The notes below the pieces were generated by a model, which saw only the letters and a program-made list of their open reading frames with translations, made no database searches and had not been told where the DNA came from. Source: Blastococcus saxobsidens (GTDB lineage: Bacteria; Actinomycetota; Actinomycetes; Mycobacteriales; Geodermatophilaceae). From it: a stretch of DNA of 64,000 nucleotides. The stretch lies in NCBI RefSeq assembly GCF_002938435.1, contig NZ_POQT01000021.1, positions 1 through 64,000 of the forward strand. Reading direction: 5' to 3'. This document shows, one piece after another, positions 1-64,000 of the stretch. Position 1 is the first letter of the stretch. The number at the start of each line of letters is the position of its first letter. The translations under genes and the position numbers were made by a program.

Positions 1-426
1 GCCGTCGTCGGCAGCGCGGAGCCGGCGCCCTGGGTGCGGCTGGCCGACGGCGTCCGGCAGGCCCGCCAGGCGGCCGAGCACGCGCGGGCGGCGGGGCAGC
101 CGGCCACCGCCTTCCCCGACCTCGCCGGGCGGGGGCTGTCGGCGCTGCTCGACCCGCGGGCGACGGCGGCCTTCGCCGAGGCTGCCCTGGCCCCGCTCAT
201 CGCCGCCGATCGCGCCGGCCCCGGCGACCTCGTCGAGTCGCTGCGGATCTGGCTCGCCGCGCACGGCCAGTGGGAGCCGGCGGCGGCACGCCTGGGCGTC
301 CACCGGCACACCCTGCGCAAGCGGATCCGGCGGGCGGAGGAGCTGCTGGGCCGGGACCTGGACTCCCCCGGCGTGCGGGCGGAGCTCTGGCTCGCCCTGC
401 ACCCCCCGGTCGACCCCCCGGCCTGA
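1..426 (+). CDS. PucR-family transcriptional regulator, C-terminal part (cut by window start)
   Basis: The frame is open at base 1, so only the last 141 residues are present and the start lies outside the window. The C-terminal third carries the PucR-type helix-turn-helix: a segment beginning LVESLRIWLAAHG, then AAARLGVHRHTLRKRIRRAEELLG, the usual end of this family, which activates catabolic genes such as purine or amine use. The effector-binding part is not visible, so the target pathway is unknown. A strong hairpin follows the stop and separates it from the convergent luciferase-like gene. Confidence 0.8.
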   Translation, partial: AVVGSAEPAPWVRLADGVRQARQAAEHARAAGQPATAFPDLAGRGLSALLDPRATAAFAEAALAPLIAADRAGPGDLVESLRIWLAAHGQWEPAAARLGVHRHTLRKRIRRAEELLGRDLDSPGVRAELWLALHPPVDPPA

Positions 427-434
427 GACGGCGA

Positions 435-472
435 CGGGCCGGGCCCCACCGTTCGTGGTGGAGCCCGGCCCG
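435..472. terminator. Hairpin terminator between convergent genes
   Basis: A 16-bp stem (435-450 with 457-472, one G-T type mismatch) encloses a 6-nt loop. It lies between the stop of the PucR-type gene and the stop of the convergent luciferase-like gene, so it probably terminates both. There is no clear T-tract, as is common in high-GC actinobacteria. Confidence 0.7.
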
Positions 473-487
473 TGCGCCCGCCGCGCC

Positions 488-1534
488 TCAGGAGAAGGCG
501 GGCATCACCTCGTCGTGCAGCAGCCGCAGCTGCTCCTCCACCGACGCGACCCCCGGGATCTCGCGGCCGGTGAACGTCTTGACGATCGACGCGTCGGTGA
601 TGGCGGCGACGATGTGGTTGACGCCCGCGGGCTCGATCTCCTTGATCTTGGCCGTGACCTCCTCCGGGGTGCCGGCGAAGGAGAGCTTGTCGGCGAGCTC
701 CGGGCTGGTCAGCTCGATGCCGCGGGCGAGGTCCCCGCCGCCGATCGCGTCGATGATCGGCTCGAGCTCGGCCGGGTCCACCCCGTTGCGCTCCAGCTGC
801 TCGGCCGGCATGGAGGAGGCGTAGATGCCGACCATGCTGCGGGCGGCGTCCTTCGCGGCGGCGGAGTCGCGGCCCACGGCGACGACCACCCAGGCGCCGA
901 AGTCCAGCGTCGTCCAGTCCTTGCCGGCCCGCTCCGCCCCGATCCGCAGGTGCTCGGCCGCGTAGTCGTAGGCCTCGCGTGTGTAGCTGAGGGCGTGGTG
1001 GCAGCCGTCGGAGTGCTCGGCGGCCGCCTCGAACGACTTCGGTCCGCGCATCGCCCCCATCTTCACCGGGAGCCGCTCCTGCACCGGGCGGGCGAAGGTG
1101 AAGAGCCCGTCGTAGGAGAAGAACTCGCCGTCGCGGGTGATGGCCCCCTCGTCCAGGAAGGTGCGCACGACGTGCACCGCCTCGATGACGCGGGAGAGCG
1201 GCTTGGTCTTCGTCCAGTCCATCTTGTACTGCGCCAGCAGCCCGAAGTTCCCGCTGGAGAGGACCACCTCGGCGCGGCCACCGGTGAGCTCGTCGAGGGT
1301 GGCGGCGGCCTGGGCGATGAGCGTCGGCTCGCGCAGGGTGACCGGCGAGACGCTCGGCCCCATGCGGATCCGGGAGGTGCCGGCCGCCGCGGCCGCGAAC
1401 AGCAGCCACAGGTCCTTGTGCCAGGTCTCGTCGGCCGCGTAGACGGCGTGGAAACCGAGCTCGTCTGCCAGCCGGATGGCCGCCAGCGACTCCTCCAGCG
1501 AGTAGTCGGGCAGCATCGCGTAGCTGAACCTCAT
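488..1534 (-). CDS. LLM-class (luciferase-like) flavin/F420-dependent oxidoreductase
   Basis: This 348-residue protein has the bacterial-luciferase TIM-barrel fold pattern of F420-dependent enzymes related to methylene-tetrahydromethanopterin reductase: an N-terminal MRFSYAMLPDYSLEESL strand, SRIRMGPSVSPVTLREP in the first third, and a C-terminal LSFAGTPEEVTAKIKEIEP. The ATG at 1534 follows a perfect GGAGGAG box. Its start overlaps the stop of the upstream permease by 4 nt (ATGA), so the two are probably translationally coupled and work on the same compound. The substrate cannot be read from the sequence; FMN instead of F420 is possible. Confidence 0.85.
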   Translation of the reverse strand: MRFSYAMLPDYSLEESLAAIRLADELGFHAVYAADETWHKDLWLLFAAAAAGTSRIRMGPSVSPVTLREPTLIAQAAATLDELTGGRAEVVLSSGNFGLLAQYKMDWTKTKPLSRVIEAVHVVRTFLDEGAITRDGEFFSYDGLFTFARPVQERLPVKMGAMRGPKSFEAAAEHSDGCHHALSYTREAYDYAAEHLRIGAERAGKDWTTLDFGAWVVVAVGRDSAAAKDAARSMVGIYASSMPAEQLERNGVDPAELEPIIDAIGGGDLARGIELTSPELADKLSFAGTPEEVTAKIKEIEPAGVNHIVAAITDASIVKTFTGREIPGVASVEEQLRLLHDEVMPAFS

Positions 1535-3066
1535 CGGATCTCCTCCCGCGTCGTGGCACCGGCGCCACGGCGCATCTGCTCCAACTGCTGGGCCACCTCG
1601 CGGGCGTCGCCCTCGGGGATGTCCGCAGAATGCCGGTCCGGACGGGCGATGAACAGGTAGAGCAGCCCGCTGCCCGCGACGACCGCCAGCCCGATCGCGA
1701 CGATCCAGCGGTCGAGGAACGTCTCGGTGCCCGGCGCCGGCTTGATCAGCAGGATGATCGCGAAGACCCCGTAGGCCAGGGCGAGCACGTTCACGACCAG
1801 GCCGGCGTTGCCCAGGTTCCACACGCCCGCGGGGCGCCAGCCCCTGAGCCGCTGCCGCAGCGCGGCCAGCACCACGGCCTGGAACGAGATGTAGATGCCC
1901 AGGACCGCGAAGGCGGTGACGCGGGCGAGCACGCCCTCCTGGAAGTAGACGAACAGCGCGATCAGCACCGGGACCACGCACACGACCATCAGCGCGTTGG
2001 TCGGGACGGAGTGCTGGGGCGAGACCCGTCCCAGCCAGCCGCTGGCCGGCAGCATGCGGTCGCGGGCGAAGGCGTAGAGCAGCCGGCTGCCCGCGGCCTG
2101 CAGCGACAGCACGCACGACAGGAAGGCGACGACGATGACCACCAGGAAGACCTTGGAGCCGGCCGTGCCCAGGGAGCTCTCGAGGATCGACGGGATCGGG
2201 TCGACGTCCTCGCCGGCCACGATGGCCTGCAGGTCCGGTGCCGCCAGCACGTAACCGGCGTAGGAGAGGAAGCCGGAGACCCCGCCGACGAGGATGGTGA
2301 GGATCATGGCGCGCGGGATCTGCCGCGCCGGGTCGGCGACCTCCTCGGCCACGTCACCGCAGGCCTCGAAGCCGTAGAAGAGGAACAGCCCGGACAGCGA
2401 CGCGGCCAGGAACACGCCCAGGTACCCGTCCCCGCCGCCGGCGCCCAGCGAGTCGAAGAAGACGGAGAACGGCTGCTCACGCCGGAACAGGAGCAGGAAG
2501 AGCCCCAGCGCGATGACACCGACGAGCTCGGCGGCGAGACCGATCTGGGCGATCCGCGCGAGCGTCCGGGTGCCGCTGTAGTTGACGGCGAAGGCGACGA
2601 CGAGCAGCGCCACCGCGGTCCCGAGGACCACGCCCGGGGTCGCCTCCAGACCGAACAGGGCGGCGACGAAGCCACCACCGAACTCGGCGACGGCGGTGAT
2701 GGTGACGATGACCGCCCAGATGTAGATCCAGGAGACGATCCAGGCGTACCGCCGGTTCCAGAGCCGCCGGGTCCACGGGTAGATGCCGCCGGCCAGCGGG
2801 TACTGGGAGACGACCTCGCCGAAGACCAGCGACACCATCAGCTGGCCGATGCCGACGATCACGATCCACCAGATCGCCGGCGGGCCGCCGATGGAGAGGC
2901 TGTAGGCGAACAGCGAGTAGACCCCCACGAGCGGCGACAGGTACGTGAACCCGAGGGCCATGTTGGCCCACAGGCTCATGCTCCGGTCGAACTCGCCGGT
3001 GTAGCCGAGTGCGGCCAGCTGGGCGTCGTCGGCCGTCGGTTCGGGGTGCGCTCCGGATCGTGTCAC
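1531..3066 (-). CDS. APC-family amino acid/amine permease
   Basis: A 511-residue integral membrane protein with about 12 hydrophobic segments and the APC superfamily pattern: a hydrophilic N-terminus, then LGFTYLSPLVGVYSLFAYSL in TM1 and GGIYPWTRRLWNRRYAW after TM2. The length fits the family (450-550). The GTG at 3066 was chosen because GGAGGAG lies just upstream; an upstream ATG in frame would add residues that do not look like permease. The protein likely imports an amino acid, GABA or an amine in exchange or with protons. It leads into the luciferase-like gene, and the GntR/Cache pair lies just upstream on the same strand. Confidence 0.87.
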   Translation of the reverse strand: MTRSGAHPEPTADDAQLAALGYTGEFDRSMSLWANMALGFTYLSPLVGVYSLFAYSLSIGGPPAIWWIVIVGIGQLMVSLVFGEVVSQYPLAGGIYPWTRRLWNRRYAWIVSWIYIWAVIVTITAVAEFGGGFVAALFGLEATPGVVLGTAVALLVVAFAVNYSGTRTLARIAQIGLAAELVGVIALGLFLLLFRREQPFSVFFDSLGAGGGDGYLGVFLAASLSGLFLFYGFEACGDVAEEVADPARQIPRAMILTILVGGVSGFLSYAGYVLAAPDLQAIVAGEDVDPIPSILESSLGTAGSKVFLVVIVVAFLSCVLSLQAAGSRLLYAFARDRMLPASGWLGRVSPQHSVPTNALMVVCVVPVLIALFVYFQEGVLARVTAFAVLGIYISFQAVVLAALRQRLRGWRPAGVWNLGNAGLVVNVLALAYGVFAIILLIKPAPGTETFLDRWIVAIGLAVVAGSGLLYLFIARPDRHSADIPEGDAREVAQQLEQMRRGAGATTREEIR

Positions 3067-3222
3067 CGAATCTCCTCCGCTCGGTGGCGCGGGCCATCCG
3101 ACGGTCGCCGGTGTGCCCCAGGCCACATGTTCGCGGGGAAACCTATAGATGCAGAGTTCAGAGGACAAGATGTCCCGGCCGGTCTCGCCGGATCCCCGGG
3201 ACCGCGAGTCCCGGGGAGGCCG

Positions 3223-3942
3223 TCAGCCCTGGAGCGGGCGACCGTCGCGGGCCAGGAAGACCCGCCAGGGCACGCCGTCGACGGGCGCACCGTCGACGAG
3301 CTCCCCCGCCCCGTCCGGCAGCAGGCTGCCGACGAGGTGGTGGGGAACGGTCGAGAGCACGACCCGCCCCTCGTCATTGACCAGGACGAAGGCCGCCGGC
3401 CGGCTCCCGAGCGCCTGGAGGAGGTGCGTCTCGAACCGGCGCACGGGCACGTCGGCGCCCGTCACGCCGACGAACTCCCCCTCGGCGACGACGGGCGTGG
3501 TCAGCGTCAGCAGGTATCGGCCGGTGCCGTGGACGTCGACGTAGGGCCCGACGACGTGCCGCCGCCCGGTCCGCCTCGGGACGTCGAACCACTCGGTGGC
3601 CGTGTAGTCGTAGTAACCCAGGCTGCTCGGGCGCAGATCCGGCTCCAGGGTGCGCAGCGACCCACCGTCGGGATCCACCTGCCACCACTCCAGCCGCAGG
3701 GGCAGACCCTCGCGCGGACGGGGCGCCACCACGAGCCCGAGGCCCACGGCCAGCTGCCCGGGATCGCGCAGCAGCTCGCGGGTGCCGCCCGGCAGGACGG
3801 CCCGCCCGGACTCGAGCCCGTCCCGGGCGACCGAACCCAGTGCCGCGTCGTGCACGCGCGCGACGGTCTCGAAGACGCGCTCGACCACCCGGGACACCGC
3901 TGCGCCGATCCGAGCGGCGTCAGCCGTCCGCCGGTCGTTCAC
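3223..3942 (-). CDS. Soluble Cache-domain sensor-like protein
   Basis: A 239-residue protein with the long helix then PAS-like beta-sheet layout of Cache/PDC sensory domains: helical residues 1-60, then LGYYDYTATEWFDVPRRTG, GPYVDVHGTGRYLLTLTTPV and FVGVTGADVPVRRFE, which is the usual Cache ligand-pocket segment. No signal peptide or membrane helix is evident, so it appears cytoplasmic, whereas most Cache domains are extracellular. The GTG start overlaps the stop of the GntR regulator by 4 nt. Such tight coupling suggests it is a ligand-sensing partner or co-regulator of the GntR protein; that role is inference. Confidence 0.72.
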   Translation of the reverse strand: MNDRRTADAARIGAAVSRVVERVFETVARVHDAALGSVARDGLESGRAVLPGGTRELLRDPGQLAVGLGLVVAPRPREGLPLRLEWWQVDPDGGSLRTLEPDLRPSSLGYYDYTATEWFDVPRRTGRRHVVGPYVDVHGTGRYLLTLTTPVVAEGEFVGVTGADVPVRRFETHLLQALGSRPAAFVLVNDEGRVVLSTVPHHLVGSLLPDGAGELVDGAPVDGVPWRVFLARDGRPLQG

Positions 3943-4715
3943 GACACCTGCCGCTCGGCGCCGCCCGATGCATCCCCGAGGCGCTGCAGCCGCAGCTCGA
4001 TGGCCCACAGCGTGCGCGTCTCGATGTGCGACTCGGTGAGGGCCCGGGCCCGGGCGGCGTCCCGGTCCTCGATCGCGTCGATCACGGCCCGGTGCCCGGC
4101 GACGATGACGTCGAGCAGGCTGGGGGCCACCTCCGGCGGCCACGGCAGCTGGCTGAGCTCCAGGTGCAGGTCCATCTCCTGCATGGTCAGCCGCACGGAC
4201 TGCGCGCAGGCGGCCAGCTCGATGTAGTACCGGCCGTCGGTCCGCCGCTGGCCGGTCACCGATCCGGCCGAGGCGAGCCGGTCCACGATGTCGCGCAGAC
4301 GGGCGATCTCCGTGCGCGACGCCCGGGAGGCCGCGAGCCGGGCCGCGGCGGCCGCCACCGCGCCGTGCACGTCGCCGAGCTCGCGCAGGTCCGTGGTCCC
4401 CAGCTCGGCCAGGCGGGCGTCGGCGAGCTCGGCCAGCACGTCGTCCCGCGAGCGGACGAAGCTGCCCCCGCCACGACCGCGGCGGGTCTCGACCAGCCCG
4501 AGCTTGCGCAGCTCGGCCAGCGCTTCGCGCAGGGTCACCGTCGAGACGTTGAGCATGGTCGCGAGGTCGGTCTCGCTGGGCAGCTGCTCGCCGTCCCCCA
4601 GCAGGCCGAGGGCGACGGCGCTGCCGACCCGGCGGACGACGGCCTCGCTGCGCAGCGCGCCGTCGTCCAGCGGTGCGAAGACAGCGCGCCGCGCATCACC
4701 GCTGAGCAGTTGCAC
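3939..4715 (-). CDS. GntR-family regulator, FadR/FCD subfamily
   Basis: A 258-residue regulator. Residues 20-90 form the GntR winged helix (QLPSETDLATMLNVSTVTLR then EALAELRKLGLVETRRGRGG). The rest is the all-helical FCD effector domain, with metal-ligand type histidines such as in VAGHRAVIDAI and LTESHIETR. The GTG start at 4715 is preceded by AGGAGGAG. It is divergent from the Fe-S/FAD oxidase genes and upstream of the Cache gene, so it probably represses or activates both directions through the inverted repeat at 4766-4799. FCD regulators usually bind small carboxylic acids. Confidence 0.9.
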   Translation of the reverse strand: MQLLSGDARRAVFAPLDDGALRSEAVVRRVGSAVALGLLGDGEQLPSETDLATMLNVSTVTLREALAELRKLGLVETRRGRGGGSFVRSRDDVLAELADARLAELGTTDLRELGDVHGAVAAAAARLAASRASRTEIARLRDIVDRLASAGSVTGQRRTDGRYYIELAACAQSVRLTMQEMDLHLELSQLPWPPEVAPSLLDVIVAGHRAVIDAIEDRDAARARALTESHIETRTLWAIELRLQRLGDASGGAERQVS

Positions 4716-4765
4716 GCTCTCCTCCTGTGACCGGTGGCCGCGAATTTACCTCGCTGCTCGGCGGA

Positions 4766-4799
4766 CTTAACCGTTGATTCCATAGGTTTAGCCGGTTAG
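4766..4799. promoter_or_regulatory. Candidate GntR operator between divergent operons
   Basis: An unusually AT-rich spot in the 125-bp divergent gap contains an inverted repeat: CTTAACCG at 4766-4773 against CCGGTTAG at 4792-4799, with a perfect 6-nt core (TAACCG/CGGTTA). The half-sites are 19 nt apart, longer than typical for FadR-type sites, so two half-sites or two dimers are possible. Confidence 0.4.
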
Positions 4800-4840
4800 C
4801 GTGACGCACGCCCCACCCATCCTGTGACGAGGAGCACGCA

Positions 4841-6355
4841 GTGACACAGGTCCAGCCCGAACGGGCGACCGGGCCGACCCCTCCGGTCGACGCCCTCTCC
4901 GAGCCGTTCACGCCCGGCGCCCCGTCCAACGCGCCCGAGCTCGCCGACTACCCGGAGACGCTCGCCGGTCCCGTCCCCCCGCCACGGGAGGACCCGAAGA
5001 CGGCGGCGTTCGTCGAGCAGTGGCGGAACACCTCCTACAACTGCTTCTCCTCGGGTCACAAGTTCTGCCGCGAGGTGTGCCCGGTGACCCAGGTCGAGCG
5101 CAACGAGTCCTGGACCCCCACCGCGTTCCACGCCAACGTCATCGCGATGGAGCGCGGCGAGCTCGACATCGCCGACATCGCCGCCGACTACGTGAACTGC
5201 ACGCAGTGCGGCGCCTGCGAGCTGCGGTGCCCCAACACGCTGTTCACCGGCGACTTCTACCGCTTCCGCACCCGCACCGTCGACGTCGTCAAGGCGGTGC
5301 GTTCCCTCGCCGTCGAGAGCGGCGTGCACCAGCCGAACTGGCAGAGCTGGAACGAGCGCACCGACCTGCGCACCCACGAGCCCGTCCTGGGCGAGACGCC
5401 GGTCAGCCAGGAGAAGGTCCGCGACTGGGCCGACGGGCTCGACATCCCGATCGGCGGCGAGACCGTCCTCTTCGTCGACTGCGAGGCCGCCTTCTACCGG
5501 ACGTCCGTGCCCCGCGCGGTGGCCCAGATGCTGCAGATGGCCGGGTACGAGTTCGGCCTGATGGGCGAGCAGTGGTGCTGCGGCGGGCCGGCGGCCGAGA
5601 TGGGCTACGAGGAGCAGGCCAAGCGCTTCGCCCGCCACAACCTGGACAACTGGCGGGCCACCGGTACCAAGCGCCTCCTCGTGCTCGACCCGCACGACTA
5701 CATCAGCTTCACCGAGGACTACCCGAAGTACTTCGGCGAGGAGTTCGACATCGAGGTAGTCCTCGTGATCGAGGTGCTGGCCGACCTCCTGCGCACGGGC
5801 AGGCTGACCCCGTCCGTGCCGGTGGAGCGCGCGATCACCTACCACGACCCCTGCCGGCTCAACAAGCGCAAGGGCATCTGGAAGGAGCCGCGGGAGCTGC
5901 TGCGGGCCATCCCCGGTCTCCGGTTCGAGGACGTCGACCGGGTCACCCAGTGGTCCTACTGCTCCGGCGGGGGCGGCGGCCTCCCCATCGAGAAGCCCGA
6001 GCTCACCCAGAAGATCAGCGCGATGCGCCTGGAGCGGGCCGCCGAGCTCGACGTCGACACGCTCGTCAGCGCCTGCCCGTGGTCGGAGCGGCCGCTGTCG
6101 GAGGCCGGCGACGCCCAGGACATCGACGTCGTCGACCTGCACGAGCTGTTCGCGCAGTCCCTCGGCATCACCGTGGGCGGCTCCCGCGGCGACGTCGGCG
6201 ACCGGCGGCTGGCCCAGGAGCGCACCGGCGTGCCCGGCCGGGCACGCCGGACCTCGGGCACCGGTCGCGGCGGCTGCGGTGGCGGTGGCGGTGGGTGCGG
6301 CGGAGGCGGCGGGTGCGGCTCCGGTTCCGGCGGCTGCGGATGCGGAGGGCACTGA
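4841..6355 (+). CDS. Fe-S cluster (CCG-domain) subunit of an FAD-dependent oxidase, with Gly/Cys-rich tail
   Basis: A 504-residue protein like the iron-sulfur subunit of glycolate/D-lactate oxidases and heterodisulfide reductases. Residues 60-150 hold two 4Fe-4S motifs: a CREVC-containing set and CTQCGACELRCPN. Two CCG domains follow, with QWCCGGPAAE near residue 250 and YCSGGGGGLP near residue 380, plus TYHDPCRLNK. The last ~30 residues are almost only Gly and Cys (five Cys), not usual for this family. GTG start after GAGGAGC. It is followed after 2 nt by the FAD oxidase, its probable partner in oxidising a 2-hydroxy acid or related substrate. Confidence 0.85.
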   Translation: MTQVQPERATGPTPPVDALSEPFTPGAPSNAPELADYPETLAGPVPPPREDPKTAAFVEQWRNTSYNCFSSGHKFCREVCPVTQVERNESWTPTAFHANVIAMERGELDIADIAADYVNCTQCGACELRCPNTLFTGDFYRFRTRTVDVVKAVRSLAVESGVHQPNWQSWNERTDLRTHEPVLGETPVSQEKVRDWADGLDIPIGGETVLFVDCEAAFYRTSVPRAVAQMLQMAGYEFGLMGEQWCCGGPAAEMGYEEQAKRFARHNLDNWRATGTKRLLVLDPHDYISFTEDYPKYFGEEFDIEVVLVIEVLADLLRTGRLTPSVPVERAITYHDPCRLNKRKGIWKEPRELLRAIPGLRFEDVDRVTQWSYCSGGGGGLPIEKPELTQKISAMRLERAAELDVDTLVSACPWSERPLSEAGDAQDIDVVDLHELFAQSLGITVGGSRGDVGDRRLAQERTGVPGRARRTSGTGRGGCGGGGGGCGGGGGCGSGSGGCGCGGH

Positions 6356-6357
6356 CC

Positions 6358-7935
6358 ATGACGATGACCGAACCGACGGCCGCGGCACCGATCGGCACCG
6401 CGCCGTTCACCCGTGAACCCCTGGACGACGCGGCGCTGAGCACCCTGGTCGCCGCGCTGCGCCCGATCCTCGCCGACGACCAGATCCTGCTGGCCAAGAC
6501 CGACCGCTACAACCGCGCCCGCGTGCCTGCGCCGTTCCCGGTGCACCGCTGGTCCGAGCGGGTCCCCGACGTGGTGGTCATGCCCAGCACGACCGAGCAG
6601 GTGGCGGCGGTGGTGAAGGTGGCCAACGACCTGCGCATCCCGGTCGTGCCCCGCGACGGCGGCACGGGGCTCACCGACGGCGCCGTGCCGATGCGCCGCG
6701 GCATCGTCGTCGACGTCAAGAAGATGAACCAGATCCACGAGCTGGACCTGGTGAACCGGACGGTCACCGTCGGCACCGGCATCAACATGCTCAAGCTCAA
6801 CGAGCGGCTGGCCCAGCACGGGCTGTTCTACCCGGACGACCCGGCCTCCTACCCCTGCTCGCTGGTCGGGGGCCGGATCGGCACGAGCGGCTGGTCGCTC
6901 ATCGGCTCCCGCTACGGGCACACCCGGGACCTGGTGCTGAGCTTCGACCACGTGCTGCCCACCGGCGAGGTCCTGCACGTCGGCGACGGCATCGGCCGGA
7001 AGATCAGCAAGTCCTCCAGTGGATACCAGCTCAAGCACCTCTTCATGGGGCACCAGGGCACCCTCGGCATCGCGACGAAGGCGACGCTGAAGCTGTTCCC
7101 CAAGCCCGAGGCCGAGCTCTCACCGTTCTGGGCGTTCGACAACTACGAGGACGCCCACGCGTGCACCGGCGCCCTGGCCCGCGCGGGGGTGGCCACCTTC
7201 GCCGGTGCCGTCCTCTTCGACGAGCACAAGGTCGCCTACCTGCGCCGCGACGACGAGGCCTACATCCCCCAGCCGGCCGACGTCCGGGCGCTGGTCTGCT
7301 CGGTGATGTACGGCTACGAGGACGAGGTGCGGGCCGGTGGGAAGCGGCTGTTCCGGATCGCCAAGGAGCACGGCGCCCGCTACCTCGGCGACGAGATCTC
7401 CGAGGGCGACTGGGCGGCCCGGCACGACCGGTACGCCACCCCGCTGCACGGCCGCACCAAGGACGGCCAGGTCATCCCCATGTCCTGGCACTGCGAGGAC
7501 GCGGCGGTGAACTACTCGAACGTCCCCGCGGTCAGCAAGGCCTGGCACGAGATCCTGGCCGACCTGCGGCGGAGGACCGACGTCTTCGACGACTGGGGGA
7601 TGTTCGCGTACACCTCGGCCAGCACGGGGGTCGACTACCTCACCGAGATCGACGTCGGCATCTGGGAGCAGCGCCTGGACGACGCTGCCTGGGCCGCGTG
7701 GGTGAAGGCCAAGCGGGACATCGGCGCGGTGGCGCTCGCCCACGGCGGCTCGATGAGCGCCTGCCACGGCTCCTGCCGGGAGGGCGAGGTCGACCTGGTG
7801 CCCGACGAGCTCGGCCGCGGCTTCGACGTGATGCTCGACGTCAAGCGGGCGCTGGACCCGAACAACATCATGAACCCGGGCAAGTACCTGCTGGACCGGG
7901 CCTACGGGAGGGACACGACCGATGAGAACCGATGA
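6358..7935 (+). CDS. FAD-binding oxidoreductase, GlcD/D-lactate dehydrogenase type
   Basis: This 525-residue flavoprotein has an N-terminal PCMH-type FAD domain (VVVMPSTTEQVAAVVKVAND, VPRDGGTGLTDGAVP, then VGGRIGTSGWS and GHQGTLGIATKATLKLFP) and a C-terminal FAD-oxidase domain ending in RALDPNNIMNPGKYL, the standard end of GlcD/lactate dehydrogenase proteins. The ATG at 6358 is 8 nt after GGAGGG; the gene starts 2 nt after the Fe-S gene stop. It should oxidise a 2-hydroxy acid or similar compound and pass electrons to the Fe-S subunit. The real substrate is not evident; the nearby aldehyde dehydrogenases may act downstream. Confidence 0.88.
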   Translation: MTMTEPTAAAPIGTAPFTREPLDDAALSTLVAALRPILADDQILLAKTDRYNRARVPAPFPVHRWSERVPDVVVMPSTTEQVAAVVKVANDLRIPVVPRDGGTGLTDGAVPMRRGIVVDVKKMNQIHELDLVNRTVTVGTGINMLKLNERLAQHGLFYPDDPASYPCSLVGGRIGTSGWSLIGSRYGHTRDLVLSFDHVLPTGEVLHVGDGIGRKISKSSSGYQLKHLFMGHQGTLGIATKATLKLFPKPEAELSPFWAFDNYEDAHACTGALARAGVATFAGAVLFDEHKVAYLRRDDEAYIPQPADVRALVCSVMYGYEDEVRAGGKRLFRIAKEHGARYLGDEISEGDWAARHDRYATPLHGRTKDGQVIPMSWHCEDAAVNYSNVPAVSKAWHEILADLRRRTDVFDDWGMFAYTSASTGVDYLTEIDVGIWEQRLDDAAWAAWVKAKRDIGAVALAHGGSMSACHGSCREGEVDLVPDELGRGFDVMLDVKRALDPNNIMNPGKYLLDRAYGRDTTDENR

Positions 7936-8242
7936 CCAGCCCACCGGCCCGGCGGCGACGGCGCCCTACCGCTTCGCCGAGCAGCACACCCCGCCGGAGG
8001 CGCAGCGGGCCAGCGAGGTGGCGCAGACGACCTTCGAGCACGTTTACGAGGTGGACCCGCGCCTGATGCAGGAGCACGTGCTCCAGCAGGTCTTCCCGAA
8101 CTGGGACACGCTGCGCATCATGCGCAGCCGGCACGACCACCTCGAGTGGATGCACCGGCACTTCGCCGACAAGGTGGTGACCGGGTCGGAGATCCTCGCC
8201 GAGGTCGAGCGCGAGGCGACCTCGCCCCCGCCGGCGCCGTAG
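7922..8242 (+). CDS. Uncharacterised small protein, third gene of the oxidase operon
   Basis: A 106-residue protein I do not recognise. It overlaps the end of the FAD oxidase gene by 14 nt, which argues for a real coupled gene. It is hydrophilic and mostly helical in appearance, with a proline-rich tail; the middle (EVDPRLMQEHVLQQVFPNW, then RSRHDHLEWMHRHF) is rich in His, Trp and Arg. No membrane segment, signal peptide or Cys motif is seen. It could be an assembly or accessory subunit of the Fe-S/FAD oxidase. A strong terminator follows. Confidence 0.65.
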   Translation: MRTDDQPTGPAATAPYRFAEQHTPPEAQRASEVAQTTFEHVYEVDPRLMQEHVLQQVFPNWDTLRIMRSRHDHLEWMHRHFADKVVTGSEILAEVEREATSPPPAP

Positions 8243-8259
8243 GGCCGCCCTGCCGATCG

Positions 8260-8297
8260 CGTCGAGGCCCCGGTCCTGCTGGACCGGGGCCTCGACG
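8260..8297. terminator. Perfect 17-bp hairpin terminator
   Basis: 8260-8276 pairs perfectly with 8281-8297 around a TGCT loop. It lies between the end of the oxidase operon and the end of the convergent aldehyde dehydrogenase gene, so it can serve both. The stem core CGAGGCCCCGGTCC recurs in the hairpin at 9809-9840. Confidence 0.85.
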
Positions 8298-8319
8298 TTC
8301 CCGGCGAGTTCCCGCGCCG

Positions 8320-9657
8320 TCAGCCCACGGTGCGGATGAGCTTCTTGTTGACGAACTCGTCCATCCCCAGCCGGCCCAGCTCGCGGCCGAAGCCCGAGCG
8401 CTTCGTCCCCCCGAAGGGCAGCTCGGGGCCCTCGGCGCCGACCCCGTTGATGAACACCATGCCGGTGTCCAGGGCGTCGGCGACGCGCAACGCCTGCTCC
8501 GGGTCCGTCGTGAAGACGTAGGACCCGAGTCCGTACGGGGTGTCGTTGGCCAGCTCGACCGCCTCCTCCTCGTCGCGGACCCGGTAGACCTGCGCCACCG
8601 GACCGAAGAGCTCCTCCCGGTAGACGTCGTTGTCGGGGCGAACGTCGGTGAGCACGCCCGATGGGAACCACGCCCCGTTGCGCTCGCCCGTGCTCGCCAG
8701 CTGGGCCCCCTGCGCGACCGCGCGGTCCACCTGCTCCGCGAGGTTCGTCGCGGCGCGGGGCGAGGACAGCGGGGCCGCCGGACCCGCCGCCAGCAGCAAC
8801 TCCTGGAACGCCGCGACGAACTCGTCGTACAGCGCGTCGAGGACGATGATCCGCTTCGCCGCGTTGCAGGCCTGGCCGGTGTTCTCCATCCGCGCCGCGA
8901 CGGCCGCCTCCGCCGTCGCCGCCATGTCGTCGGTGCTCAGCACGATGAACGGGTCGGACCCACCGAGCTCGAGCACCACCTTCTTCAGGTGGCGCCCGGC
9001 GATGGCCGCCACGGCCTCGCCCGCCCGCTCCGAGCCGGTCAGCGAGACACCGCGCACGCTGGGTGCGGCGATGATGGTCTCGACCTGCTCGTTGCTGGCG
9101 TAGATGTTGACGTACACACCCTCGGGCGCCCCGGCCTCGAGGAAGATCTGCTGGATGGCGGCCGCCGACTCCGGGCACTGCGGCGCGTGCTTGAGCAGCA
9201 CGGTGTTCCCGGTGATCAGGTTGGGTGCGGCGAAGCGGGCGACCTGGTAGTAGGGGAAGTTCCACGGCATGATGCCGAGGACCGTGCCGACGGAGGCCCG
9301 CCGGATCAGCGCGGTACCCGGGCCCGAGGTGACCTCGATCTGCTCGTCGGCCAGGAACTGCTCGGCGTTGTCGGCGTAGTACTGGTAGATCGAGGCGGCG
9401 TACTCCACCTCTCCCACACCCTCCTCGAGCGGCTTGCCCATCTCCCGCTCGATGATCCGGGCCAGCTCGTCGGCCCGCTCCAGGTGGAGCTCACCCACGC
9501 GCCGCACGACCGCTGCCCGCTCGGCCGGCGACGTCCGCCCCCAGCTACGGTGCGCGCTCGCGGTCGCCGCCACGGCCTGGGCGATCTCGTCGTCCGTCGC
9601 GACAGGGAAGGTCGAGACGGTCTGCCCCGTGCGCGGGTCAAGGACTGCGTACTCCAT
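8320..9657 (-). CDS. gabD1: NAD(P)-dependent succinate-semialdehyde dehydrogenase, GabD1-like
   Basis: A 445-residue aldehyde dehydrogenase, at the short end for the superfamily and typical of the GabD1/Sad group. It shows the family order GIMPWNFPYYQ, LTGSERAG, catalytic Glu in VLELGGSDPFIV, catalytic Cys in NTGQACNAAKR and the C-terminal PELPFGGTKRSGFGRELG. The ATG at 9657 follows GGAGAGGAA; an upstream in-frame extension lacks family similarity. It would oxidise succinate semialdehyde (from GABA or amines) to succinate. The preceding permease/oxidase cluster and the next aldehyde dehydrogenase fit an amine or GABA degradation theme. The exact aldehyde is inferred. Confidence 0.83.
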   Translation of the reverse strand: MEYAVLDPRTGQTVSTFPVATDDEIAQAVAATASAHRSWGRTSPAERAAVVRRVGELHLERADELARIIEREMGKPLEEGVGEVEYAASIYQYYADNAEQFLADEQIEVTSGPGTALIRRASVGTVLGIMPWNFPYYQVARFAAPNLITGNTVLLKHAPQCPESAAAIQQIFLEAGAPEGVYVNIYASNEQVETIIAAPSVRGVSLTGSERAGEAVAAIAGRHLKKVVLELGGSDPFIVLSTDDMAATAEAAVAARMENTGQACNAAKRIIVLDALYDEFVAAFQELLLAAGPAAPLSSPRAATNLAEQVDRAVAQGAQLASTGERNGAWFPSGVLTDVRPDNDVYREELFGPVAQVYRVRDEEEAVELANDTPYGLGSYVFTTDPEQALRVADALDTGMVFINGVGAEGPELPFGGTKRSGFGRELGRLGMDEFVNKKLIRTVG

Positions 9658-9808
9658 GGTGTTCCTCTCCGTTTTCCTCGCTGGGTGGTGGTTCACGTCC
9701 GTCGGCCTGCAGTCTGCCGGTCCCTCCCCCGTGGCGGCACGCTCCAGCGGCGGAGACCCGGATAAGGCACGTCCCGCCTGACCGGCAGCGGCTGCTGGGC
9801 CGATGTGA

Positions 9809-9840
9809 CGAGGCCCCGGTCCGATCGGACCGGGGCCTCG
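9809..9840. terminator. Perfect palindromic hairpin terminator
   Basis: A 32-nt perfect palindrome with a 14-bp stem (9809-9822 with 9827-9840) around GATC. It lies just after the end of the minus-strand aldehyde dehydrogenase at 9895-11331 and upstream of the next one, so it should stop read-through between them. The stem sequence matches the one at 8260-8297. Confidence 0.8.
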
Positions 9841-9894
9841 CTGCATCCCGGCCACCCCGAGATCATCAGAGGCGGCCGAGGGTCCGTGGGTGCC

Positions 9895-11331
9895 TCAGAG
9901 GTCGATGCCGGTGAGCACGAGGACGCGCTCCTCGGTGAGGTCCTCCATCGCGGCGTGCACGCCCTCGCGGCCGGTGCCCGAGTCCTTCACGCCGCCGTAG
10001 GGCATCTGGTCGGCCCGGAAGCTCGGGACGTCCCCGATGACGACGCCGCCGACCTCGAGGTCGCGGGCCGCGCGGAATGCGACCTGGAGGTCCCGGGTGA
10101 AGACGCCGGCCTGCAGCCCGAAGCGGCTGTCGTTGACCCGGCCGAAGGCCTCGTCGAGCGAGTCGACGACGTCGAGGACGACGACCGGTCCGAACACCTC
10201 CTCGCGCGTCACCTTCGCCGTCGGCGGGACGTCGGTGAGCACGGTGGGCGCGTACGCTGCGCCGCTCCGGATGCCGCCGGTGAGCAGCGTGGCGCCGGCG
10301 GCGACCGCCTCGTCGACCCAGCTCTCCACGCGGCGCGCGGCCGCCTCGTCGATCAGCGGGCCGACGTCGGTCGCGTCGTCCGTGGGCTCGCCGGTGGCCA
10401 GCTTCTGGACCGCCTCGACGACGCGGTCGGCCAGCGTGGCCGCGACGTCGCGGTGGGCGTAGACCCGCTGGACCGAGATGCAGGACTGGCCCGCCTGGTA
10501 CATCGCGAAGGTGGCGATCCGCGAGGCCGCGTAGGTGAGCGCCTGCTCGTCCTGGTCGGGTGCGACCACGACCGCGGCGTTGCCACCGAGCTCGAGGGTG
10601 ACGTGCTTGCGCGGGACGGACTCGCGGATCGACCAGCCCACCGGCACCGAGCCGGTGAAGGACACCACCGGCAACCGCTCGTCGCGGACCAGCTCCGCGG
10701 CCACCTCGTTGGTCACCGGCAGCACCGACCAGGCACCCGCGGGGAGGCCGGTCTCGGCCAGGATCTCGCCGAGGAGCAGCGCGGTGAGGGGGGTCGCGGG
10801 GGCCGGCTTGAGGACGATCGGCGCGCCGACGGCGATCGCCGGGGCGACCTTGTGGGCGACCAGGTTGAGCGGGAAGTTGAACGGCGCGATCCCGAGCACC
10901 GGCCCGCGCGGCGCGCGGCGGACCAGCGCCATGCGGCCGGTGGCGGCCGGGTCGGTGTCCAGCCGCTGCAGCGTGCCGGACCAGCGGCGCGCCTCCTCAG
11001 CCCCCCAGCGGAACGTGGACACCGCCCGGGCGACCTCCAGCCGGGCCCACTTGACCGGCTTGCCGGACTCGGCCGTGATGAGCCGGGCGATCTCCTCGGT
11101 GCGCTCCGACAGCCGCCGGGAGACGTGGTCGAGGGCGGCCGCCCGGACGTGCGCCGGGGTGGCCGCGCAGGCCGCGCGCGCCTGGTGCGCCGCGGCGACC
11201 GCCGCCTCGACGTCCTCCGGCGTCGCCAGCGAGGTCCGGCCGGCCACCGCGCCGTCGTGCGGCGAGGTGACCTCCAGGACCTCGGCGCCGGACCTCGGCG
11301 CGCCCGCGACCCAATACGGGGTGGTGGTCAT
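9895..11331 (-). CDS. Aldehyde dehydrogenase family protein
   Basis: A 478-residue NAD(P)+-dependent aldehyde dehydrogenase. Landmarks in order: GIAPFNFPLNLVAHKVAPA, KPAPATPLTALLLGE, the FTGSVPVGW turn, catalytic Glu in VTLELGGNAAVVV, catalytic Cys in QAGQSCISVQR, then EEVFGPVVVLD and MPYGGVKDSGTGREG. The VPVGW and GGNAAV spellings place it with ALDHs acting on semialdehydes or phosphonoacetaldehyde-like compounds rather than with betaine aldehyde dehydrogenases, but the substrate is uncertain. ATG at 11331 after CGAGGAGGACC. It is divergent from the MFS/TetR pair and ends just before the palindromic terminator. Confidence 0.87.
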   Translation of the reverse strand: MTTTPYWVAGAPRSGAEVLEVTSPHDGAVAGRTSLATPEDVEAAVAAAHQARAACAATPAHVRAAALDHVSRRLSERTEEIARLITAESGKPVKWARLEVARAVSTFRWGAEEARRWSGTLQRLDTDPAATGRMALVRRAPRGPVLGIAPFNFPLNLVAHKVAPAIAVGAPIVLKPAPATPLTALLLGEILAETGLPAGAWSVLPVTNEVAAELVRDERLPVVSFTGSVPVGWSIRESVPRKHVTLELGGNAAVVVAPDQDEQALTYAASRIATFAMYQAGQSCISVQRVYAHRDVAATLADRVVEAVQKLATGEPTDDATDVGPLIDEAAARRVESWVDEAVAAGATLLTGGIRSGAAYAPTVLTDVPPTAKVTREEVFGPVVVLDVVDSLDEAFGRVNDSRFGLQAGVFTRDLQVAFRAARDLEVGGVVIGDVPSFRADQMPYGGVKDSGTGREGVHAAMEDLTEERVLVLTGIDL

Positions 11332-11479
11332 TGGTCCTCCTCGGACGACGGCGGGTGTGCCATGCGGACGCTGCCCGAGTGCGCACCCTCCCGGGAGATG
11401 CCACTGCGGCCACCGCGGCTGCCGGCAGGTGCCCCTGCGGACACCGGCCGCGACGGCGAGGATCACGCCGCTGAGACTT

Positions 11480-11509
11480 TTGGTCGGTCGACCAATTCAG
11501 GGGTAGCGT
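11480..11509 (+). promoter_or_regulatory. TetR operator overlapping a promoter
   Basis: TTGGTCGGTCGACCAA at 11480-11495 is a perfect inverted repeat (TTGGTC/GACCAA around GGTC), a common TetR-family operator shape. TTGGTC could also act as the -35, with TAGCGT at 11504-11509 as the -10 (18-nt spacer), so binding would block the promoter of the MFS-TetR operon. This fits autoregulation by the TetR gene at 13095. Confidence 0.6.
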
Positions 11510-11559
11510 GGCGTCGCAGCACCGTCCGGTGCGCGTCGTCCCCGTTCCTGGAGGCCCCG

Positions 11560-13098
11560 GTGAGTCGGCTCCAACGCTGGTCCGCGCTCGCGGTCCTGGC
11601 GCTGCCGGTCCTGCTGATCAGCATCGACATGACGGTGCTCGGTTTCGCCGTCCCCGCGCTGTCGGCCGACCTCGGGCCGACGTCGAGCCAGCTGCTGTGG
11701 ATCGTCGACATCTACTCGTTCCTGCTCGCCGGCCTGCTCGTGCTCATGGGCAACCTCGGCGACCGCATCGGGCGCCGCCGACTGCTGGTGATCGGCGCCG
11801 TCGCCTTCGGGATCGCCTCCACGATGGCCGCGTTCGCCACCACGCCCGAACTCCTCATCGCCGCGCGGGCGCTGCTGGGGCTGGGCGGGGCGACCCTGAT
11901 GCCCTCCACCCTGGCGCTGCTGCGGACCGTGTTCCCGGACGACCGCGAGCGCCGGCTGGCCATCGCGGTCTGGGCGGCGGCCTTCTCCGGCGGCGCCGCG
12001 GTGGGCCCCATCGTCGGCGGGGTGCTGCTCGAGCACTTCTGGTGGGGCTCGGTCTTCCTGGTCAACACCCCCGTGATGGCGCTCCTGGTCGTCGGCGCGC
12101 TCACGTTGCTGCCCGAGTCGCGGACGGCCCGCCCCGGCCCGTTCGACGTGCTCTCCGGCGCGCTGTCGATCGCCGGCATCCTGCCGGTGGTGTACGGGCT
12201 GAAGACGGTGGCGAAGGACGGCCCGGACGCGTCCGTGGTGCTGTCCTTCGCGCTCGGCCTCACCCTGCTGTGGATCTTCGTGCGCCGTCAGCGCACGCTG
12301 GCCCAGCCGCTGCTGGACCTGTGGCTGTTCGGCAACCGCGTCTTCTCGGCGGCGGTGGCGACCAACCTGCTCACCGTCTTCGCGCTGCTCGGCGTGCTGT
12401 TCTACCTGCCGCAGTACCTCATGCTCGTACTGGGCATGAGCCCGCTGCGCGCCGGCGTCTGGATGCTGCCGCTGGCGTGCGCGACCATCGTCGGATCGCT
12501 GGCCGCCCCCTGGCTGGCCCGCCGGCTGCACCTGCGCTGGGTGATCGGCGGCGGTATGGCCGTGGCCGCGGCCGGCCTGGCGGTCGGCACCCTGCTCGGG
12601 GTCGACGGCGACCGCACGGTCCTCGTGGCGGCCGGGCTGCTCATCGGCGCCGGGGTGGGCGCCGCCGAGGCGCTGACCAACGACGTCATCCTCACCGTGG
12701 CACCGCCCGAGCGGGCCGGCGCCGCCGCGGCCGTGTCCGAGACCGCCTACGAGTTCGGCGCCGCCATGGGCACGGCCGTGCTGGGCACGGTCGGGCTGTC
12801 GGTCTACGCCGGCCGGCTCGCCGACGTCGACGGCGTCTCCGGGCAGGCGGTGGACACGGCCCGCGAGTCCCTCGGCGCGGCGACGGAGATCGCCGCCGGC
12901 CTGCCGCCGGGAACCGCGGCGACCTTCCTCGCCGAGGCCGGGGAGGCCTTCGTCGCCGGCATGGACGTCGTCCTGGTCATCGCCGCCCTGGTCGCCGCCT
13001 ACGTCGCCGCGCAGGCCGTCGTCCTGCTGCGGCCGGAGCTGAGCACCGGGACGCCCGCTGCGCACCCCCGCGCCGAGCGCGAGACGGTGGCGCGGTGA
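11560..13098 (+). CDS. MFS drug/metabolite exporter, DHA2 (EmrB/QacA) family, 14 TM
   Basis: A 512-residue transporter with about 14 hydrophobic segments. TM1 has SIDMTVLGFAVPALSADL, followed by WIVDIYSFLLAGLLVLMGNL and the MFS loop GDRIGRRRLL, then GLGGATLMPSTLALLR; these are the motifs of proton-coupled DHA2 efflux pumps. GTG start at 11560 after GGAGG. The stop overlaps the TetR start by 4 nt (GTGA), the standard repressor-pump pairing. It probably exports a toxic compound that is the TetR ligand; its specificity cannot be told. Confidence 0.9.
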   Translation: MSRLQRWSALAVLALPVLLISIDMTVLGFAVPALSADLGPTSSQLLWIVDIYSFLLAGLLVLMGNLGDRIGRRRLLVIGAVAFGIASTMAAFATTPELLIAARALLGLGGATLMPSTLALLRTVFPDDRERRLAIAVWAAAFSGGAAVGPIVGGVLLEHFWWGSVFLVNTPVMALLVVGALTLLPESRTARPGPFDVLSGALSIAGILPVVYGLKTVAKDGPDASVVLSFALGLTLLWIFVRRQRTLAQPLLDLWLFGNRVFSAAVATNLLTVFALLGVLFYLPQYLMLVLGMSPLRAGVWMLPLACATIVGSLAAPWLARRLHLRWVIGGGMAVAAAGLAVGTLLGVDGDRTVLVAAGLLIGAGVGAAEALTNDVILTVAPPERAGAAAAVSETAYEFGAAMGTAVLGTVGLSVYAGRLADVDGVSGQAVDTARESLGAATEIAAGLPPGTAATFLAEAGEAFVAGMDVVLVIAALVAAYVAAQAVVLLRPELSTGTPAAHPRAERETVAR

Positions 13099-13709
13099 CA
13101 GCCGGCAAGCGCGCCCACCTGCCGGTCGAGCAGCGGCGGGCCCAGCTCGTGGCCGCTGCCATGCGGGTGATGCAGCGCGAGGGGGCGTGGGCGCTCACCA
13201 CCCGCGCGGTCGCCCGCGAGGCGGGCGTCCCGCTCGGCGCCGTCCACTACGCCTTCGGCTCCAAGGCCGAGCTGGTGCGCGCGGTGTTCCAGGCCGACCG
13301 GGAGAACGCCACCGCACTGCTGCGGCGAGCGGTCGAGGCCGAAGGCACGCCCACCGAGATCCTCACGCGCGCGCTGGTGGGCTACACCGACAGCGTCCTC
13401 GCCGACCCGGGGGCCGAGATCGTGCTCCAGGAGCTGACCATGATGGGCGGCCGGGACGAGGACCTGCGCGCCGCCGCCCGGGAGTCCACGGAGCAGTACC
13501 GCGCCGACGTCCTGGACCTGCTGCACCGGCTGGCCGAGGCGACCGGCGGCAGCTGGTCCGGCGACGTCGAGGTCCTGGCGGAGTCGCTGCTCGGGCTGCT
13601 CTTCGGGGCGTCGGTCAACTGGCTGTGCACCGGGGACGACGAGCTCTTCCGCCGGTGCGTGCAGGACGCCGCCCGCTCGCTGGCCGCCCGGCTGCTCCCG
13701 CCGCCGTAG
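13095..13709 (+). CDS. TetR-family repressor of the adjacent exporter
   Basis: A 204-residue TetR regulator: residues 12-60 form the HTH (LVAAAMRVMQREG, LTTRAVAREAGVPLGAVHYAF, GSKAELVRAVF), followed by a helical ligand domain with a Trp- and Cys-containing end. Translation is coupled to the MFS gene by a GTGA overlap. The palindrome at 11480-11495 upstream of the operon is its likely binding site, so induction by the exported compound is expected. Confidence 0.9.
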   Translation: MTAGKRAHLPVEQRRAQLVAAAMRVMQREGAWALTTRAVAREAGVPLGAVHYAFGSKAELVRAVFQADRENATALLRRAVEAEGTPTEILTRALVGYTDSVLADPGAEIVLQELTMMGGRDEDLRAAARESTEQYRADVLDLLHRLAEATGGSWSGDVEVLAESLLGLLFGASVNWLCTGDDELFRRCVQDAARSLAARLLPPP

Positions 13710-13872
13710 ACGCCCGGCGCTCCCGCGGGGCGCACGGGCAACATGTGACGAACGGGACCGGTCCGTCCCGTTCCGCTCGCCGTCGCGGCCGGCTCCCCCG
13801 CCGCTTACGGTGGGTGTCAAGGAAAACGCGATCCGTAGTCACAGGGTCCGGCCTGCCACCGAGAGGAACGAC

Positions 13873-14268
13873 ATGACCCTCCCCCACCGCTCCGCCGTTG
13901 CGACGCTCGCCCGCCCCGTCGCCCCGAGCCGGTACCCCGCACCCCGCCCGGCCGTGCACGGCGCCCCCGCCGGCGCCCGCCCGCTCCCCACCGGCGCGCG
14001 TCCGCCGCACCCGGGCATGGTCGCGCGCCCGGGCACCGTCCAGCACCCGGGCGCCGTCCAGCGACCGGCCGGCGAGCGCCCGGCCCCGCGCCCGGTCAGC
14101 TTCCTCACCGTCGCCGAGGTCGCGGCGATCATGCGGGTCTCGAAGATGACCGTCTACCGCCTGGTCCACGGCGGCGAGCTCTCCGCGGTCCGCGTCGGCC
14201 GCTCCTTCCGCGTGCCCGAGCCCGCGGTCCGCGCCTACCTCTCCTCCGCCCGCACCGACGTCGCCTGA
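13873..14268 (+). CDS. Excisionase-type HTH (MerR-like) DNA-binding protein with Pro-rich N-terminal extension
   Basis: 131 residues. The C-terminal 55 residues are a highly conserved actinobacterial HTH_17 domain: FLTVAEVAAIMRVSKMTVYR then LVHGGELSAVRVGRSFRVPE, close to the Rv0500A family of M. tuberculosis and related to BldC-like regulators. The first ~75 residues are low-complexity Pro, Ala, Arg and Gly, with a short near-repeat (HPGMVARPGTVQHPGAVQRP) absent from the compact family members. ATG start after GAGAGGA. The gene stands alone and ends at a hairpin. Despite the name it is probably a chromosomal regulator rather than a phage gene. Confidence 0.85.
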   Translation: MTLPHRSAVATLARPVAPSRYPAPRPAVHGAPAGARPLPTGARPPHPGMVARPGTVQHPGAVQRPAGERPAPRPVSFLTVAEVAAIMRVSKMTVYRLVHGGELSAVRVGRSFRVPEPAVRAYLSSARTDVA

Positions 14269-14276
14269 CGGCCGTC

Positions 14277-14299
14277 CCGGGACCGCCCTCCGGTCCCGG
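14277..14299. terminator. Hairpin terminator
   Basis: A 9-bp perfect stem (14277-14285 with 14291-14299) and 5-nt loop directly after the HTH gene and before the end of the convergent cyclase gene. Confidence 0.55.
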
Positions 14300-14352
14300 C
14301 CACGCGCCGGGCGCCGCCACCGCCGCTGGCCCGCCGCGGGAGACCGGGCGCG

Positions 14353-15066
14353 TCACCGGGCGGCATCTGCCGCCCAGCCCCCCGGCGGGCCCTCGAAGGC
14401 GACAGCGCGGACGGGGGCGCCGTCGGCTCCGGCCAGCCGCAGGGGCAGCACGCTGACCACGGGCTCGACCGCCTCGAGGGCGTCGAGCCCGCGCAGGTTC
14501 TCCACGATGACGCCACCGGCGCCCAGGACGGCCAGGTGCGCCGCGAAGCCACCGGCCGGGTTCCCGTCGAGCACGGTCTCGTCGAGGCTGAGGGCGTCCA
14601 GGCCGACGGTCCGCACACCGGCGGCGACGACCCGCTCGGCCGCCTCGCCGTCGAGGAACGGGTGGCCGAAGTACTCGTCACTCCCCCAGTGGGCGTCCCA
14701 GCCGGTGTGCAGCAGCAGCATCCGGCCCGGGCCGAGCCGGTCGGCGACCGGCCGCAGGTCCGACCAGGTGATCGCGGTGTGCGGCCGCTTGCCGCGCACG
14801 TCCACCACGACGGCGGGCGCCAGGAAGAGCTCGAGGGGCAGCTCGTCGATGCGCGCCCCGTCGTCGAGGAAGTGGTACGGCGCGTCCACGTGGGTGCCGG
14901 TCTGCGACCCCATCGCCACGTGCAGCACGTTGTAGCCGTGCTCCCGCACCGTCGTCGCGGACCCGATGCGGACCAGCGGATCGCCGGGGTACACCGGCAT
15001 GCCGTCCGCCAGCGGGTGCGACAGGTCGACCACACCGCTGATCGGCGCCCCGGGGACGCTCGTCAT
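14353..15066 (-). CDS. Cyclase/kynurenine formamidase-like metal hydrolase (PF04199 type)
   Basis: 237 residues with the cyclase-family pattern: VDLSHPLADGMPVYPGDP at the N-terminus and the metal-binding motif QTGTHVDAPYHF near residue 60, as in kynurenine formamidase and isatin hydrolase. It should hydrolyse an amide or lactam bond using Zn or Mn. ATG at 15066 after AGGAGGTC. It lies 25 nt downstream of the XRE-cupin regulator on the same strand and is divergent from an NCS1 permease, suggesting import and ring opening of a nitrogen heterocycle or related compound. Confidence 0.8.
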   Translation of the reverse strand: MTSVPGAPISGVVDLSHPLADGMPVYPGDPLVRIGSATTVREHGYNVLHVAMGSQTGTHVDAPYHFLDDGARIDELPLELFLAPAVVVDVRGKRPHTAITWSDLRPVADRLGPGRMLLLHTGWDAHWGSDEYFGHPFLDGEAAERVVAAGVRTVGLDALSLDETVLDGNPAGGFAAHLAVLGAGGVIVENLRGLDALEAVEPVVSVLPLRLAGADGAPVRAVAFEGPPGGWAADAAR

Positions 15067-15091
15067 GCTGACCTCCTGGGATGCGCGTTGC

Positions 15092-15676
15092 TCACGGCGC
15101 GGGGCTGAGGACCCACAGCACGTCCGCCACCGTGTGCTGCGAGGGGTTGAGCCAGGTGTGCGGCGTGGCACCCGGCATCGTGAAGGCGTCCCCGTCGGCC
15201 AGGTCGACCGTGTCGCCGGGCAGGAGCAGCCGCAGCTGCCCGGCCGCCACGTAGACGAACTCCGCCTCGCAGGCCAGCGAGTACAACTCCGGACCGCCAC
15301 CGCCGCCCGGTTCCACCAGGGACCGGATGACCTGCAGCTGCCGCTGGGAACCGGCCGTCAGGAGGTACTCGCGCAACCCCCGGCCGCCGAAGTTGATCGG
15401 CGGCGCCTCACCCGCGCGGACCAGGGACGTGTCCGGGGCCTCGAACAGCTGGCCCACGCTGATCCCGAGGACCCCGCAGACGGTCACCAGGGAGGCCACC
15501 GACGGCGAGACCTCGTCGCGCTCCAGCCGGCTGAGGAAGCCCTTGGTGAGGCCGGCCTCGACCGCGACCGCGGCGAGCGTGAGGCCCGCGGCCTGCCGGG
15601 CCGTCCGCAGCCGGGCGCCGATGCGGGCCTCCGCCGGATCGTGCGGCCGCGTCAGCCGCCGGACCTCGCCTGCCAT
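15092..15676 (-). CDS. XRE-family regulator with C-terminal cupin domain
   Basis: 194 residues. The N-terminal HTH_3 domain (IGARLRTARQAAGLTLAAVA, AGLTKGFLSRLERDEVSPS) is joined to a cupin beta-barrel: LACEAEFVYVAAGQLRLLLP and TMPGATPHTWLNPS, with the family's effector-pocket His. This is the PuuR/SutR-like architecture that senses a small metabolite. ATG at 15676 after GGAGGGGG. It precedes the cyclase and is divergent from the NCS1 permease; inverted repeats with GTTG/CAAC arms between the two are the likely operator. Confidence 0.87.
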   Translation of the reverse strand: MAGEVRRLTRPHDPAEARIGARLRTARQAAGLTLAAVAVEAGLTKGFLSRLERDEVSPSVASLVTVCGVLGISVGQLFEAPDTSLVRAGEAPPINFGGRGLREYLLTAGSQRQLQVIRSLVEPGGGGGPELYSLACEAEFVYVAAGQLRLLLPGDTVDLADGDAFTMPGATPHTWLNPSQHTVADVLWVLSPAP

Positions 15677-15734
15677 GCCGCCCCCTCCGGTCGTCGCCTG
15701 GCTGCAGCATGCCCGACATCGCTTGTGCAACAAA

Positions 15735-15766
15735 GGTTGTCTCACAGGCAACCCGGCCTCTAACCT
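15735..15766 (+). promoter_or_regulatory. Promoter and candidate XRE operator for the NCS1 permease
   Basis: GGTTG at 15735-15739 and CAACC at 15749-15753 form an inverted repeat. A possible -35 TTGTCT (15737-15742) and -10 TAACCT (15761-15766), 18 nt apart, overlap it. A second CAAC-AAAG-GTTG repeat lies just upstream (15727-15738). Placement in the divergent gap suggests the XRE-cupin protein controls both sides. Confidence 0.45.
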
Positions 15767-15813
15767 CTGCCCACCGCGGTGGCCGTCGTCACCGCCTCAC
15801 CCGGAGGTGGCAC

Positions 15814-17382
15814 ATGAGTGGAGCGGAATTCGCGGGATTGGCTGCGGATGCGCGCCGGCCTCGAGTGACCGAGATCGAGCAGCACGGGATCGACACCATC
15901 CCGGACGCCGAACGCACGTCGCGGCCGTTCGACCTGTTCCGCATCCAGTTCGGCGGGGCCAACACCTTCGCGACCGTCATCCTGGGGACGTTCCCGGTGC
16001 TGCTGGGGCTCTCGCTGACCGAGGCGGTGCTGGCCACGTTGACCGGCGTCGTCGTGGGCGCGCTCATCCTCATGCCGATGGGCCTGTTCGGGCCGCGCAC
16101 GGGCACGAACAACGCGGTCTCCTCCGGCGCCCACTTCGGCGTCCGGGGCCGGGTGCTCGGCTCCTTCCTGTCCCTGCTGACCGCGTTCGCCTTCTACTCG
16201 ATCTCGGTGTGGGTCAGCGGCGACGCCATCGTCGGTGCGGCCACCCGGCTCTTCGGGACGGGTGACTCCGACCTGTTCCGCGGGGTCATCTACGCCGTCC
16301 TCGGCGCGCTCGTGATCGCCGTGGTGATCTACGGCTACCAGTTCATGCTGCTGGTCAACAAGGTCGTCGTCCTGGCCAACACCGCGCTGTTCCTGCTGGG
16401 CATCGTGGCCTACGCCTCGCTGTTCGACGCCGGCTACGACCCGGGCCCGGAGGCGTACGCGCTGGGCAGCTTCTGGCCCACGTTCCTGCTCTCGGCACTG
16501 ATCGTCATGGGCAACCCGATCAGCTTCGGCGCCTTCCTGGGCGACTGGTCGCGCTACATCCCCGCGGGCACCTCCACCGGGCGGCTGCTGGCGGCGACCT
16601 TCACCGGCCAGCTGGCCACCCTCGTCCCGTTCCTCTTCGGCGTCGGCACGGCCACCATCGTCGCCGGTGAGGTGGACTACGTCGTCGCCCTGATCCAGGT
16701 CTCCCCGCTGTGGTACGCGCTGCTGCTGATCGTCGTGGCGTTCCTGGGCGGCATGTCCACCGGCGTGACCTCGCTCTACGGCACCGGCCTGGACTTCTCC
16801 TCGGTGTTCCCGCGGCTCAACCGGGTGCAGGCCTCGCTGGTCATCGGCGCGGTGGCCTTCGTCTTCATCCTCGTGGGGCGGCTGGCCTTCGACCTGCTGG
16901 CCAGCGTGAACGCCTTCATCGGCGCGATCGTCATCTGCACCACGCCCTGGATGATCATCATGATGCTCGGCTACGTCGTCCGCCGCGGCTACTACTCGCC
17001 GGAGGACGTGCAGGTCTTCAACCAGGGCCGGACCGGTGGGCGGTACTGGTTCAGCAACGGCGTCAACTGGCGCGGGATGGTCGCCTGGGTCCCGGCGGCC
17101 ATCGCCGGCCTGCTGTTCGCCAACTACCCGCCGCTGATCGTGGGGCCCTTCAACGCCGTCGTCGGCGGCGGCATCGACGTCAGCCTCCCCGTCTCGCTCG
17201 GGCTGGCCGCGGTGATCTACCTGGCGCTGCTGTTCGCCTTCCCGGAGCCGCGACACGCCTTCGGCCCGGAGGGTCCCCGCTGGGTGCCGGTCAAGGACGA
17301 CGAGCCGACGCCGATCGTCGACGACCCGCGCGCCTCGGTGCACCGGGCCGGACGCCGCCCCCAGGACACGGTCGCCCCGTGA
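15814..17382 (+). CDS. NCS1-family nucleobase/cytosine-type permease
   Basis: 522 residues with about 12 membrane segments. The N-terminal cytoplasmic IEQHGIDTIPDAERTSRPFD followed by FRIQFGGANTFATVILG, and GPRTGTNNAVSSGAHFGVRG, are typical of NCS1 (cytosine, allantoin, hydantoin, purine) permeases; FLGDWSRYIP also matches the family. ATG at 15814 after GGAGGTGG. It should import a nucleobase-like or lactam compound by H+ or Na+ symport. The divergent cyclase may open the imported ring. Specificity is inferred from context only. Confidence 0.88.
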   Translation: MSGAEFAGLAADARRPRVTEIEQHGIDTIPDAERTSRPFDLFRIQFGGANTFATVILGTFPVLLGLSLTEAVLATLTGVVVGALILMPMGLFGPRTGTNNAVSSGAHFGVRGRVLGSFLSLLTAFAFYSISVWVSGDAIVGAATRLFGTGDSDLFRGVIYAVLGALVIAVVIYGYQFMLLVNKVVVLANTALFLLGIVAYASLFDAGYDPGPEAYALGSFWPTFLLSALIVMGNPISFGAFLGDWSRYIPAGTSTGRLLAATFTGQLATLVPFLFGVGTATIVAGEVDYVVALIQVSPLWYALLLIVVAFLGGMSTGVTSLYGTGLDFSSVFPRLNRVQASLVIGAVAFVFILVGRLAFDLLASVNAFIGAIVICTTPWMIIMMLGYVVRRGYYSPEDVQVFNQGRTGGRYWFSNGVNWRGMVAWVPAAIAGLLFANYPPLIVGPFNAVVGGGIDVSLPVSLGLAAVIYLALLFAFPEPRHAFGPEGPRWVPVKDDEPTPIVDDPRASVHRAGRRPQDTVAP

Positions 17383-17413
17383 GCCGCTGCCCCCTCCTCG
17401 ACGGCCGCCGCCC

Positions 17414-17812
17414 GTGAGCGCCGTCGAGGAGGTGCACCGGGCTGCCGCCGAGCTCGTGGCGGCGTTCGGTCGCGGGGACCTGGACGGGTACTTCGCCTGC
17501 TTCGCGGACGACGCGACGTTCCTCTTCCCCACCACCGGAGCGCTCCTCCCGTCGACGGACGCCTACCGTCGCGAGTGGTCGCGCTGGCAGGACGACACCG
17601 GGTTCGCGGTGCTGGCCTGCACGACCACCGACACCGTCGTGCAGGTGCACGGCGACGCGGCGGTGCTCACCCACCGGGTCCGCACCACCACCAGCGAACG
17701 GGGGGTCGTCTCGGAGCTCGACGAGCGGGAGACCATCGTGTTCTGCCGGCAGGACGACGGCCGCTGGCTGGCCGTGCACGAGCACCTCTCCACGGTTCCC
17801 GAAACCACCTGA
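17414..17812 (+). CDS. SnoaL/NTF2-like small protein (DUF4440-type)
   Basis: 132 residues with the cone-shaped NTF2 fold pattern: a helical N-terminus (VEEVHRAAAELVAAFGRGDL), DGYFACFADDATFLFP, then beta strands ending in the conserved WLAVHEHLS. Proteins of this type are enzymes or ligand binders of very diverse function. The GTG start lies 31 nt after the permease stop, so it may be co-transcribed with it. The ribosome binding site is weak, leaving the start slightly uncertain. Confidence 0.75.
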   Translation: MSAVEEVHRAAAELVAAFGRGDLDGYFACFADDATFLFPTTGALLPSTDAYRREWSRWQDDTGFAVLACTTTDTVVQVHGDAAVLTHRVRTTTSERGVVSELDERETIVFCRQDDGRWLAVHEHLSTVPETT

Positions 17813-17862
17813 GCCACCGCCGCTCCTGACGCCGGGTCGGGACGGCGCCGGGTCGGTGGGCG

Positions 17863-18903
17863 TCACCGCAGGGTCGCGGCGTCGATGACGAACCGGTAGC
17901 GGACGTCGGAGGCCAGCACCCGCGCGTAGGCCTCGTTGACCTGCTCGGCCGGGATGACCTCGACCTCCGCGCCGATGCCGTGCTCGGCGCAGAAGTCGAG
18001 CATCTCCTGCGTCGCGGCGATCCCGCCGATCATCGAGCCGGCGAACGTCCGCCGCCCGCCGATCAACGACATCGCGTGCACGCTGAGCGGCTCCGCGGGG
18101 GCACCGACGTTGACCAGCGCCCCGTCCACGGCGAGCAGCGACAGGTACGCGTTGACGTCGATCGGCGCGCTGACGGTGTTGACGACCAGGTCGAAACGGC
18201 CGGCCAGCTGCGCGAACGTGTCGGGGTCGCTGGTCGCGAAGTAGTCGGTGGCGCCCAGCCGCAGGCCGTCCTCCTGCTTCTTCAGCGACTGCGACAGCAC
18301 CGTCACCTCGGCGCCCATGGCGTGCGCGAGCTTGACGGCCATGTGCCCCAGACCGCCCAGCCCGACGACGGCGACGCGCCGGCCCGGGCCGGCCCCCCAG
18401 CGGCGCAGCGGCGACCAGGTGGTGATGCCGGCGCACAGCAGCGGCGCGGCGGCGGCCGGGTCGATGCCCTCGGGCACCCGCAGGACGTAGCCGGCGTCGA
18501 CGACGACGTGCGTGGAGTAGCCGCCCTGGGTCGTGCTCCCGTCGCGGTCGGTACCGGCGTAGGTGGCCACCATGCCGTGGACGCAGTACTGCTCGTCGCC
18601 GCCCAGGCAGTTGGCGCACTCGCCGCAGCTGTTGACCATGCAGCCGACCCCGACGCGGTCCCCGATGCGGTGGCGGGTGACGTCGGGTCCGACCTCGGTG
18701 ACGTGGCCGACGATCTCGTGACCGGGCACGACCGGGAAGGGCTGCGGCCCCCAGTCGCCGTTGACGGTGTGGATGTCGGAGTGGCAGATGCCGGCGTACT
18801 CGATCTCGACGAGCACGTCGTTCGCGCCGACCGCGCGGCGCTCGATGGTGGTGGGGGCCAGGGGCTCGCCGGCGGCGGGGGCGGCGTAGGCGTTGACGCG
18901 CAT
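17863..18903 (-). CDS. Zinc-dependent NAD(P) alcohol dehydrogenase (cinnamyl alcohol dehydrogenase type)
   Basis: 346 residues, MDR family. Catalytic-zinc ligands: Cys in [16 protein letters not shown], His-Glu in [15 protein letters not shown]; structural-zinc Cys set in [15 protein letters not shown]; Rossmann motif [14 protein letters not shown] near residue 180. These match the AdhC/YahK-like aldehyde reductases. ATG at 18903 after GAGGAGAA. It is divergent from an MmyB-type XRE regulator, a common arrangement in actinobacteria, suggesting that regulator controls it. Probable role is reduction of aldehydes with NADPH. Confidence 0.9.
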
Positions 18904-19043
18904 GCGGGAGTTCTCCTCGTGACGTGGTCCGTCCGGTGGTCGAGCACCACCGAACGCCTCCCGGGCCGCACGTGGGAGGGCGAGTGTGTGGGGGGTACAA
19001 GCTCGACCTCCCTCCCCCGGCTGCGCGACGTAGCGTCGACGGC

Positions 19044-19934
19044 GTGGACAACCGCTCCGACATCCGGGACTTCCTCGCCAGCCGGCGGGCCCGGATCACC
19101 CCCGAGCAGGCCGGGCTGCTGCCCGGAGGAGGCCGGCGGCGGGTACCGGGGCTGCGCCGCGAGGAGGTCGCCGTCCTCGCCGGCGTGAGCACCGACTGGT
19201 ACACCCGGCTGGAGAAGGGCCACATCAGCGGCGTCTCCGAGGACGTCTTGGAGGCCGTCGCCCGGGCGCTGCAGCTGGACGACGCCGAACGGACCTACCT
19301 GTTCGACCTCGCCCGCGCCGCCCGCCCTCCCCGCACGCCGCCGCGCCGCGCCAAGGCGCAGATCCCGCCGCGGGTGCAGTGGATGCTGGACACGGTGACC
19401 GGTTCGGCGGCGTTCGTCGCGAACGGCCGCCTCGACATCGTCGCGACCAACACCCTCGGGCGGGCGCTGCACTTCCCGCTGTTCGACAACCCGCGGCGGC
19501 AGGCGAACTTCGCCCGGTTCCAGTTCCTCGACGCGCGGGCGCGCGACTTCTACCCCGACTGGGCGGGCGCGGCCCGGATCACCGCGGCCCTGCTTCGCGC
19601 CGAGGCCGGCCGCCGGCCGCACGACACCCAGCTGCGCGAGCTCGTCGGGGAGCTGTCCACCGTCAGCGAGGAGTTCCGCACCCGCTGGGCCGCCCACGAC
19701 GTCCGCATCCACCACGACGGCGCCAAGCAGTTCCACCACCCCGTCGTCGGCACCCTCGACCTCGGCTACTGCACCCTGGACCTGCCGGCCGAGGACCGCT
19801 CGACCCTGCGGCTGACCATCTACACGGCCGCACCGGGCTCGGCGTCGGAGGACGGGTTGAAGGTGCTGGCGAGCTGGGCGGCGACGCAGGCGACCCCGGC
19901 CGCGCAGGCAGCCCCGGCGCCCGAGGCGCCCTGA
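19044..19934 (+). CDS. Helix-turn-helix regulator with MmyB-like ligand-binding domain
   Basis: 296 residues. The N-terminal HTH ([20 protein letters not shown] then [20 protein letters not shown]) is followed by a PAS-like MmyB domain ([51 protein letters not shown]), which in homologues binds fatty-acid-like ligands. The GTG at 19044 starts the family-typical N-terminus; the longer upstream frame is Pro/Arg-rich and unlike the family. The C-terminus ends in an Ala/Pro tail. It probably regulates the divergent alcohol dehydrogenase. Confidence 0.87.
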
Positions 19935-20025
19935 CCCTGGTGACCCGGCGACCGCTCCGGAGTGGGTGCACCATGGGTCCCGGGCCCGGTGCCCGCCACG
20001 AGTTCCCCCACGGAGCGGAGCACCC

Positions 20026-20829
20026 ATGCAGGTCGGGGAGATCGACGTCCACCCCATCGCCGACGGCACCTTCCGGGCCGCCCCCGGCTACTTCGGCGAC
20101 CACGTCACCGCGCACGGCCACGAGGACTTCTTCGACCGGCACGGGCAGGCGTGGATGCCGATCGGCTGCTTCCTCGTCAGGACCGGCTCGCACGTGGTCC
20201 TGGTCGACGCGGGCCTGGGGCCGGACCTGCACGACGACGGTCCCCGGCGGCTGCTCGTCGGCGGGCAGCTGCCGACGGGGCTGCGGGCGGCCGGGGTGAC
20301 CCCCGACGAGGTCGACGTGGTCATCTGCACCCACCTGCACCTCGACCACTGCGGCTGGCTGTTCGACCTCGTCGGCCGGCCGGTCTTCCCGCGGGCCGAC
20401 CTCTGGTTCGGGGCGGCCGACTGGGAGCACTTCGTGCTCGACCCGCGGAGCAGGATGCTCGACCACATCCGGCACGGGATGCGGTCCACCGACCCCGCCC
20501 GCATCCACCTCGTCGACGGTGACACCACCGTCGTCCCCGGGGTCGACGTCACCCCGACCCCGGGGCACACCCCCGGCCACCTGTCGGTCATCGTGTCCTC
20601 CGGCATCCACCGGGCGCTGCTGCTCGGCGACGCGGTCACCTGCCCCCTGCAGCTGGACGAACCCACCTGGTACGCCATGGGCGACGTCGACCCCCAGCTC
20701 GCCGCCCGGGTGCGCGAACGGCTGTTCCGGGAGCTCGAGGGGGAGAACACCTACGGAGCCGGCGCCCACTTCCCCGAGCTCCGGTTCGGCCGGGTCATGG
20801 CCGGTCAGATGCGCCGGTGGATCGGCTGA
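20026..20829 (+). CDS. MBL-fold metallo-hydrolase (AHL lactonase-like)
   Basis: 267 residues with the metallo-beta-lactamase fold: HPIADGTF at the N-terminus, FLVRTGSHVVLVDAGLGP, the metal motif CTHLHLDHCGW near residue 105, the second His in TPTPGHTPGHLSV and Asp in LLLGDAVTCP. Spacing and the aspartate-containing loop resemble quorum-quenching lactonases and general MBL hydrolases. ATG at 20026 after GGAG. It stands alone after the XRE gene; the substrate is unknown. Confidence 0.87.
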   Translation: MQVGEIDVHPIADGTFRAAPGYFGDHVTAHGHEDFFDRHGQAWMPIGCFLVRTGSHVVLVDAGLGPDLHDDGPRRLLVGGQLPTGLRAAGVTPDEVDVVICTHLHLDHCGWLFDLVGRPVFPRADLWFGAADWEHFVLDPRSRMLDHIRHGMRSTDPARIHLVDGDTTVVPGVDVTPTPGHTPGHLSVIVSSGIHRALLLGDAVTCPLQLDEPTWYAMGDVDPQLAARVRERLFRELEGENTYGAGAHFPELRFGRVMAGQMRRWIG

Positions 20830-20862
20830 CCCGCGGGCCCGGCACCGGGCGCTGGGCAGTGC

Positions 20863-21219
20863 TCACACCGGAGCGATGTCCAGCTCCGCGACGAGTTCTC
20901 CGTCCATGGTGAAGCGGTAGGCCAGGTCGACCACGCCGCCGGGGAAGTTCCCCTCCAGGCGGTTGACCGCCACCCAGTGCCCGTCGTCGACCCGCTGGGC
21001 TCCGGTCAGCTCGGTCGTGTAGTCGAACTCCGTCCCGGAGTGCCGGAGGAAGCCCAGGATCTGCTCGGTCCCGCGGAAGGTGCGGCCCTCGTCGGTCACG
21101 ACGGCGTCCGGGGTGAAGGCGGCGACGGCGGTGTCGGCGACGCGGGCGGTGTGCGCGGCGAGGAAGCCGAGGATCGGGGCCGGGAGCAGGCTGGGCTGGA
21201 TCGTGGTCGGTGTCGTCAT
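20863..21219 (-). CDS. NTF2/SnoaL-like protein under MerR control
   Basis: 118 residues, NTF2-like: VADTAVAAFTPDAVVTDEGR, FRGTEQILGFLRH, GHWVAVNRLEGNFPGGVVDL then a strand-rich end (YRFTMDGELVAELDIAPV). This EGNFPGG pattern is common in small actinobacterial proteins of unknown function. It is divergent from the MerR gene with a perfect 9-bp inverted repeat between them, a layout typical of a MerR target gene. Confidence 0.8.
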   Translation of the reverse strand: MTTPTTIQPSLLPAPILGFLAAHTARVADTAVAAFTPDAVVTDEGRTFRGTEQILGFLRHSGTEFDYTTELTGAQRVDDGHWVAVNRLEGNFPGGVVDLAYRFTMDGELVAELDIAPV

Positions 21220-21245
21220 GCACCGACCGTGCGCCGTCCCGCGGC

Positions 21246-21271
21246 GGGAGGGTCAAGCGCTGGACCCTCCC
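21246..21271. promoter_or_regulatory. MerR-type operator
   Basis: A perfect 9-bp inverted repeat, GGGAGGGTC (21246-21254) and GACCCTCCC (21263-21271), with an 8-nt centre AAGCGCTG. It lies between the NTF2-like gene and the MerR gene, resembling the dyad sites that MerR proteins bind inside long promoter spacers. Confidence 0.7.
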
Positions 21272-21300
21272 CCCGGGGGAGAGTGCAGAGTGCACCCGTG

Positions 21301-22128
21301 ATGTCCATCGGCGAGTTCTCCCGGCTGACCCATCTCAGCGTGCGGACCCTGCGCCGCTACCACGACGCCGGCCTGCTCGAGCCCGAGACCGTGGACCCCG
21401 CGACGGGCTACCGCTCCTACGGCGCGGACCAGATCCCGACCGCCCAGGTCATCCACCGGCTGCGCGAGCTCGACGTCCCGCTGCCCGACGTCCAGCGCAT
21501 CCTGCGCTCCCCCGACCCGGGCACCCGCGCCGCCCTCGTCGCCGACCACCTGCGGCGACTGGAGTCGGAACTGGACCGGACCCGCGCCGCGGTGGCGTCG
21601 CTGCGCCGGCTGCTTCGGCCCGAGGCCGCGCCGCCGGACGTCGAGCTGCGCGCCGTCCCGGTGACCACGGTGGCGGCCGTCGAGGACGACGTGGACCACG
21701 ACGACGTCCTGGCCTGGTACGCCGGCGCCATGGCCGAGCTGGACGCCGTGGTCGAGCACCCCACCGGCGCGCCGGGAGGGCTGTACGACAACGCGCTGTT
21801 CGAGGCCGGCCGCGGGCACGTGCTGGTGTACCGGCCGTCGGCCGAGCCGCCACGCAGCGGCCGGGTGCGGCCGGTGACCCTGCCGGCCGTCGAGCTGGCC
21901 GTCACCACCCACGTCGGCGAGCACGACGACATCGACGTCACCTACGGCGAGCTCGGCTCGTGGGTGGTGGCCAACGCGCTGGCCGTGGCCGGGCCGGTGC
22001 GCGAGACGTACCTGGTCGGCCCGCGCGACACCCCCGACCCGGCCGCCTGGCGCACCGAGATCGGCTGGCCGGTCTTCCGGATGGCCACGCTGAGCCGCCC
22101 GTGCCGCCCCATGGAGGATGGCCCCTAG
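21301..22128 (+). CDS. MerR-family regulator with GyrI-like effector domain
   Basis: 275 residues. The N-terminal winged HTH (MSIGEFSRLTHLSVRTLRRY then HDAGLLEPETVDPATGYRSY) and a coiled-coil (LRRLESELDRTRAAVASLRR) are followed by a C-terminal AraC-effector/GyrI-like ligand domain ending in TEIGWPVF. This is the BltR/TipA-type layout that senses bulky hydrophobic compounds. ATG at 21301 is taken; GTG one codon earlier is equally possible. Its TAG stop sits in a CTAG that also gives the stop of the convergent reductase gene. Confidence 0.88.
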   Translation: MSIGEFSRLTHLSVRTLRRYHDAGLLEPETVDPATGYRSYGADQIPTAQVIHRLRELDVPLPDVQRILRSPDPGTRAALVADHLRRLESELDRTRAAVASLRRLLRPEAAPPDVELRAVPVTTVAAVEDDVDHDDVLAWYAGAMAELDAVVEHPTGAPGGLYDNALFEAGRGHVLVYRPSAEPPRSGRVRPVTLPAVELAVTTHVGEHDDIDVTYGELGSWVVANALAVAGPVRETYLVGPRDTPDPAAWRTEIGWPVFRMATLSRPCRPMEDGP

Positions 22129-23201
22129 GCGGGCGGGGCCACCGGGGGTTCCCCCGCCCAGGCCGCCCGGAGCAGCGCCGCGACACCGTCGCGGGTGACG
22201 GGGCGCGGGTTCGAATAGGGGTTGGCGACGGCCAGGTCGGCGATGCGCTCGATGTCCCGCTCGGCCATGCCGAGCTCGGCCAGCGAGCGGGGTGCACCCA
22301 GCCGGCCGGCCAGCTCCCACAGCTCGCGGGCGGGGTCGGGCGCCCCGCCGAGGGCGCGGGTGAGTGCGGCGACCGCGCCGGGCACCGCGGGCCGGTTGTA
22401 GGCCAGCGCGTGCGGGAGGACGACGGTGTGGGTCTGGGCGTGCGGCAGGTCGAGCGTGCCGCCGAGGGTGTGGCACAGCTTGTGGTGCAGCGACATGGTG
22501 GTCGCCCCGAGGACGACGCCGCACAGCCACGCGCCGTACTGGGCCTCGCCGCGCGCGTCGAGGTCGGCGCCGTCGGCGACCACCCGGGGCAGGGCGGCGG
22601 CGAGCGCGCGGGTCCCCTCCTCGGCCATGAGCGAGACGATCGGGCTCGCGTCCGGGGCGTAGAGCCCCTCGACCGCGTGCGCGACGGCGTTCATCCCACT
22701 GGTGGCCGACAGCTGCGCGGGCAGCGACACCGTCAGCTCCGGGTCGTAGACGACGCTGGCCGGCAGCACGCGGCTGTCGCGGCCGGTGCGCTTGGCGCCG
22801 CCCTCGGTGAGACCCCAGATCGGAGTCATCTCCGAGCCGGCGTAGGTGGTGGGGACGGCGATGACCGGCAACCCGTGCTCCAGCGCGATGGCCTTGCCCA
22901 GGCCGACCGCCGAACCGCCGCCGACCGCCACGCAGCCGTCGGCGCCGAGCTCCGCAGCCACCTCCCGGGCCCGGTGCGCCACCTCCACCGGCACGTGCAT
23001 GCGGGCCTCCGCGAGCACGCCGGCCGCGCGGTCGCCGAGGGCGGCGGCCACGAGCCGCCCGGTGTCCTCCTGCTCCGGTGAGCAGAGCACGAGCACCCGG
23101 GTCAGCCCGAGCGCCGCGACCTCCTCGGGCAGGGCGCTCAGCGACCCGGCGCCGAAGCGCACCCGCATCGGCAGCGCGGAGTACGTGAAGGACGCGATCA
23201 C
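22125..23201 (-). CDS. Maleylacetate reductase (iron-containing alcohol dehydrogenase family)
   Basis: 358 residues. The dinucleotide site VAVGGGSAVGLGKAIAL, the family signature VIAVPTTYAGSEMTPIWGLT and the metal-binding His cluster MSLHHKLCHTLGGTLDLPHA match maleylacetate reductases. The enzyme reduces maleylacetate to 3-oxoadipate with NAD(P)H, feeding the TCA cycle. The ATG overlaps the stop of the hydroxyquinol dioxygenase by 4 nt, so the two catalyse successive steps. The last base pairs are shared with the convergent MerR gene. Confidence 0.92.
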   Translation of the reverse strand: MIASFTYSALPMRVRFGAGSLSALPEEVAALGLTRVLVLCSPEQEDTGRLVAAALGDRAAGVLAEARMHVPVEVAHRAREVAAELGADGCVAVGGGSAVGLGKAIALEHGLPVIAVPTTYAGSEMTPIWGLTEGGAKRTGRDSRVLPASVVYDPELTVSLPAQLSATSGMNAVAHAVEGLYAPDASPIVSLMAEEGTRALAAALPRVVADGADLDARGEAQYGAWLCGVVLGATTMSLHHKLCHTLGGTLDLPHAQTHTVVLPHALAYNRPAVPGAVAALTRALGGAPDPARELWELAGRLGAPRSLAELGMAERDIERIADLAVANPYSNPRPVTRDGVAALLRAAWAGEPPVAPPA

Positions 23202-24184
23202 GACGGGGCACCCCGCACCACGGTGGGCTGCGCATCGGCCGGCGGGGCCGACCCGGGCGCCTGGTCGGCGCGCAGCAGGGAGAGGTCGAAGGTCAGGGTG
23301 CGGAACGGGTTGGCGAGGCCGACCTCGGCGGCACGGGCCGGGTCGTCGACCTCGGGCACGTCCCGGACCAGCGACTCCTTGACCCCGAAGACGGCGTCGG
23401 AGTCAAGGTACGGGGAGTCGGCGACGAACACGTGCGTGGTCACCGGCCGGTAGCCCGGTGCCGCGGCGATGAAGTGCAGGTGCGCCGGCCGGTTGGGGTG
23501 CCGGCCGGTGGCGGCCAGCAGCTGGCCCACGGGGCCGTCGTCGGGGATCGGGTAGAACCGCGGGACCACCGAGCGGAACCAGAACCGGCCGTCGTCGTCG
23601 GCCGTGAAGAGCCCGCGCAGGTTGCCCGGCGGCTGGATGCCGGGCTGCTGCACGTCGTAGAAGCCGTCCTCGTTGGTCTGCCACACGTCCACGGTCGCCC
23701 CGGCCAGCGGTTCGCCGTCCGGCCCGGTCACCCGGCCCGACACCAGGCATGGCGTGCCCTTGCCGTCCAGCGCGATGTCGGCGCCGAGCTCCCGCACCGG
23801 CGACTCCACCATGTGGAACGGCCCCAGGACGGTGGACTCGGTGGAGGTGCCGCCGGTGCGGTGGTTGATCGTCTCCACCAGCATCGAGACGCCCAGGACG
23901 TCGGAGAGCAGGATGAACTCCTGCCGCAGGTCGTCGCTCATGTGCCCGGTGCGGGTCAGGAAGTCGATCGCGAACCCCCACTCCTCCTCGGTCAGCTCGA
24001 CGTCCTTCACGAACGCGTGCAGGTGCCGGACCAGGGAGGTCATCACCTGCCGGAGCCTCGGATCCGGGGTGCCGGCGAAGCTCTGCGCGACGACCTCCGC
24101 AGACCGCTCCTCGCTGAACAGCTCGCGGTCGCTCGTGCCTGCACCACCGTTCGGTCCGGCACCGTGCGTGTCCGGGTCTGCCAT
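23198..24184 (-). CDS. Hydroxyquinol 1,2-dioxygenase (intradiol ring cleavage)
   Basis: 328 residues. The N-terminal helical intradiol domain (FVKDVELTEEEWGFAIDFLT, HMSDDLRQEFILLSDVLGVS) precedes the Fe(III) barrel with the ligand set Tyr in NEDGFYDVQQPG, Tyr in PRFYPIPDDGPVG, and two His in RPAHLHFIAAAPGY. The length and the N-terminal domain fit hydroxyquinol dioxygenases, which open benzene-1,2,4-triol to maleylacetate. It is coupled by ATGA overlap to maleylacetate reductase. No hydroxylase making hydroxyquinol is present in the window, so the pair may serve several upper pathways. Confidence 0.92.
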   Translation of the reverse strand: MADPDTHGAGPNGGAGTSDRELFSEERSAEVVAQSFAGTPDPRLRQVMTSLVRHLHAFVKDVELTEEEWGFAIDFLTRTGHMSDDLRQEFILLSDVLGVSMLVETINHRTGGTSTESTVLGPFHMVESPVRELGADIALDGKGTPCLVSGRVTGPDGEPLAGATVDVWQTNEDGFYDVQQPGIQPPGNLRGLFTADDDGRFWFRSVVPRFYPIPDDGPVGQLLAATGRHPNRPAHLHFIAAAPGYRPVTTHVFVADSPYLDSDAVFGVKESLVRDVPEVDDPARAAEVGLANPFRTLTFDLSLLRADQAPGSAPPADAQPTVVRGAPS

Positions 24185-24481
24185 GGGGCGTCTCCTCGTT
24201 GCTCGGGTTCCGACCGACCCGAGTCTGCGCGTGCCGCCGCGGCAGCGCCTGCCTGATCCGGCCGACCACGCGGAACGAATCTGCGCCTCGACCCTGAGCA
24301 GCTCGTACGCAGCTCTCCCCGACGCCCGCCACCGGCCGCGCCCGAGCCTGACCTCACGCGTGCTGTGCTGATCAACCCCTTGGGCGGTCCCGCGCTCCCT
24401 GACATCGCCGCCGTCCCCGAGCCGGAGGCTGCCCACCGGGTGCGTCGCTCCCGCGCACCCCCGGCGGTCTCCTCGTGACGG
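24185..24481. other. Intergenic region upstream of the hydroxyquinol operon
   Basis: 297 bp with no supportable gene. It must contain the promoter of the hydroxyquinol operon and the end of the mannitol dehydrogenase transcript. I see no clear hairpin, repeat or regulator site, and no dedicated regulator is adjacent. Confidence 0.4.
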
Positions 24482-25966
24482 TCAGGAGCCGACGGTGCGT
24501 GCCGTCGCCTCCCGGGCCCCGAACCGGTCCAGCAGCTCGGCCGCCCGCGCGTAGGAGCGCCGGAAGCGTTCGTCCGCCCCGAGGTCACCGAAGATCTCGC
24601 CGACCGCGAGCACTGCCAGGCGGTCGCCGTCCGGTTGGCGCAGCAGCGGGGCGAGCCGGGCGAGCCGGGCGTCGACCACGGGGATCGGCGCGCCGTCCTC
24701 GTCGGTACCGCCGGCGTACCGCGCCCAGGCGGCCACGGCGAGCACCGCGAGGTCGATCGGGCCGCCGGAGGCGAGCTGCTCCCGGATGACCGGGAGGACG
24801 AAGGTCGCGAGCCGCTCGGAACCCTCGGCGCAGTTGCGGGCCAGGGTGTCGCTGACGGCTGGGTTGGCGAAGCGCTCGAGCAGGGTGCGCCGGTACTCCG
24901 CCAGGTCGGTGCCCGGCACCGGCGGAAGGGTCGGCGTGGCCTCCAGCCGCATGTACCGCTCGACCAGCTGGTGGAAGAGCGGGTCGGCCATCACCTCGTC
25001 GACCCGGCGGTACCCGGTCAGGTAGCCCAGGTAGGACATCACCTGGTGGCTGGCGTTGAGCAGCCGCAGCTTCATCAGCTCGTAGGGGCGCACGTCCTCG
25101 ACCAGCTGGACGCCGACCTCGTCCAGGGGCGGGCGGGCGTCGCTGAACCGGTCCTCCAGCACCCACTGCAGGTACGGCTCGGCCACCACGGGCCACCGGT
25201 CGGCCACGCCGGTCTCGTCCGTCAGCCGCCGACGGTCCGCGTCGCTCGTCGCCGGGGTGATCCGGTCGACCATCGAGTTCGGGAAGGCGACGGAGGCGGC
25301 GATCCAGTCGGCGAGCCCGTCGCCGGTGCGCGCCTCCTGCAGCCGGACGAACTCCAGCAGCGTCTGGCGGGTGAGGTCGCCGTTGCCTTCCACGTTGTCG
25401 CAGGAGACGACGGTGAACGGCGGCGTGCCCGCCGCACGGCGCCGGCGCAGCGCCTCGGCCAGCAACCCGAACGCGGTCCGGGGGGACGGGCCGGCCAGGT
25501 CGGCGGCCAACGCGTCGTCCAGCCGGAACCGGCCGGTGGACTTGTCGGTGCTGTACCCGCCCTCGGTGATGGTCATGATGACCAGCCGGGTCCTGGGCGC
25601 GACCATCGCCGCCAGCACGGCTCCGGGGTCGTCGTCCAGCAGGAGCAGCTCCACGAGCGAGCCGACCACCGAGGGCTCGATCGACCCGTCGGCCCCCTTG
25701 AGCACCAGCGTGTAGAGCCCGTCCTGGGCCCGCAGCGCCGTGTGCAGCGGACGGTCGGCGGCGAGCACCCCGATGCCGGTGATCCCCCAGTCCGCGTGCC
25801 CGAGTGCCAGCAACCGGTCGAAGTAGACGGCCTGGTGCGACCGGTGGAAGCCCCCGACGCCCAGGTGGACGACGCCGCTGCCGACGGCGGTGCGGTCGTA
25901 CGCCGGCCGCCGCACCGTCCCGGGCAGCACGGGCAGGGTCGAGCTGGACAAGGGCGTTGCGGTCAC
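24482..25966 (-). CDS. Mannitol dehydrogenase family protein (polyol/fructuronate-type, NAD-dependent)
   Basis: 494 residues, the usual size of long-chain polyol dehydrogenases. N-terminal Rossmann part: IVHLGVGGFHRSHQAVYFD-like segment (VVHLGVGGFHRSHQAVYFDR), then MTITEGGYS, VVSCDNVEGNGDLTRQTLLE and the C-terminal helical domain with MKLRLLNASHQVMSYLGYL, where Lys, Asn and His are the catalytic residues of the family. It would interconvert a hexitol/pentitol and a ketose, or reduce fructuronate. GTG start overlaps the LacI stop by 4 nt, placing it under that regulator. Confidence 0.9.
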   Translation of the reverse strand: MTATPLSSSTLPVLPGTVRRPAYDRTAVGSGVVHLGVGGFHRSHQAVYFDRLLALGHADWGITGIGVLAADRPLHTALRAQDGLYTLVLKGADGSIEPSVVGSLVELLLLDDDPGAVLAAMVAPRTRLVIMTITEGGYSTDKSTGRFRLDDALAADLAGPSPRTAFGLLAEALRRRRAAGTPPFTVVSCDNVEGNGDLTRQTLLEFVRLQEARTGDGLADWIAASVAFPNSMVDRITPATSDADRRRLTDETGVADRWPVVAEPYLQWVLEDRFSDARPPLDEVGVQLVEDVRPYELMKLRLLNASHQVMSYLGYLTGYRRVDEVMADPLFHQLVERYMRLEATPTLPPVPGTDLAEYRRTLLERFANPAVSDTLARNCAEGSERLATFVLPVIREQLASGGPIDLAVLAVAAWARYAGGTDEDGAPIPVVDARLARLAPLLRQPDGDRLAVLAVGEIFGDLGADERFRRSYARAAELLDRFGAREATARTVGS

Positions 25967-27078
25967 GGCGGGGGCTCCTCGGCGAGCGACGGTGGGATGT
26001 CGGGAGAGCGAAGGCCGGTCCGCGCTGCCGCGCCCCCGGCCCGGGGAGCGCCGGTACCGGAGCGCGGACAGGACGACGGGAACAGGGCCGCTGCCTTCGC
26101 CGGCGACCAGCTCGATCGTCGCTCGACGAGCCGGACCGGGCGGACGGTGTGCCGGCGGAACCGGCGCTCCGGGGCCTCGATCCGCGCGACCACCCGCTCG
26201 GCGGCGAGCCGGCCGAGAGCGGCCGGGTCCTGGTCGATCACGGTCAACGCCGGCGAGAGCATGTGGGCCATCGGGAAGTCACCGAAGCCGACGAGGGCCC
26301 AGCTCATGCCGGCGAGCGCGGGCACGAGCGTCATCGTCGTCCGGGCGTCACCGGTGATCAGCGCCGTCGGTGGCCGAGCGGCCGAGCGGAGCCGGGTGAC
26401 CACCTGTTCGGCGCTCTCCGGGTCGACGGCGCCGAACGCGACCAGCTCGTCCGCCGGCGACAGCCCCGCATCGGCCAGCGCCATCCGGTGGCCGGTGAGC
26501 CGGTCGGCGGTGGTGGTCATCGCCGGGCTGTCCCCGACGAAGGCGATGTCCCGGTGCCCGCGGGCGAGCAGGTGCTCGGTGGCGATCCGGCCACCCTCGC
26601 GGTCGTCCCCGGTGAAGGCGTCGGCGGTCAGGTTCCGCGGCGGGCGGTCGACGAAGACGACCGGGAGCCGGGCGGCCCAGGTGGCGAGGTGGCCGTGGTC
26701 CTGGGACGTCGGCGCGACGACCAGCCCGCTGAGCGATCGGCCGAGCAGCGACTCGAGCGCGCCCGCCTCGCGCCGCGGGTCGTACCCGATGCTGCTCACC
26801 ACGACGGCCATGTCGGCGTCCGCGGCGACCTCCTCCACCGCCTTGGTCAGGACGGCGAAGAACGGGTCGGCGAGGTCGGGGACCGCCACGCCCAGCACCG
26901 GCGGACGGCCGTTGCGGAAGGACTGGGCCAGGGAGTTGGGGACGTAGCGCAGCTCCCGCAGCGCGTCGGTCACCCGCGCGCGGGTCCCCGGCAGGACGTG
27001 CGGGTCGTCGTTGAACACCCGGGACACCGTCTTGGCGCTGACCCCGGCGAGGGCAGCGACGTCCCGCATCGTCGTCAT
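25963..27078 (-). CDS. LacI-family repressor of the polyol genes
   Basis: 371 residues. HTH MRDVAALAGVSAKTVSRVFN with the hinge YVPNSLAQSFR, then the periplasmic-binding-protein-like core (LGVAVPDLADPFFAVLTKAV, GLVVAPTSQDH, VVFVDRPP, ERRHRD-type loop). It has a roughly 40-residue Pro/Ala-rich tail beyond the usual LacI end, and its stop overlaps the mannitol dehydrogenase start. The perfect palindrome at 27939-27956, upstream of the SDR gene, is its likely operator. ATG at 27078 chosen; an alternative ATG lies three codons inside. Confidence 0.9.
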   Translation of the reverse strand: MTTMRDVAALAGVSAKTVSRVFNDDPHVLPGTRARVTDALRELRYVPNSLAQSFRNGRPPVLGVAVPDLADPFFAVLTKAVEEVAADADMAVVVSSIGYDPRREAGALESLLGRSLSGLVVAPTSQDHGHLATWAARLPVVFVDRPPRNLTADAFTGDDREGGRIATEHLLARGHRDIAFVGDSPAMTTTADRLTGHRMALADAGLSPADELVAFGAVDPESAEQVVTRLRSAARPPTALITGDARTTMTLVPALAGMSWALVGFGDFPMAHMLSPALTVIDQDPAALGRLAAERVVARIEAPERRFRRHTVRPVRLVERRSSWSPAKAAALFPSSCPRSGTGAPRAGGAAARTGLRSPDIPPSLAEEPPP

Positions 27079-27119
27079 CGCCGATGCGGTCCGTCCGGGG
27101 CGCGGTCGGCGACGCACGG

Positions 27120-27848
27120 TCAGCGGGCGGTGTAGCCGCCGTCGATGGGCAGCGAGACGCCGGAGATCATCGAGGCGTCGTCGCTGAGCAGGAAGACGAT
27201 CGGGGCGGCGATCTCGTCCTCGGTCGCCCAGCGTCCCAGCGGAATCTGGTCCAGGAACGGCCGCTCGATGTCGGGCCGACCCCAGTACCACGCCGACATC
27301 TCGGTCATGACCACGGTCGGGTTCACGCTGTTCACCCGGATGCCGTGCTTGCCGAGCTCGAGCGCCGAGACGCGGGTGATGTTGTCCAGCGCCGCCTTCG
27401 ACGAGCCGTAGGAGATGTGACCGGGCAGCGCCACCAGGCTCGCCTGGCTGGACACGTTGACGATGGCCCCGCCCCGACCCAGCCGGATCATGGACGCCGA
27501 CGCGTACTTCGTGACCAGCAGCGCGCCACGGGCGTTGATGCTGATCACCTTGTCGAAGACATCGATGTCGGTCTCCATCGGAGTGGCGATCTCCCCGCCG
27601 AAGCCCCCGCAGTTGACCACGCCCCACAGGTCCAGCCCGTCGAGCGCCGAGCGGACGCTGTCCTCGGAGGTCAGGTCGAACGCGAGCGGCCGGGCGCCGG
27701 TCCCGGCAGCCAGCTTCTCGAGCGACTCGACCGATCGGCCGCTGGCGATGACGTCCGCACCCGCGGACCGGAGCCGGCGCACCGTGGCCCCACCGATGCC
27801 GCCGGTGGCCCCGGTGACCAGCACGGTGCGGCCGTCGAAGTCGGTCAT
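27120..27848 (-). CDS. Short-chain dehydrogenase, L-xylulose/dicarbonyl reductase-like
   Basis: 242 residues. Cofactor site TGATGGIGGATVRRLRSAGA, VNCGGFGGE instead of the usual NNAG, catalytic Ser in IVNVSSQASL and Tyr/Lys in YGSSKAAL, and the end MISGVSLPIDGGY. Overall pattern resembles dicarbonyl/L-xylulose reductases that interconvert polyols and ketoses. ATG at 27848. First gene of the SDR-LacI-mannitol dehydrogenase group on the minus strand, so it likely provides one redox step of polyol use. Confidence 0.88.
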   Translation of the reverse strand: MTDFDGRTVLVTGATGGIGGATVRRLRSAGADVIASGRSVESLEKLAAGTGARPLAFDLTSEDSVRSALDGLDLWGVVNCGGFGGEIATPMETDIDVFDKVISINARGALLVTKYASASMIRLGRGGAIVNVSSQASLVALPGHISYGSSKAALDNITRVSALELGKHGIRVNSVNPTVVMTEMSAWYWGRPDIERPFLDQIPLGRWATEDEIAAPIVFLLSDDASMISGVSLPIDGGYTAR

Positions 27849-27938
27849 GGAAGCGCATCTCCTCAGCAGGTGCCGTCGCGGTCGTGCACCGCCGCAGGAG
27901 CGCCGGTCCGCCGACCGATGCAACCACAGCACGACGCT

Positions 27939-27956
27939 CATGTCACCGGTGACATG
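27939..27956. promoter_or_regulatory. LacI operator: perfect 18-bp palindrome
   Basis: CATGTCACCGGTGACATG at 27939-27956 is a perfect even palindrome centred on CG, the classic LacI-family operator form. It lies between the divergent SDR-LacI-polyol dehydrogenase group and the sugar kinase, so one site could control both. Confidence 0.75.
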
Positions 27957-28066
27957 GGTGTCGGCCCGCCGCGTTGACGGCGGTGCCGACCCATCTCTAC
28001 CGTCCTCCGTGCCCCGCTGCGCCCATCCAGCGCCGCAGCGGCAGCCGGCGCGGGAGGACGTGGACG

Positions 28067-28762
28067 GTGCACGAGCAGGCTCCGCCCGGCGCGGGTTCCC
28101 CGCCGGCCGTCCGCGCGACGCCGCAGCAGCTGGTCGACCGGGCAGCCGCCCTGGCACGACCGGGCACGCGGCGCGTCCTGGGCATCACCGGCGCCCCCGG
28201 AGCGGGCAAGTCGACCCTCTGCGCCGCGCTGCTGCACGCCCTCGGTGACCGGGCAGCGCTGGTGGGCATGGACGGCTTCCACTACGCGAACGCCGAACTG
28301 GCGCGCCTGGGTCGCGCCGACCGGAAGGGAGCACCGGACACCTTCGACGTCGACGGCTACGTCGCTCTGCTCGGCCGGCTGCGGACGCCGCCCCCGGTGC
28401 CGGTGTACGCGCCCCTGTTCGACCGAGCCCTCGAGGAGTCGATCGGCAGCGCCGTCCGGGTCGGGCCGGAGACCCCGCTCGTGCTGACCGAAGGCAACTA
28501 CCTGCTGCTGGAGGAGCACGGCTGGTCGGCGGTGCGCGCCTGCCTCGACGAGGTCTGGTATCTCGACGTCCCGCCGGACGTGCGCGAGCGACGCCTCGTC
28601 CGCCGGCGGCGCTCCTACGGTCACGCGCCGGAGGCAGCCGAGGAGTGGGTGCGCTCCGTCGACGGGCGCAACGGCCGCACCGTCGAGGCGTCGCGGTCGC
28701 ACGCCGACCTCGTCGTCCACCTCGACGTCCCGGAGGCGTCCGGGGACGGCATCCCCGGCTGA
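28067..28762 (+). CDS. P-loop sugar/nucleoside kinase, FrcK/PanK-like
   Basis: 231 residues. Walker A GITGAPGAGKSTLCAALLHA near residue 45, DGFHYANAELARLGRADRKG (substrate-binding loop of the PanK/uridine kinase family) and FDVDGYVALLGRL, then LVLTEGNYLLLEE as Walker B region. The family includes FrcK, found with fructose ABC transporters. GTG at 28067 chosen because GGGAGGA lies 8 nt upstream; the longer reading frame begins in the promoter region. Its placement between the polyol genes and a Frc-like transporter supports sugar phosphorylation. Confidence 0.85.
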   Translation: MHEQAPPGAGSPPAVRATPQQLVDRAAALARPGTRRVLGITGAPGAGKSTLCAALLHALGDRAALVGMDGFHYANAELARLGRADRKGAPDTFDVDGYVALLGRLRTPPPVPVYAPLFDRALEESIGSAVRVGPETPLVLTEGNYLLLEEHGWSAVRACLDEVWYLDVPPDVRERRLVRRRRSYGHAPEAAEEWVRSVDGRNGRTVEASRSHADLVVHLDVPEASGDGIPG

Positions 28763-28775
28763 CCCCGCGCACGCG

Positions 28776-28810
28776 GACGCCCCGCCCCTCGGCAAGAGGG
28801 ACGGGGCGTC
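28776..28810. terminator. Hairpin terminator between convergent genes
   Basis: A 15-bp stem with one mismatch (28776-28790 with 28796-28810) around GGCAA, between the kinase stop and the end of the ABC substrate-binding gene. Confidence 0.8.
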
Positions 28811-28825
28811 GTGCGCTACGGCTGC

Positions 28826-29812
28826 TCAGCAGCTGGAGCGGTACACCGAGTCCTGGTTGTCGGCCAGGTTCTCCTGCGTCAGGATCGTGAACCCGGTCTG
28901 GATCTCGGCCTCAGGCTCCTCACCGTTCAGCGAGGCGACGACCTGCTCGAGCCCCTGACGGCCGATCTCGGCCGGCTGCTGGGCGACGAGCGCCTGCACG
29001 GTCCCGCTCTCCAGCGCCTCCACCTGCGCCGGACCCGCGTCGAAGCCGACGACGGTGACCTGGTCCTGGGCGTTGGCCTGGCGCAGGCCGGTCGCCGCAC
29101 CCTCGGCGGCGAAGAGGTTGGTGCCGAAGATGCCGATGAGGTCGGGGTCGGACTGCAGCGTCGAGGTGACGATCCGGGCCCCCTCGGCGACCTCGTTCTG
29201 CGCGTACTGCGTGGGGAGCGCGGTGAACTTCGGGTCCTCGGCCAGGGCGTCGAGGAAGCCCTTGATCCGCGCCTCGTTCGTGCTGATCCCCGGCTCGTGG
29301 CCGACGATGAGCACCTTGCCGCCGTCGGGGTTGGCCTCCTGGATGGCCTCGAAGGCCGCGGCCCCACCACCCTCGTTGTCCGAGGCGACCTGGGTGACCG
29401 CCATGGACGGGTCCTCCAGGGTGGTGTCGACGAGGCCGACGGTGACGCCGGCGTCGGCCGCCGCCTTGATCGGGCGGTACATGCCGGTGACGTCGGTCGG
29501 GGCGATGAGCAGCCCGTCCGGCGCGCTGGCCGCGACGCTGTCGACGATCGGGGTCTGCAGCGCGGGGTCGAACTGCTGCGGGCCCTGCGTGGTGACCTCG
29601 ACGCCGAGCTCCTCGGCCGCCTCCTGGATGCCGCACTCCATGGTGATGTAGAACTCGTCGCCGGCGACGCCCTGCACGAAGGCGATCTCGTAGGCCTCGG
29701 AGCCGCCGCCGCCACCCCCACCGCCGTCACCGGCGTCGTCCCCGCCGCACGCGGCGAGAGCGAGGGCGAACGCCGAGATGGCGGCGATCCTGGCCGTGGT
29801 GCCTCTGTTCAC
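28826..29812 (-). CDS. Sugar ABC transporter substrate-binding lipoprotein (Frc/Rbs type)
   Basis: 328 residues. The N-terminal signal ends in a lipobox (ALALAACGG), followed by a Gly-rich linker, so it is a membrane-anchored extracellular lipoprotein. The body is a periplasmic-binding-protein type 1 fold: YEIAFVQGVAGDEFYITMEC, PDGLLIAPTDVTG, and DLIGIFGTNLFAAEGAATGL. Most like ribose/fructose/xylose binders. GTG start overlaps the permease stop by 4 nt, with AAGGAAG upstream. Last gene of the LacI-ATPase-permease-SBP operon. Confidence 0.9.
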   Translation of the reverse strand: MNRGTTARIAAISAFALALAACGGDDAGDGGGGGGGGSEAYEIAFVQGVAGDEFYITMECGIQEAAEELGVEVTTQGPQQFDPALQTPIVDSVAASAPDGLLIAPTDVTGMYRPIKAAADAGVTVGLVDTTLEDPSMAVTQVASDNEGGGAAAFEAIQEANPDGGKVLIVGHEPGISTNEARIKGFLDALAEDPKFTALPTQYAQNEVAEGARIVTSTLQSDPDLIGIFGTNLFAAEGAATGLRQANAQDQVTVVGFDAGPAQVEALESGTVQALVAQQPAEIGRQGLEQVVASLNGEEPEAEIQTGFTILTQENLADNQDSVYRSSC

Positions 29813-30903
29813 TGTGCTTCCTTTCGACGTGCCCCTGATGGGCGGGAGAACCGTGAGGACAAGGAGCGGCGGGTGCTGGCCCCGCGCGTGGCTGCGGCCC
29901 GTCGGACCTGGTCGACGTAGACCGCGGCGATCAGGAACGCGCCGACGACGACCTGCTGCCAGAAGGGCTGGACGCCCATGATCACGAAGCCGTTCTGGAG
30001 GACGGCCGGGATGAAGAGACCGATCACCGTGCCGGCGATCGTGCCGATGCCGCCGAAGAGGCTGGTCCCGCCGATGACGACACCGGCGATGACGTTCAGC
30101 GCGGTGTTGGACTGCCCCGCGATCGTCGTCGAGGAGAAGAAGGCGAGGTTCAGGATCCCGGCCAGGCCGGCGCAGAAGCCGGCCAGCGTGTAGACGAGGA
30201 CCAGGTGCCGGTCGGCCCTCACCCCGACCCGTCGCGCGGCCTCGCCGTTGGAGCCGACGGCATAGGTGTAGCGGCCGAATCGGGTGCGGTGCAGGATCAC
30301 CGCGCCCACGACGACGACGACCAGCGCGATGAGCGACAGGTAGGGGATCTGGCCGAACAGCCGCCCGAACCCGATCGTGTCGGTCAGCACCGTGGGGGCG
30401 CCCCGCAGGTCGATGCCGCCGGTCAGGATCTGCGCGGCGCCCAGCGCCATGCCGAGGGTTCCGAGGGTGACGATCAGCGGCGGCACCTTCAGGCGGGCGA
30501 CCACCACGCCGTTGAAGAGGCCCCACAGCGTGCCGGAGCCGCAGGCCACCAGGGCACCGACGATCGACACGCCGACGCCCTGCCCACCGAGGGCCGTCAT
30601 GACCTTGGCCGCGACCACGCCGCTGAAGACCAGCACGCTGCCCACGGACAGGTCGATCCCCCCGGTGATGATGATGAACGTCATCCCGACGCCGATGATC
30701 GCCAGGATCGAGACGTTGACGACGACGTTGCGGAAGTTGTTCACCGAGAGGAACGCGTCCGGTTCGGCGATGCTGAACAGCACGATGAGGACGAGCAGCA
30801 CCCCCAGGATCTGGAACGCCTGGGCGCTGACGAGCCGCTGCAGCGCACTCTTCGGCCGTTCCTCGGCAGCGGCGTCCTGCTCCGGCTGGGTCGCGGTGAT
30901 CAC
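29809..30903 (-). CDS. Sugar ABC transporter permease (RbsC/FrcC type)
   Basis: 364 residues with about 9-10 membrane segments and the BPD_transp_2 pattern: GVGMTFIIITGGIDLSVGSV, VVVARLKVPPLIVTLGTLGM and NVIAGVVIGGTSLFGGIGTI. These are hallmark loops of ribose/fructose-type permeases. GTG start at 30903 overlaps the ATPase stop by 4 nt. The C-terminus has an Arg/Ser-rich cytoplasmic tail. It forms the channel for the binding protein encoded next. Confidence 0.92.
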   Translation of the reverse strand: MITATQPEQDAAAEERPKSALQRLVSAQAFQILGVLLVLIVLFSIAEPDAFLSVNNFRNVVVNVSILAIIGVGMTFIIITGGIDLSVGSVLVFSGVVAAKVMTALGGQGVGVSIVGALVACGSGTLWGLFNGVVVARLKVPPLIVTLGTLGMALGAAQILTGGIDLRGAPTVLTDTIGFGRLFGQIPYLSLIALVVVVVGAVILHRTRFGRYTYAVGSNGEAARRVGVRADRHLVLVYTLAGFCAGLAGILNLAFFSSTTIAGQSNTALNVIAGVVIGGTSLFGGIGTIAGTVIGLFIPAVLQNGFVIMGVQPFWQQVVVGAFLIAAVYVDQVRRAAATRGASTRRSLSSRFSRPSGARRKEAQ

Positions 30904-31658
30904 GCCGCCTCCTGGTTGATCGCGCCGGTCATGGCCCCCACCAGCTCCTCCATCGACGTCTCCTTGGCGTCGTAGGTCGCCACCCTGCGGCCCAGGCGCA
31001 GCACCTGGATGCGGTCGGCCACCTCGATCACGTGCGGCATCGAGTGGCTGATGAGGACGACGGCGATGCCGCGGTCGCGCACCCGCTTGATCAGGTCCAG
31101 CACGTTGCGGGTCTGCACCACGCCGAGGGCCGCCGTGGGCTCGTCGAGGAAGATGACCCGGCTCGCCCACGCCGCGGCGCGCGCCACGGCGATCTGCTGC
31201 CGCTGGCCGCCGGACATCGAACCGACGGGTGCGGTGAAGTCGCGCACCGTGGCACCGAGGTCGGCGAACGCCCGCTGGGTCTTCTCCTTCATCTCCGCGT
31301 GGTCCATGAACCCGAGCCGGCCGAGCAGGCCGGACCGCATGACCTCCCGCCCCAGGTACATGTTCTGCACGGGGTCGAGGTGGGGGGCGAGCGCGAGGTC
31401 TTGGTAGACGGTCTCGATGCCCAGCGCGCGGGCCGCGGCCGGGCTGTCGATCGTGACCCGCTCGCCGTCGCTGTACAGCTCGCCCGAGTCGACCGCGAGC
31501 GACCCGGACAGGGCCTTCACCAATGTGCTCTTCCCGGCGCCGTTGTCGCCGATGAGCGCGACCACCTCGCCGGGGTCGATGTCGAAGTCGGCGCCGTCGA
31601 GGGCACGGACGTGCCCGAACTCGCGCCGGAGGCCCCGGGCCTCGAGGGCGGGGGTCAC
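30900..31658 (-). CDS. Sugar ABC transporter ATP-binding protein (FrcA type)
   Basis: 252 residues with one nucleotide-binding domain: Walker A LIGDNGAGKSTLVKALSG, signature MSGGQRQQIAVARA, Walker B RVIFLDEPTAAL and H-loop LISHSMPHV. A single domain as in FrcA, unlike the double-domain RbsA/XylG ATPases, so it must act as a homodimer. GTG start overlaps the LacI stop by 4 nt. Energises the permease encoded downstream. Confidence 0.93.
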   Translation of the reverse strand: MTPALEARGLRREFGHVRALDGADFDIDPGEVVALIGDNGAGKSTLVKALSGSLAVDSGELYSDGERVTIDSPAAARALGIETVYQDLALAPHLDPVQNMYLGREVMRSGLLGRLGFMDHAEMKEKTQRAFADLGATVRDFTAPVGSMSGGQRQQIAVARAAAWASRVIFLDEPTAALGVVQTRNVLDLIKRVRDRGIAVVLISHSMPHVIEVADRIQVLRLGRRVATYDAKETSMEELVGAMTGAINQEAA

Positions 31659-32779
31659 CGTGCCCCCTCCTGTGCGTTCAGCGACGTCATGGTCGACGTC
31701 CTCCCTTCCCCTCCGTGGCGCGCCATGTCCTGCAACCTGTCCTGTGGCCGGTCGTGGTCCGGGACGACCTCCCGGTCGTCCGGCCGGAGCTCGCCGGAGC
31801 CCCGCGGCACCAGCCGGACCGGCACCGTCACGGTCTCCGGGGGGGCGTCGAGGTCGTCGAGCCGGCGGAACAGCCGCTCCGCGGCGGCGCGGCCGATGAC
31901 CTCGGGGTCGTGGTCGAGGACCGTGACCGCCGGGACGAGCGAGTCGGCCATCGCGAAGTCGTCGAAACTCACCACGGCCACGTCCGTGCGCCCGCGGCCG
32001 TGGAGGAGGGGCACCAGCCCCAGCGAGCAGCGCATGTTCGACGAGAAGATCGCCGTGGGCGGCTGCGGGGCGGCGAGCAGCTGCTCGGCCGCCGCGCGGG
32101 CCTCCGCGGCCGTCCCGGCACCCACGGCCACGAGCGACTCCTCGTCGGCGAGCCCGTGCGTGGCCAGCGCCCGGCGGTAGCCGGCCAGGCGCAGCCGCGT
32201 CGTCGGGTTGCGCAGCTCGGACCCCAGGAAGGCGACCCGGCGGTGGCCGTGGTCGAGGAGGTGACGGGTCGCCATCTCCCCCGCGGCGAGGTCGTCGACC
32301 AGCACGGCGTCGCTGACCAGCCCCTCCGGGAGCCGGTCGATGAACACGATCGGCGTCCGCCGGCCGGTTCCGGCGAGGTAGGCATGGCTCTGCGCCATGG
32401 GAGCGACGATGAGGCCGGCGACCTGGCGCACGAGCAGGCTCTCCACGATCACCGACTCCCGCTCCGGCTCACGGTTGCCGACGCTGGACACCATCACCGC
32501 GAGGCCGCGCTCGTGGGCCGCCTGCTCGACGGCGCTGGTGAGCCGGGCGAAGAACGGGTCGGCGAGGCTCTCCACGACCAGACCCACCACGTCGGCGCGA
32601 CCGACCCGCAGCGACCGGGCCACCAGGTTGGGCTGGAAGCCCAGGTCGGCGATCGCCTGCTGCACCCTGGCGCGCGTGGCGGGGGTGACGTGCGCATCCC
32701 CGTTGACCACCCGGGAGACGGTCTTCGCGCTGACCGCCGCCACGTGGGCGACGTCACGCAGCGTCACGCGCTCACGCAT
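31655..32779 (-). CDS. LacI-family repressor, first gene of the sugar ABC operon
   Basis: 374 residues. HTH LRDVAHVAAVSAKTVSRVVN, hinge FQPNLVARSLRVGR, then the sugar-sensing core (LVVESLADPFFARLTSAVEQ, GLIVAPMAQSH, IVFIDRLP). About 40 residues extend beyond the usual family end, rich in Asp/Arg. ATG at 32779 after GGGGGAAAGG. It is transcribed together with the ABC genes, so the transporter is probably autoregulated with its repressor, through a site in the promoter at 32897-32926. Confidence 0.9.
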   Translation of the reverse strand: MRERVTLRDVAHVAAVSAKTVSRVVNGDAHVTPATRARVQQAIADLGFQPNLVARSLRVGRADVVGLVVESLADPFFARLTSAVEQAAHERGLAVMVSSVGNREPERESVIVESLLVRQVAGLIVAPMAQSHAYLAGTGRRTPIVFIDRLPEGLVSDAVLVDDLAAGEMATRHLLDHGHRRVAFLGSELRNPTTRLRLAGYRRALATHGLADEESLVAVGAGTAAEARAAAEQLLAAPQPPTAIFSSNMRCSLGLVPLLHGRGRTDVAVVSFDDFAMADSLVPAVTVLDHDPEVIGRAAAERLFRRLDDLDAPPETVTVPVRLVPRGSGELRPDDREVVPDHDRPQDRLQDMARHGGEGRTSTMTSLNAQEGAR

Positions 32780-32896
32780 GCCTTTCCCCCTCGTGCCCTG
32801 CGAGGGGCGCGACGAGCCGCTCTCGCGCGGTCGGTGCGGGAACGGGCACGGCAGAACCTTCACGGGGTCATCGAGCGGTCCGGAGTGACCTGCGTC

Positions 32897-32926
32897 ATGC
32901 AACAGCCGCGTTGTCATCGATGTCAA
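32897..32926 (-). promoter_or_regulatory. Promoter of the LacI-ABC operon with overlapping dyad
   Basis: On the minus strand a consensus -35 TTGACA (32926-32921) and -10 TTGCAT (32902-32897) are separated by 18 nt. Inside it, CAAC (32900-32903) and GTTG (32910-32913) form a small inverted repeat that could be the LacI site. The same gap must also drive the divergent epimerase gene. Confidence 0.5.
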
Positions 32927-33023
32927 GCCTCGATGTGCAGCCGAGACCGAGCCGTTGCAAAGCGCTAGGGTCCCTCCACCGACCGCACCGGCACACCTGA
33001 TCGGCCACTTCCGAGGAGGACCC

Positions 33024-34277
33024 ATGACGACGACCGGTGACTCCCCGCAGTCAGCCTCGTGGATCTCGCTCCCGAGCCACCGGGCCTGGCTGGACCGCGA
33101 GGGCGACCGCCTGCTCGCCTTCGCCGAGGCAGCCGGGAGCGCCTCGACGGGCTTCGCCTGGCTCGACGACGAAGGGCGCCCGGACGCCGCCCAGGCGCCG
33201 CAGCTGTGGATCACCGCGCGGATGACGCACGTCTTCGCCCTGGCCCACCTGCGCGGGCGGCCCGGCGCCGGTCCGCTGGTCGACACCGGGCTGGCCGCCC
33301 TGACCGGTCCCTTCCGGGACGCCGAGCACGGCGGCTGGTACTCCTCGCTCACTCCCCCCGGCGAGCCCGCGGCCACCGCCAAGTCCGCCTACGACCACGC
33401 GTTCGTCGTGCTGGCCGCGGCCAGCGCCACCGCCGCCGGGCGGCCGGGCGCGGCCGACCTGCTGCAGGAGGCGCTCGCGGTGGTGGAGCAGCACTTCTGG
33501 CGGGACGACGAGGGCCGGTCGGTGGAGAGCTGGGACCGCACCTGGACCGAGCTGGAGGCCTACCGCGGCGCCAACAGCAACATGCACACGGTCGAGGCGT
33601 TCCTCACCGTCGCGGCCGTCACCGGCGACGAGCGCTGGCTCGCCCGCGCCACCAGCATCGCCGAGCGGCTGGTGCACACCGCGGCCCGGGATAACGGCTG
33701 GCGGCTGCCCGAGCACTTCGACCCCGAGTGGCGGCCGCTGCCGGACTACAACGCCGAGCGGAAGAACGACAAGTTCCGCCCCTACGGCTCCACCCCCGGC
33801 CACTGGCTGGAATGGTCACGCCTGCTTCTCCACCTGGAGGCGGCGCTCGGCGCCGACGCTCCCGACTGGCTGCTGCCCGACGCCCGCAGCCTGTTCGACG
33901 CGGCCGTCGAGGTGGGCTGGGCACCCGACGGGGAGCCCGGCTTCGTCTACACGCTGGACTGGTCGGACCGCCCGGTCGTCGCCTCCCGGCTGCACTGGGT
34001 GCTCACCGAGGCCATCGGCGCGGCGGGCGCGCTCGTCCGACGCACCGGCGAACCCGGCTACGAGCGCTGGTACCGCACCTTCTGGGACGAGGCCGTCACC
34101 CGGTTCGTCGACCGGGACCGGGGCAGCTGGGTGCACGAGCTGCCGGTGGGGGACGCCGACGCCGTCTGGACCGGGAAGCCGGACGTCTACCACGCCTACC
34201 AGGCCACGCTCCTCCCCCAGCTCCCGCTGGCGCCGGTGCTGGCCGCGGCCCTGCGGCAGGAGCCCGGTGCGGGCTGA
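33024..34277 (+). CDS. AGE-family sugar epimerase/isomerase (YihS/mannose isomerase-like)
   Basis: 417 residues, the length of N-acylglucosamine 2-epimerase family (alpha6/alpha6 barrel) enzymes. Features: LWITARMTHVFALAHLRG near residue 65, KSAYDHAFVVLAAASATAAG, the ANSNMHTVEAFLTVAAVTGD segment with the catalytic His, and the GHWLEWSRLLLHLE region with another conserved His. It would isomerise an aldose to a ketose (for example mannose to fructose). ATG after GAGGAGGA. Divergent from the ABC operon. Ends 4 nt from the stop of the convergent aldolase gene. Confidence 0.87.
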   Translation: MTTTGDSPQSASWISLPSHRAWLDREGDRLLAFAEAAGSASTGFAWLDDEGRPDAAQAPQLWITARMTHVFALAHLRGRPGAGPLVDTGLAALTGPFRDAEHGGWYSSLTPPGEPAATAKSAYDHAFVVLAAASATAAGRPGAADLLQEALAVVEQHFWRDDEGRSVESWDRTWTELEAYRGANSNMHTVEAFLTVAAVTGDERWLARATSIAERLVHTAARDNGWRLPEHFDPEWRPLPDYNAERKNDKFRPYGSTPGHWLEWSRLLLHLEAALGADAPDWLLPDARSLFDAAVEVGWAPDGEPGFVYTLDWSDRPVVASRLHWVLTEAIGAAGALVRRTGEPGYERWYRTFWDEAVTRFVDRDRGSWVHELPVGDADAVWTGKPDVYHAYQATLLPQLPLAPVLAAALRQEPGAG

Positions 34278-34287
34278 GGCGTCAGCC
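34272..34287. terminator. Short hairpin containing both stop codons
   Basis: GGCTGA (34272-34277) and TCAGCC (34282-34287) pair around GGCG. Each arm contains the TGA stop of one of the two convergent genes. Only 6 bp, so it is a weak terminator candidate. Confidence 0.35.
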
Positions 34288-35115
34288 GGCCAGCAGCCTG
34301 ACCAGCCGCTCGACCTCCTGCGCGGTCGCCGTCCGGGCCGCTCCGAGGTACTTCCGGGGGTCGACGAGCGCCGGGTCGGCGGCGAGCATGTCGCGCACCG
34401 CGCGGGTGAAGGTGCCGTTCAGGTGCGTGGAGATGTTGATCTTCGTCATGCCGGCCGACACCGCCTCCCGCAGGTGGTCGTCCGGTACGCCGGAGGAGCC
34501 GTGCAGGACGAGGGGTACCGGTACGGCGTCCCGGATGGTCGCGATCAGGTCCAGGTCGAGCCGCGCGGTGCGCGTGGTCATGGCGTGCGAGCTGCCGACC
34601 GCCACGGCCACGGCGTCGATGCCGGTCTCCTCGACGAACCGGGCGGCGTCCTCCGGCCGGGTCCGGACCCCAGGGGCGTGCACGCCGTCCTTGCCGCCGA
34701 TCTCCCCGATCTCGGCCTCGACGGAGGCCCCCCGGTCGTGCGCGCGCTCGACGACGCGCCGCGTGGTGGCGAGGTTCTCCTCGACCGGCAGGGTGGAGCC
34801 GTCGAACATCACCGAGGTGAACCCGAGGGTCAGCGCCTGCTCGACGAGGTCGACGTCGGTGGCGTGGTCCAGGTGGACCACCACGGGGACGCCTGCCGCG
34901 TCGGCGACCTCGAGCATGGCGCGGCCGACGGGCGCCAGCGCCCCGTGGTACCGGACGGCGTTCTCGCTGACCTGCAGGACGGTGGGCCGGCCCGCCGCCT
35001 CGGCTCCCGCGACGATCGCCTCGGCGTGCTCGAGCTGGATGACGTTGAAGGCGCCGAGGCCGCTGCGCGCCTGCTGCGCCGCGGCGAGGACGTCGGTCAG
35101 TGCTGCGCGTGCCAC
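34282..35115 (-). CDS. Class II fructose/tagatose-bisphosphate aldolase family
   Basis: 277 residues with the Zn-dependent aldolase pattern: LGAFNVIQLEHAEAIVAGAE, catalytic/Zn site VVHLDHATDVDLVEQAL, FDGSTLPVEENLATTR, VEAEIGEIGGKDG, AVAVGSSHAM, VLHGSSGVPDDHLREA and TKINISTHL. Most like KbaY/GatY tagatose-bisphosphate and generic ketose-bisphosphate aldolases. GTG start after GAGGAGC. It would cleave a ketose 1,6-bisphosphate formed by the PfkB kinase encoded next door, giving DHAP and a glyceraldehyde phosphate. Confidence 0.9.
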   Translation of the reverse strand: MARAALTDVLAAAQQARSGLGAFNVIQLEHAEAIVAGAEAAGRPTVLQVSENAVRYHGALAPVGRAMLEVADAAGVPVVVHLDHATDVDLVEQALTLGFTSVMFDGSTLPVEENLATTRRVVERAHDRGASVEAEIGEIGGKDGVHAPGVRTRPEDAARFVEETGIDAVAVAVGSSHAMTTRTARLDLDLIATIRDAVPVPLVLHGSSGVPDDHLREAVSAGMTKINISTHLNGTFTRAVRDMLAADPALVDPRKYLGAARTATAQEVERLVRLLAG

Positions 35116-35318
35116 GGGGTGCTCCTCGGTTCGGCGGTCCCGCCGGGAGCGTCCGGAACGGGCTCGGGGGCGGCAGGGAGGCCCCTGCGCGGCGCCGGGC
35201 GCCCGCATCGGGCGACGCGGCCGGCGGGACGGCGGCGCCCGGCCGGGAACGTAGCAGCCAGCCGATCCAGCGTGCTCTGCGGTCCGCCCGCAGTGTCGCC
35301 AGGCCCAGGAGGAGATCC

Positions 35319-36290
35319 GTGCACGAAGCGCCCGCAGGCCCGATGATCCACGTCGTCAGCCCGAACCCCGCCCAGGACCGACTGCAGGTGGTGCCGCGCC
35401 TCGTGCCGGGCGAGGTGCACCGCGCCGTGGACGTGGTCAGCCGGCCGGGTGGCAAGGGCATGATCGTGGCCCGGGGCAGCGTCCGGCTGGGTGGCCGCGC
35501 CGCGCTGCACGGCTTCGTCGGCGGGTCCGTGGGCGCGCAGATCTCGGCCGGCTGCCGGGAGCTGGGTATCGACGACCGGCACGTGCCGATCCGGGGTGAG
35601 ACTCGGGTGACCACCGTGATCGTGGACCGCGCGACGGGTGCCTCCACGGTGATCAACGAACCGGGCCCGGAGGTCGGCGGCGCCGAGGTCGACGCGCTCG
35701 TCGAGCGCCTGCTGACGGCGGTGCGGCCCGGTGACCTGGTCGTGTGCACCGGGAGCCTGCCGCGGGGTGCCCCGGACGACCTCTACGCGCGCTGCGTGAG
35801 CGGGCTGCGCGGGCGGGACGTGCTCACGGTCGTGGACACGTCCGGTCCGGGGCTGGCCGCCGCCCTGCGCTCGGGCCCCGACGTGGTGAAGGTCAACGAG
35901 GAGGAGTTGCGGGTCGACGGCGGGCTGACCGGCGACGGCGAGGACGCGGACCTGGACGCGCTGATGACGCGGGCCCTGGCGGCCGGGGCCCGGGCGGTCG
36001 TCGTGACCCGCGGTGCGGCCGGGCTCTCCTACCGGTCGGCGGACGAGGGGTGGGACGTGTCCAGCCCGAGCGTCCCGGTGGTCAACGCCACGGGCTCCGG
36101 GGACATGATGCTGGCGGGCTTCGTCACCTCGCTCGCCCAGGGCGAGGACCGCCCGACCGCGCTGCGCACGGGGGCCGCGGCCGGTGCGGCCAACGCCCGG
36201 CGGCTGGAGCCCGACCTCGGCGGGCGGGACGAGGTCCACGAACTGCGGTCCGCCTCCGTCGCCACCGCCGTGGCCGGGCTGCGCCCGTGA
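35319..36290 (+). CDS. PfkB-family hexose kinase (1-phosphofructokinase/tagatose-6-P kinase type)
   Basis: 323 residues from GTG at 35319, chosen because AGGAGGAGATCC is directly upstream; an ATG eight codons later is possible. PfkB motifs: N-terminal VVSRPGGKGMIVARGSVRLG (GGKG) and C-terminal VVNATGSGDMMLAGFVTSLA, where the usual GAGD anion hole reads GSGD. LVVCTGSLPRGAP also fits. It should phosphorylate a ketose phosphate to the bisphosphate cleaved by the divergent aldolase. Coupled by GTGA overlap to the FGGY kinase. Confidence 0.9.
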   Translation: MHEAPAGPMIHVVSPNPAQDRLQVVPRLVPGEVHRAVDVVSRPGGKGMIVARGSVRLGGRAALHGFVGGSVGAQISAGCRELGIDDRHVPIRGETRVTTVIVDRATGASTVINEPGPEVGGAEVDALVERLLTAVRPGDLVVCTGSLPRGAPDDLYARCVSGLRGRDVLTVVDTSGPGLAAALRSGPDVVKVNEEELRVDGGLTGDGEDADLDALMTRALAAGARAVVVTRGAAGLSYRSADEGWDVSSPSVPVVNATGSGDMMLAGFVTSLAQGEDRPTALRTGAAAGAANARRLEPDLGGRDEVHELRSASVATAVAGLRP

Positions 36291-37672
36291 GCGCCACGTT
36301 CCTGGGCATCGACATCGGCACCACCCGCACCAAGGCAGTGCTCCTCGAACCGGACGGCGGCACGGTCCTCGGCACGGCTGCCGTCCCGACGCCGCAGACC
36401 GAGGACGGCGGGACCGCCGTCCACTCCCCCGCGGCGGTCCGCGGGGTCGCCCTCGACGTCGCCCGGCGCGCACTGGAGGAGGCAGGTTTCGGGGCCCGCG
36501 CCGCGCTGGGCGGCATCGCCGTCACCTCGGTGGGCGAGGAGGCGGTGCTGCTCGACGCCGCCGGGCGGCCGGTCGGGGACGTGCCCACCTGGTTCTCCGG
36601 CGTCGGCCACGCGCCGGCCCGGGAGCACGCGGCCGAGCTGGACCGCCGAGCCCCGGTGACCGGCCTCCGGCACCCCGAGTACACCGTCCACGCCCTCGCG
36701 TGGTGGGCCCGCGCCCGGCCGGCCCCGGCCAGCGCGGCCACGACGCTCACCGATCTCGGCAGCTGGCTGCTCGCCTCCCTGGGCCCCGGAGAACTGGTGA
36801 TGGACCACTCCCACGCGTCCCGCACGGGGCTGTTCGACGCCCCCACCCGGTCGTGGCGCCCCGAGGGCCTCGACGTGGTGGGCATGGGGCACCTCACCCT
36901 GCCCCGCCTCGTCCCCTCCGGCACGGTGGTCGGCGAGCTGGGCAGCGCCCTCGCCGCGGAGCTCGGCGTCGCGCCCGGGATCCCGCTCGTCACCGGCGGG
37001 CACGACCACTTCTGCGGCGCGCTGGCCGCCGGTGCCCGCTCCCCCGGCGACCTGTTCGTCTCCGCCGGCACGTCCGAGGCGCACCTCCTGGTCACCGACT
37101 CCCTCGACCCTGCGGCCACGGCCGGCAGCGAGGTGGGCTGCTTCGTGACCGACGGCCTGTACTACCTGCACGCGGCGCTGCCGTCGGGGGCGCTCTACCT
37201 GACGTGGACGAAGCTGCTGGGCCTGGACCCCTCCGCCGACCTCGACGACCTGCTCGGCGGGGAACCGGTGGGCAGCCGGGGCGTGCGGGGGCGGATCTCC
37301 GCCGACCGCCGGCTGAGCCTGGACGGCGTGCCGCTGGACGTCACCCCCGCGACCGTGCTGCGCGCCCTCATGGAGACCACTGCGGTGGCGTCGCGCGACC
37401 TGACGCGGGACCTCAGCCGGGCCGCCGGCCGGGCCGTCACCCGGCGGCTGCTGGCCGGCCGGCCGGCCGAGTCGGCGACGTGGCGGGAGATCCGGGAGGC
37501 GGTCGGCGAAGGCACCGCCGCGTTCGTCGACGCGCAGGAGGCGACGGCCCTCGGCGCGGCCCACCTGGCCGTCCGCGGGGTCACCGGCCAGCTGCCGCCA
37601 CCGGTCCCTCGACGCCCCGGCCCCGCCCTGCCTCCGGAACGCCGGCAGGAGTACGCCCGCGCCCTCGGATGA
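36287..37672 (+). CDS. FGGY-family carbohydrate kinase
   Basis: 461 residues. N-terminal ATP-binding fold FLGIDIGTTRTKAVLLEPDG, VTSVGEEAVLLD and the C-terminal domain segments LVTGGHDHFCGALAAGARSP, FVSAGTSEAHLLV, and AQEATALGAAHLAVRGV. The GGHDHFCGAL segment is typical of FGGY kinases acting on xylulose, erythritol-like or other sugars. GTG start overlaps the PfkB stop by 4 nt. It likely performs the first phosphorylation of the imported or oxidised ketose; the specific sugar is not determined. Confidence 0.9.
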   Translation: MSATFLGIDIGTTRTKAVLLEPDGGTVLGTAAVPTPQTEDGGTAVHSPAAVRGVALDVARRALEEAGFGARAALGGIAVTSVGEEAVLLDAAGRPVGDVPTWFSGVGHAPAREHAAELDRRAPVTGLRHPEYTVHALAWWARARPAPASAATTLTDLGSWLLASLGPGELVMDHSHASRTGLFDAPTRSWRPEGLDVVGMGHLTLPRLVPSGTVVGELGSALAAELGVAPGIPLVTGGHDHFCGALAAGARSPGDLFVSAGTSEAHLLVTDSLDPAATAGSEVGCFVTDGLYYLHAALPSGALYLTWTKLLGLDPSADLDDLLGGEPVGSRGVRGRISADRRLSLDGVPLDVTPATVLRALMETTAVASRDLTRDLSRAAGRAVTRRLLAGRPAESATWREIREAVGEGTAAFVDAQEATALGAAHLAVRGVTGQLPPPVPRRPGPALPPERRQEYARALG

Positions 37673-37755
37673 CCGCACCCGGCCGGCGCAGTCACCAGGT
37701 GCGAGAACTCCTCCCCGGTTGCAGCCGGTTGCCGGCGGCGGTGTCCGGAATCGGG

Positions 37756-38739
37756 CTACTTGATCGCGAGCGCATTCACCGGCGAACCTGCCCCACCGGT
37801 GATGGGCAACGGGGCCGCGGAGAGCAGGAACTCGTAGACGCCGTCGGCAGCGCAGTCCTCGCCGATCGCCTGGAGATCCCAGATCTCGCCGAACGGGATG
37901 CCCATGTGCACGAGGGCCACCACGTGCAGCGGCTGGAACAGGTCGATCTCGTTCGGTCGCACCTCGCAGCCCCACGTATCGGTGGCGATCGCCGCGATGT
38001 CGTGAGCGTGCAGCCACGGCGCGACGTGCAGCGAGAGGCCGGGGGCCGGACCACCGGCGAAGTCGCCCCATGCCGCGCGACGCGTCTCCAGCATGCCCGT
38101 CCGGACGATCACGGCGTCTCCCCGCCGGATCTCCACACCCTGCGCCTCGGCAGTGGCATCCAGGTCTTCGGGACCGATCGCGTAGCCCGGGTCGAGGCTC
38201 TCCCGCTCCAGGTGGCGCGCGACGTCGAGCAGGACGCCCCGCATGACGAAGTCCTGCCGGTAGTTCTCGATCCCCCCGCGAGCCGCGCCGGCCGAGGTCA
38301 CCGTCGCGGCGTCGAAACCGTTGTAGAGCTTCCCGTGCCAGAAGATGTGCGCGAGCGCGTCCCACTGGGTCCCTGCCTGGTTCGGCATCACCAGGACGTC
38401 GTCGGCGAACCCGAACCCCTTCGCCGGGCCGAAGCCCGCTGGCAGAGGGTCCTGCGCCCCGGCGAGATGGTCGGTGCCGGTCGCGGTCATCATGTTCAGC
38501 GGATTCGCCCGGAACCCGCCTGCCTGCGGCCCGTGCAGGTCGTAGGGCAGTGACATCGAGATGACCTTGCCCTGCCGGACGAGCTGCGTCGCGGCGGTGA
38601 CCTCCTGCGGACCCACGTGGTTCATCGCTCCCCGTTGGTCCTCGGGTCCCCACCGGCCCCAGTTGGAGAACCGGGCGATGTAGTCCTCGATGATCTCCTC
38701 GCCGCGGAACGATCCTGCGGCGGAACTCGCGAGCGACAT
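37756..38739 (-). CDS. Cyclase family protein (PF04199), last gene of the Liv-type operon
   Basis: 327 residues, the longer subgroup of cyclase/amidohydrolase-like proteins. NWGRWGPEDQRGAMNHVGP at the N-terminus, the metal motif QAGTQWDALAHIFWHGKLYN near residue 120 (a GTxxDxxxH form) and DVARHLERESLDPG, ending near HMGIPFGEIWDLQAIGEDCA. Probably hydrolyses an amide, lactone or lactam. ATG at 38739 after AGGAGGACC. It follows the substrate-binding gene by 37 nt, so it likely acts on the imported compound. Confidence 0.85.
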   Translation of the reverse strand: MSLASSAAGSFRGEEIIEDYIARFSNWGRWGPEDQRGAMNHVGPQEVTAATQLVRQGKVISMSLPYDLHGPQAGGFRANPLNMMTATGTDHLAGAQDPLPAGFGPAKGFGFADDVLVMPNQAGTQWDALAHIFWHGKLYNGFDAATVTSAGAARGGIENYRQDFVMRGVLLDVARHLERESLDPGYAIGPEDLDATAEAQGVEIRRGDAVIVRTGMLETRRAAWGDFAGGPAPGLSLHVAPWLHAHDIAAIATDTWGCEVRPNEIDLFQPLHVVALVHMGIPFGEIWDLQAIGEDCAADGVYEFLLSAAPLPITGGAGSPVNALAIK

Positions 38740-38776
38740 CGCCCGGTCCTCCTGACTGTCGGTGGGATGGGTGGGA

Positions 38777-40054
38777 CTACTCGGTGATGCCGGCCTCGTA
38801 GACGTCGATCAGCTCGCCGACGTCCTGCCACGAGGTGCCGTCGAAGCGGAGCATCTGGTACTCGTGCACCAGCCGGCCGCTCTCCCCCGCGATGAGGTCG
38901 GCGCCCGGGACGAGCACGTCGCTCTCCTCGCCGTCGACGGCCATCCAGGCCTCGTTGAAGGCCTCGCTGGTGATCTCCTCGTCGCCGAGCGACTCCAGCA
39001 CCGACAGGACCGCCTGGCAGACGCCGTAGCCGTTCGCGGTGAAGATCAGGTCCGGGTCGGCACCTTCGCCGTACTGCTCGATGACCTCGCGGTAGCGCTG
39101 GATGCCCTCGTCGTCGGCCCACCGAGAGTCCGACGGGTCCTTGAGCCAAGCCGCCCCGTAGATGCCCTCGGCCGCGTCGAGGCCGGCGGGCTCGAGGTTG
39201 GTCTTGATGGAGGTGCCGCCCGAGTAGACGATCACCTGGACCGGCCAGCCGATCTCCTTGATGTACTTGATCGCGTTGGCCTGACCGGCGGTGCCGGGGT
39301 TCATGTAGAGGACGTTCACGCCGGCGGCCTGCAGCTGGTTGAGCTGCGAGGTCCAGTCGGCGAGCGTGGGCTCGACCCGCAGCCGGTTCTCCTCCGGGAA
39401 GACCGTCGCGGCGTCGCCGCCGAGACCGGCCTCGATGCCGGCGATGTGGCTGTCGGCGAGCGTGTTGTTCAGCGAGATCAGCCCGATCTCGGGCGAGGGG
39501 AACTCCTCCGGGTGCTCCATCACGTAGCTGGTGACGGCCTCGGCCTCCCAGCTGAGGTCCGGCCACCAGGCGTGCGTGAAGGGGAACTCCTCGACCCGGC
39601 TGAACTCCGCGTTGCCGGCCAGGACGATGTGCGGCACCTGGCTCTCGTTCATGTAGGGCTGGATGGCGACGTTGGTGCCACCGAAGGAGATGAAGGCCGC
39701 CACCTGCTCCTGCTCCACCGCCTCCCGCGCGTTGGCGGTCAGGCGAGCCGGGTCGTACGCGTCGTCCGCCGCGGTGTACTCGATCTGGCGCCCGTTGACG
39801 CCGCCGTCCTCGTTCACCGCGGCGAAGCAGGCCGCGATGGCCTGGCTCGCGTTGGAGAAGACGGCGTAGGGACCGCTGAAGGGGAAGCTGCCGCCGATCT
39901 TGATCGCCTCGTCGGTGACCCCCTGCGCGCCGCCGCCGGACTCCGCCTCGCGGCGGTCGGAGCCGCCGCAGGCGGTCGCGGACATCGCCAGCACCAGCGT
40001 GATGGCGGCGACCCCCCGGGCTGAGGTGATCGGGCGTCTGGTGGACCGGCTCAT
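38777..40054 (-). CDS. Branched-chain/aromatic-type ABC transporter substrate-binding lipoprotein
   Basis: 425 residues. Signal peptide with lipobox (MSATACGG) and a linker, then a Peripla_BP_6 (LivJ/K-like) fold: IKIGGSFPFSGPYAVFSNAS, DGGVNGRQIEYTAADDAYDP, EQEQVAAFISFGGTNVAIQP and the late DLIFTANGYGVCQAVLSVLE. Such proteins bind amino acids, aromatic acids, amides or urea. ATG at 40054 after AGGAGGC, overlapping the LivM stop by 4 nt. Confidence 0.9.
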   Translation of the reverse strand: MSRSTRRPITSARGVAAITLVLAMSATACGGSDRREAESGGGAQGVTDEAIKIGGSFPFSGPYAVFSNASQAIAACFAAVNEDGGVNGRQIEYTAADDAYDPARLTANAREAVEQEQVAAFISFGGTNVAIQPYMNESQVPHIVLAGNAEFSRVEEFPFTHAWWPDLSWEAEAVTSYVMEHPEEFPSPEIGLISLNNTLADSHIAGIEAGLGGDAATVFPEENRLRVEPTLADWTSQLNQLQAAGVNVLYMNPGTAGQANAIKYIKEIGWPVQVIVYSGGTSIKTNLEPAGLDAAEGIYGAAWLKDPSDSRWADDEGIQRYREVIEQYGEGADPDLIFTANGYGVCQAVLSVLESLGDEEITSEAFNEAWMAVDGEESDVLVPGADLIAGESGRLVHEYQMLRFDGTSWQDVGELIDVYEAGITE

Positions 40055-41154
40055 GACTGTGCCTCCTGTGATCGAGCGTGGATTGACCTGCGCCGGACGA
40101 GCCGGTTGCGCGCCTGCCGGACCAGTCCGGCCAGGCCTCGGGGGAAGAAGTAGATGACCAGCAGCAGGGCGGCGGCGTAGACGACCTGCTGCCACTGGCC
40201 CGCTGCCGCGGGCTCGACGAACCCGCCGAGGCTCTCGGGCACGAAGACCACGAACGCGGCGCCGATGATCGCCCCGACGAACGAGCGGCTGCCGCCGACG
40301 ACGGCGCCGGCGATCAGTGAGATCGACAGCAGGAAGGTGAAGCTGTCCGGCGTCGACGTGCGCGTGGTCAGGTGGAAGAGGGCGCCGGCCAGGGCCGCCA
40401 CCGCCGCGCTGATGGCGAAGACCGCGACGGTGATCCGGTTGGTCGGAACGGCGTGCGCCGCGGCCATCACCCGCGAGGACGCCGCGGCGTCCAGGGCCCG
40501 CCCCATGCGGCCCCGCAGCATGTTGGACAGCAGCCAGAAGACGACGGCCAGCACCACGAGGTTGACGAGGAACAGCCACTGCGGGGAGGAGAAGGGCAGT
40601 CCCGGAGGAGCCTCCACGCGCGGGGTCGTCTTGCCGAACGGGCCGCCGGTCAGCCAGTCCAGTCGGGTGAGCAGCGGTGGCAGGAGCAGCGCGATCGCCA
40701 GCGTGATGAGCCCGAGGTTCATCCCGCCGAGCCGCAGCGCCGGCAGGCCCAGCAGCGCCCCGACCAGCAGGCCGACCAGGAGCGACGCGAGGACGGCCAG
40801 CGGCCAGGGGACGCCGTGGTCGGCGACCAGGATCGCGGTCGTGTAGGCGCCGATCCCGAACAGCGCGCCGTGACCGGCGGAGATGGTGCCCGCCCAGCCC
40901 AGCAGCAGGTTGAGGCCGCCGATCGCGATGGCGAAGGTGATCACCCGGTTAAGCTGGAAGAACTGGAAGTCGCTGATGACGCTCGCCGGGGCGAGGGCGG
41001 CCAGCAGGAGGACGACCGCCAGAGCCGCCGTCCACCAGGCCGTCCGGAGACCGACGCGCGGAGCGGGCGGGAGTGCGTGCGACGTGGACACGGTGGGTTC
41101 GCTGTCCCTCTCGGCCGGGGGTTCGACGACGGCCGGGGTCCGTGCGGCGGTCAT
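40051..41154 (-). CDS. livM: LivM-type ABC transporter permease
   Basis: 367 residues: a 45-residue hydrophilic start, then about 8-10 membrane segments with LNLLLGWAGTISAGHGALFG (a hallmark loop) and SLIAGAVVGGSRSFVGAIIG near the C-terminus. This is the LivM half of a branched-chain-type permease pair. Start and stop both lie in ATGA overlaps with its neighbours (LivH upstream, substrate-binding gene downstream). Confidence 0.9.
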   Translation of the reverse strand: MTAARTPAVVEPPAERDSEPTVSTSHALPPAPRVGLRTAWWTAALAVVLLLAALAPASVISDFQFFQLNRVITFAIAIGGLNLLLGWAGTISAGHGALFGIGAYTTAILVADHGVPWPLAVLASLLVGLLVGALLGLPALRLGGMNLGLITLAIALLLPPLLTRLDWLTGGPFGKTTPRVEAPPGLPFSSPQWLFLVNLVVLAVVFWLLSNMLRGRMGRALDAAASSRVMAAAHAVPTNRITVAVFAISAAVAALAGALFHLTTRTSTPDSFTFLLSISLIAGAVVGGSRSFVGAIIGAAFVVFVPESLGGFVEPAAAGQWQQVVYAAALLLVIYFFPRGLAGLVRQARNRLVRRRSIHARSQEAQS

Positions 41155-42032
41155 GCCCGCACGCTCGAGGCCCGGCCGAACAGGCCCTGCGGGCGGAGCA
41201 GCAGGACCAGGAAGATCACCGCGAACGGCACGACCAGCTGCAGGTCCGACCCGATGCCCGGGATGTACCGGCTGGCCAGGTTCGCGGCGACGCCGAGCAC
41301 CAGGCCACCGACGACGGCGCCGACGCGACTCTCGAAGCCACCCAGGGTGGCCGCGGCCAGCGCCAGCAGCAGGGAGCTGTCCATCATCGCGGGAGAGACG
41401 CCCAGCGTCGGCGCGAAGATGACCCCCGCCACCGCGCCGACCGTCGCGGCCAGCCCCCACCCCAGCGCCAGCATCCGGCCCACGTCGATGGACAGCAGCC
41501 GGGCGGAGGCCGGGTTCTGCGCGGCGGCCCGCATGCGCAGGCCGAGGGTCGTGAAGCGGAAGAAGGCGCCCGCGAGCAGCAGCGTCACCAGGACGACGGC
41601 CGCCGCCCCGAGCTGCTGAGCGGTGAGCCTGGCCCCGAGGACCTCGACGCTGCCGCCGCCGAAGGGGCTCCCGAGCTGCTGCGGGTCGTCGCCCCAGATG
41701 AGGGCCACGACCGCCTGGAGCCCGATGAGCAGCGCCACGGTGACGGTGAGCATCACCAGTGGGCTCGACCCCTCCACCGGGCGGATGAAGACCCGCTCGA
41801 TCAGGGCACCCAGGACGAAGCTGGCGGCCAGCACGAGCACCAGCGCGAGCCAGAAGTCCATCCCGTTGCTCACGAGACTCCACGCCAGGTAGGCCGACGC
41901 GGTCGCCATGACGCCCTGGGCGAAGTTCACCGCGCCGGTGCCCTGGAAGACCAGGCAGATGGCCAGGGCGAGGCTGGCGTAGATGAAGCCGGTGCCGAGG
42001 CCGGACAGGATCTGCTGCCAGAGCTCGGTCAT
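41151..42032 (-). CDS. livH: LivH-type ABC transporter permease
   Basis: 293 residues, about 8 membrane segments. LGTGFIYASLALAICLVFQG then TGAVNFAQGVMATASAYLAW, LMVMLTVTVALLIGLQ-like segment (LVMLTVTVALLIGLQAVVAL) and LRMRAAAQNPASARLLSIDV are standard LivH patterns. It pairs with LivM to form the translocation pore. ATG at 42032, with ATGA overlaps on both sides. Confidence 0.92.
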   Translation of the reverse strand: MTELWQQILSGLGTGFIYASLALAICLVFQGTGAVNFAQGVMATASAYLAWSLVSNGMDFWLALVLVLAASFVLGALIERVFIRPVEGSSPLVMLTVTVALLIGLQAVVALIWGDDPQQLGSPFGGGSVEVLGARLTAQQLGAAAVVLVTLLLAGAFFRFTTLGLRMRAAAQNPASARLLSIDVGRMLALGWGLAATVGAVAGVIFAPTLGVSPAMMDSSLLLALAAATLGGFESRVGAVVGGLVLGVAANLASRYIPGIGSDLQLVVPFAVIFLVLLLRPQGLFGRASSVRA

Positions 42033-42766
42033 GCCGGCCGGCCGGTCTGCTCGGCGCCGAGGTACGCGTCCTGCACGGCGGTGTTCTCCCTCAGTTCTGC
42101 TGCGCTGCCGGACGCGACGACGCGGCCGGACTCGAGGACGTAGGCGCGGTCGACGACCGCCAGGGCGCGCCGGGCGTTCTGCTCCGCCAGCAGGACGGCG
42201 AGCTGCCACTCCGCCTGCAGGACGCGCAGGCTCCGCAGGATCTCGGTGGTCACCATGGGCGCGAGCCCGAGCGAGGGCTCGTCGACCAGCAGGAGTCGCG
42301 GACGGCCGAGGATGGCCCGGGCGATCGCGAGCATCTGCTGCTGGCCGCCGGACAGCGCACCGGCCTGCCGGCGGGAGAACTCGCGCAAGATGGGGAACAG
42401 CTCGTGCACCGCCGCGAGGTCCTCCTTGACCTGGCCGCGCAGGCGCTTGGCGCGGGCGAGGGCCCCGAGTGTGAGGTTCTCCTCGACCGTGAGGTCGACG
42501 AAGGTGCCGCGGCCCTCGGGCACGTGGCCGACGCCGAGGCGGGCCACGCGGTGCGCCGCCCATCCGGTGACGTCCTGCCCGTCGAGGAGCACCGCGCCCT
42601 CGACCGAGACGGTTCCCGAGACGGCCCGGAGCGTCGTCGTCTTGCCGGCGCCGTTGGCACCCAGGAGGGCGACCATCTCCCCCTCGGTGACGGCGAGGTC
42701 CATGCCGTGCAGCGCCTGGACGCCGTCGTAGGCGGCCCGCACCCCGGTGAGCTGCAGGAGGGTCAT
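42029..42766 (-). CDS. livF: LivF-type ABC transporter ATP-binding protein
   Basis: 245 residues. Walker A ALLGANGAGKTTTLRAVSG, the LivF-typical VGHVPEGRGTFVDLTVEENL, signature LSGGQQQMLAIARAI, Walker B RLLLVDEPSLGLAP and LLAEQNARRAL as H-loop region with Gln-Asn in the typical LivF spelling. Together with LivG it powers the transporter. ATGA overlaps with LivG and LivH. Confidence 0.93.
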   Translation of the reverse strand: MTLLQLTGVRAAYDGVQALHGMDLAVTEGEMVALLGANGAGKTTTLRAVSGTVSVEGAVLLDGQDVTGWAAHRVARLGVGHVPEGRGTFVDLTVEENLTLGALARAKRLRGQVKEDLAAVHELFPILREFSRRQAGALSGGQQQMLAIARAILGRPRLLLVDEPSLGLAPMVTTEILRSLRVLQAEWQLAVLLAEQNARRALAVVDRAYVLESGRVVASGSAAELRENTAVQDAYLGAEQTGRPA

Positions 42767-43587
42767 GACTCGGCCTCGTCGCCGAGGTAGGCGGCCAGCA
42801 CCCGGGGGTCCCGCCGCACGAGCGACGGTTCGCCCTCGACGACGAGCTTGCCGAAGTCGAGGACGGCGATGCGCCGGGCCACCCGCATCACGAGCGCGAC
42901 GCTGTGCTCGACGAGCAGCAGGGTCGCCCCGGACCGCTCGGCGAGGCCGGTGAGCAGGTCGGCGAACTCCAGGGCCTCCGTGTGGCTGATGCCGGCCGCG
43001 GGCTCGTCGAGGAGGACCAGCCGCGGCTGGGCGACCAGCGCCCGTGCCAGCTCCACCCGCCGGCGCAGGCCGTGCGGGAGGTCGGCGGCCCGGGCGCCGG
43101 CCAGCGGCAGGAGCCCCATGAGCTCCAGCGCCTCGGCGGACCGGTCGCGCAGTTCGCTCTCCTCGCGGCGCGACCGCGGGCTGAGCACCATGTGCGGGAG
43201 CAGGCCCGCGCGGGTCCGGGAGAAGCCGCCCAGCATCACGTTGGCCAGGACCGTGTCGTCCTCGATCAGGGTCGGCGTCTGGAAGGTGCGCGCGATGCCG
43301 AGCGCCGCCCGGGCGTGCGGGGACTTCCCCGCCAGGGACTCCCCCGCCAGCTCGATCTCGCCCTCGCCGCGGTAGATCCCGCTGATGCAGTTGAACAGCG
43401 TGGTCTTGCCGGCACCGTTCGGCCCGATCACAGCGGTGACGCCGCCGGTGGGCACGTCGAAGCTGACGCCGTCCAGCGCCCGGAGCCCGCTGAACGTGAT
43501 GGACAGATCGCGGATGGACAGGACGGGTCGCTGCCGTGCGGAGTCGTCGGTCCGACCCGTGGGAGCGGCGCTCGGCGGGGCGGTCAT
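42763..43587 (-). CDS. livG: LivG-type ABC transporter ATP-binding protein
   Basis: 274 residues, first gene of the Liv-type operon. Walker A VIGPNGAGKTTLFNCISG, LivG-specific GIARTFQTPTLIEDDTVLAN, a degenerate signature DLPHGLRRRVELARALV (HG in place of SGG), Walker B RLVLLDEPAAGIS, and LLVEHSVALVM. The ATG at 43587 has only a weak upstream purine tract; the ORF is open further upstream, so the start is less certain than the rest. Confidence 0.88.
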   Translation of the reverse strand: MTAPPSAAPTGRTDDSARQRPVLSIRDLSITFSGLRALDGVSFDVPTGGVTAVIGPNGAGKTTLFNCISGIYRGEGEIELAGESLAGKSPHARAALGIARTFQTPTLIEDDTVLANVMLGGFSRTRAGLLPHMVLSPRSRREESELRDRSAEALELMGLLPLAGARAADLPHGLRRRVELARALVAQPRLVLLDEPAAGISHTEALEFADLLTGLAERSGATLLLVEHSVALVMRVARRIAVLDFGKLVVEGEPSLVRRDPRVLAAYLGDEAES

Positions 43588-43651
43588 GGAGTCCGTCCCG
43601 GTGACCAGGTGTGACGCATGCCATCGGACAGTACGGATTCTGCGACGCAAC

Positions 43652-43667
43652 TCACTTAGCGCAGTGA
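43652..43667. promoter_or_regulatory. Possible regulator site between divergent operons
   Basis: TCACT (43652-43656) and AGTGA (43663-43667) form an inverted repeat around TAGCGC in a locally AT-richer stretch of the 285-bp gap separating the Liv-type operon from the metallo-hydrolase gene. The GAF/PucR regulator downstream is a candidate binder. No other gene is seen in the gap. Confidence 0.3.
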
Positions 43668-43872
43668 ACAAAGATTGGCCGATCTGTCATGCAGCGCGAC
43701 CATCGCCGTGCCGGCCGCTGCGCACTAGCGTCCGTCCTGAGCTGTCGCCCGCATCACTTCCAGGCCCCTCGAACGCAGTGGTCGCCGGCGTCGTGCGGCA
43801 CCCGTCCGGCCGTACGACGACTCGTCCGTCGTCAACGGGAGACCGACGCTCCCGAGCACCCGAGGAGAACCG

Positions 43873-44814
43873 ATGCACCCGACGTCCACCCACCCCTTCC
43901 CGCCGGGGCCGGCGACGCTGCAGGAGGTGAGCGACGGCATCTACGCCTACCTGCAGCCCGACGGCAGCTGGTACCTCAACAACACCGGGTTCCTGGTCAC
44001 GCGCACCGGGGTGATCTCCGTCGACGCCACGTCCACGGAACGCCGCACCCGCGCCTACCTGGAGACCATCGAGCGGATCTCCGACCAGCCGGTCCGGACC
44101 CTGGTGAACACCCACCACCACGGCGACCACACCTACGGCAACTACCTGTTCGGCGGGGCCACCATCGTCGCCCACGACCGGACCCGCGAGGAGCTGCTGG
44201 CCGCCGGCCCGCCGGCGAACCTGGGCCTGTTCGACGACGTGGAGTGGGGCGACGTCGAGATGGCGCCGCCCTTCCTGACCTACGACCGCGGGGTGACGCT
44301 CTGGGCCGACGACGTGCGCTGCGAGGTCCGCCACGTCGGGACGCCCGCGCACACGACGAACGACTCCATCGTCTGGATCCCGGAGCGGTCGGTGCTCTTC
44401 TGCGGCGACCTGCTCTTCAACGGGGGCACGCCGTTCCTGCTGATGGGGTCGGTGGCCGGCGCGCTCGAGGTCCTCGAGGACGTCGTCCGCCCGTTGGGCG
44501 CCGAGACGATCGTCGCCGGTCACGGTCCCGTCTCCGGACCGGGCCTCATCGACGAGATCGCGGGCTACCTGAGGTTCGTCCTCGACGTGGCGGCGAAGGG
44601 ACGAGCCGCGGGGCTCACCCCGCTGGAGACCGCCCGGGAGACCGACCTCGGCGCCTACGCCGAGCTCACCGACGCCGAGCGCATCGTCGGCAACCTGCAC
44701 CGCGCCTACGCCGAGCTCGACGGCGCCGAACGGGGCGCCCCGATCGACATCGTGGCCGCCCTCCAGGACATGGTCGCCTACAACGGCGGCCGCCCACTCA
44801 CCTGCCTCGCCTGA
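43873..44814 (+). CDS. MBL-fold metallo-hydrolase
   Basis: 313 residues. TLQEVSDGIYAYLQPDGSWY, LVTRTGVISVDATSTERRTR, the zinc motif VNTHHHGDHTYGNYLFGG near residue 85, later His in VGTPAHTTNDSIVWIPERS, Asp in LFCGDLLFNGGTPF and His in IVAGHGPVSGP. The family includes lactonases and general hydrolases. ATG after GGAGAACC. Adjacent (17 nt) to the FAH-family gene and divergent from the Liv importer, so it may hydrolyse the imported compound or its lactone. Confidence 0.88.
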   Translation: MHPTSTHPFPPGPATLQEVSDGIYAYLQPDGSWYLNNTGFLVTRTGVISVDATSTERRTRAYLETIERISDQPVRTLVNTHHHGDHTYGNYLFGGATIVAHDRTREELLAAGPPANLGLFDDVEWGDVEMAPPFLTYDRGVTLWADDVRCEVRHVGTPAHTTNDSIVWIPERSVLFCGDLLFNGGTPFLLMGSVAGALEVLEDVVRPLGAETIVAGHGPVSGPGLIDEIAGYLRFVLDVAAKGRAAGLTPLETARETDLGAYAELTDAERIVGNLHRAYAELDGAERGAPIDIVAALQDMVAYNGGRPLTCLA

Positions 44815-44831
44815 CCGACAGGAACACTCCC

Positions 44832-45767
44832 ATGCGCTGGTCCACCTACCTCTCCCCCACCGACGGCCGCGAGCACGTGGCCCTCTCCCGCGACGGCCGC
44901 CTGCACGGGCTGCGCGACGTCACGAACCTCCTCGAGCTGCTGGGCGACGGCTTCGGCGAGCGGATGGCCAAGGCCGCCGAGCGCGCGCTGCAGGACCCCT
45001 TCGAGGTCGTGGAGGAGGCTGGCGCCCAGTTCCTGGCCCCGATCCCCGCGCCGCCGTCCATCCGCGACTTCATGGCCTTCGAGGAGCACGTCAAGACCAG
45101 CAGCGAGGCACTGGGGCACGGCGTCAACCCGGTCTGGTACGAGATCCCGCTCTTCTACTTCACCAACCCCGCGGCGGTACACGGACCGCACGACGACGTC
45201 GCCGTCTCCCCCGGTTCGGCACGATTCGACTACGAGCTGGAGATCGCCGCCGTCGTCGGCCGCGCCGGCAGCGACCTGGATCCGGCGCAGGCGGAGAGCC
45301 ACATCGCGGGCTACATGGTCCTGTGCGACTGGAGCGCCCGCGACCTCCAGGAGCAGGAGATGCGGGGACTACTCGGCCCCGCGAAGGGCAAGGACGGCGC
45401 CACCAGCTTCAGCCGCTACCTCGTCACCCCCGACGAGCTGGAGCCCTACCGGGCAGGCAACGCCTACGACCTGGCCATGACGGCGCAGGTCAACGGCACG
45501 CAGTACTCGCGGGGCACCTTCTCGACCATCTACTGGAGCTTCGCCGAGCTCCTGGCCTACGCCTCCCGCGGGACCACGCTGCGACCGGGCGACGTCGTGG
45601 GCAGCGGCACCGTGGGCACCGGCTGCATCCTCGAGCTGTCGAGGGTGCACGGCGAGGAGGCGTTCCCGTGGCTGCGGCCCGGTGACCGGGTCCGCCTCGA
45701 GGTCGAGCACGTCGGCGTGATCGACGTCGGCGTCGTGCCGGGACCCGCCGTCGTCCCGCTGCGCTGA
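44832..45767 (+). CDS. Fumarylacetoacetate hydrolase (FAH) family protein
   Basis: 311 residues. N-terminal domain of about 75 residues, then the FAH barrel with SIRDFMAFEEHVKTSSEALG, metal ligands in DYELEIAAVVG (E-x-E) and DWSARDLQEQEMR (Asp), GPAKGKDGATSFSRYLVTPD and VGSGTVGTGCILEL. The E-x-E plus Asp set binds Mg/Mn/Ca for C-C cleavage, hydration or decarboxylation of 2-oxo acids. It probably catalyses a late ring-cleavage-product step together with the preceding metallo-hydrolase. Confidence 0.88.
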   Translation: MRWSTYLSPTDGREHVALSRDGRLHGLRDVTNLLELLGDGFGERMAKAAERALQDPFEVVEEAGAQFLAPIPAPPSIRDFMAFEEHVKTSSEALGHGVNPVWYEIPLFYFTNPAAVHGPHDDVAVSPGSARFDYELEIAAVVGRAGSDLDPAQAESHIAGYMVLCDWSARDLQEQEMRGLLGPAKGKDGATSFSRYLVTPDELEPYRAGNAYDLAMTAQVNGTQYSRGTFSTIYWSFAELLAYASRGTTLRPGDVVGSGTVGTGCILELSRVHGEEAFPWLRPGDRVRLEVEHVGVIDVGVVPGPAVVPLR

Positions 45768-45879
45768 TCCGGCGCGGCGAGACACCGTCGGCGCGCCGGG
45801 GCGATCGGTAGTCTCCGGCGATGGCCCGGTGCACAGGCATTCGTGCTGACGTGGTGCAGCGCGACAAGGGAAGGACCGC

Positions 45880-47811
45880 ATGACCGGCCGCCGTACCTCG
45901 CAGGCGGCCGGCGCGGTCGCGCCACCGGTAGCCGGGTCCGATCACCGGTGGTCCGCGGCCATGTCGATCAGCGCGGATCTGCTCCGTGCGGTGAACCGCG
46001 AGGCCACCGTCCCTGATCTGCTGGCCCTGGCCGCGCGCCACGCGTGCCGGTTGCTGGGAACGGAGTTCGCTGCCGTCTTCCAGGTGGCCGATGGCGACCG
46101 GCTGGTCGTCGGCGGCTCCCACGGCCTCAGCGCGGAGTACGTCGCCCTGGTGAACAACGCCGAGCCGCTCACCCTGTCCGTCCGGAGCTTCCGCACGCCG
46201 AGCACCAGCGCCGTGCTCGGCGGCCACGCCATCGCCTTGTCCGACGCGCTCGCGGACCCCGACAGCGCACAGTGGGCCGACATGGCGAAGATGCAGGGCT
46301 ACCGGGCTCTGCTGGCCGCCCCCATGCACGGGCTCGGCGGTGTGGCCCTGGGCTCGATCACCGCGTACAGCCGGGCTGTCCGCGACTTCACTCCCGACGA
46401 CGTGCGGCTGATCGAACTGCTGGCAGAGCACACAGCGGGCGCGCTCGAGGCCGCGGGCCGCCGGGATGCGCAGAACGGGGAGGTCGACCGGCTCCGGCTC
46501 GAGACGTCGCGGGCCGCCGCGGACGTGGAGCGCTACGCCCGGTTGCTGCACCTGCACGTCGAGCTCTGCGACGCCGTGCTGGCGAGCCGGGGACTCGCCG
46601 GCATCGTGGAAGCGGTGGCGGAGGCGGTCGGCGGCACGGCCGCCATGTGGGACACCGGCCTGCGCATGGCTGCCTGGGCGGGCGCGGGCGCGGGCGCGGG
46701 TTCGGTCCCCATCGACGGGGGCGCGGATCAGCTGCTCGACGGCCTGCGGTCCGTCGCCGCGGCCGAACACGCGGCCGGGGGCGAGGGCAGGGCAGCAGCG
46801 CTGCGCGAGTCGCCCGACGGGACACCGGTCTGGGTGGCGCCGATCTCGGTGCACGACCACCTGCGTGGGTGGCTGACCGCCAGCGGTCCGGGCGTGGAGC
46901 TGCTGTCCGCACCCGACTCGGCGGGCCTGACGCTGCCCGTGGCCCTCGAGCTCCAGGCCACCCAGCACCAGGCGGAGATCGAGGCGCGGATCGCCAGCGA
47001 TCTCCTCAGCGAGCTGCTCGCCGACACCGCGGAGTCCCGGGCACCGATGCTCCGCTCGCGGGCCGAGGCACTGGGCCACGATCTGCGGGCACCGCACTTC
47101 GCGGCCCTCCTGTCCCCGACCCCCACCGCCGTGGGGCGACGTCCGGAGCGCATCGCCCAGGCACGGGACCTCGCCCGCCTGGCGGCCCGGCTCGTCCACA
47201 TGTCCCCCCGCCCGCTGATCGGGATCATGGACGGCAAGCTGCTGGCACTCGTTCCCGAGCGTGGCCCGGAGGGGTGCGCCGGGACATCCGCCGAGCCGGC
47301 GCACGGCGACGACGCCGCACTGGCTCTGCTCGCGGAGTCAGCGGCCGCCCTCTATCCCGACCGCCGCGTCCACGTCCTCGTCAAGCGCGGCATCCTCGGG
47401 ATATCGGCCTACCGCAGCAGCTATCTGCTGCTCGTGCGGGCTGCCGAACTGCTGACCGCGCACTCCCCCGACCTCGTGGACATCGACAGCTTCGGCCTCT
47501 ACGGGGTGATGCTGGACTCGGGCCCCGGTGAAGCGCTGAGCGACTTCTCCCGCCGGCTCCTGGCCCCGCTCATGAACCCGAGCGCGGCCAGCGGGTCCCA
47601 CCTGACGTCGACGCTGGAGAACTGGTTGGCCAGCGGCACCTCGGTGAACGAGTGCAGCAAGCGGATGTACCTGCACCGGAACACCGTCGCCTACCGGCTG
47701 CGGAAGATCGAGGAGCTGCTCGGCGTCGATCTGTCCAAGCCGGACGACGTCCTGAAGATCCAGCTGGCCATGGTCGTCGCGACCGTGTCGGGCTGGCGGC
47801 CGGCACCGTAG
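45880..47811 (+). CDS. GAF-domain regulator with PucR-type C-terminal HTH
   Basis: 643 residues. An N-terminal GAF domain (ADLLRAVNREATVPDLLALA to about residue 190, with VALGSITAYSRAVRDFTPDD), a short coiled helix (RLRLETSRAAADVERYARLL), a middle region, and the C-terminal CdaR/PucR HTH: LTSTLENWLASGTSVNECSK then RMYLHRNTVAYRLRKIEELL. This architecture resembles actinobacterial activators of aromatic and amine catabolism. ATG after GGGAAGGA. It likely controls the neighbouring FAH, metallo-hydrolase and Liv-type genes. Confidence 0.87.
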   Translation: MTGRRTSQAAGAVAPPVAGSDHRWSAAMSISADLLRAVNREATVPDLLALAARHACRLLGTEFAAVFQVADGDRLVVGGSHGLSAEYVALVNNAEPLTLSVRSFRTPSTSAVLGGHAIALSDALADPDSAQWADMAKMQGYRALLAAPMHGLGGVALGSITAYSRAVRDFTPDDVRLIELLAEHTAGALEAAGRRDAQNGEVDRLRLETSRAAADVERYARLLHLHVELCDAVLASRGLAGIVEAVAEAVGGTAAMWDTGLRMAAWAGAGAGAGSVPIDGGADQLLDGLRSVAAAEHAAGGEGRAAALRESPDGTPVWVAPISVHDHLRGWLTASGPGVELLSAPDSAGLTLPVALELQATQHQAEIEARIASDLLSELLADTAESRAPMLRSRAEALGHDLRAPHFAALLSPTPTAVGRRPERIAQARDLARLAARLVHMSPRPLIGIMDGKLLALVPERGPEGCAGTSAEPAHGDDAALALLAESAAALYPDRRVHVLVKRGILGISAYRSSYLLLVRAAELLTAHSPDLVDIDSFGLYGVMLDSGPGEALSDFSRRLLAPLMNPSAASGSHLTSTLENWLASGTSVNECSKRMYLHRNTVAYRLRKIEELLGVDLSKPDDVLKIQLAMVVATVSGWRPAP

Positions 47812-48450
47812 CGAGGGCGGCCTCCACCGCCGACCCACCGTTGCCGGGGGGGGGGGGGGGGGCGCATCTGGCGGCGATCGCGCCCAACGTCTCGCCGATG
47901 GAGAACTACTCCGAGATCTTCTCCCGCGGCGGGCGCGTGCGGACGCGGACTGACTCTGGGTGGGCGACCCCGATGTGGCGGACCCGGCCTTCGACCAGCG
48001 GCGACTCGACGCCTTCGCGGCCCATCCCGCGCCCCGCACCGGCGGGACCACGGCGCCCCGCGCGAGCATCGGTACGGCCGCGAGGACGTGCCGTGCAGGG
48101 CCGCCACCCTGCGGCCCGGCCGGTCCTCCCCCAGGTGGCACGGGAGCAGTACCGGGTCGACTCACATGGCGGATCCAGTGGGCGACGCAGAGGGGGACGA
48201 CCGGGGCGAGTTCGTCCTCGTCCTGAGCAGGCACGGACGGCGCCCGGTGAGTCCAGTTCAGCCCGGGATCTCGACGCGCAGCGCTGGGGGCACGGGTAGT
48301 TCCTCCGCCGGTGGGCGCGGCCTGTAGGCGGTGGCATTGCAGCCGCTCGCATCGAGGCTTCCCGATCCCCTCGGACGGATTCTTCCGACCTGAGTACGAG
48401 AGCCCGACCCGCGGACGCTCCCGAGCGATCCCCGTACTGGGGCGGGGCGT
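47812..48450. other. Gene-poor interval with degraded coding look
   Basis: 639 bp between the GAF/PucR regulator and the convergent AraC regulator. No ORF has a family-like product. Short stretches with natural-looking composition (AHLAAIAPNVSPMENYSEIF after the G tract; VGDPDVADPAFDQRRLDAFA in another frame) may be pieces of a decayed gene. No ribosome binding site or terminator stands out. Confidence 0.4.
47846..47862. repeat. Homopolymer of 17 G
   Basis: Seventeen consecutive G residues, 35 nt after the stop of the GAF/PucR regulator. Such a run is exceptional even in a high-GC genome. It may slip during replication or form a quadruplex; its length may also be a sequencing estimate. Confidence 0.9.
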
Positions 48451-49398
48451 TCAGAGGACGCCCGAAGCGCGCACCTCCGACGGCGTGCAGCCGAACCTCG
48501 CCCTGAAGGATCTGGTGAAGTGCGCCTGCGACGCGAAGCCCCACCGCGTGGCTATGTCTGCGATCCGGTAAGCACGCATGGACCGTGCGGTGAGGTCCAC
48601 ACGTGCCGCATCCAACCGACGCCCTTGGATGTACTGGGCGACGGTGGTCCCCTCAGCAGCGAAGGTGCGGTTCAGGTGTCGTGCGGTGACACCGAGGGCG
48701 TCCGCGACCCGGTCCGTGCAGAGGTCGGCATCCCCCAGGCGCGCGGCGATAAACTCTTTCGCGGCGAGCAACCGACCAGTGCTGGTCGGCGTCCCCCGGC
48801 CCGTCGTCATGACCTCCAACAGGTCCAGCAGGTGATCGCCCGCCGAGACCGGCGCCACCACCGGGTCCTCGACGAGCCCGAGCAGCATCTGACTCAGCGC
48901 ACGGGCCGTGAGCCCCGCCGTTCCGACGCCGTCGCCGGCGACCTTGAGCGGCCCCTCGAGCGCAGGTGCACAACGCTCGAAGAAGAGCCGACGCGGCACG
49001 TCGACCAGGACCTGGCGCATCGCGGTACTGAATCCGAAGAGGTAGGGCGCGTCGGTCTCGTACACGATCACGTCGCCAGCATCGAGTCTGAGACAGCCGT
49101 TGCCGTGGTAGAAGAAGGCTTCTCCCTCGAGCAGCAAGGTCGCGAACACGGCGTCCTTCGGCTGCGACCGGACGAGCTGGGGCCCGCGCTCGATGACATG
49201 AGGATTACCGGCGATGTCGGCTACCCGGAAACCGCCGAGGTCGAGATTCAGCTGCTTGGCGATCAGTCCCTCCGCCGCATACGAGGAGCACGTCAGCCCG
49301 ACCAGGGCCTCGGCGTTGTAGTGCTCCCAGAACGCCAGGCGATCCGCAGGTTCGACGCCGACCGTCGTCACGGAGGAGACGATGGATGCAGTAGGCAT
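48451..49398 (-). CDS. AraC-family transcriptional regulator
   Basis: 315 residues. The N-terminal AraC-binding-like (cupin-type) domain spans about 1-190 (ADRLAFWEHYNAEALVGLTC, LLEGEAFFYHGNGCLRLDAG) and the C-terminal double HTH about 210-315: RVADALGVTARHLNRTFAAE, RIADIATRWGFASQAHFTRS. ATG at 49398 chosen because GAGGAG lies upstream; a further in-frame ATG at 49440 would add 14 residues. It is the last gene on the strand after the dioxygenase-MFS-dehydrogenase genes and is their likely activator. Confidence 0.88.
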   Translation of the reverse strand: MPTASIVSSVTTVGVEPADRLAFWEHYNAEALVGLTCSSYAAEGLIAKQLNLDLGGFRVADIAGNPHVIERGPQLVRSQPKDAVFATLLLEGEAFFYHGNGCLRLDAGDVIVYETDAPYLFGFSTAMRQVLVDVPRRLFFERCAPALEGPLKVAGDGVGTAGLTARALSQMLLGLVEDPVVAPVSAGDHLLDLLEVMTTGRGTPTSTGRLLAAKEFIAARLGDADLCTDRVADALGVTARHLNRTFAAEGTTVAQYIQGRRLDAARVDLTARSMRAYRIADIATRWGFASQAHFTRSFRARFGCTPSEVRASGVL

Positions 49399-49519
49399 CA
49401 ACGACTCCTCGGGTGCGTGGTGGCAGGCTCGCTCGTCCATCGATGCCGGATGGTGGCGTGACGAACGACACAGACGTCGGGCCGGTACATTACCGCAGCT
49501 GATCCGTCCGGCAGATCGC

Positions 49520-50245
49520 TCACACGGTGAGGTAACCGCCGTCGACCGGCAGCACCGCGCCGGTGACGTACGCGGCAGCCGGGGAGGCCAGGAAGACGTA
49601 GGCGTCCGCCACGTCGGCAGGCGTTCCCCACCTTCGCATCGGCATCCGATCGAGCACCGCGGAGCTGGCCTCGGGGTCCGCCTGCAGCCCCTTGGACAGC
49701 GGGGTATCGATCCATCCGGGCGCGATCGCGTTGACCCGGATGCCGTCCTTCGCGTATTCAGCGGCCAGCGAACGGGTGAGCTGGGTCACCCCGCCCTTGC
49801 TGGCGCTGTAGGCGGGCCGGTCAGCCGCACCGAAGTAGCTGTACATCGACGCGGTGGTCACGATGCTGCCGCCACGCCGGGCCAGCAGCGGCCGCGCCGC
49901 CTCGGCGGCGCGCATGGTGGCGACGAGATTGACCGCCAGCACCTGCGCGAAGACATCGAGGTCGTACTCCGCCCGGTCGCGGCTGATCCCGGCGCAGCAC
50001 ACCAGCACGTCCAGTGCCGCCATGCCGGACATCAGCGCGGCCATGGCGCCGGCGTCCGTCGCGTCGAGTTCGACGTTCCGGACCCGGGGATGCTTCGGCG
50101 CCCAGGGGCCCTCGGAGTCCAGTCCCGTGGCCAGTACGTCCGCGCCCAAGTCGGCGAAGCGCGTGGCCGCGCCGGCACCGATCCCGGACGTGCCGCCCGT
50201 CACCAGCACGGTCTGGCCGTCGAACAGAGCAGGCGTCCAACTCAC
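49520..50245 (-). CDS. Short-chain dehydrogenase/reductase
   Basis: 241 residues. Cofactor site [34 protein letters not shown], catalytic Ser region [13 protein letters not shown] and [11 protein letters not shown] (Tyr/Lys), [14 protein letters not shown], and the end [18 protein letters not shown] at 50245 chosen: it follows GGAGGAAG and overlaps the stop of the alcohol dehydrogenase by 4 nt. An ATG six codons upstream lies inside that gene. It would oxidise or reduce a hydroxyl or keto group in the same pathway. Confidence 0.88.
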
Positions 50246-51357
50246 GATCTGCTTCCTCCACATCGGATCAGCGTCTTGATCCCGTCGCCGGGGTCAGTCG
50301 CCATCTGGACCAGGGCGTCGGGCGCGTCCACCAGTTCCACCACGTCGGTGATCAGCGCCGCCAGGTCGAGACGACCCTCCGCGCACATGGCGATGAGCTC
50401 GTCGTGGCAGTCGCGGTAGCCGACGCTGGTCGTCAGCCGCTGCTCGGCATTGAGCATCCGGAAGGCCGGGATCCGCAGCTCATGCACGAGCCCGAGGAGG
50501 AGCAGTTCTCCGCCGGCCCGCACGCCCGCGAGAGCCGCATCGACCGTGTGCTGGGCTCCGACGACCTCGAAAGCGACGTGGACCCCGTCGCCGCCCGTCG
50601 CATCCCGCACTGCACCGGCCACGTCGTCATCCGGGGCGAGGACGACGTCGGCGCCGAGGCGGGCGGCGAGCGCGCGGCGGGAGGGACGGGGATCGACTCC
50701 GATCACGACCCCGGCTCCCTTGTCACGAAGGAGCGCACAGACGAGCAGCCCGACCGCCCCCAACCCGACGACCAGAACCTGCTGCCCCGGAACGAACGTG
50801 GACCGGCGAATGCCGTGGAGGGCTACGGCAGCCGGTTCCAGTACCGCCGCTGCAGCCAGGTCGAAGCCGTCGGGCAGGGGCTTCACCATGTACTCCGGCA
50901 CGAGGGCGTGATCCGCCATCCCGCCATCGCCCATGAGGCCAGCGAAACCGAACCCGGTGCACACCTCGTAGCGCCCCTCCCGGCAGGCGGTGCACGCTCC
51001 GCAGCGGTAGTTCGGCTCGACGGCCACGGGAGTTCCGGGTGGCAGCGCTGTCACGCCGGGGCCGGACGACACCACCGTGCCGGAGAACTCGTGGCCCAGG
51101 GTGATCGGTGCAACCGCCCCCGACAACGGATGGGGGACGTCCACCGGGATGGCGTGCGGTCCGTCGGCGATTTCGTGCAGGTCACTGCCGCAGACCCCGC
51201 AGAATGCGACGGCCACCAGGACCTCGCCGGGGCCGGGCAGCGGAATCTGCACCGTCTCCAGTCCCAGATCGCGGGCCGCACGCCAACGGACCGCGCGCGT
51301 CGGCAGTGGTGCGGGGGCACCGGCCTGCGCCGGTGCCCCCGCGACATCTGCGGTCAC
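50242..51357 (-). CDS. Zinc-dependent alcohol dehydrogenase (2,3-butanediol/sorbitol dehydrogenase type)
   Basis: 371 residues, MDR family. Catalytic zinc: Cys in [16 protein letters not shown] and HE in [10 protein letters not shown]; structural zinc Cys set [15 protein letters not shown]; a catalytic Glu in [15 protein letters not shown]; Rossmann [17 protein letters not shown]. The [11 protein letters not shown] form is typical of 2,3-butanediol and polyol dehydrogenases. GTG start overlaps the MFS stop by 4 nt. Acts in the operon with the cupin dioxygenase and SDR, so the substrate is probably an alcohol or ketone of that pathway. Confidence 0.9.
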
Positions 51358-52652
51358 TGGGCCTCAGCTCGCTGCGTGCGCCGGGCGACGCGGATCGGTG
51401 CCGTCTCCTTCAGCGCGAAGCTGAGGAGGACGACCACCGCGGCGGCGCCGGACGAGATCAGCATCGAGGCGTTCAGGTTGAACGCGTCTGACAGGAGACC
51501 GGCGAGATACGGGGCAACGAAGCCGCCGACGATCTCCCCGGTGCCCATGATGAGGCCAAGAGCCGTGGCCATCACCGCTCGCGGAACCGTCTCGGCCGGG
51601 ATCGTCGCCATGAAGAGCGTGAAGCAACCCAGGCCCGTGTAGGTGACGATCAGCGTCACGAAGAGCAACCCGGGGCTGTCGATCCCGATGATCGCGAGCG
51701 GGGACAGGGCGGCGAGAACGCTGAACCCGATCATGGCGGGCTTGCGACCCACCCGGTCGGAGATGCCCGGCACCAGGGCTCCCCACAGCACCCAGGCGAT
51801 TCCGATGCCGCTGAGCACGAAGCCGAGCTGGCCGGCGCCGAAGCCCTTCATCTCGGCCAGGTACAGCGGCGTGAACGTCTGCGTGGTGACGAACCAGGTC
51901 AGGTAGAACACCGAAATCAGCAGGCAGATCACGACGTTCCGGCTGCGGAGGGCTGCACCGAGGCCGCCCGTGCTGGGCACATCCGGCACATCGGCATCCA
52001 TCGCCACGGTCGCGGGGTGCCGCAGGCGCAGGTCGCGGACGAGCTTCAGCACCAGCAGGGCAAGTACCAAGCCGGGGATGACGGTGGCGTAGAACGCGAA
52101 GCGCCAGCCATAGGACTCCGCCAGCCACACCGTGACGATGGGGCCGACGATGCCGCCCAGCAGGCCGGCCGAGGAACCCTGAACCAGCCCCATGTTCAAC
52201 CCGCGCCGACGGGGGGTCGACGAGTGCATCATCATCGGCTGGATCAGCGGGAGGACTGCTCCCTCCGCGCCGCCCATCAGCGCACGGAACAGCAGCAGGC
52301 TGGCCAGCCCGCCGACCAGACCGGACAGCGCCGAGAACAGCGTGAACGCGCAGATGGCCGCGATCAGGAGCGACTTGCGACGGTCGATCCGGTCGGACAG
52401 GAAGCCGACGGAGATGCCCGCCACGGCCCACGCCAATGCCGGGATGCCGCCGAGCAGGCCCACGTCGGCGTTGCTCAGGTTCAGCTCGTCCTTGAAGAAC
52501 GGAGTGAGGTAGTTCAGTGCCAGCCGGTCGAAGAAGACGAACCCGAACGTGCTGAAGAGAACCGCGAGCAGCACGTTCTCGTACCGCCCGCCGCGTGGAG
52601 GCGGGACGTAGTCGGCGCTCTGCTCATCTCGAGCAGGAATGGTCGTAGCCAT
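51354..52652 (-). CDS. MFS transporter, anion:cation symporter-like
   Basis: 432 residues with 12 membrane segments. LFSTFGFVFFDRLALNYLTP in TM1, LLGGIPALAWAVAGISVGFL, the MFS loop SDRIDRRKSLLIA and RALMGGAEGAVLPLIQPMMM are typical of the ACS and aromatic-acid/H+ symport families. A hydrophilic central loop separates the two halves. ATG after GAGGAC. Probably imports the aromatic or hydroxy acid processed by the operon. Confidence 0.88.
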   Translation of the reverse strand: MATTIPARDEQSADYVPPPRGGRYENVLLAVLFSTFGFVFFDRLALNYLTPFFKDELNLSNADVGLLGGIPALAWAVAGISVGFLSDRIDRRKSLLIAAICAFTLFSALSGLVGGLASLLLFRALMGGAEGAVLPLIQPMMMHSSTPRRRGLNMGLVQGSSAGLLGGIVGPIVTVWLAESYGWRFAFYATVIPGLVLALLVLKLVRDLRLRHPATVAMDADVPDVPSTGGLGAALRSRNVVICLLISVFYLTWFVTTQTFTPLYLAEMKGFGAGQLGFVLSGIGIAWVLWGALVPGISDRVGRKPAMIGFSVLAALSPLAIIGIDSPGLLFVTLIVTYTGLGCFTLFMATIPAETVPRAVMATALGLIMGTGEIVGGFVAPYLAGLLSDAFNLNASMLISSGAAAVVVLLSFALKETAPIRVARRTQRAEAQ

Positions 52653-52679
52653 GCCGTGTCCTCGGTGACTTCAGCCGGC

Positions 52680-53213
52680 TCAGCGGATCAGGGTGTCGAC
52701 GTAGTCAGCGCCGATCCCGACCCGGTCGTAGTGCTCCCGGCAGAGGGCCAGGTAGTCGTGGACATCGAAGTGGCCGGCGCTGTTGCCGTCCTCGTCCAGC
52801 CAGATCAGAGGCCCCTTCACCACGAAGAAGCAGCGCATCGGCTCCTCGGACTCGTAGGCCACCAACGTGTGGCCCTCGCCAGGCGTCTCGAAGACGAACG
52901 AACCCGGGGTGGCCGTCCAGGGCTGCTCGAGGTAGCCCCACTTGCCACTGATCGTGTACGCGAAGACCTCGTGCGGGTGGTAGTGCCGGTTGACCAGCCC
53001 CGCCGACTTCGCCCACAGGACGTCGGCCCACCGGTTGTCCCGGGGCGAGATCCAGAGCGGCCGGGAGCCGACGGTCTCGCTCAGCGGGACGTAGTACCGC
53101 TCGTCCTCGATGGGTGCGAACTGGTGGAAGACCTCCGGCTGAGCGTCGGGCTTCAGGGCATTGGCGATCGGCTTAAGATCGCGCCAGAACTCGCTGCGGG
53201 GGGCCTCGGGCAT
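52680..53213 (-). CDS. Cupin dioxygenase, 2,4'-dihydroxyacetophenone dioxygenase-like
   Basis: 177 residues, single cupin domain. The metal site reads NRHYHPHEVFAYTISGKWGY (His-x-His and Glu) with a third His in ETPGEGHTLVAY; the end FDVHDYLALCREHYDRVGIG resembles 2,4'-dihydroxyacetophenone dioxygenases and acetylacetone-cleaving enzymes, which use iron to cleave a C-C bond next to a carbonyl. ATG after GGAGGAA. First gene of the operon; the downstream dehydrogenases may make its ketone substrate. Confidence 0.8.
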   Translation of the reverse strand: MPEAPRSEFWRDLKPIANALKPDAQPEVFHQFAPIEDERYYVPLSETVGSRPLWISPRDNRWADVLWAKSAGLVNRHYHPHEVFAYTISGKWGYLEQPWTATPGSFVFETPGEGHTLVAYESEEPMRCFFVVKGPLIWLDEDGNSAGHFDVHDYLALCREHYDRVGIGADYVDTLIR

Positions 53214-54012
53214 GGTGGTTCCTCCTATGAGCTGCGGTCTGCGTCACACGATGTGGACGCGAGACGCAGTCAAGGTGACCCGGGGCACCGGCGTCTTCCA
53301 CACACCGGACACGTGCTTTGCCTGATCAGGACATCACCGGCCGCGTCCACCGGACCTGGCACCGCCCACGGTGGGACGCGACGGAGAACTCGCCGTCCGG
53401 GCGCCGGACGGCCACAGCCCCGCGGCGGCCGGATGCCCGTCGTCGAGCCGGCCGTCGCGATGTCGATGGAGTTGCACAGCGACGTCTTCGCTTCCGCGTT
53501 CGCCGCTGATGATCGTCGTTCACCGGCCTTCGCCGTGCCCAGGCCCACCGGGCCGCCCAGCTCGCCGAACGGCCAGGAGCATCGCGACGGTGAGCCGTGC
53601 GGCACGGCGCAGGGTGACCACGAGCGCGGTTTCGACGGTGCACGGGCCGGGTCGCCCGCCGCCGTGTGGGAGGGACCGGGTCCGCGGCAAGCCGCTGCAC
53701 CGCGAACTCCAGGGCTACTGGTCCGCACGGAGAGGCCAGCACCGCGTGATCCAGTCCATCGACGAGGACGAGGTCCTGCTCAGAGGGTGGGCATCTCGCA
53801 CCAGCCGACGTCTACGGCCGACCGGGCGGTTCCTGCTGGGCAGGCCCGTCCAGCAGCACGGCGTCCTCACTCGAGCTCACATGGCCGAGGAGGGCAGAAC
53901 GCAGGGACGAGGCGTGGTCCAAGGGCTCTCGGCTCTCGTGGCTCACGCTCGAGTCGGACCGTGAAGCCCGACGTGAGTCCACGCCTGCTGCGCAGCACCT
54001 GGCCTCCAGCTC
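53214..54012. other. Gene-poor interval with relics
   Basis: About 800 bp from the start of the cupin gene to the first quinone-oxidoreductase-like module. The first 100 bp should contain the cupin operon promoter. The only recognisable coding is the RelE-like relic. Long frames exist but match nothing and reflect high GC. Confidence 0.45.
53587..53821 (+). pseudogene. RelE/ParE-type toxin relic, frameshifted
   Basis: In one frame about 65 residues resemble RelE toxins, with RGKPLHRELQGYWSARRGQH then RVIQSIDEDEVLLR. The closing HRADVYR-type motif (here HLAPADVYGR) continues in another frame after about base 53790. The N-terminal part is degraded and no antitoxin gene is visible, so it is very probably inactive. 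Confidence 0.6.
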
Positions 54013-54160
54013 ATGCGAGCTGTGCAGATCACCCGCTTCGGCGGCCCAGACGTCCCTGACGTCGTCGACCTTCCCGACCGTCCCGGGCGACGGCCAGCAG
54101 GTGTACGAGGTGAGCGCGGCAGGAGTCAACTACGCCGACACCCACCACTCCCTGTCCTGA
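54013..54160 (+). pseudogene. Truncated quinone-oxidoreductase-like module, copy A (frameshifted)
   Basis: The first ~20 codons read MRAVQITRFGGPDVPDVVDL in frame. A small deletion shifts the frame, after which DGQQVYEVSAAGVNYADTHH and a TGA follow. It matches the N-terminal 50 residues of quinone oxidoreductases (MDR family, zinc-less) and stops where the full-length protein would continue. Four further copies lie downstream on the same strand. Confidence 0.8.
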
Positions 54161-54324
54161 GACCTACGTCGGTCCGGACGACGCCGCTGGACGCCGCCGC
54201 CCTCGACGGGTTGCTGACCGCGGTGCCCGCGCCAGAACTCCTCCCGCCGATGTCGATCCGGGTGTGCCATGCGTGTCGGAGTGGTGTGGGCCCGAGCACC
54301 GGGCCCCTGATGGAGGGAAGGCCG

Positions 54325-54669
54325 ATGGCCCAGTACATGATCCTCATCTACGAGGACGAGGCGCAGTACGCGACCGCGACGCCCGAGGTGTTGGGCGAGG
54401 TCATGCAGGCGCACACCGACTTCGCCGCACAGGTGGAGGAGCGCGGCGCCAAGCTCCTCGGCGGCGAGGCGCTGCAGCCGACTGGCACCGCGACGAGCCT
54501 CCGCGGCGGGTCCGAGGTGACCGACGGACCCTTCGTCGAGACCAAGGAGGCGCTCGGTGGCTACTACCTCGTGGAGGCTCCTGACCTCGACGCGGCACTC
54601 GCGGTGGCCCGCATGACCCCGGCTCGCTTCGGCGGGGTGGAGGTCCGCCCGGTCATAACCTTCGACTGA
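54325..54669 (+). CDS. YCII-family (DGPF-domain) protein
   Basis: 114 residues. YMILIYEDEAQYATATPEVL, GGEALQPTGTATSLRGG and the signature VTDGPFVETKEALGGYYLVE identify the YCII/YCGBM/DGPF family, a ferredoxin-like fold. ATG at 54325 after GGAGGGAAG. It stands 15 nt before an ECF sigma factor of the group habitually found next to DGPF proteins, so it probably acts with it, either as a partner or as a target. Confidence 0.9.
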   Translation: MAQYMILIYEDEAQYATATPEVLGEVMQAHTDFAAQVEERGAKLLGGEALQPTGTATSLRGGSEVTDGPFVETKEALGGYYLVEAPDLDAALAVARMTPARFGGVEVRPVITFD

Positions 54670-54684
54670 GCAGGCCGGGACCGG

Positions 54685-55959
54685 ATGAGCGAGGAAGCGT
54701 CGTCGGTCGCCGCCGCCGTCGCCGACGCGCACCGTCGCGAGTGGGCCCTGGTGCTCGCCGCGACGGTGCGCGTCACCCGCGACCTCGACGTCGCGGAGGA
54801 GTGCGCCCAGGACGCCTTCGCCGCCGCACTCACCGACTGGCGGACCTCCGGCGTCCCGGCTCGTCCCGGTGCCTGGTTGACGACGACGGCGAAGCGGCGG
54901 GCCCTCAACGTCCTCCGGCACCGGGGCGTGGAGCGCCGCGCGCTGCCCCTGCTGGTCGAGGAACCCACCGTGCCCGGGCCGGCGGAGCTGCTCGACGAGC
55001 GCCTCGAGGATGTCCCGCTGCCGGACCACCGGCTCAGGCTGATCGCCACGTGCTGCCATCCCGCGCTGGGCCAGGCAGCCCAGGTGGCCCTCACCCTGCG
55101 CCTGGTGTGCGGCCTGTCGACGGCCGAGGTGGCCCGTGCCTTCCTCGTTCCCGAGGCGACGATGGCGGCGCGGTTGACCCGCGCCAAGAAGAAGATCGCC
55201 GCGGCCCGTATCCCGTACCGGGTGCCCCCGGCGGCGGAGCTGCCCGAGCGGGTGGACGCCGTCCTCGCCGTCGTGCACCTGCTGTTCACCACCGGCCACA
55301 CGACGCCCACCGGCGGGGAGCTGGTGCGCCGGGACCTCGTCGAGCGATCGCTGGACCTGTGCCGCATGCTGCGCCAGCTGCTGCCCGAGGACCCCGGCGT
55401 GACAGGTCTCCTGGCGCTGTTGCTGCTCACCGACGCCCGTCGGGATACACGTACCGGCTCCGATGGCCGGCTCCTGCTGCTCGACGAGCAGGACCGCTCC
55501 CGCTGGGACCACCGGGCCATCGTGGAGGGCGCGGCGCTGGTGCGCGAGGCTCTGCGCCACCGGCCACCCTCCCGCTACGCCCTGCAGGCGGCCATCGCCG
55601 CAGTCCACGCGGAGTCGCCGACGTGGACCGACACCGACTGGCACGAGATCCTGGCGCTCTACGGCGTCCTGGGTTCAGTCTGGCCGTCGCCGGTGGTCGC
55701 GCTCAACCGCGCGGTGGCCGTGGGCTTCGCCGAGGGGGCCCAGGCGGGTCTCGCCGCGCTGGATGCGCTGGCCGACGAGCGGCAGCTGGCCGGCTACGGG
55801 TACTTCGCAGCAGCTAGGGCGGACTTCCTCCGCCGGCTGGGCCGCGTGGCGGAAGCCCGTTCGGCGTACGAGGAAGCGCTGGAGTTGACCGGCAACACCG
55901 TCGAGCGGACCTTCCTCGCCGCCCGCCTGAACGGCCTCGGGGCGGGCCGCGACGGCTGA
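54685..55959 (+). CDS. ECF RNA polymerase sigma factor with TPR-like C-terminal extension (ECF42 type)
   Basis: 424 residues. Sigma region 2 about residues 10-75 (DLDVAEECAQDAFAAALTDW, RPGAWLTTTAKRRALNVLR), region 4 about 110-170 (ALTLRLVCGLSTAEVARAFL, VPEATMAARLTRAKKKI), then a ~230-residue helical repeat extension (RHRPPSRYALQAAIAAVHAE, YGVLGSVWPSPVVALNRAVA). This layout and the neighbouring DGPF gene match group ECF42, in which the extension controls activity instead of an anti-sigma factor. No anti-sigma gene is adjacent. Confidence 0.9.
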   Translation: MSEEASSVAAAVADAHRREWALVLAATVRVTRDLDVAEECAQDAFAAALTDWRTSGVPARPGAWLTTTAKRRALNVLRHRGVERRALPLLVEEPTVPGPAELLDERLEDVPLPDHRLRLIATCCHPALGQAAQVALTLRLVCGLSTAEVARAFLVPEATMAARLTRAKKKIAAARIPYRVPPAAELPERVDAVLAVVHLLFTTGHTTPTGGELVRRDLVERSLDLCRMLRQLLPEDPGVTGLLALLLLTDARRDTRTGSDGRLLLLDEQDRSRWDHRAIVEGAALVREALRHRPPSRYALQAAIAAVHAESPTWTDTDWHEILALYGVLGSVWPSPVVALNRAVAVGFAEGAQAGLAALDALADERQLAGYGYFAAARADFLRRLGRVAEARSAYEEALELTGNTVERTFLAARLNGLGAGRDG

Positions 55960-56272
55960 CGTCCTGACCGGACGTTGGTCGAGGGCGTGTGGTGACGGGC
56001 TGAGTGATCATGTGCACGCACACGTCTTCCCGACTCCCCCGTTGCCCGCACCGGTGCCGATCGTCGCACTGTGCGACGCGGCTCGGGCCTGGCGACCGCC
56101 CTGCGCCTTCCGCCCAGCCCGCGTAGTCCTGAACGTCTCCGTCAAGACCGGGTCCAGCCAAGGGTGGAACGCGCTCCCCCCGCGTCGAGGGCGACCGACC
56201 GGGGCTCCAACGACGTCTGACGGTCAGGCAAACGGGCCGGGCACGCAGCCGCCGAGCCCCTGATCTCCCCCT
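55960..56272. other. Interval without gene before module copy B
   Basis: About 310 bp after the sigma factor. A plus-strand frame of 83 codons exists but has no family-like pattern and is Pro-rich. I see no hairpin with a clear long stem. Confidence 0.4.
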
Positions 56273-56428
56273 GTGCGCGCCGTACAGATCACCCGCTTCG
56301 GCGGCCCAGAAGTCCTCGACGTCGTCGACGTCCCCGAGCCGGAGGCCGGCCCGGGCCAGAAGCTCTACGACGTCTCCACCGCCGGCATCAACTTCGCCGA
56401 CACCCACCACCGGCCGTCTCGCAACTGA
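56273..56428 (+). CDS. Truncated quinone-oxidoreductase-like module, copy B (51-residue intact frame)
   Basis: An uninterrupted GTG-started frame: VRAVQITRFGGPEVLDVVDV, PEPEAGPGQKLYDVSTAGIN, FADTHHRPSRN then TGA. It covers the first beta strands of the GroES-like domain of a zinc-less MDR quinone oxidoreductase, too short to be an enzyme. No good ribosome binding site is upstream. Against copy E the first 49 codons differ at 14 positions: 11 synonymous, 2 amino-acid changing, and the start codon. Confidence 0.6.
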   Translation: MRAVQITRFGGPEVLDVVDVPEPEAGPGQKLYDVSTAGINFADTHHRPSRN

Positions 56429-56559
56429 CCTGGACCACCCGCATGCTCGATGCAGCCCGCGCGCATCCGCCATCGGCGGGCGTGACCCCTGCCGCTTCCC
56501 GAGACATGATCCGGCGCCACGGGGCATCGGGCGGCGACCGCATGGCCCGCTGTCCCGAG

Positions 56560-56672
56560 CACCCGGGGCCGGCACGGGGGCAGGTGCGCATCCGCGTCGC
56601 TGCGACGACGTGCAGGTCGGCGATGCGGTCATCGGCTCCCTCGCGACCATCGGCCTGATCACGGCCCGCAGT
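56560..56672 (+). pseudogene. Possible second MDR relic
   Basis: GPARGQVRIRVAA resembles the GxGEVxVRVxA strand of MDR dehydrogenases. In another frame VQVGDAVIGSLATIG resembles their GDRVxG strand. The parts in between are missing. The remaining sequence to 56918 shows no gene. The match is by eye and weak. Confidence 0.3.
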
Positions 56673-56918
56673 CGCTCGTCGACCAAGCAGGTGACGTCCC
56701 CCGGGCAGGCGTCCGGCGGGAGCCACGCCTGCAGCGAGTTGGTGTCGTGCCGGTTCCGCGCAGCTGGTCCGTGTCCTCGCGTTCGTCCACGCGGAGAACA
56801 GTTCGGCCAGTGGAACGGCGCTCATCCGAGCGACCTCGGGCAGACCGTCACACGCACACGCCAGGCGGATCCCGCGGGACCAGCGCCGACGAGTTGTGGG
56901 GCAGGGCAGGCTGACCCC

Positions 56919-58657
56919 GTGCAGCACATCGGGATCGACCTCGCCTGGGGCCACAAGCAACCTACCGGCCTCGCCGTGCTGGACGACGCCGGCCGGCTCG
57001 TGCACGTCAGCGCGGTGCGCACCGACGAGGAGATCGAGACCGCGCTGGCCCCGTTCACCGCCGGCCCGTGCATCGTGGCGATCGACGCTCCGCTGGTGGT
57101 CACCAACGCCACCGGCAACCGGGCCGCTGAGCGGGCGCTCAACGCCGACTTCGCGAGGTTTCAGGCCGGGGCGCACCCGACGAACACCGGCAAACCCGAG
57201 TTCACCGATGGTGACACCCGCGGCGGGCGGATCGGTCGGCGCCTGCGGCTGGACCTCGACCCCCGCTCGGGCCGCGACCGCCGGGCGATCGAGGTCTACC
57301 CGCACGCGGCGACGGTGGCGCTGTTCCGGCTGGGCCGCACGCTGAAGTACAAGAACAAGCCGGGCCGCGTGCTCGAGCAGATGCGTGCGGAGCTGCTGCT
57401 GCTCGTCGACCTGCTGGGCGCGGTGGTCGAACTCGACCTCGGTGCACCGTTCGCCGCGCTGCGCCAGCAGGTGCAGGCCGCCACCCGCAAGAGCGAGCTG
57501 CGGGTGGCGGAGGACCGGGTCGACGCCGTGGTGTGCGCCTACGTGGGATGGATCGCCGTTCGGCGCCCGGACGAGGTGACCACCTACGGCGACGCGGCCG
57601 GCGGCGCCATCGTGACCCCGACCCTGCCGCCGGACCTGCGGCCCGGCCCCCGGGTCCCGGCCCCCGCGGCCGACCCGGTGCAGCAGGCCATCCAGGCGTA
57701 CGCCGACGGCCGGCCCGAGACCCTGGTCGCCGGGGCCCAGGCGCTCGCGCTCGTCACCGGGGTGCTCGACGACGCCGGGATCAACTACCTGTCGGTGACC
57801 GGGCGGACCAAGACCATCGCCTCGTTCGCGGAGAAGGCGGCCCGCACGGTCGACGGCGTCCCCGCCTATCCGGACCCGGCGCGGGACATCACCGACCAGA
57901 TCGGCGTGCGGGTGATCACCTACGTGCAGAGCGACGTGGAGGCGGTCGCCGAGCTGTTGGCCGCGCAGGTGCGGGTGATCGACGACCGCGACATGGGTCG
58001 GCGGACCGCGCAGCAGGGCCGGTTCGGTTACTCCAGCCGGCACCTGCTGATCGGCGTGGACCCGGGCCGGGCGGCCGAACTGCCGGAGCTGGTCGGGCGC
58101 GTGGTGCAGGTGCAGGTGCGCACGGTGCTGCAGCACGCCTGGGCCGAGTTCGAGCACGACATCCGCTACAAGGGCACGGTGCCGGACGAGCACGGCTCCG
58201 AGTTCGCCCGCCGATTCACGCTGGCCGCCGGGCTGCTGGAGCTGGCCGACCAGCAGTTCACCGCGATCCGCGAGCGCCTCCGGGCACCGGTTCGCGCGCC
58301 GACGAGGCCGACGACACCAACCCCGACGACCCTCGGATCGCGCCCCGGGAGCTGGCTGCGTTCCTGGCCGGGCAGTACGCCGACGCCGGCTGGTCGCGGC
58401 CGGACCACTACACCTGGATCTCCGGCCTGCTGCTGGAGCTGGGCGTGACCAGCCTGGTGGAGCTGGGCGAGGTGCTGCGCGGCGCCGACGACAGCGGCAT
58501 CACCGCCCGGATGGACTACCGCTATCCCCCGGGTGCCGTGCGCCGGTTGGACGACACGCTGCTGGCCGGCTTCGGGCAGCGGTACGTGGACCTGCACGGC
58601 AACGCCGACCGGCGGACCGCGCTGACCACCCGGCTGCAGCGGCTCGCCGGCGGCTGA
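56919..58657 (+). CDS. DUF429 (RNase H-like) - RelA/SpoT synthetase fusion, with a frameshift near 58280
   Basis: GTG at 56919 opens a frame to 58448 (509 residues). Residues 1-250 are DUF429, a predicted RNase H-fold domain (GIDLAWG, CIVAIDAPLVV, EDRVDAVVCAYVGW). About 270-455 is a (p)ppGpp synthetase domain: RTKTIASFAEK, ITDQIGVRVIT, FGYSSRHLLIGV, VRTVLQHAWAEFEHDIRYKG. The usual Glu before Q-V-R-T is Gln here (QVQVRT). Near 58280 the natural sequence moves to another frame, as if one base were lost, and continues as ADEADDTNPDDPRIAPRELA to 58657. The layout recalls RHII-RSD of M. smegmatis, which joins RNase HII and (p)ppGpp synthesis. The two catalytic domains lie before the shift. Confidence 0.75.
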
Positions 58658-58873
58658 CCCGCGGCCCGGCAGCCGCCCGCGCGCGCGATGGAGAGCCCGC
58701 CGCCACCGGTGGAGTTACGGGCGCCCCCTGTTCGCCCGCTACGTCGAGCTCGCCGACGACCACGTCCACCTCTGGGTCCGGCGGCTCACCACCACGCCGC
58801 GGCCGAGCACCCGGCGACTCGCGGGGCTGGCCGGAACGACGTTCGGGCGTGAGCAGGTCATAGCTTCACCCCC

Positions 58874-59023
58874 ATGCGCGCAGTCCAGATCACCGAATTC
58901 GGTGGCCCCGAGGTCCTGAACGTCGTCGACGTCCCCGAGCCGGAGGCGGCGCCGGGGCGCACCCTGCACGACGTCTCCGCCGCCGGCGTCAACTACGCCG
59001 ACACCGACCACGCCCTGCCCTGA
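58874..59023 (+). CDS. Truncated quinone-oxidoreductase-like module, copy C (49-residue intact frame)
   Basis: ATG-started frame MRAVQITEFGGPEVLNVVDV, PEPEAAPGRTLHDVSAAGVN, YADTDHALP then TGA. Same N-terminal MDR fragment, of the second subtype shared with copy D. The 216 bp before it contain a short frame (RYVELADDHVHLWVRRL) that I cannot assign. No ribosome binding site is obvious. Confidence 0.6.
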   Translation: MRAVQITEFGGPEVLNVVDVPEPEAAPGRTLHDVSAAGVNYADTDHALP

Positions 59024-59148
59024 GAAGTACATCGGTGGCACAGGCGATTTTCGCCACCACATGACGGATCCAGTTCCTGGACCGAAGGACATGTCTCGGG
59101 ATCCGACGTCCGCCACATGAGATCGCCCGGCTCGGGTAGTGCAGCCGG

Positions 59149-59952
59149 ATGGGCCTGACCAAGGGCAATGGACCGTTCGGCTCGCAGCCGTCGGGGGCGT
59201 TCAACTTCGCTCCTCCACCACCCGAGCAGGTGATATACCTGGAACGCTCACCCCGGCGGGTACGGGTCGTCCTCGGTGGGGAGACGGTCGCCGACAGCAC
59301 CGACGTCCGCCTGCTGCACCCGCCGGGCCGGACGCCGACGTACCTGTTCCCCCGCCAGGACGTGCGCACGGATCTGTTCGAGCCCAGCGATCGCCGCAGG
59401 TCAGACCCGGCGCTGGGCGAGGGGACGTACTGGTCGGTGCAGGCCGGAGACCGCCGGGCCGTGGATGCGGCCTACTCCTTCGAGCAGCCGCCGGAGTCGG
59501 CGGCAGCGGTCGCGGCGCTGGTGGCCTTCGACTGGGACTCGATGGACGGAGTGTTCGAGGAGGACGAGGAGGTCTTCGTGCACCCCCGCGACCCCTACAC
59601 GCGCATCGACGTGCTCCGAAGCTCCCGGCACGTGCTGGTGCGCATCGGCGACGTCGTGGTGGCCGACTCGACCCGGCCACGGATGCTCATCGAGTCGGGT
59701 CTGCCCGTGCGCTACTACCTACCGCGCGAGGCCGTGCGCACCGAGCTGCTCGAACCCAGTTACACCACCACCCGTTGCCCCTACAAGGGCGTCGCCCACT
59801 ACTGGTCCCTCCGACTGGGCGAGCGGTACGAGAAGGACCTGGTCTGGACCTACCCCGAGCCGTTCCACGACGCCGAAGCCGTCCGGGGACTGCTCTGCTT
59901 CGTCGAGGAACGGGTCGACCTCGAGGTCAGGCACGAGGCCGGACGGGAGTAG
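59149..59952 (+). CDS. Tandem DUF427 domain protein
   Basis: 267 residues made of two DUF427 beta-barrel repeats. The first (about 28-115) has RRVRVVLGGETVADSTDVRL, TYLFPRQDVRTDLFEP and GTYWSVQAG. The second (about 150-240) has RIDVLRSSRHVLVRIGDVVV, ADSTRPRMLIESGLPVRYYL, CPYKGVAHYWSLR and FVEERVDLEV. Such proteins are small cytosolic proteins of unknown activity. ATG at 59149; the upstream region has only a weak purine tract. Confidence 0.85.
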   Translation: MGLTKGNGPFGSQPSGAFNFAPPPPEQVIYLERSPRRVRVVLGGETVADSTDVRLLHPPGRTPTYLFPRQDVRTDLFEPSDRRRSDPALGEGTYWSVQAGDRRAVDAAYSFEQPPESAAAVAALVAFDWDSMDGVFEEDEEVFVHPRDPYTRIDVLRSSRHVLVRIGDVVVADSTRPRMLIESGLPVRYYLPREAVRTELLEPSYTTTRCPYKGVAHYWSLRLGERYEKDLVWTYPEPFHDAEAVRGLLCFVEERVDLEVRHEAGRE

Positions 59953-60053
59953 ACCGACCGCGCCCGAGGCTGCGGGAACAGCACCGGAGAGAACCCGGAG
60001 GTCCGTTCCGCCCCTTGCGGCATGGACCTTGCCCGGCCGGGTATGTCGGTTCG

Positions 60054-60536
60054 ATGCGACTTGTGACGCTTTCAACCAAGCGGCCCTCCCTCCTGTCAGA
60101 CGTCGGTCGAGGGGTGTTGGCCGGTGTGGCCGGCAGCGTCGTGATGACCGCGTTCCAGAAGTTCGTCGAGATGCCCATCTCGCAGCGTGAGGACAGCTAC
60201 GGCCCGGCCGACCTGGCCCAGAAACTGCTACCCGTCCGGCCGGCCACGGATGCGTGGAGGAAGCGCCTGAACTACGCGACCCACACCGCTCTGGGAGCCA
60301 TGTGGGGTGCCGCCTACGGCGTGGCCGCCCACCGGGGCCTGCGCGGTCTGCGCGGCACCGCGGCGACGTTCGGGGCCATCTACTCCCAGGACCTGGTCAT
60401 GATCACCGCGCTCGGGCTCGGCAAGCCGTGGACGTGGTCGCGCAAGGAGGCCACCATCGACGTCCTGGACAAGGTCGTGCACATCGCCGCGACGTCAGCC
60501 ATCTACGACCGCTTCCTCTCCCCCGCCGGCAGGTGA
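60054..60536 (+). CDS. Small membrane protein (DUF1440/YagU-like)
   Basis: 160 residues with about three to four hydrophobic segments: RGVLAGVAGSVVMTAFQKFV, HTALGAMWGAAYGVAAHRGL, and AATFGAIYSQDLVMITALGL. GVLAGVAGSVVMTAFQK followed by a short polar stretch resembles YagU/DUF1440 inner-membrane proteins. The ATG at 60054 gives the natural start; the longer frame upstream lies across the DUF427 gene. Function unknown. Confidence 0.75.
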   Translation: MRLVTLSTKRPSLLSDVGRGVLAGVAGSVVMTAFQKFVEMPISQREDSYGPADLAQKLLPVRPATDAWRKRLNYATHTALGAMWGAAYGVAAHRGLRGLRGTAATFGAIYSQDLVMITALGLGKPWTWSRKEATIDVLDKVVHIAATSAIYDRFLSPAGR

Positions 60537-60611
60537 TGGCGCGGCGCCACCGGCGCCGCCGCCCCTTCTGGAGAGCGACCTGCTCGACCACAGACCGGAC
60601 GAAGGAACGGC

Positions 60612-60830
60612 TTGAGCGAGCACGTCGACGTCGCAGTGAAGGGTCTGGACTGGGCGAAGGCCCGCGACTGCCGGGAAGACATGGCCCGGCACCTCGACGA
60701 CTCCAGCCAGGTGCGGAGCTACACCGACCAGGGGGCCCTGCCCGAGCCGGAGGCGGGGCCGGGTCGCACCCTGCACGACGTCTCGGCCGCGGGCGTCAAC
60801 TTCGCGGACACCCACCACGCGCCGTCGTGA
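60612..60830 (+). CDS. Module copy D fused to a different N-terminus (72 residues)
   Basis: A TTG-started frame: about 40 residues without a match (MSEHVDVAVKGLDWAKARDC), then ALPEPEAGPGRTLHDVSAAG, VNFADTHHAPS and TGA from 60738 on. The first part of the module (MRAVQITxFGGPEVLDVVD) is absent, replaced by foreign sequence that reads through in frame. AAGGAA lies just upstream of the TTG. It may be a fusion small protein or a chance frame. Confidence 0.4.
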   Translation: MSEHVDVAVKGLDWAKARDCREDMARHLDDSSQVRSYTDQGALPEPEAGPGRTLHDVSAAGVNFADTHHAPS

Positions 60831-61018
60831 CGAGTACCTGACGCAGCCGCGTTCCGGGAACGACGCGCGGCGGGCTCTTCCGGCCGGGCCCACGAGCGTC
60901 ACCCGGACGTCCGACCGTCCGTCCCGGACTGCGCCCTGGGGACCACGCGACGAAGCGCGGTCGTGTGGGATGTGCCCGTGCCGTCCGACCGCCCGACAGC
61001 CGTGGGCGGGTGCCGCCG

Positions 61019-61445
61019 GTGAACGGTCACGACTTCGCCCGCCGTCCCGCGCGCCTGGACGCCGTCCGGGCCACCGACCTGCTGGATGCCGAGGCGGAGG
61101 CGTCGTTCGACCGGCTGACCGCGCTGGCGCGGCGGCTGACCGGGGCCCCGCTGGCCTTTCTGACGGTCGTCGACGACTGGCGGTCGTACTGGCTCAGCCG
61201 GGAGGGGCTCCCGGCAGGCAGTCCGGTGCAGAACACCGTCGAGGAGTCCTTCTCCCAGTACGTGGTGGGCGGGGACCCGCTGATCCTGCCCGACGTGACC
61301 CTCGACGACCGCACCAAGGAGAACCCCTCGATCGAGGGCATGGGCGTCCGGTCTGCACCTGATCGCCCGGCTCTCCACGCGGTTCGGCTGGGCAGTCGTC
61401 GGCGCACGCAAGCACGTCTGGGCCTGTGTGATCGCGGCGGCGTGA
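61019..61445 (+). pseudogene. GAF-domain fragment joined out of frame to an RsbW-like ATPase tail
   Basis: From GTG 61019, 110 residues form the first half of a GAF domain (FDRLTALARRLTGAPLAFLT, VVDDWRSYWLSREGLPAG, SFSQYVVGGDPLILPDVTLD), cut at GMGV. At 61350, in another frame, GLHLIARLSTRFGWAVVGAR, KHVWACVIAAA and TGA look like the C-terminal end of an RsbW/HATPase_c_2 anti-sigma kinase. The join looks like a deletion that removed the rest of both genes. Confidence 0.6.
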
Positions 61446-61505
61446 GGCGCCGCGGATCGGTCGGTGCCCCCCCTCCCGCGGTGACCTCGCGGGGCGCAGA
61501 GGTGA

Positions 61506-63677
61506 CTAGTCGGGCTGGGGAGTGACCGGGGGCGAGTCGGGCACGTTCGGCGGCACGACGTTCGGCCCGGCCTGCGGTGGGCGGAGCCTGTTCTGCGGGT
61601 GCAGCTCCACAGCGACGAGCGCCACGTCGTCATCCGCGTTGTCGGGCAGCAGCCGCGAGAGCAGTTCGTCGCACAGCTCGTCCAGCTCTCGGCCGGCGAG
61701 CTCATCGAGGGTGTCCTGCAGGCGCTGGAGCCCGGCGTCGAGGTCCTGGTCGCGACGTTCGACGAGGCCGTCGGTGTAGAGGACCACGATGCTGCCGCGA
61801 TCCAGGACGACCTCGTGCTCCCGGCGCCTGGTGTCCGGCCGCACGCCGAGGAGCAGGTCGGGCCGCAGCCCGGTGAGCGGATAGACGCTGCCGTCGGGGT
61901 TGATGACGAAGGGTGGCGGGTGGCCGGCGTTGGACCAGCGCAGGCGAGTGACCCCTCGTGCTCGTTCGCTGGGGGTTTGCTCCAGGCGCACGACCGCGAC
62001 GGTGGCGACCGTGTGGACCATGAGCGTCCTCATCACGGTGTCAGCGCGGCTGAGGATCTCGGCGGGGCCGTGGCCGTCCTCGGCGCCGAGGGTGCGGACG
62101 ATCGTCCTGACCTGCCCCATGGCAGCCGCCGCCTGGGTGTCATGCCCGACGACGTCCCCGATGACCAGCACGGTGGCGCCACCCGGCTGCAGAAAGGCGT
62201 CGTACCAGTCACCGCCGACCTGGGCGGCTTGTGCCGCCGGGACGTAGCGCACCACGACCTGGGCGTGGTCCGGCTCCGGCGGAGGCGTGAGCAGGGACCG
62301 CTGCAGCCCCTCGGCGAGGCCGCGCTGCTCCCGGTAGAGGCGGGCGTTGTCCAGCGCCAGCCCGGCCCGGCCCGCGATCTCGGCGGCGGTGGCCACGTCG
62401 TCGGCCGAGATGCCACCCCGGCCGGCTCCGCGGAACAGGCTGAGCAGCCCGGCGGTCCGTCCTCGCCCGCGCAGTGGCAGGACCGCGAAGGCCTCCGGCG
62501 CCAGCTCGCCGATCAGCTCCTGCGCCCGTCCGGCGGGGAAGAGAGCGCGGATGCGCTCGGCTGCCTGGCGCTGCAACACGATCGGCTGCCCGGAGCTCAG
62601 GGCGCGCTCGACGAAGGACCCGTCCAGGAGCGCGGGGATGCGTGTCTGGGCGTACTCGGCGACCAGGGACTGCCGTTCGGGGTCGCTGTGCCTGAAGCCG
62701 ACGTCGCGCAGACTCCGACGGAAGTTGGTGTGCTGGTCGTCCTGGACGAGGGACACCAGACACCAGTCGGCCAACGCGGGTACGACCAGGTCTGCCAGGC
62801 GTGCGACGGCTTCCTCGGCGTCCAGGGTGCCGGTCAGCTCCCGGGTGACCTCGGCCAGCAGTTCGTTGCGCTGCTGCAGCTGGACGCGCTCGGTGACGTC
62901 GAGGAAGTACAGGTGCAGGCCGCCGCCGCTGGGGACGGCCCGTACCTCGACCCAGATGTTGAGCGGCTCGGGGTAGAAAGCATCGAACGCGACGGTCTCG
63001 CCCGTGGCCACGGCTCGCCGGTAGCTGGTCTCGAACTCGCTTCCCACAGTGGCCGGAAAGGCTTCCCAGAAGTTGGCCCCCACGAGGTCGGCCCGCGCAC
63101 GGCTGGCGATCCGCTCGCCCTCGGCGTTGAGCAACGTGATGACCCAGTCGTGGTCCATGGCGATGAAGCCGACCGCCATGTCCTCCAGCACCCCGACGAC
63201 CCGATATTGGGCCTCGCGGCTGTCAGTCACGTCCCAGGCGGCGCCGAGCACCCGCTCGGTGACACCGCTACCGTCGCACAGGGCGCGACCCCGGGCGGCT
63301 ACCCACCGGAGCGACCCGTCAGGGCGTTGGATGCGGTACTCGGCCTCGTAGTCACCGCAGGTGTCGATCGCCTTCTGCAGCAACCCGGTGACCCGGTCGA
63401 GGTCGTCCGGGTGCAGGCGCGCGTTGAAGCCCTCGATCGTCCGGTCGAAGGTCGCCTCGTCCAGCCCGAACAGCTCCAGCAGCCGCTCGTCCCAGCTGAG
63501 CACACCGGTGGTCAGGTCCCAGTCGAAGGTCCCGACGCCGGCCGCCGCTCGCGCGAGGTCGAGCAACTCACCCCGCGCATCGGGGACGGACTGGCCGCCC
63601 GCCCGGCCCGAGTCGGCAGGGTCCGAGCCAGCGATCTTCCGTCGGCCGTCGCCGCCCACAGCCACTCCCCCGGTCAT
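61506..63677 (-). CDS. PAS-PAS-GAF-SpoIIE (PP2C-type) phosphatase
   Basis: 723 residues from ATG 63677. PAS 1 about 35-140 (VGTFDWDLTTGVLSWDERLL, YRIQRPDGSLRWVAARG), PAS 2 about 155-275 (VVGVLEDMAVGFIAMDHDW), GAF about 290-450 (VPALADWCLVSLV, VLPLRGRGRTAGLLSLFRG), and SpoIIE phosphatase about 465-680 with VGGDWYDAFLQPGGATVLVI, GDVVGHDTQAAAAMGQVR, LRWSNAGHPPPFVI and LYTDGLVERRDQDLD, Asp residues binding Mn/Mg. Such proteins dephosphorylate anti-sigma antagonists in the general stress network. The start is uncertain: an ATG at 63713 is also open and neither has a strong ribosome binding site. Confidence 0.88.
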   Translation of the reverse strand: MTGGVAVGGDGRRKIAGSDPADSGRAGGQSVPDARGELLDLARAAAGVGTFDWDLTTGVLSWDERLLELFGLDEATFDRTIEGFNARLHPDDLDRVTGLLQKAIDTCGDYEAEYRIQRPDGSLRWVAARGRALCDGSGVTERVLGAAWDVTDSREAQYRVVGVLEDMAVGFIAMDHDWVITLLNAEGERIASRARADLVGANFWEAFPATVGSEFETSYRRAVATGETVAFDAFYPEPLNIWVEVRAVPSGGGLHLYFLDVTERVQLQQRNELLAEVTRELTGTLDAEEAVARLADLVVPALADWCLVSLVQDDQHTNFRRSLRDVGFRHSDPERQSLVAEYAQTRIPALLDGSFVERALSSGQPIVLQRQAAERIRALFPAGRAQELIGELAPEAFAVLPLRGRGRTAGLLSLFRGAGRGGISADDVATAAEIAGRAGLALDNARLYREQRGLAEGLQRSLLTPPPEPDHAQVVVRYVPAAQAAQVGGDWYDAFLQPGGATVLVIGDVVGHDTQAAAAMGQVRTIVRTLGAEDGHGPAEILSRADTVMRTLMVHTVATVAVVRLEQTPSERARGVTRLRWSNAGHPPPFVINPDGSVYPLTGLRPDLLLGVRPDTRRREHEVVLDRGSIVVLYTDGLVERRDQDLDAGLQRLQDTLDELAGRELDELCDELLSRLLPDNADDDVALVAVELHPQNRLRPPQAGPNVVPPNVPDSPPVTPQPD

Positions 63678-63811
63678 CGACCGGTCGTCTCTCTCGGCCC
63701 GGTGACTGACCATTCTGCCAAGCCGCGTACCCACCGTGGTTGTGCGGAGCGTCACCCGATCGGGCTTCCGGCAGCTCGTTCGCGCCAAGTCCGGCGCACT
63801 AGCCTCCGCTC

Positions 63812-63967
63812 ATGCGTGCCGTGCAGATCACCCGCTTCGGCGGTCCCGAGGTCCTCGACGTCGTCGACTTCCCCGAGCCGGAGGCCGGTCCCGGCCAGAA
63901 GGTCTACGACGTCTCCACCGCAGGCATCAACTTTGCCGACACCCACCACCGCCCGTCGGCCATCTGA
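63812..63967 (+). CDS. Truncated quinone-oxidoreductase-like module, copy E (51-residue intact frame)
   Basis: ATG-started frame MRAVQITRFGGPEVLDVVDF, PEPEAGPGQKVYDVSTAGIN, FADTHHRPSAI then TGA. Closest to copy B, with mostly synonymous differences. It lies 33 nt from the window end and divergent from the SpoIIE phosphatase gene, so further copies may follow outside the window. No ribosome binding site stands out. Confidence 0.6.
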   Translation: MRAVQITRFGGPEVLDVVDFPEPEAGPGQKVYDVSTAGINFADTHHRPSAI

Positions 63968-64000
63968 CCTGTTGATCGGCGCTAGGTCGGCGCTGCGTCG

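Follow-up and report, generated by a model that had tools for sequence, protein, structure and literature searches.

Several described proteins bear on the locus reported here. GciS, a Gly/Cys-rich protein of giant viruses (2023, doi 10.1021/jacs.2c10484), carries [2Fe-2S] and linear [3Fe-4S] clusters, according to the passages of PMC13083937 and PMC12499515 in which it is cited. TIGR04222 membrane proteins, found mostly in Actinomycetota, are described in the relevant part of PMC12452194 as having a disordered, Ser/Gly-rich C-terminal stretch with Cys. Hdr, in the portion of PMC13083937 that deals with it, employs its CCG clusters on a disulfide, and the same report treats EtfD of Mycolicibacterium smegmatis (PDB 9OJN), which gave the best match in both sequence and fold to the core of our protein. 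A search of the open-access literature, with most subscription journals outside its reach, returned nothing about this enzyme bearing a Gly/Cys tail.

The window, i.e., the whole stretch of DNA analyzed, comprises 64,000 nt of the Blastococcus saxobsidens genome (4.52 Mb; hereafter G000). Its Fe-S subunit gene (4841..6355, plus strand; 504 aa, GTG start) encodes two ferredoxin-type motifs, two CCG domains, a linker, and a tail, in that order. Reading the ORF directly, we found that the 504-residue protein ends in GRGGCGGGGGGCGGGGGCGSGSGGCGCGGH, whose last 30 residues (6263..6352, plus strand) are mostly Gly with five Cys and a terminal His, and terminate in CGCGGH (6335..6352). The tail that the sequence-only reading had placed at 6265-6352, with five Cys and a terminal His, is therefore real and correctly located. 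The preceding linker (residues 447-474, GSRGDVGDRRLAQERTGVPGRARRTSGT; 6179..6262, plus strand), as delimited with the help of the structural model, is alike in long-tail orthologues and has a helix predicted at residues 450-462. Directly 3' of the Fe-S gene lie a GlcD-like FAD subunit gene (FAD_binding_4 and FAD-oxidase_C; 6358..7935, plus strand) and then a gene for a small third protein of 106 aa (7922..8242, plus strand), and a divergent gene for a GntR/FCD regulator occupies 3939..4715 on the minus strand. The window also holds a gene for a Mer-like LLM oxidoreductase (488-1525, minus strand; scores below the family cut-offs), which is found near the Fe-S cassette in 52/64 loci in differing orientation.

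Given that Cys makes up 1.0% of the 10,521 residues in likely genes of the window, the chance of at least five Cys in 30 residues is approximately 1.6e-5 (Poisson, post hoc). Among 311 window ORFs of at least 60 aa, the Fe-S gene alone has at least four Cys and at least 15 Gly in its last 30 residues. Likewise, in 72 related loci (810,528 bases, partly overlapping; 3,887 ORFs), 25 ORFs have at least four Cys and at least 12 Gly in that stretch, and all 25 are the Fe-S gene. Querying the window genome itself with the 30 residues retrieved no further tail, the query matching only itself in a single first-look search of doubtful sensitivity. Thus, the Gly/Cys tail on the Fe-S subunit, an electron-carrying protein of soil actinobacteria, is real, and among the loci that we read, no other ORF has one.

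In Pfam, the core matched CCG (PF02754; 75.5 bits, cut-off 20.6, over two stretches) and Fer4_8 (31.1 bits); the PF02754 score, together with Foldseek matches to EtfD, LutA, and HdrB, places the protein in the CCG-domain/HdrB-type superfamily, and its profile match to EtfD had an E-value of 7.6e-23. The protein lies outside the GlcF equivalog (NF008434; 42.1 bits versus a cut-off of 333), as well as outside the TfrB equivalog (NF004898; 123.1 bits versus 385), its best NCBIfam match. The label "glycolate-oxidase type" given by the sequence-only reading was accordingly a loose one. Thirteen core Cys are invariant in 64/64 aligned rows (including four duplicate genomes), whether tailed or tailless, so the tail replaces no core ligand and can be ruled out as a substitute for one.

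More specifically, the EtfD D1 ligands C503, C538, C581, and C584 align with C214, C246, D283, and D286, and the four-Cys set of a linear [3Fe-4S] D1 cluster is thus absent. For the D2 ligands (C637, C672, C673, C709, C712, and H583), C338, C374, C412, and H285 are kept, and S375 and S415 stand for two Cys (C673 and C712), leaving the noncubane [4Fe-4S] D2 set incomplete as well. As Asp replaces C581 and C584 and Ser replaces C673 and C712, the alignment indicates that EtfD-type clusters D1 and D2 cannot form unchanged and that the CCG clusters must differ from those of EtfD. The residues aligned to these ligands are invariant in the 46 rows of alignment A1, the Asp and Ser at 283-286, 375, and 415 lying within DPHD, CSG, and CPWS; judged from these rows, the replacements belong to the whole family and not to the tail. 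The first ferredoxin motif (residues 68-80) has three Cys only (C-x7-C-x3-C) with an invariant His73 between them, and a His-ligated [4Fe-4S] cluster is possible there.

With respect to distribution, an orthologue (E ≤ 1e-60) was present in 6/60 related genomes, G000 included, and the nearest named orthologues, from Geodermatophilus and Blastococcus, are 91-95% identical. A scan of genome contigs gave 64 loci, in which gene ends were read wherever the gene was intact. We built a tree of 60 rows from the Fe-S cores without the tail, leaving out of both tree and core alignment (i) the paralogues L002 and L003 and (ii) the broken or partial genes L008, L061, L064, L069, L071, and L072, and leaving out of the tree and of the count of long tails (iii) the duplicates L004-L007; the tailed genes of G078 and G082 are additional to that count. 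With long tails defined by at least four Cys and short ones by two or three, the 60 orthologues comprise 24 long, 10 short, and 26 without a Cys tail, and the fewest state changes on the tree are nine for the three states and four for the long state. Long tails occur in Geodermatophilus, Blastococcus, a Frankiales MAG, Pseudonocardia kunmingensis, Segeticoccus, Micromonospora veneta, and two Microbacterium; short ones in six other Pseudonocardia, two Microlunatus, Nocardioides aequoreus, and Murinocardiopsis; and none in Prauserella, the remaining Nocardioides on the tree, Actinomadura, and others. Kibdelosporangium, sister to P. kunmingensis (support 100/96) inside a tailed clade, ends in GDRRGGQ without a Cys tail, for which loss of the tail is the simplest account. 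Three Agromyces beside the Microbacterium pair have an extension of 39-62 residues with zero Cys, and two Geodermatophilaceae MAGs (L066 and the partial L072) also lack a Cys tail. Two plasmid records matched, one of them an orthologue (Georgenia) aligned over residues 1-443. The Cys tail is thus a graded trait, as 10/60 orthologues have short ones. Lineages that have retained the tail maintain it by selection on the protein, but the family as a whole can do without it.

The 24 distinct long tails have Gly/Cys stretches of 19-29 residues, with five Cys in 20, four in three, and six in one. Their ends read GCGCGGH in 21, CGCGGAH in two, and CGCGGQH in one, so that a CGCGG core followed by His is present in 24/24; Cys-Cys spacing ranges from 2 to 11, and only the end is fixed. 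The Gly codons of the end motif vary while the residues stay. Of the codons that differ from GGC by a single base, the stretches contain TGC 111, AGC 7, GCC 4, GAC 1, GTC 0, and CGC 0, from rows that share ancestry and are not independent; on this count, drift from Gly codons would not favor Cys to the extent observed. Slippage in a GGC repeat had been proposed by the sequence-only reading for the case that orthologues proved tailless. Although 26/60 are, plain local slippage fails because a long tail whose end is constant has been retained in 24 orthologues and a short tail in 10, and an artefact of slippage alone is ruled out by the Cys number and end kept in 24 distinct rows. The tail DNA is nonetheless repeat-like (TRF arrays with periods of 6-21), and slippage likely changes the length of the tail but does not account for the kept Cys. 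In an AlphaFold model of moderate quality (mean pLDDT 74, pTM 0.74), tail residues 468-504 have pLDDT below 50, as do residues 1-14, 69-75, 85-89, and 367-372; since some of these low stretches belong to the core, the model makes a disordered tail likely but does not establish it.

Genomes were also searched with a DNA pattern for CGCGGH followed by a TRR stop, the reversed pattern serving as a control. The 112 family genomes gave 24 matches in 23 genomes (control, 5), i.e., 19 at the Fe-S gene, one at a copper amine oxidase gene, and four not at a convincing gene end, and 394 genomes of the class gave eight, one of them G000, against 19 for the control. Outside the Fe-S gene, the numbers were five versus five (family) and seven versus 19 (class); as the controls were not exceeded there, the Fe-S gene by itself accounts for the excess of the end pattern. 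The copper amine oxidase of G091 (L132, contig C10) ends in CACGDACGCGGH, and the ends of 30 other amine oxidases that we read often have Cys or His nearby, in varied forms. In genome G507, a 329-codon open frame with no family match (L138:532-1518) has the Gly/Cys end GGGCGGCGGSCGCGGH. L140 is a doubtful open frame of 272 codons with the end pattern, and the other class-genome matches lack a stop or a long frame. The look-alike ends on the amine oxidase and the L138 frame may be due to chance, and are notable for their longer Cys/Gly stretch.

The Cys, the CGC pair, and the terminal His point to metal or thiol chemistry, and the tail is probably an arm that deals with metal or electrons. As the tail hangs on an Fe-S protein and GciS offers a precedent, we favor, by analogy, a disordered Cys/His arm that would hold a labile extra Fe-S cluster or metal as a relay or loading arm, a tentative reading that leads the alternatives while falling short of probable. 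Such an arm would sit on the Fe-S subunit of a GlcD-like FAD/CCG-domain dehydrogenase, where a labile metal site beside the core clusters would be bound by thiols of the tail, its CGC pair, and its final His. The site might contain an Fe-S cluster ([2Fe-2S] or linear [3Fe-4S]) or transiently an Fe, Zn, or Cu ion, and might provide one more relay for electrons or a point of entry during the assembly and repair of clusters. Favoring this reading are the five Cys in 20/24 long tails, the His end in all 24, the excess of TGC, the varying Gly codons of the end, the low pLDDT of residues 468-504, and the reach of the tail to Micromonospora, Segeticoccus, P. kunmingensis, and Microbacterium, with slight further weight from the similar ends CACGDACGCGGH and GGGCGGCGGSCGCGGH on two other proteins. 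Speaking against it are the Cys spacing of 2-11, unlike that of a rigid site, with only the end fixed; the 26/60 tailless orthologues, the apparent loss in Kibdelosporangium, and the Cys-free Agromyces extensions; the viral nature of the precedent; the share of the end's conservation that belongs to the ribosome-binding site of the FAD gene; low model confidence in stretches other than the tail; and an end motif that does not exceed the reversed control on other proteins. In our ranking, the metal arm comes first, a CGC redox arm next as the main rival, and the absence of a protein function third.

Mobile C-terminal Cys arms are known from thioredoxin reductase and ribonucleotide reductase. 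By the same token, the CGC pair could cycle between dithiol and disulfide, taking electrons from the CCG site and handing them to a thiol partner, or guarding the enzyme against oxidation, which we consider unlikely, even as the chief competitor of the metal arm. All 24 long tails contain CGC, the tail is probably flexible according to the model, and the core has HdrB and EtfD among its relatives, Hdr being an enzyme with CCG clusters that works on a disulfide (in the cited portion of PMC13083937). Nevertheless, a dithiol arm needs neither the terminal His nor the further Cys, the tail is absent from 26/60 orthologues, and Asp286 and Ser415 occupy the places of the bridging, catalytic Cys of Hdr (as far as these are given in that source), thus making Hdr-like disulfide chemistry at the core unlikely.

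Alternatively, the tail may have little or no function as protein, being a GGC-repeat extension produced by slippage whose end is held because the FAD gene has its ribosome-binding site and start context there, an explanation that we regard as improbable. The final two Gly codons in the window read GGAGGG (6344..6349, plus strand), a likely ribosome-binding site located 8 nt ahead of the FAD start codon (ATG). In each of the 24 long-tail rows, a comparable element lies 7-10 nt before the FAD start within the Fe-S coding sequence (GGAGG in 14, GGAG in two, and the weaker GGGGG in eight). To judge from these sequences, the ribosome-binding site of the next gene accounts for part of the conservation of the end, and the TRF arrays, the frequent absence of the tail, and the failure of the end motif to exceed the control outside the Fe-S gene agree with an absence of function. 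However, the overlap explains two Gly, but not four to six Cys or the His. Moreover, GGAGG, GGAG, or GAGG occurs 4-12 nt before the FAD start in 18/26 rows without a Cys tail, so the ribosome-binding site needs no Cys. The dominance of TGC among one-step neighbors of GGC, and the restriction of such a tail to the Fe-S gene across the 72 loci, likewise speak against this explanation.

The composition of the tail also resembles that of Cys/Gly-rich RiPP precursors such as microcin B17. The Cys could accordingly be sites of modification (azoline, thiooxazole, or similar), as the sequence-only reading had suggested in proposing that the tail carries a modification. TIGR04222 proteins, with disordered Ser/Gly-rich ends containing Cys, are frequently found beside MNIO genes (in the pertinent part of PMC12452194), and among tailed genomes tested, a YcaO gene is present in 11/22 and an MNIO gene in 2/18. 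In contrast, the window genome and others with the same tail have neither, and no modifying enzyme was recognized among the flanking proteins scanned. MNIO (PF05114) was absent from 16/18 distinct tailed genomes, G000 included (0/20 genomes in one test, 11 of them tailed, then 2/10 tailed genomes in another, three being repeated), the two positives being the genomes of L051 and L070. YcaO (PF02624) was absent from 11/22, i.e., from G000 and 10/21 others, and all 11 positives carry the genus code g5 (1/5 and 10/17 in two tests). A YcaO role might yet exist within genus g5 alone, the same tail occurring elsewhere without YcaO. The proposal is thus weakened for both enzyme classes tested, and we deem it very unlikely.

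In 14 of the 19 family genomes whose tailed Fe-S gene was found with the end pattern, a copper amine oxidase gene shares the contig with it at a distance of about 7-54 kb (G013, G026, G033, G075, G077, G078, G080, G082, G085, G090, G092, G093, G098, and G099). Permeases, aldehyde dehydrogenases, and regulators are also found near the tailed Fe-S genes so linked, and the neighborhood looks like an amine-degradation island. That the tail buffers copper or another metal for this island, capturing it for copper amine oxidase chemistry or guarding against that chemistry, is in line with this linkage and with the end motif shared by one copper amine oxidase, but has little to recommend it, as a copper amine oxidase is present in 70/108 family genomes, of which just 16 belong to the 19 tailed ones, the gene is on another contig in G000 (contig C20) and G005, and none is among the listed matches for G063, G068, and G079.

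The sequence-only reading had further suggested that the tail recruits the small third protein. The small gene adjoins the Fe-S gene in 61/64 loci, tailless ones included, the exceptions being L029 (the contig ends after the FAD gene), L071 (a fragment), and L064 (an internal stop in the Fe-S frame, with neither FAD nor small gene found). As the small gene also accompanies tailless Fe-S genes, its presence does not depend on the tail, and recruitment is not supported as a need. The 106-aa protein matched neither Pfam nor NCBIfam families at E ≤ 0.01, and a low-confidence model of it (pTM 0.30) had no counterpart of similar fold in the PDB at E ≤ 0.001. Fourteen of its residues, including W61, D62, R65, R70, and H80, are invariant in 33 rows.

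If the favored metal arm does hold a cluster, disordered Gly/Cys stretches would be genuine Fe-S ligands in cellular enzymes, and low-complexity tails elsewhere would merit metal assays; as a redox or loading arm, the tail would give simple mutational access to the way in which CCG-domain dehydrogenases transfer electrons or take up clusters. Since nature provides cores that are closely similar but have long, short, or missing tails, the question lends itself to direct testing.

Compared with described systems, the TIGR04222 proteins are analogues in composition only: their tail is predicted to lie outside the cell, often beside MNIO genes (as described in that part of PMC12452194), whereas ours is on a CCG enzyme subunit, mostly in genomes without MNIO. 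GlcF/GlcD glycolate oxidase, TfrB, and LutA-type CCG proteins likewise pair a CCG-domain Fe-S subunit with a GlcD-like FAD neighbor, but the window protein scores far below the curated equivalog cut-offs and has both the tail and the conserved 106-aa neighbor. EtfD shares two ferredoxin motifs, two CCG domains, and a long disordered C-terminal region, as far as PMC13083937 describes it; in contrast, the window protein has half the length, with a match confined to approximately EtfD residues 410-746, lacks equivalents of C581, C584, C673, and C712, and is encoded next to a GlcD-like FAD gene. GciS, as described in the excerpts that cite it, resembles the tail in composition, both being Gly/Cys-rich, but is a stand-alone protein of the viral particle, whereas the tail is the C-terminal arm of a CCG-domain subunit. 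Extending this analogy, the tail could conceivably correspond, in cells, to the Gly/Cys-rich Fe-S proteins of giant viruses, as a disordered stretch joined in cis to an electron-transfer subunit with CCG domains, with a fixed CGCGGH end and a labile cluster acting as a swinging step of an electron wire, in a module gained and lost among actinobacteria and perhaps re-used elsewhere, a speculation to which we assign a low likelihood.
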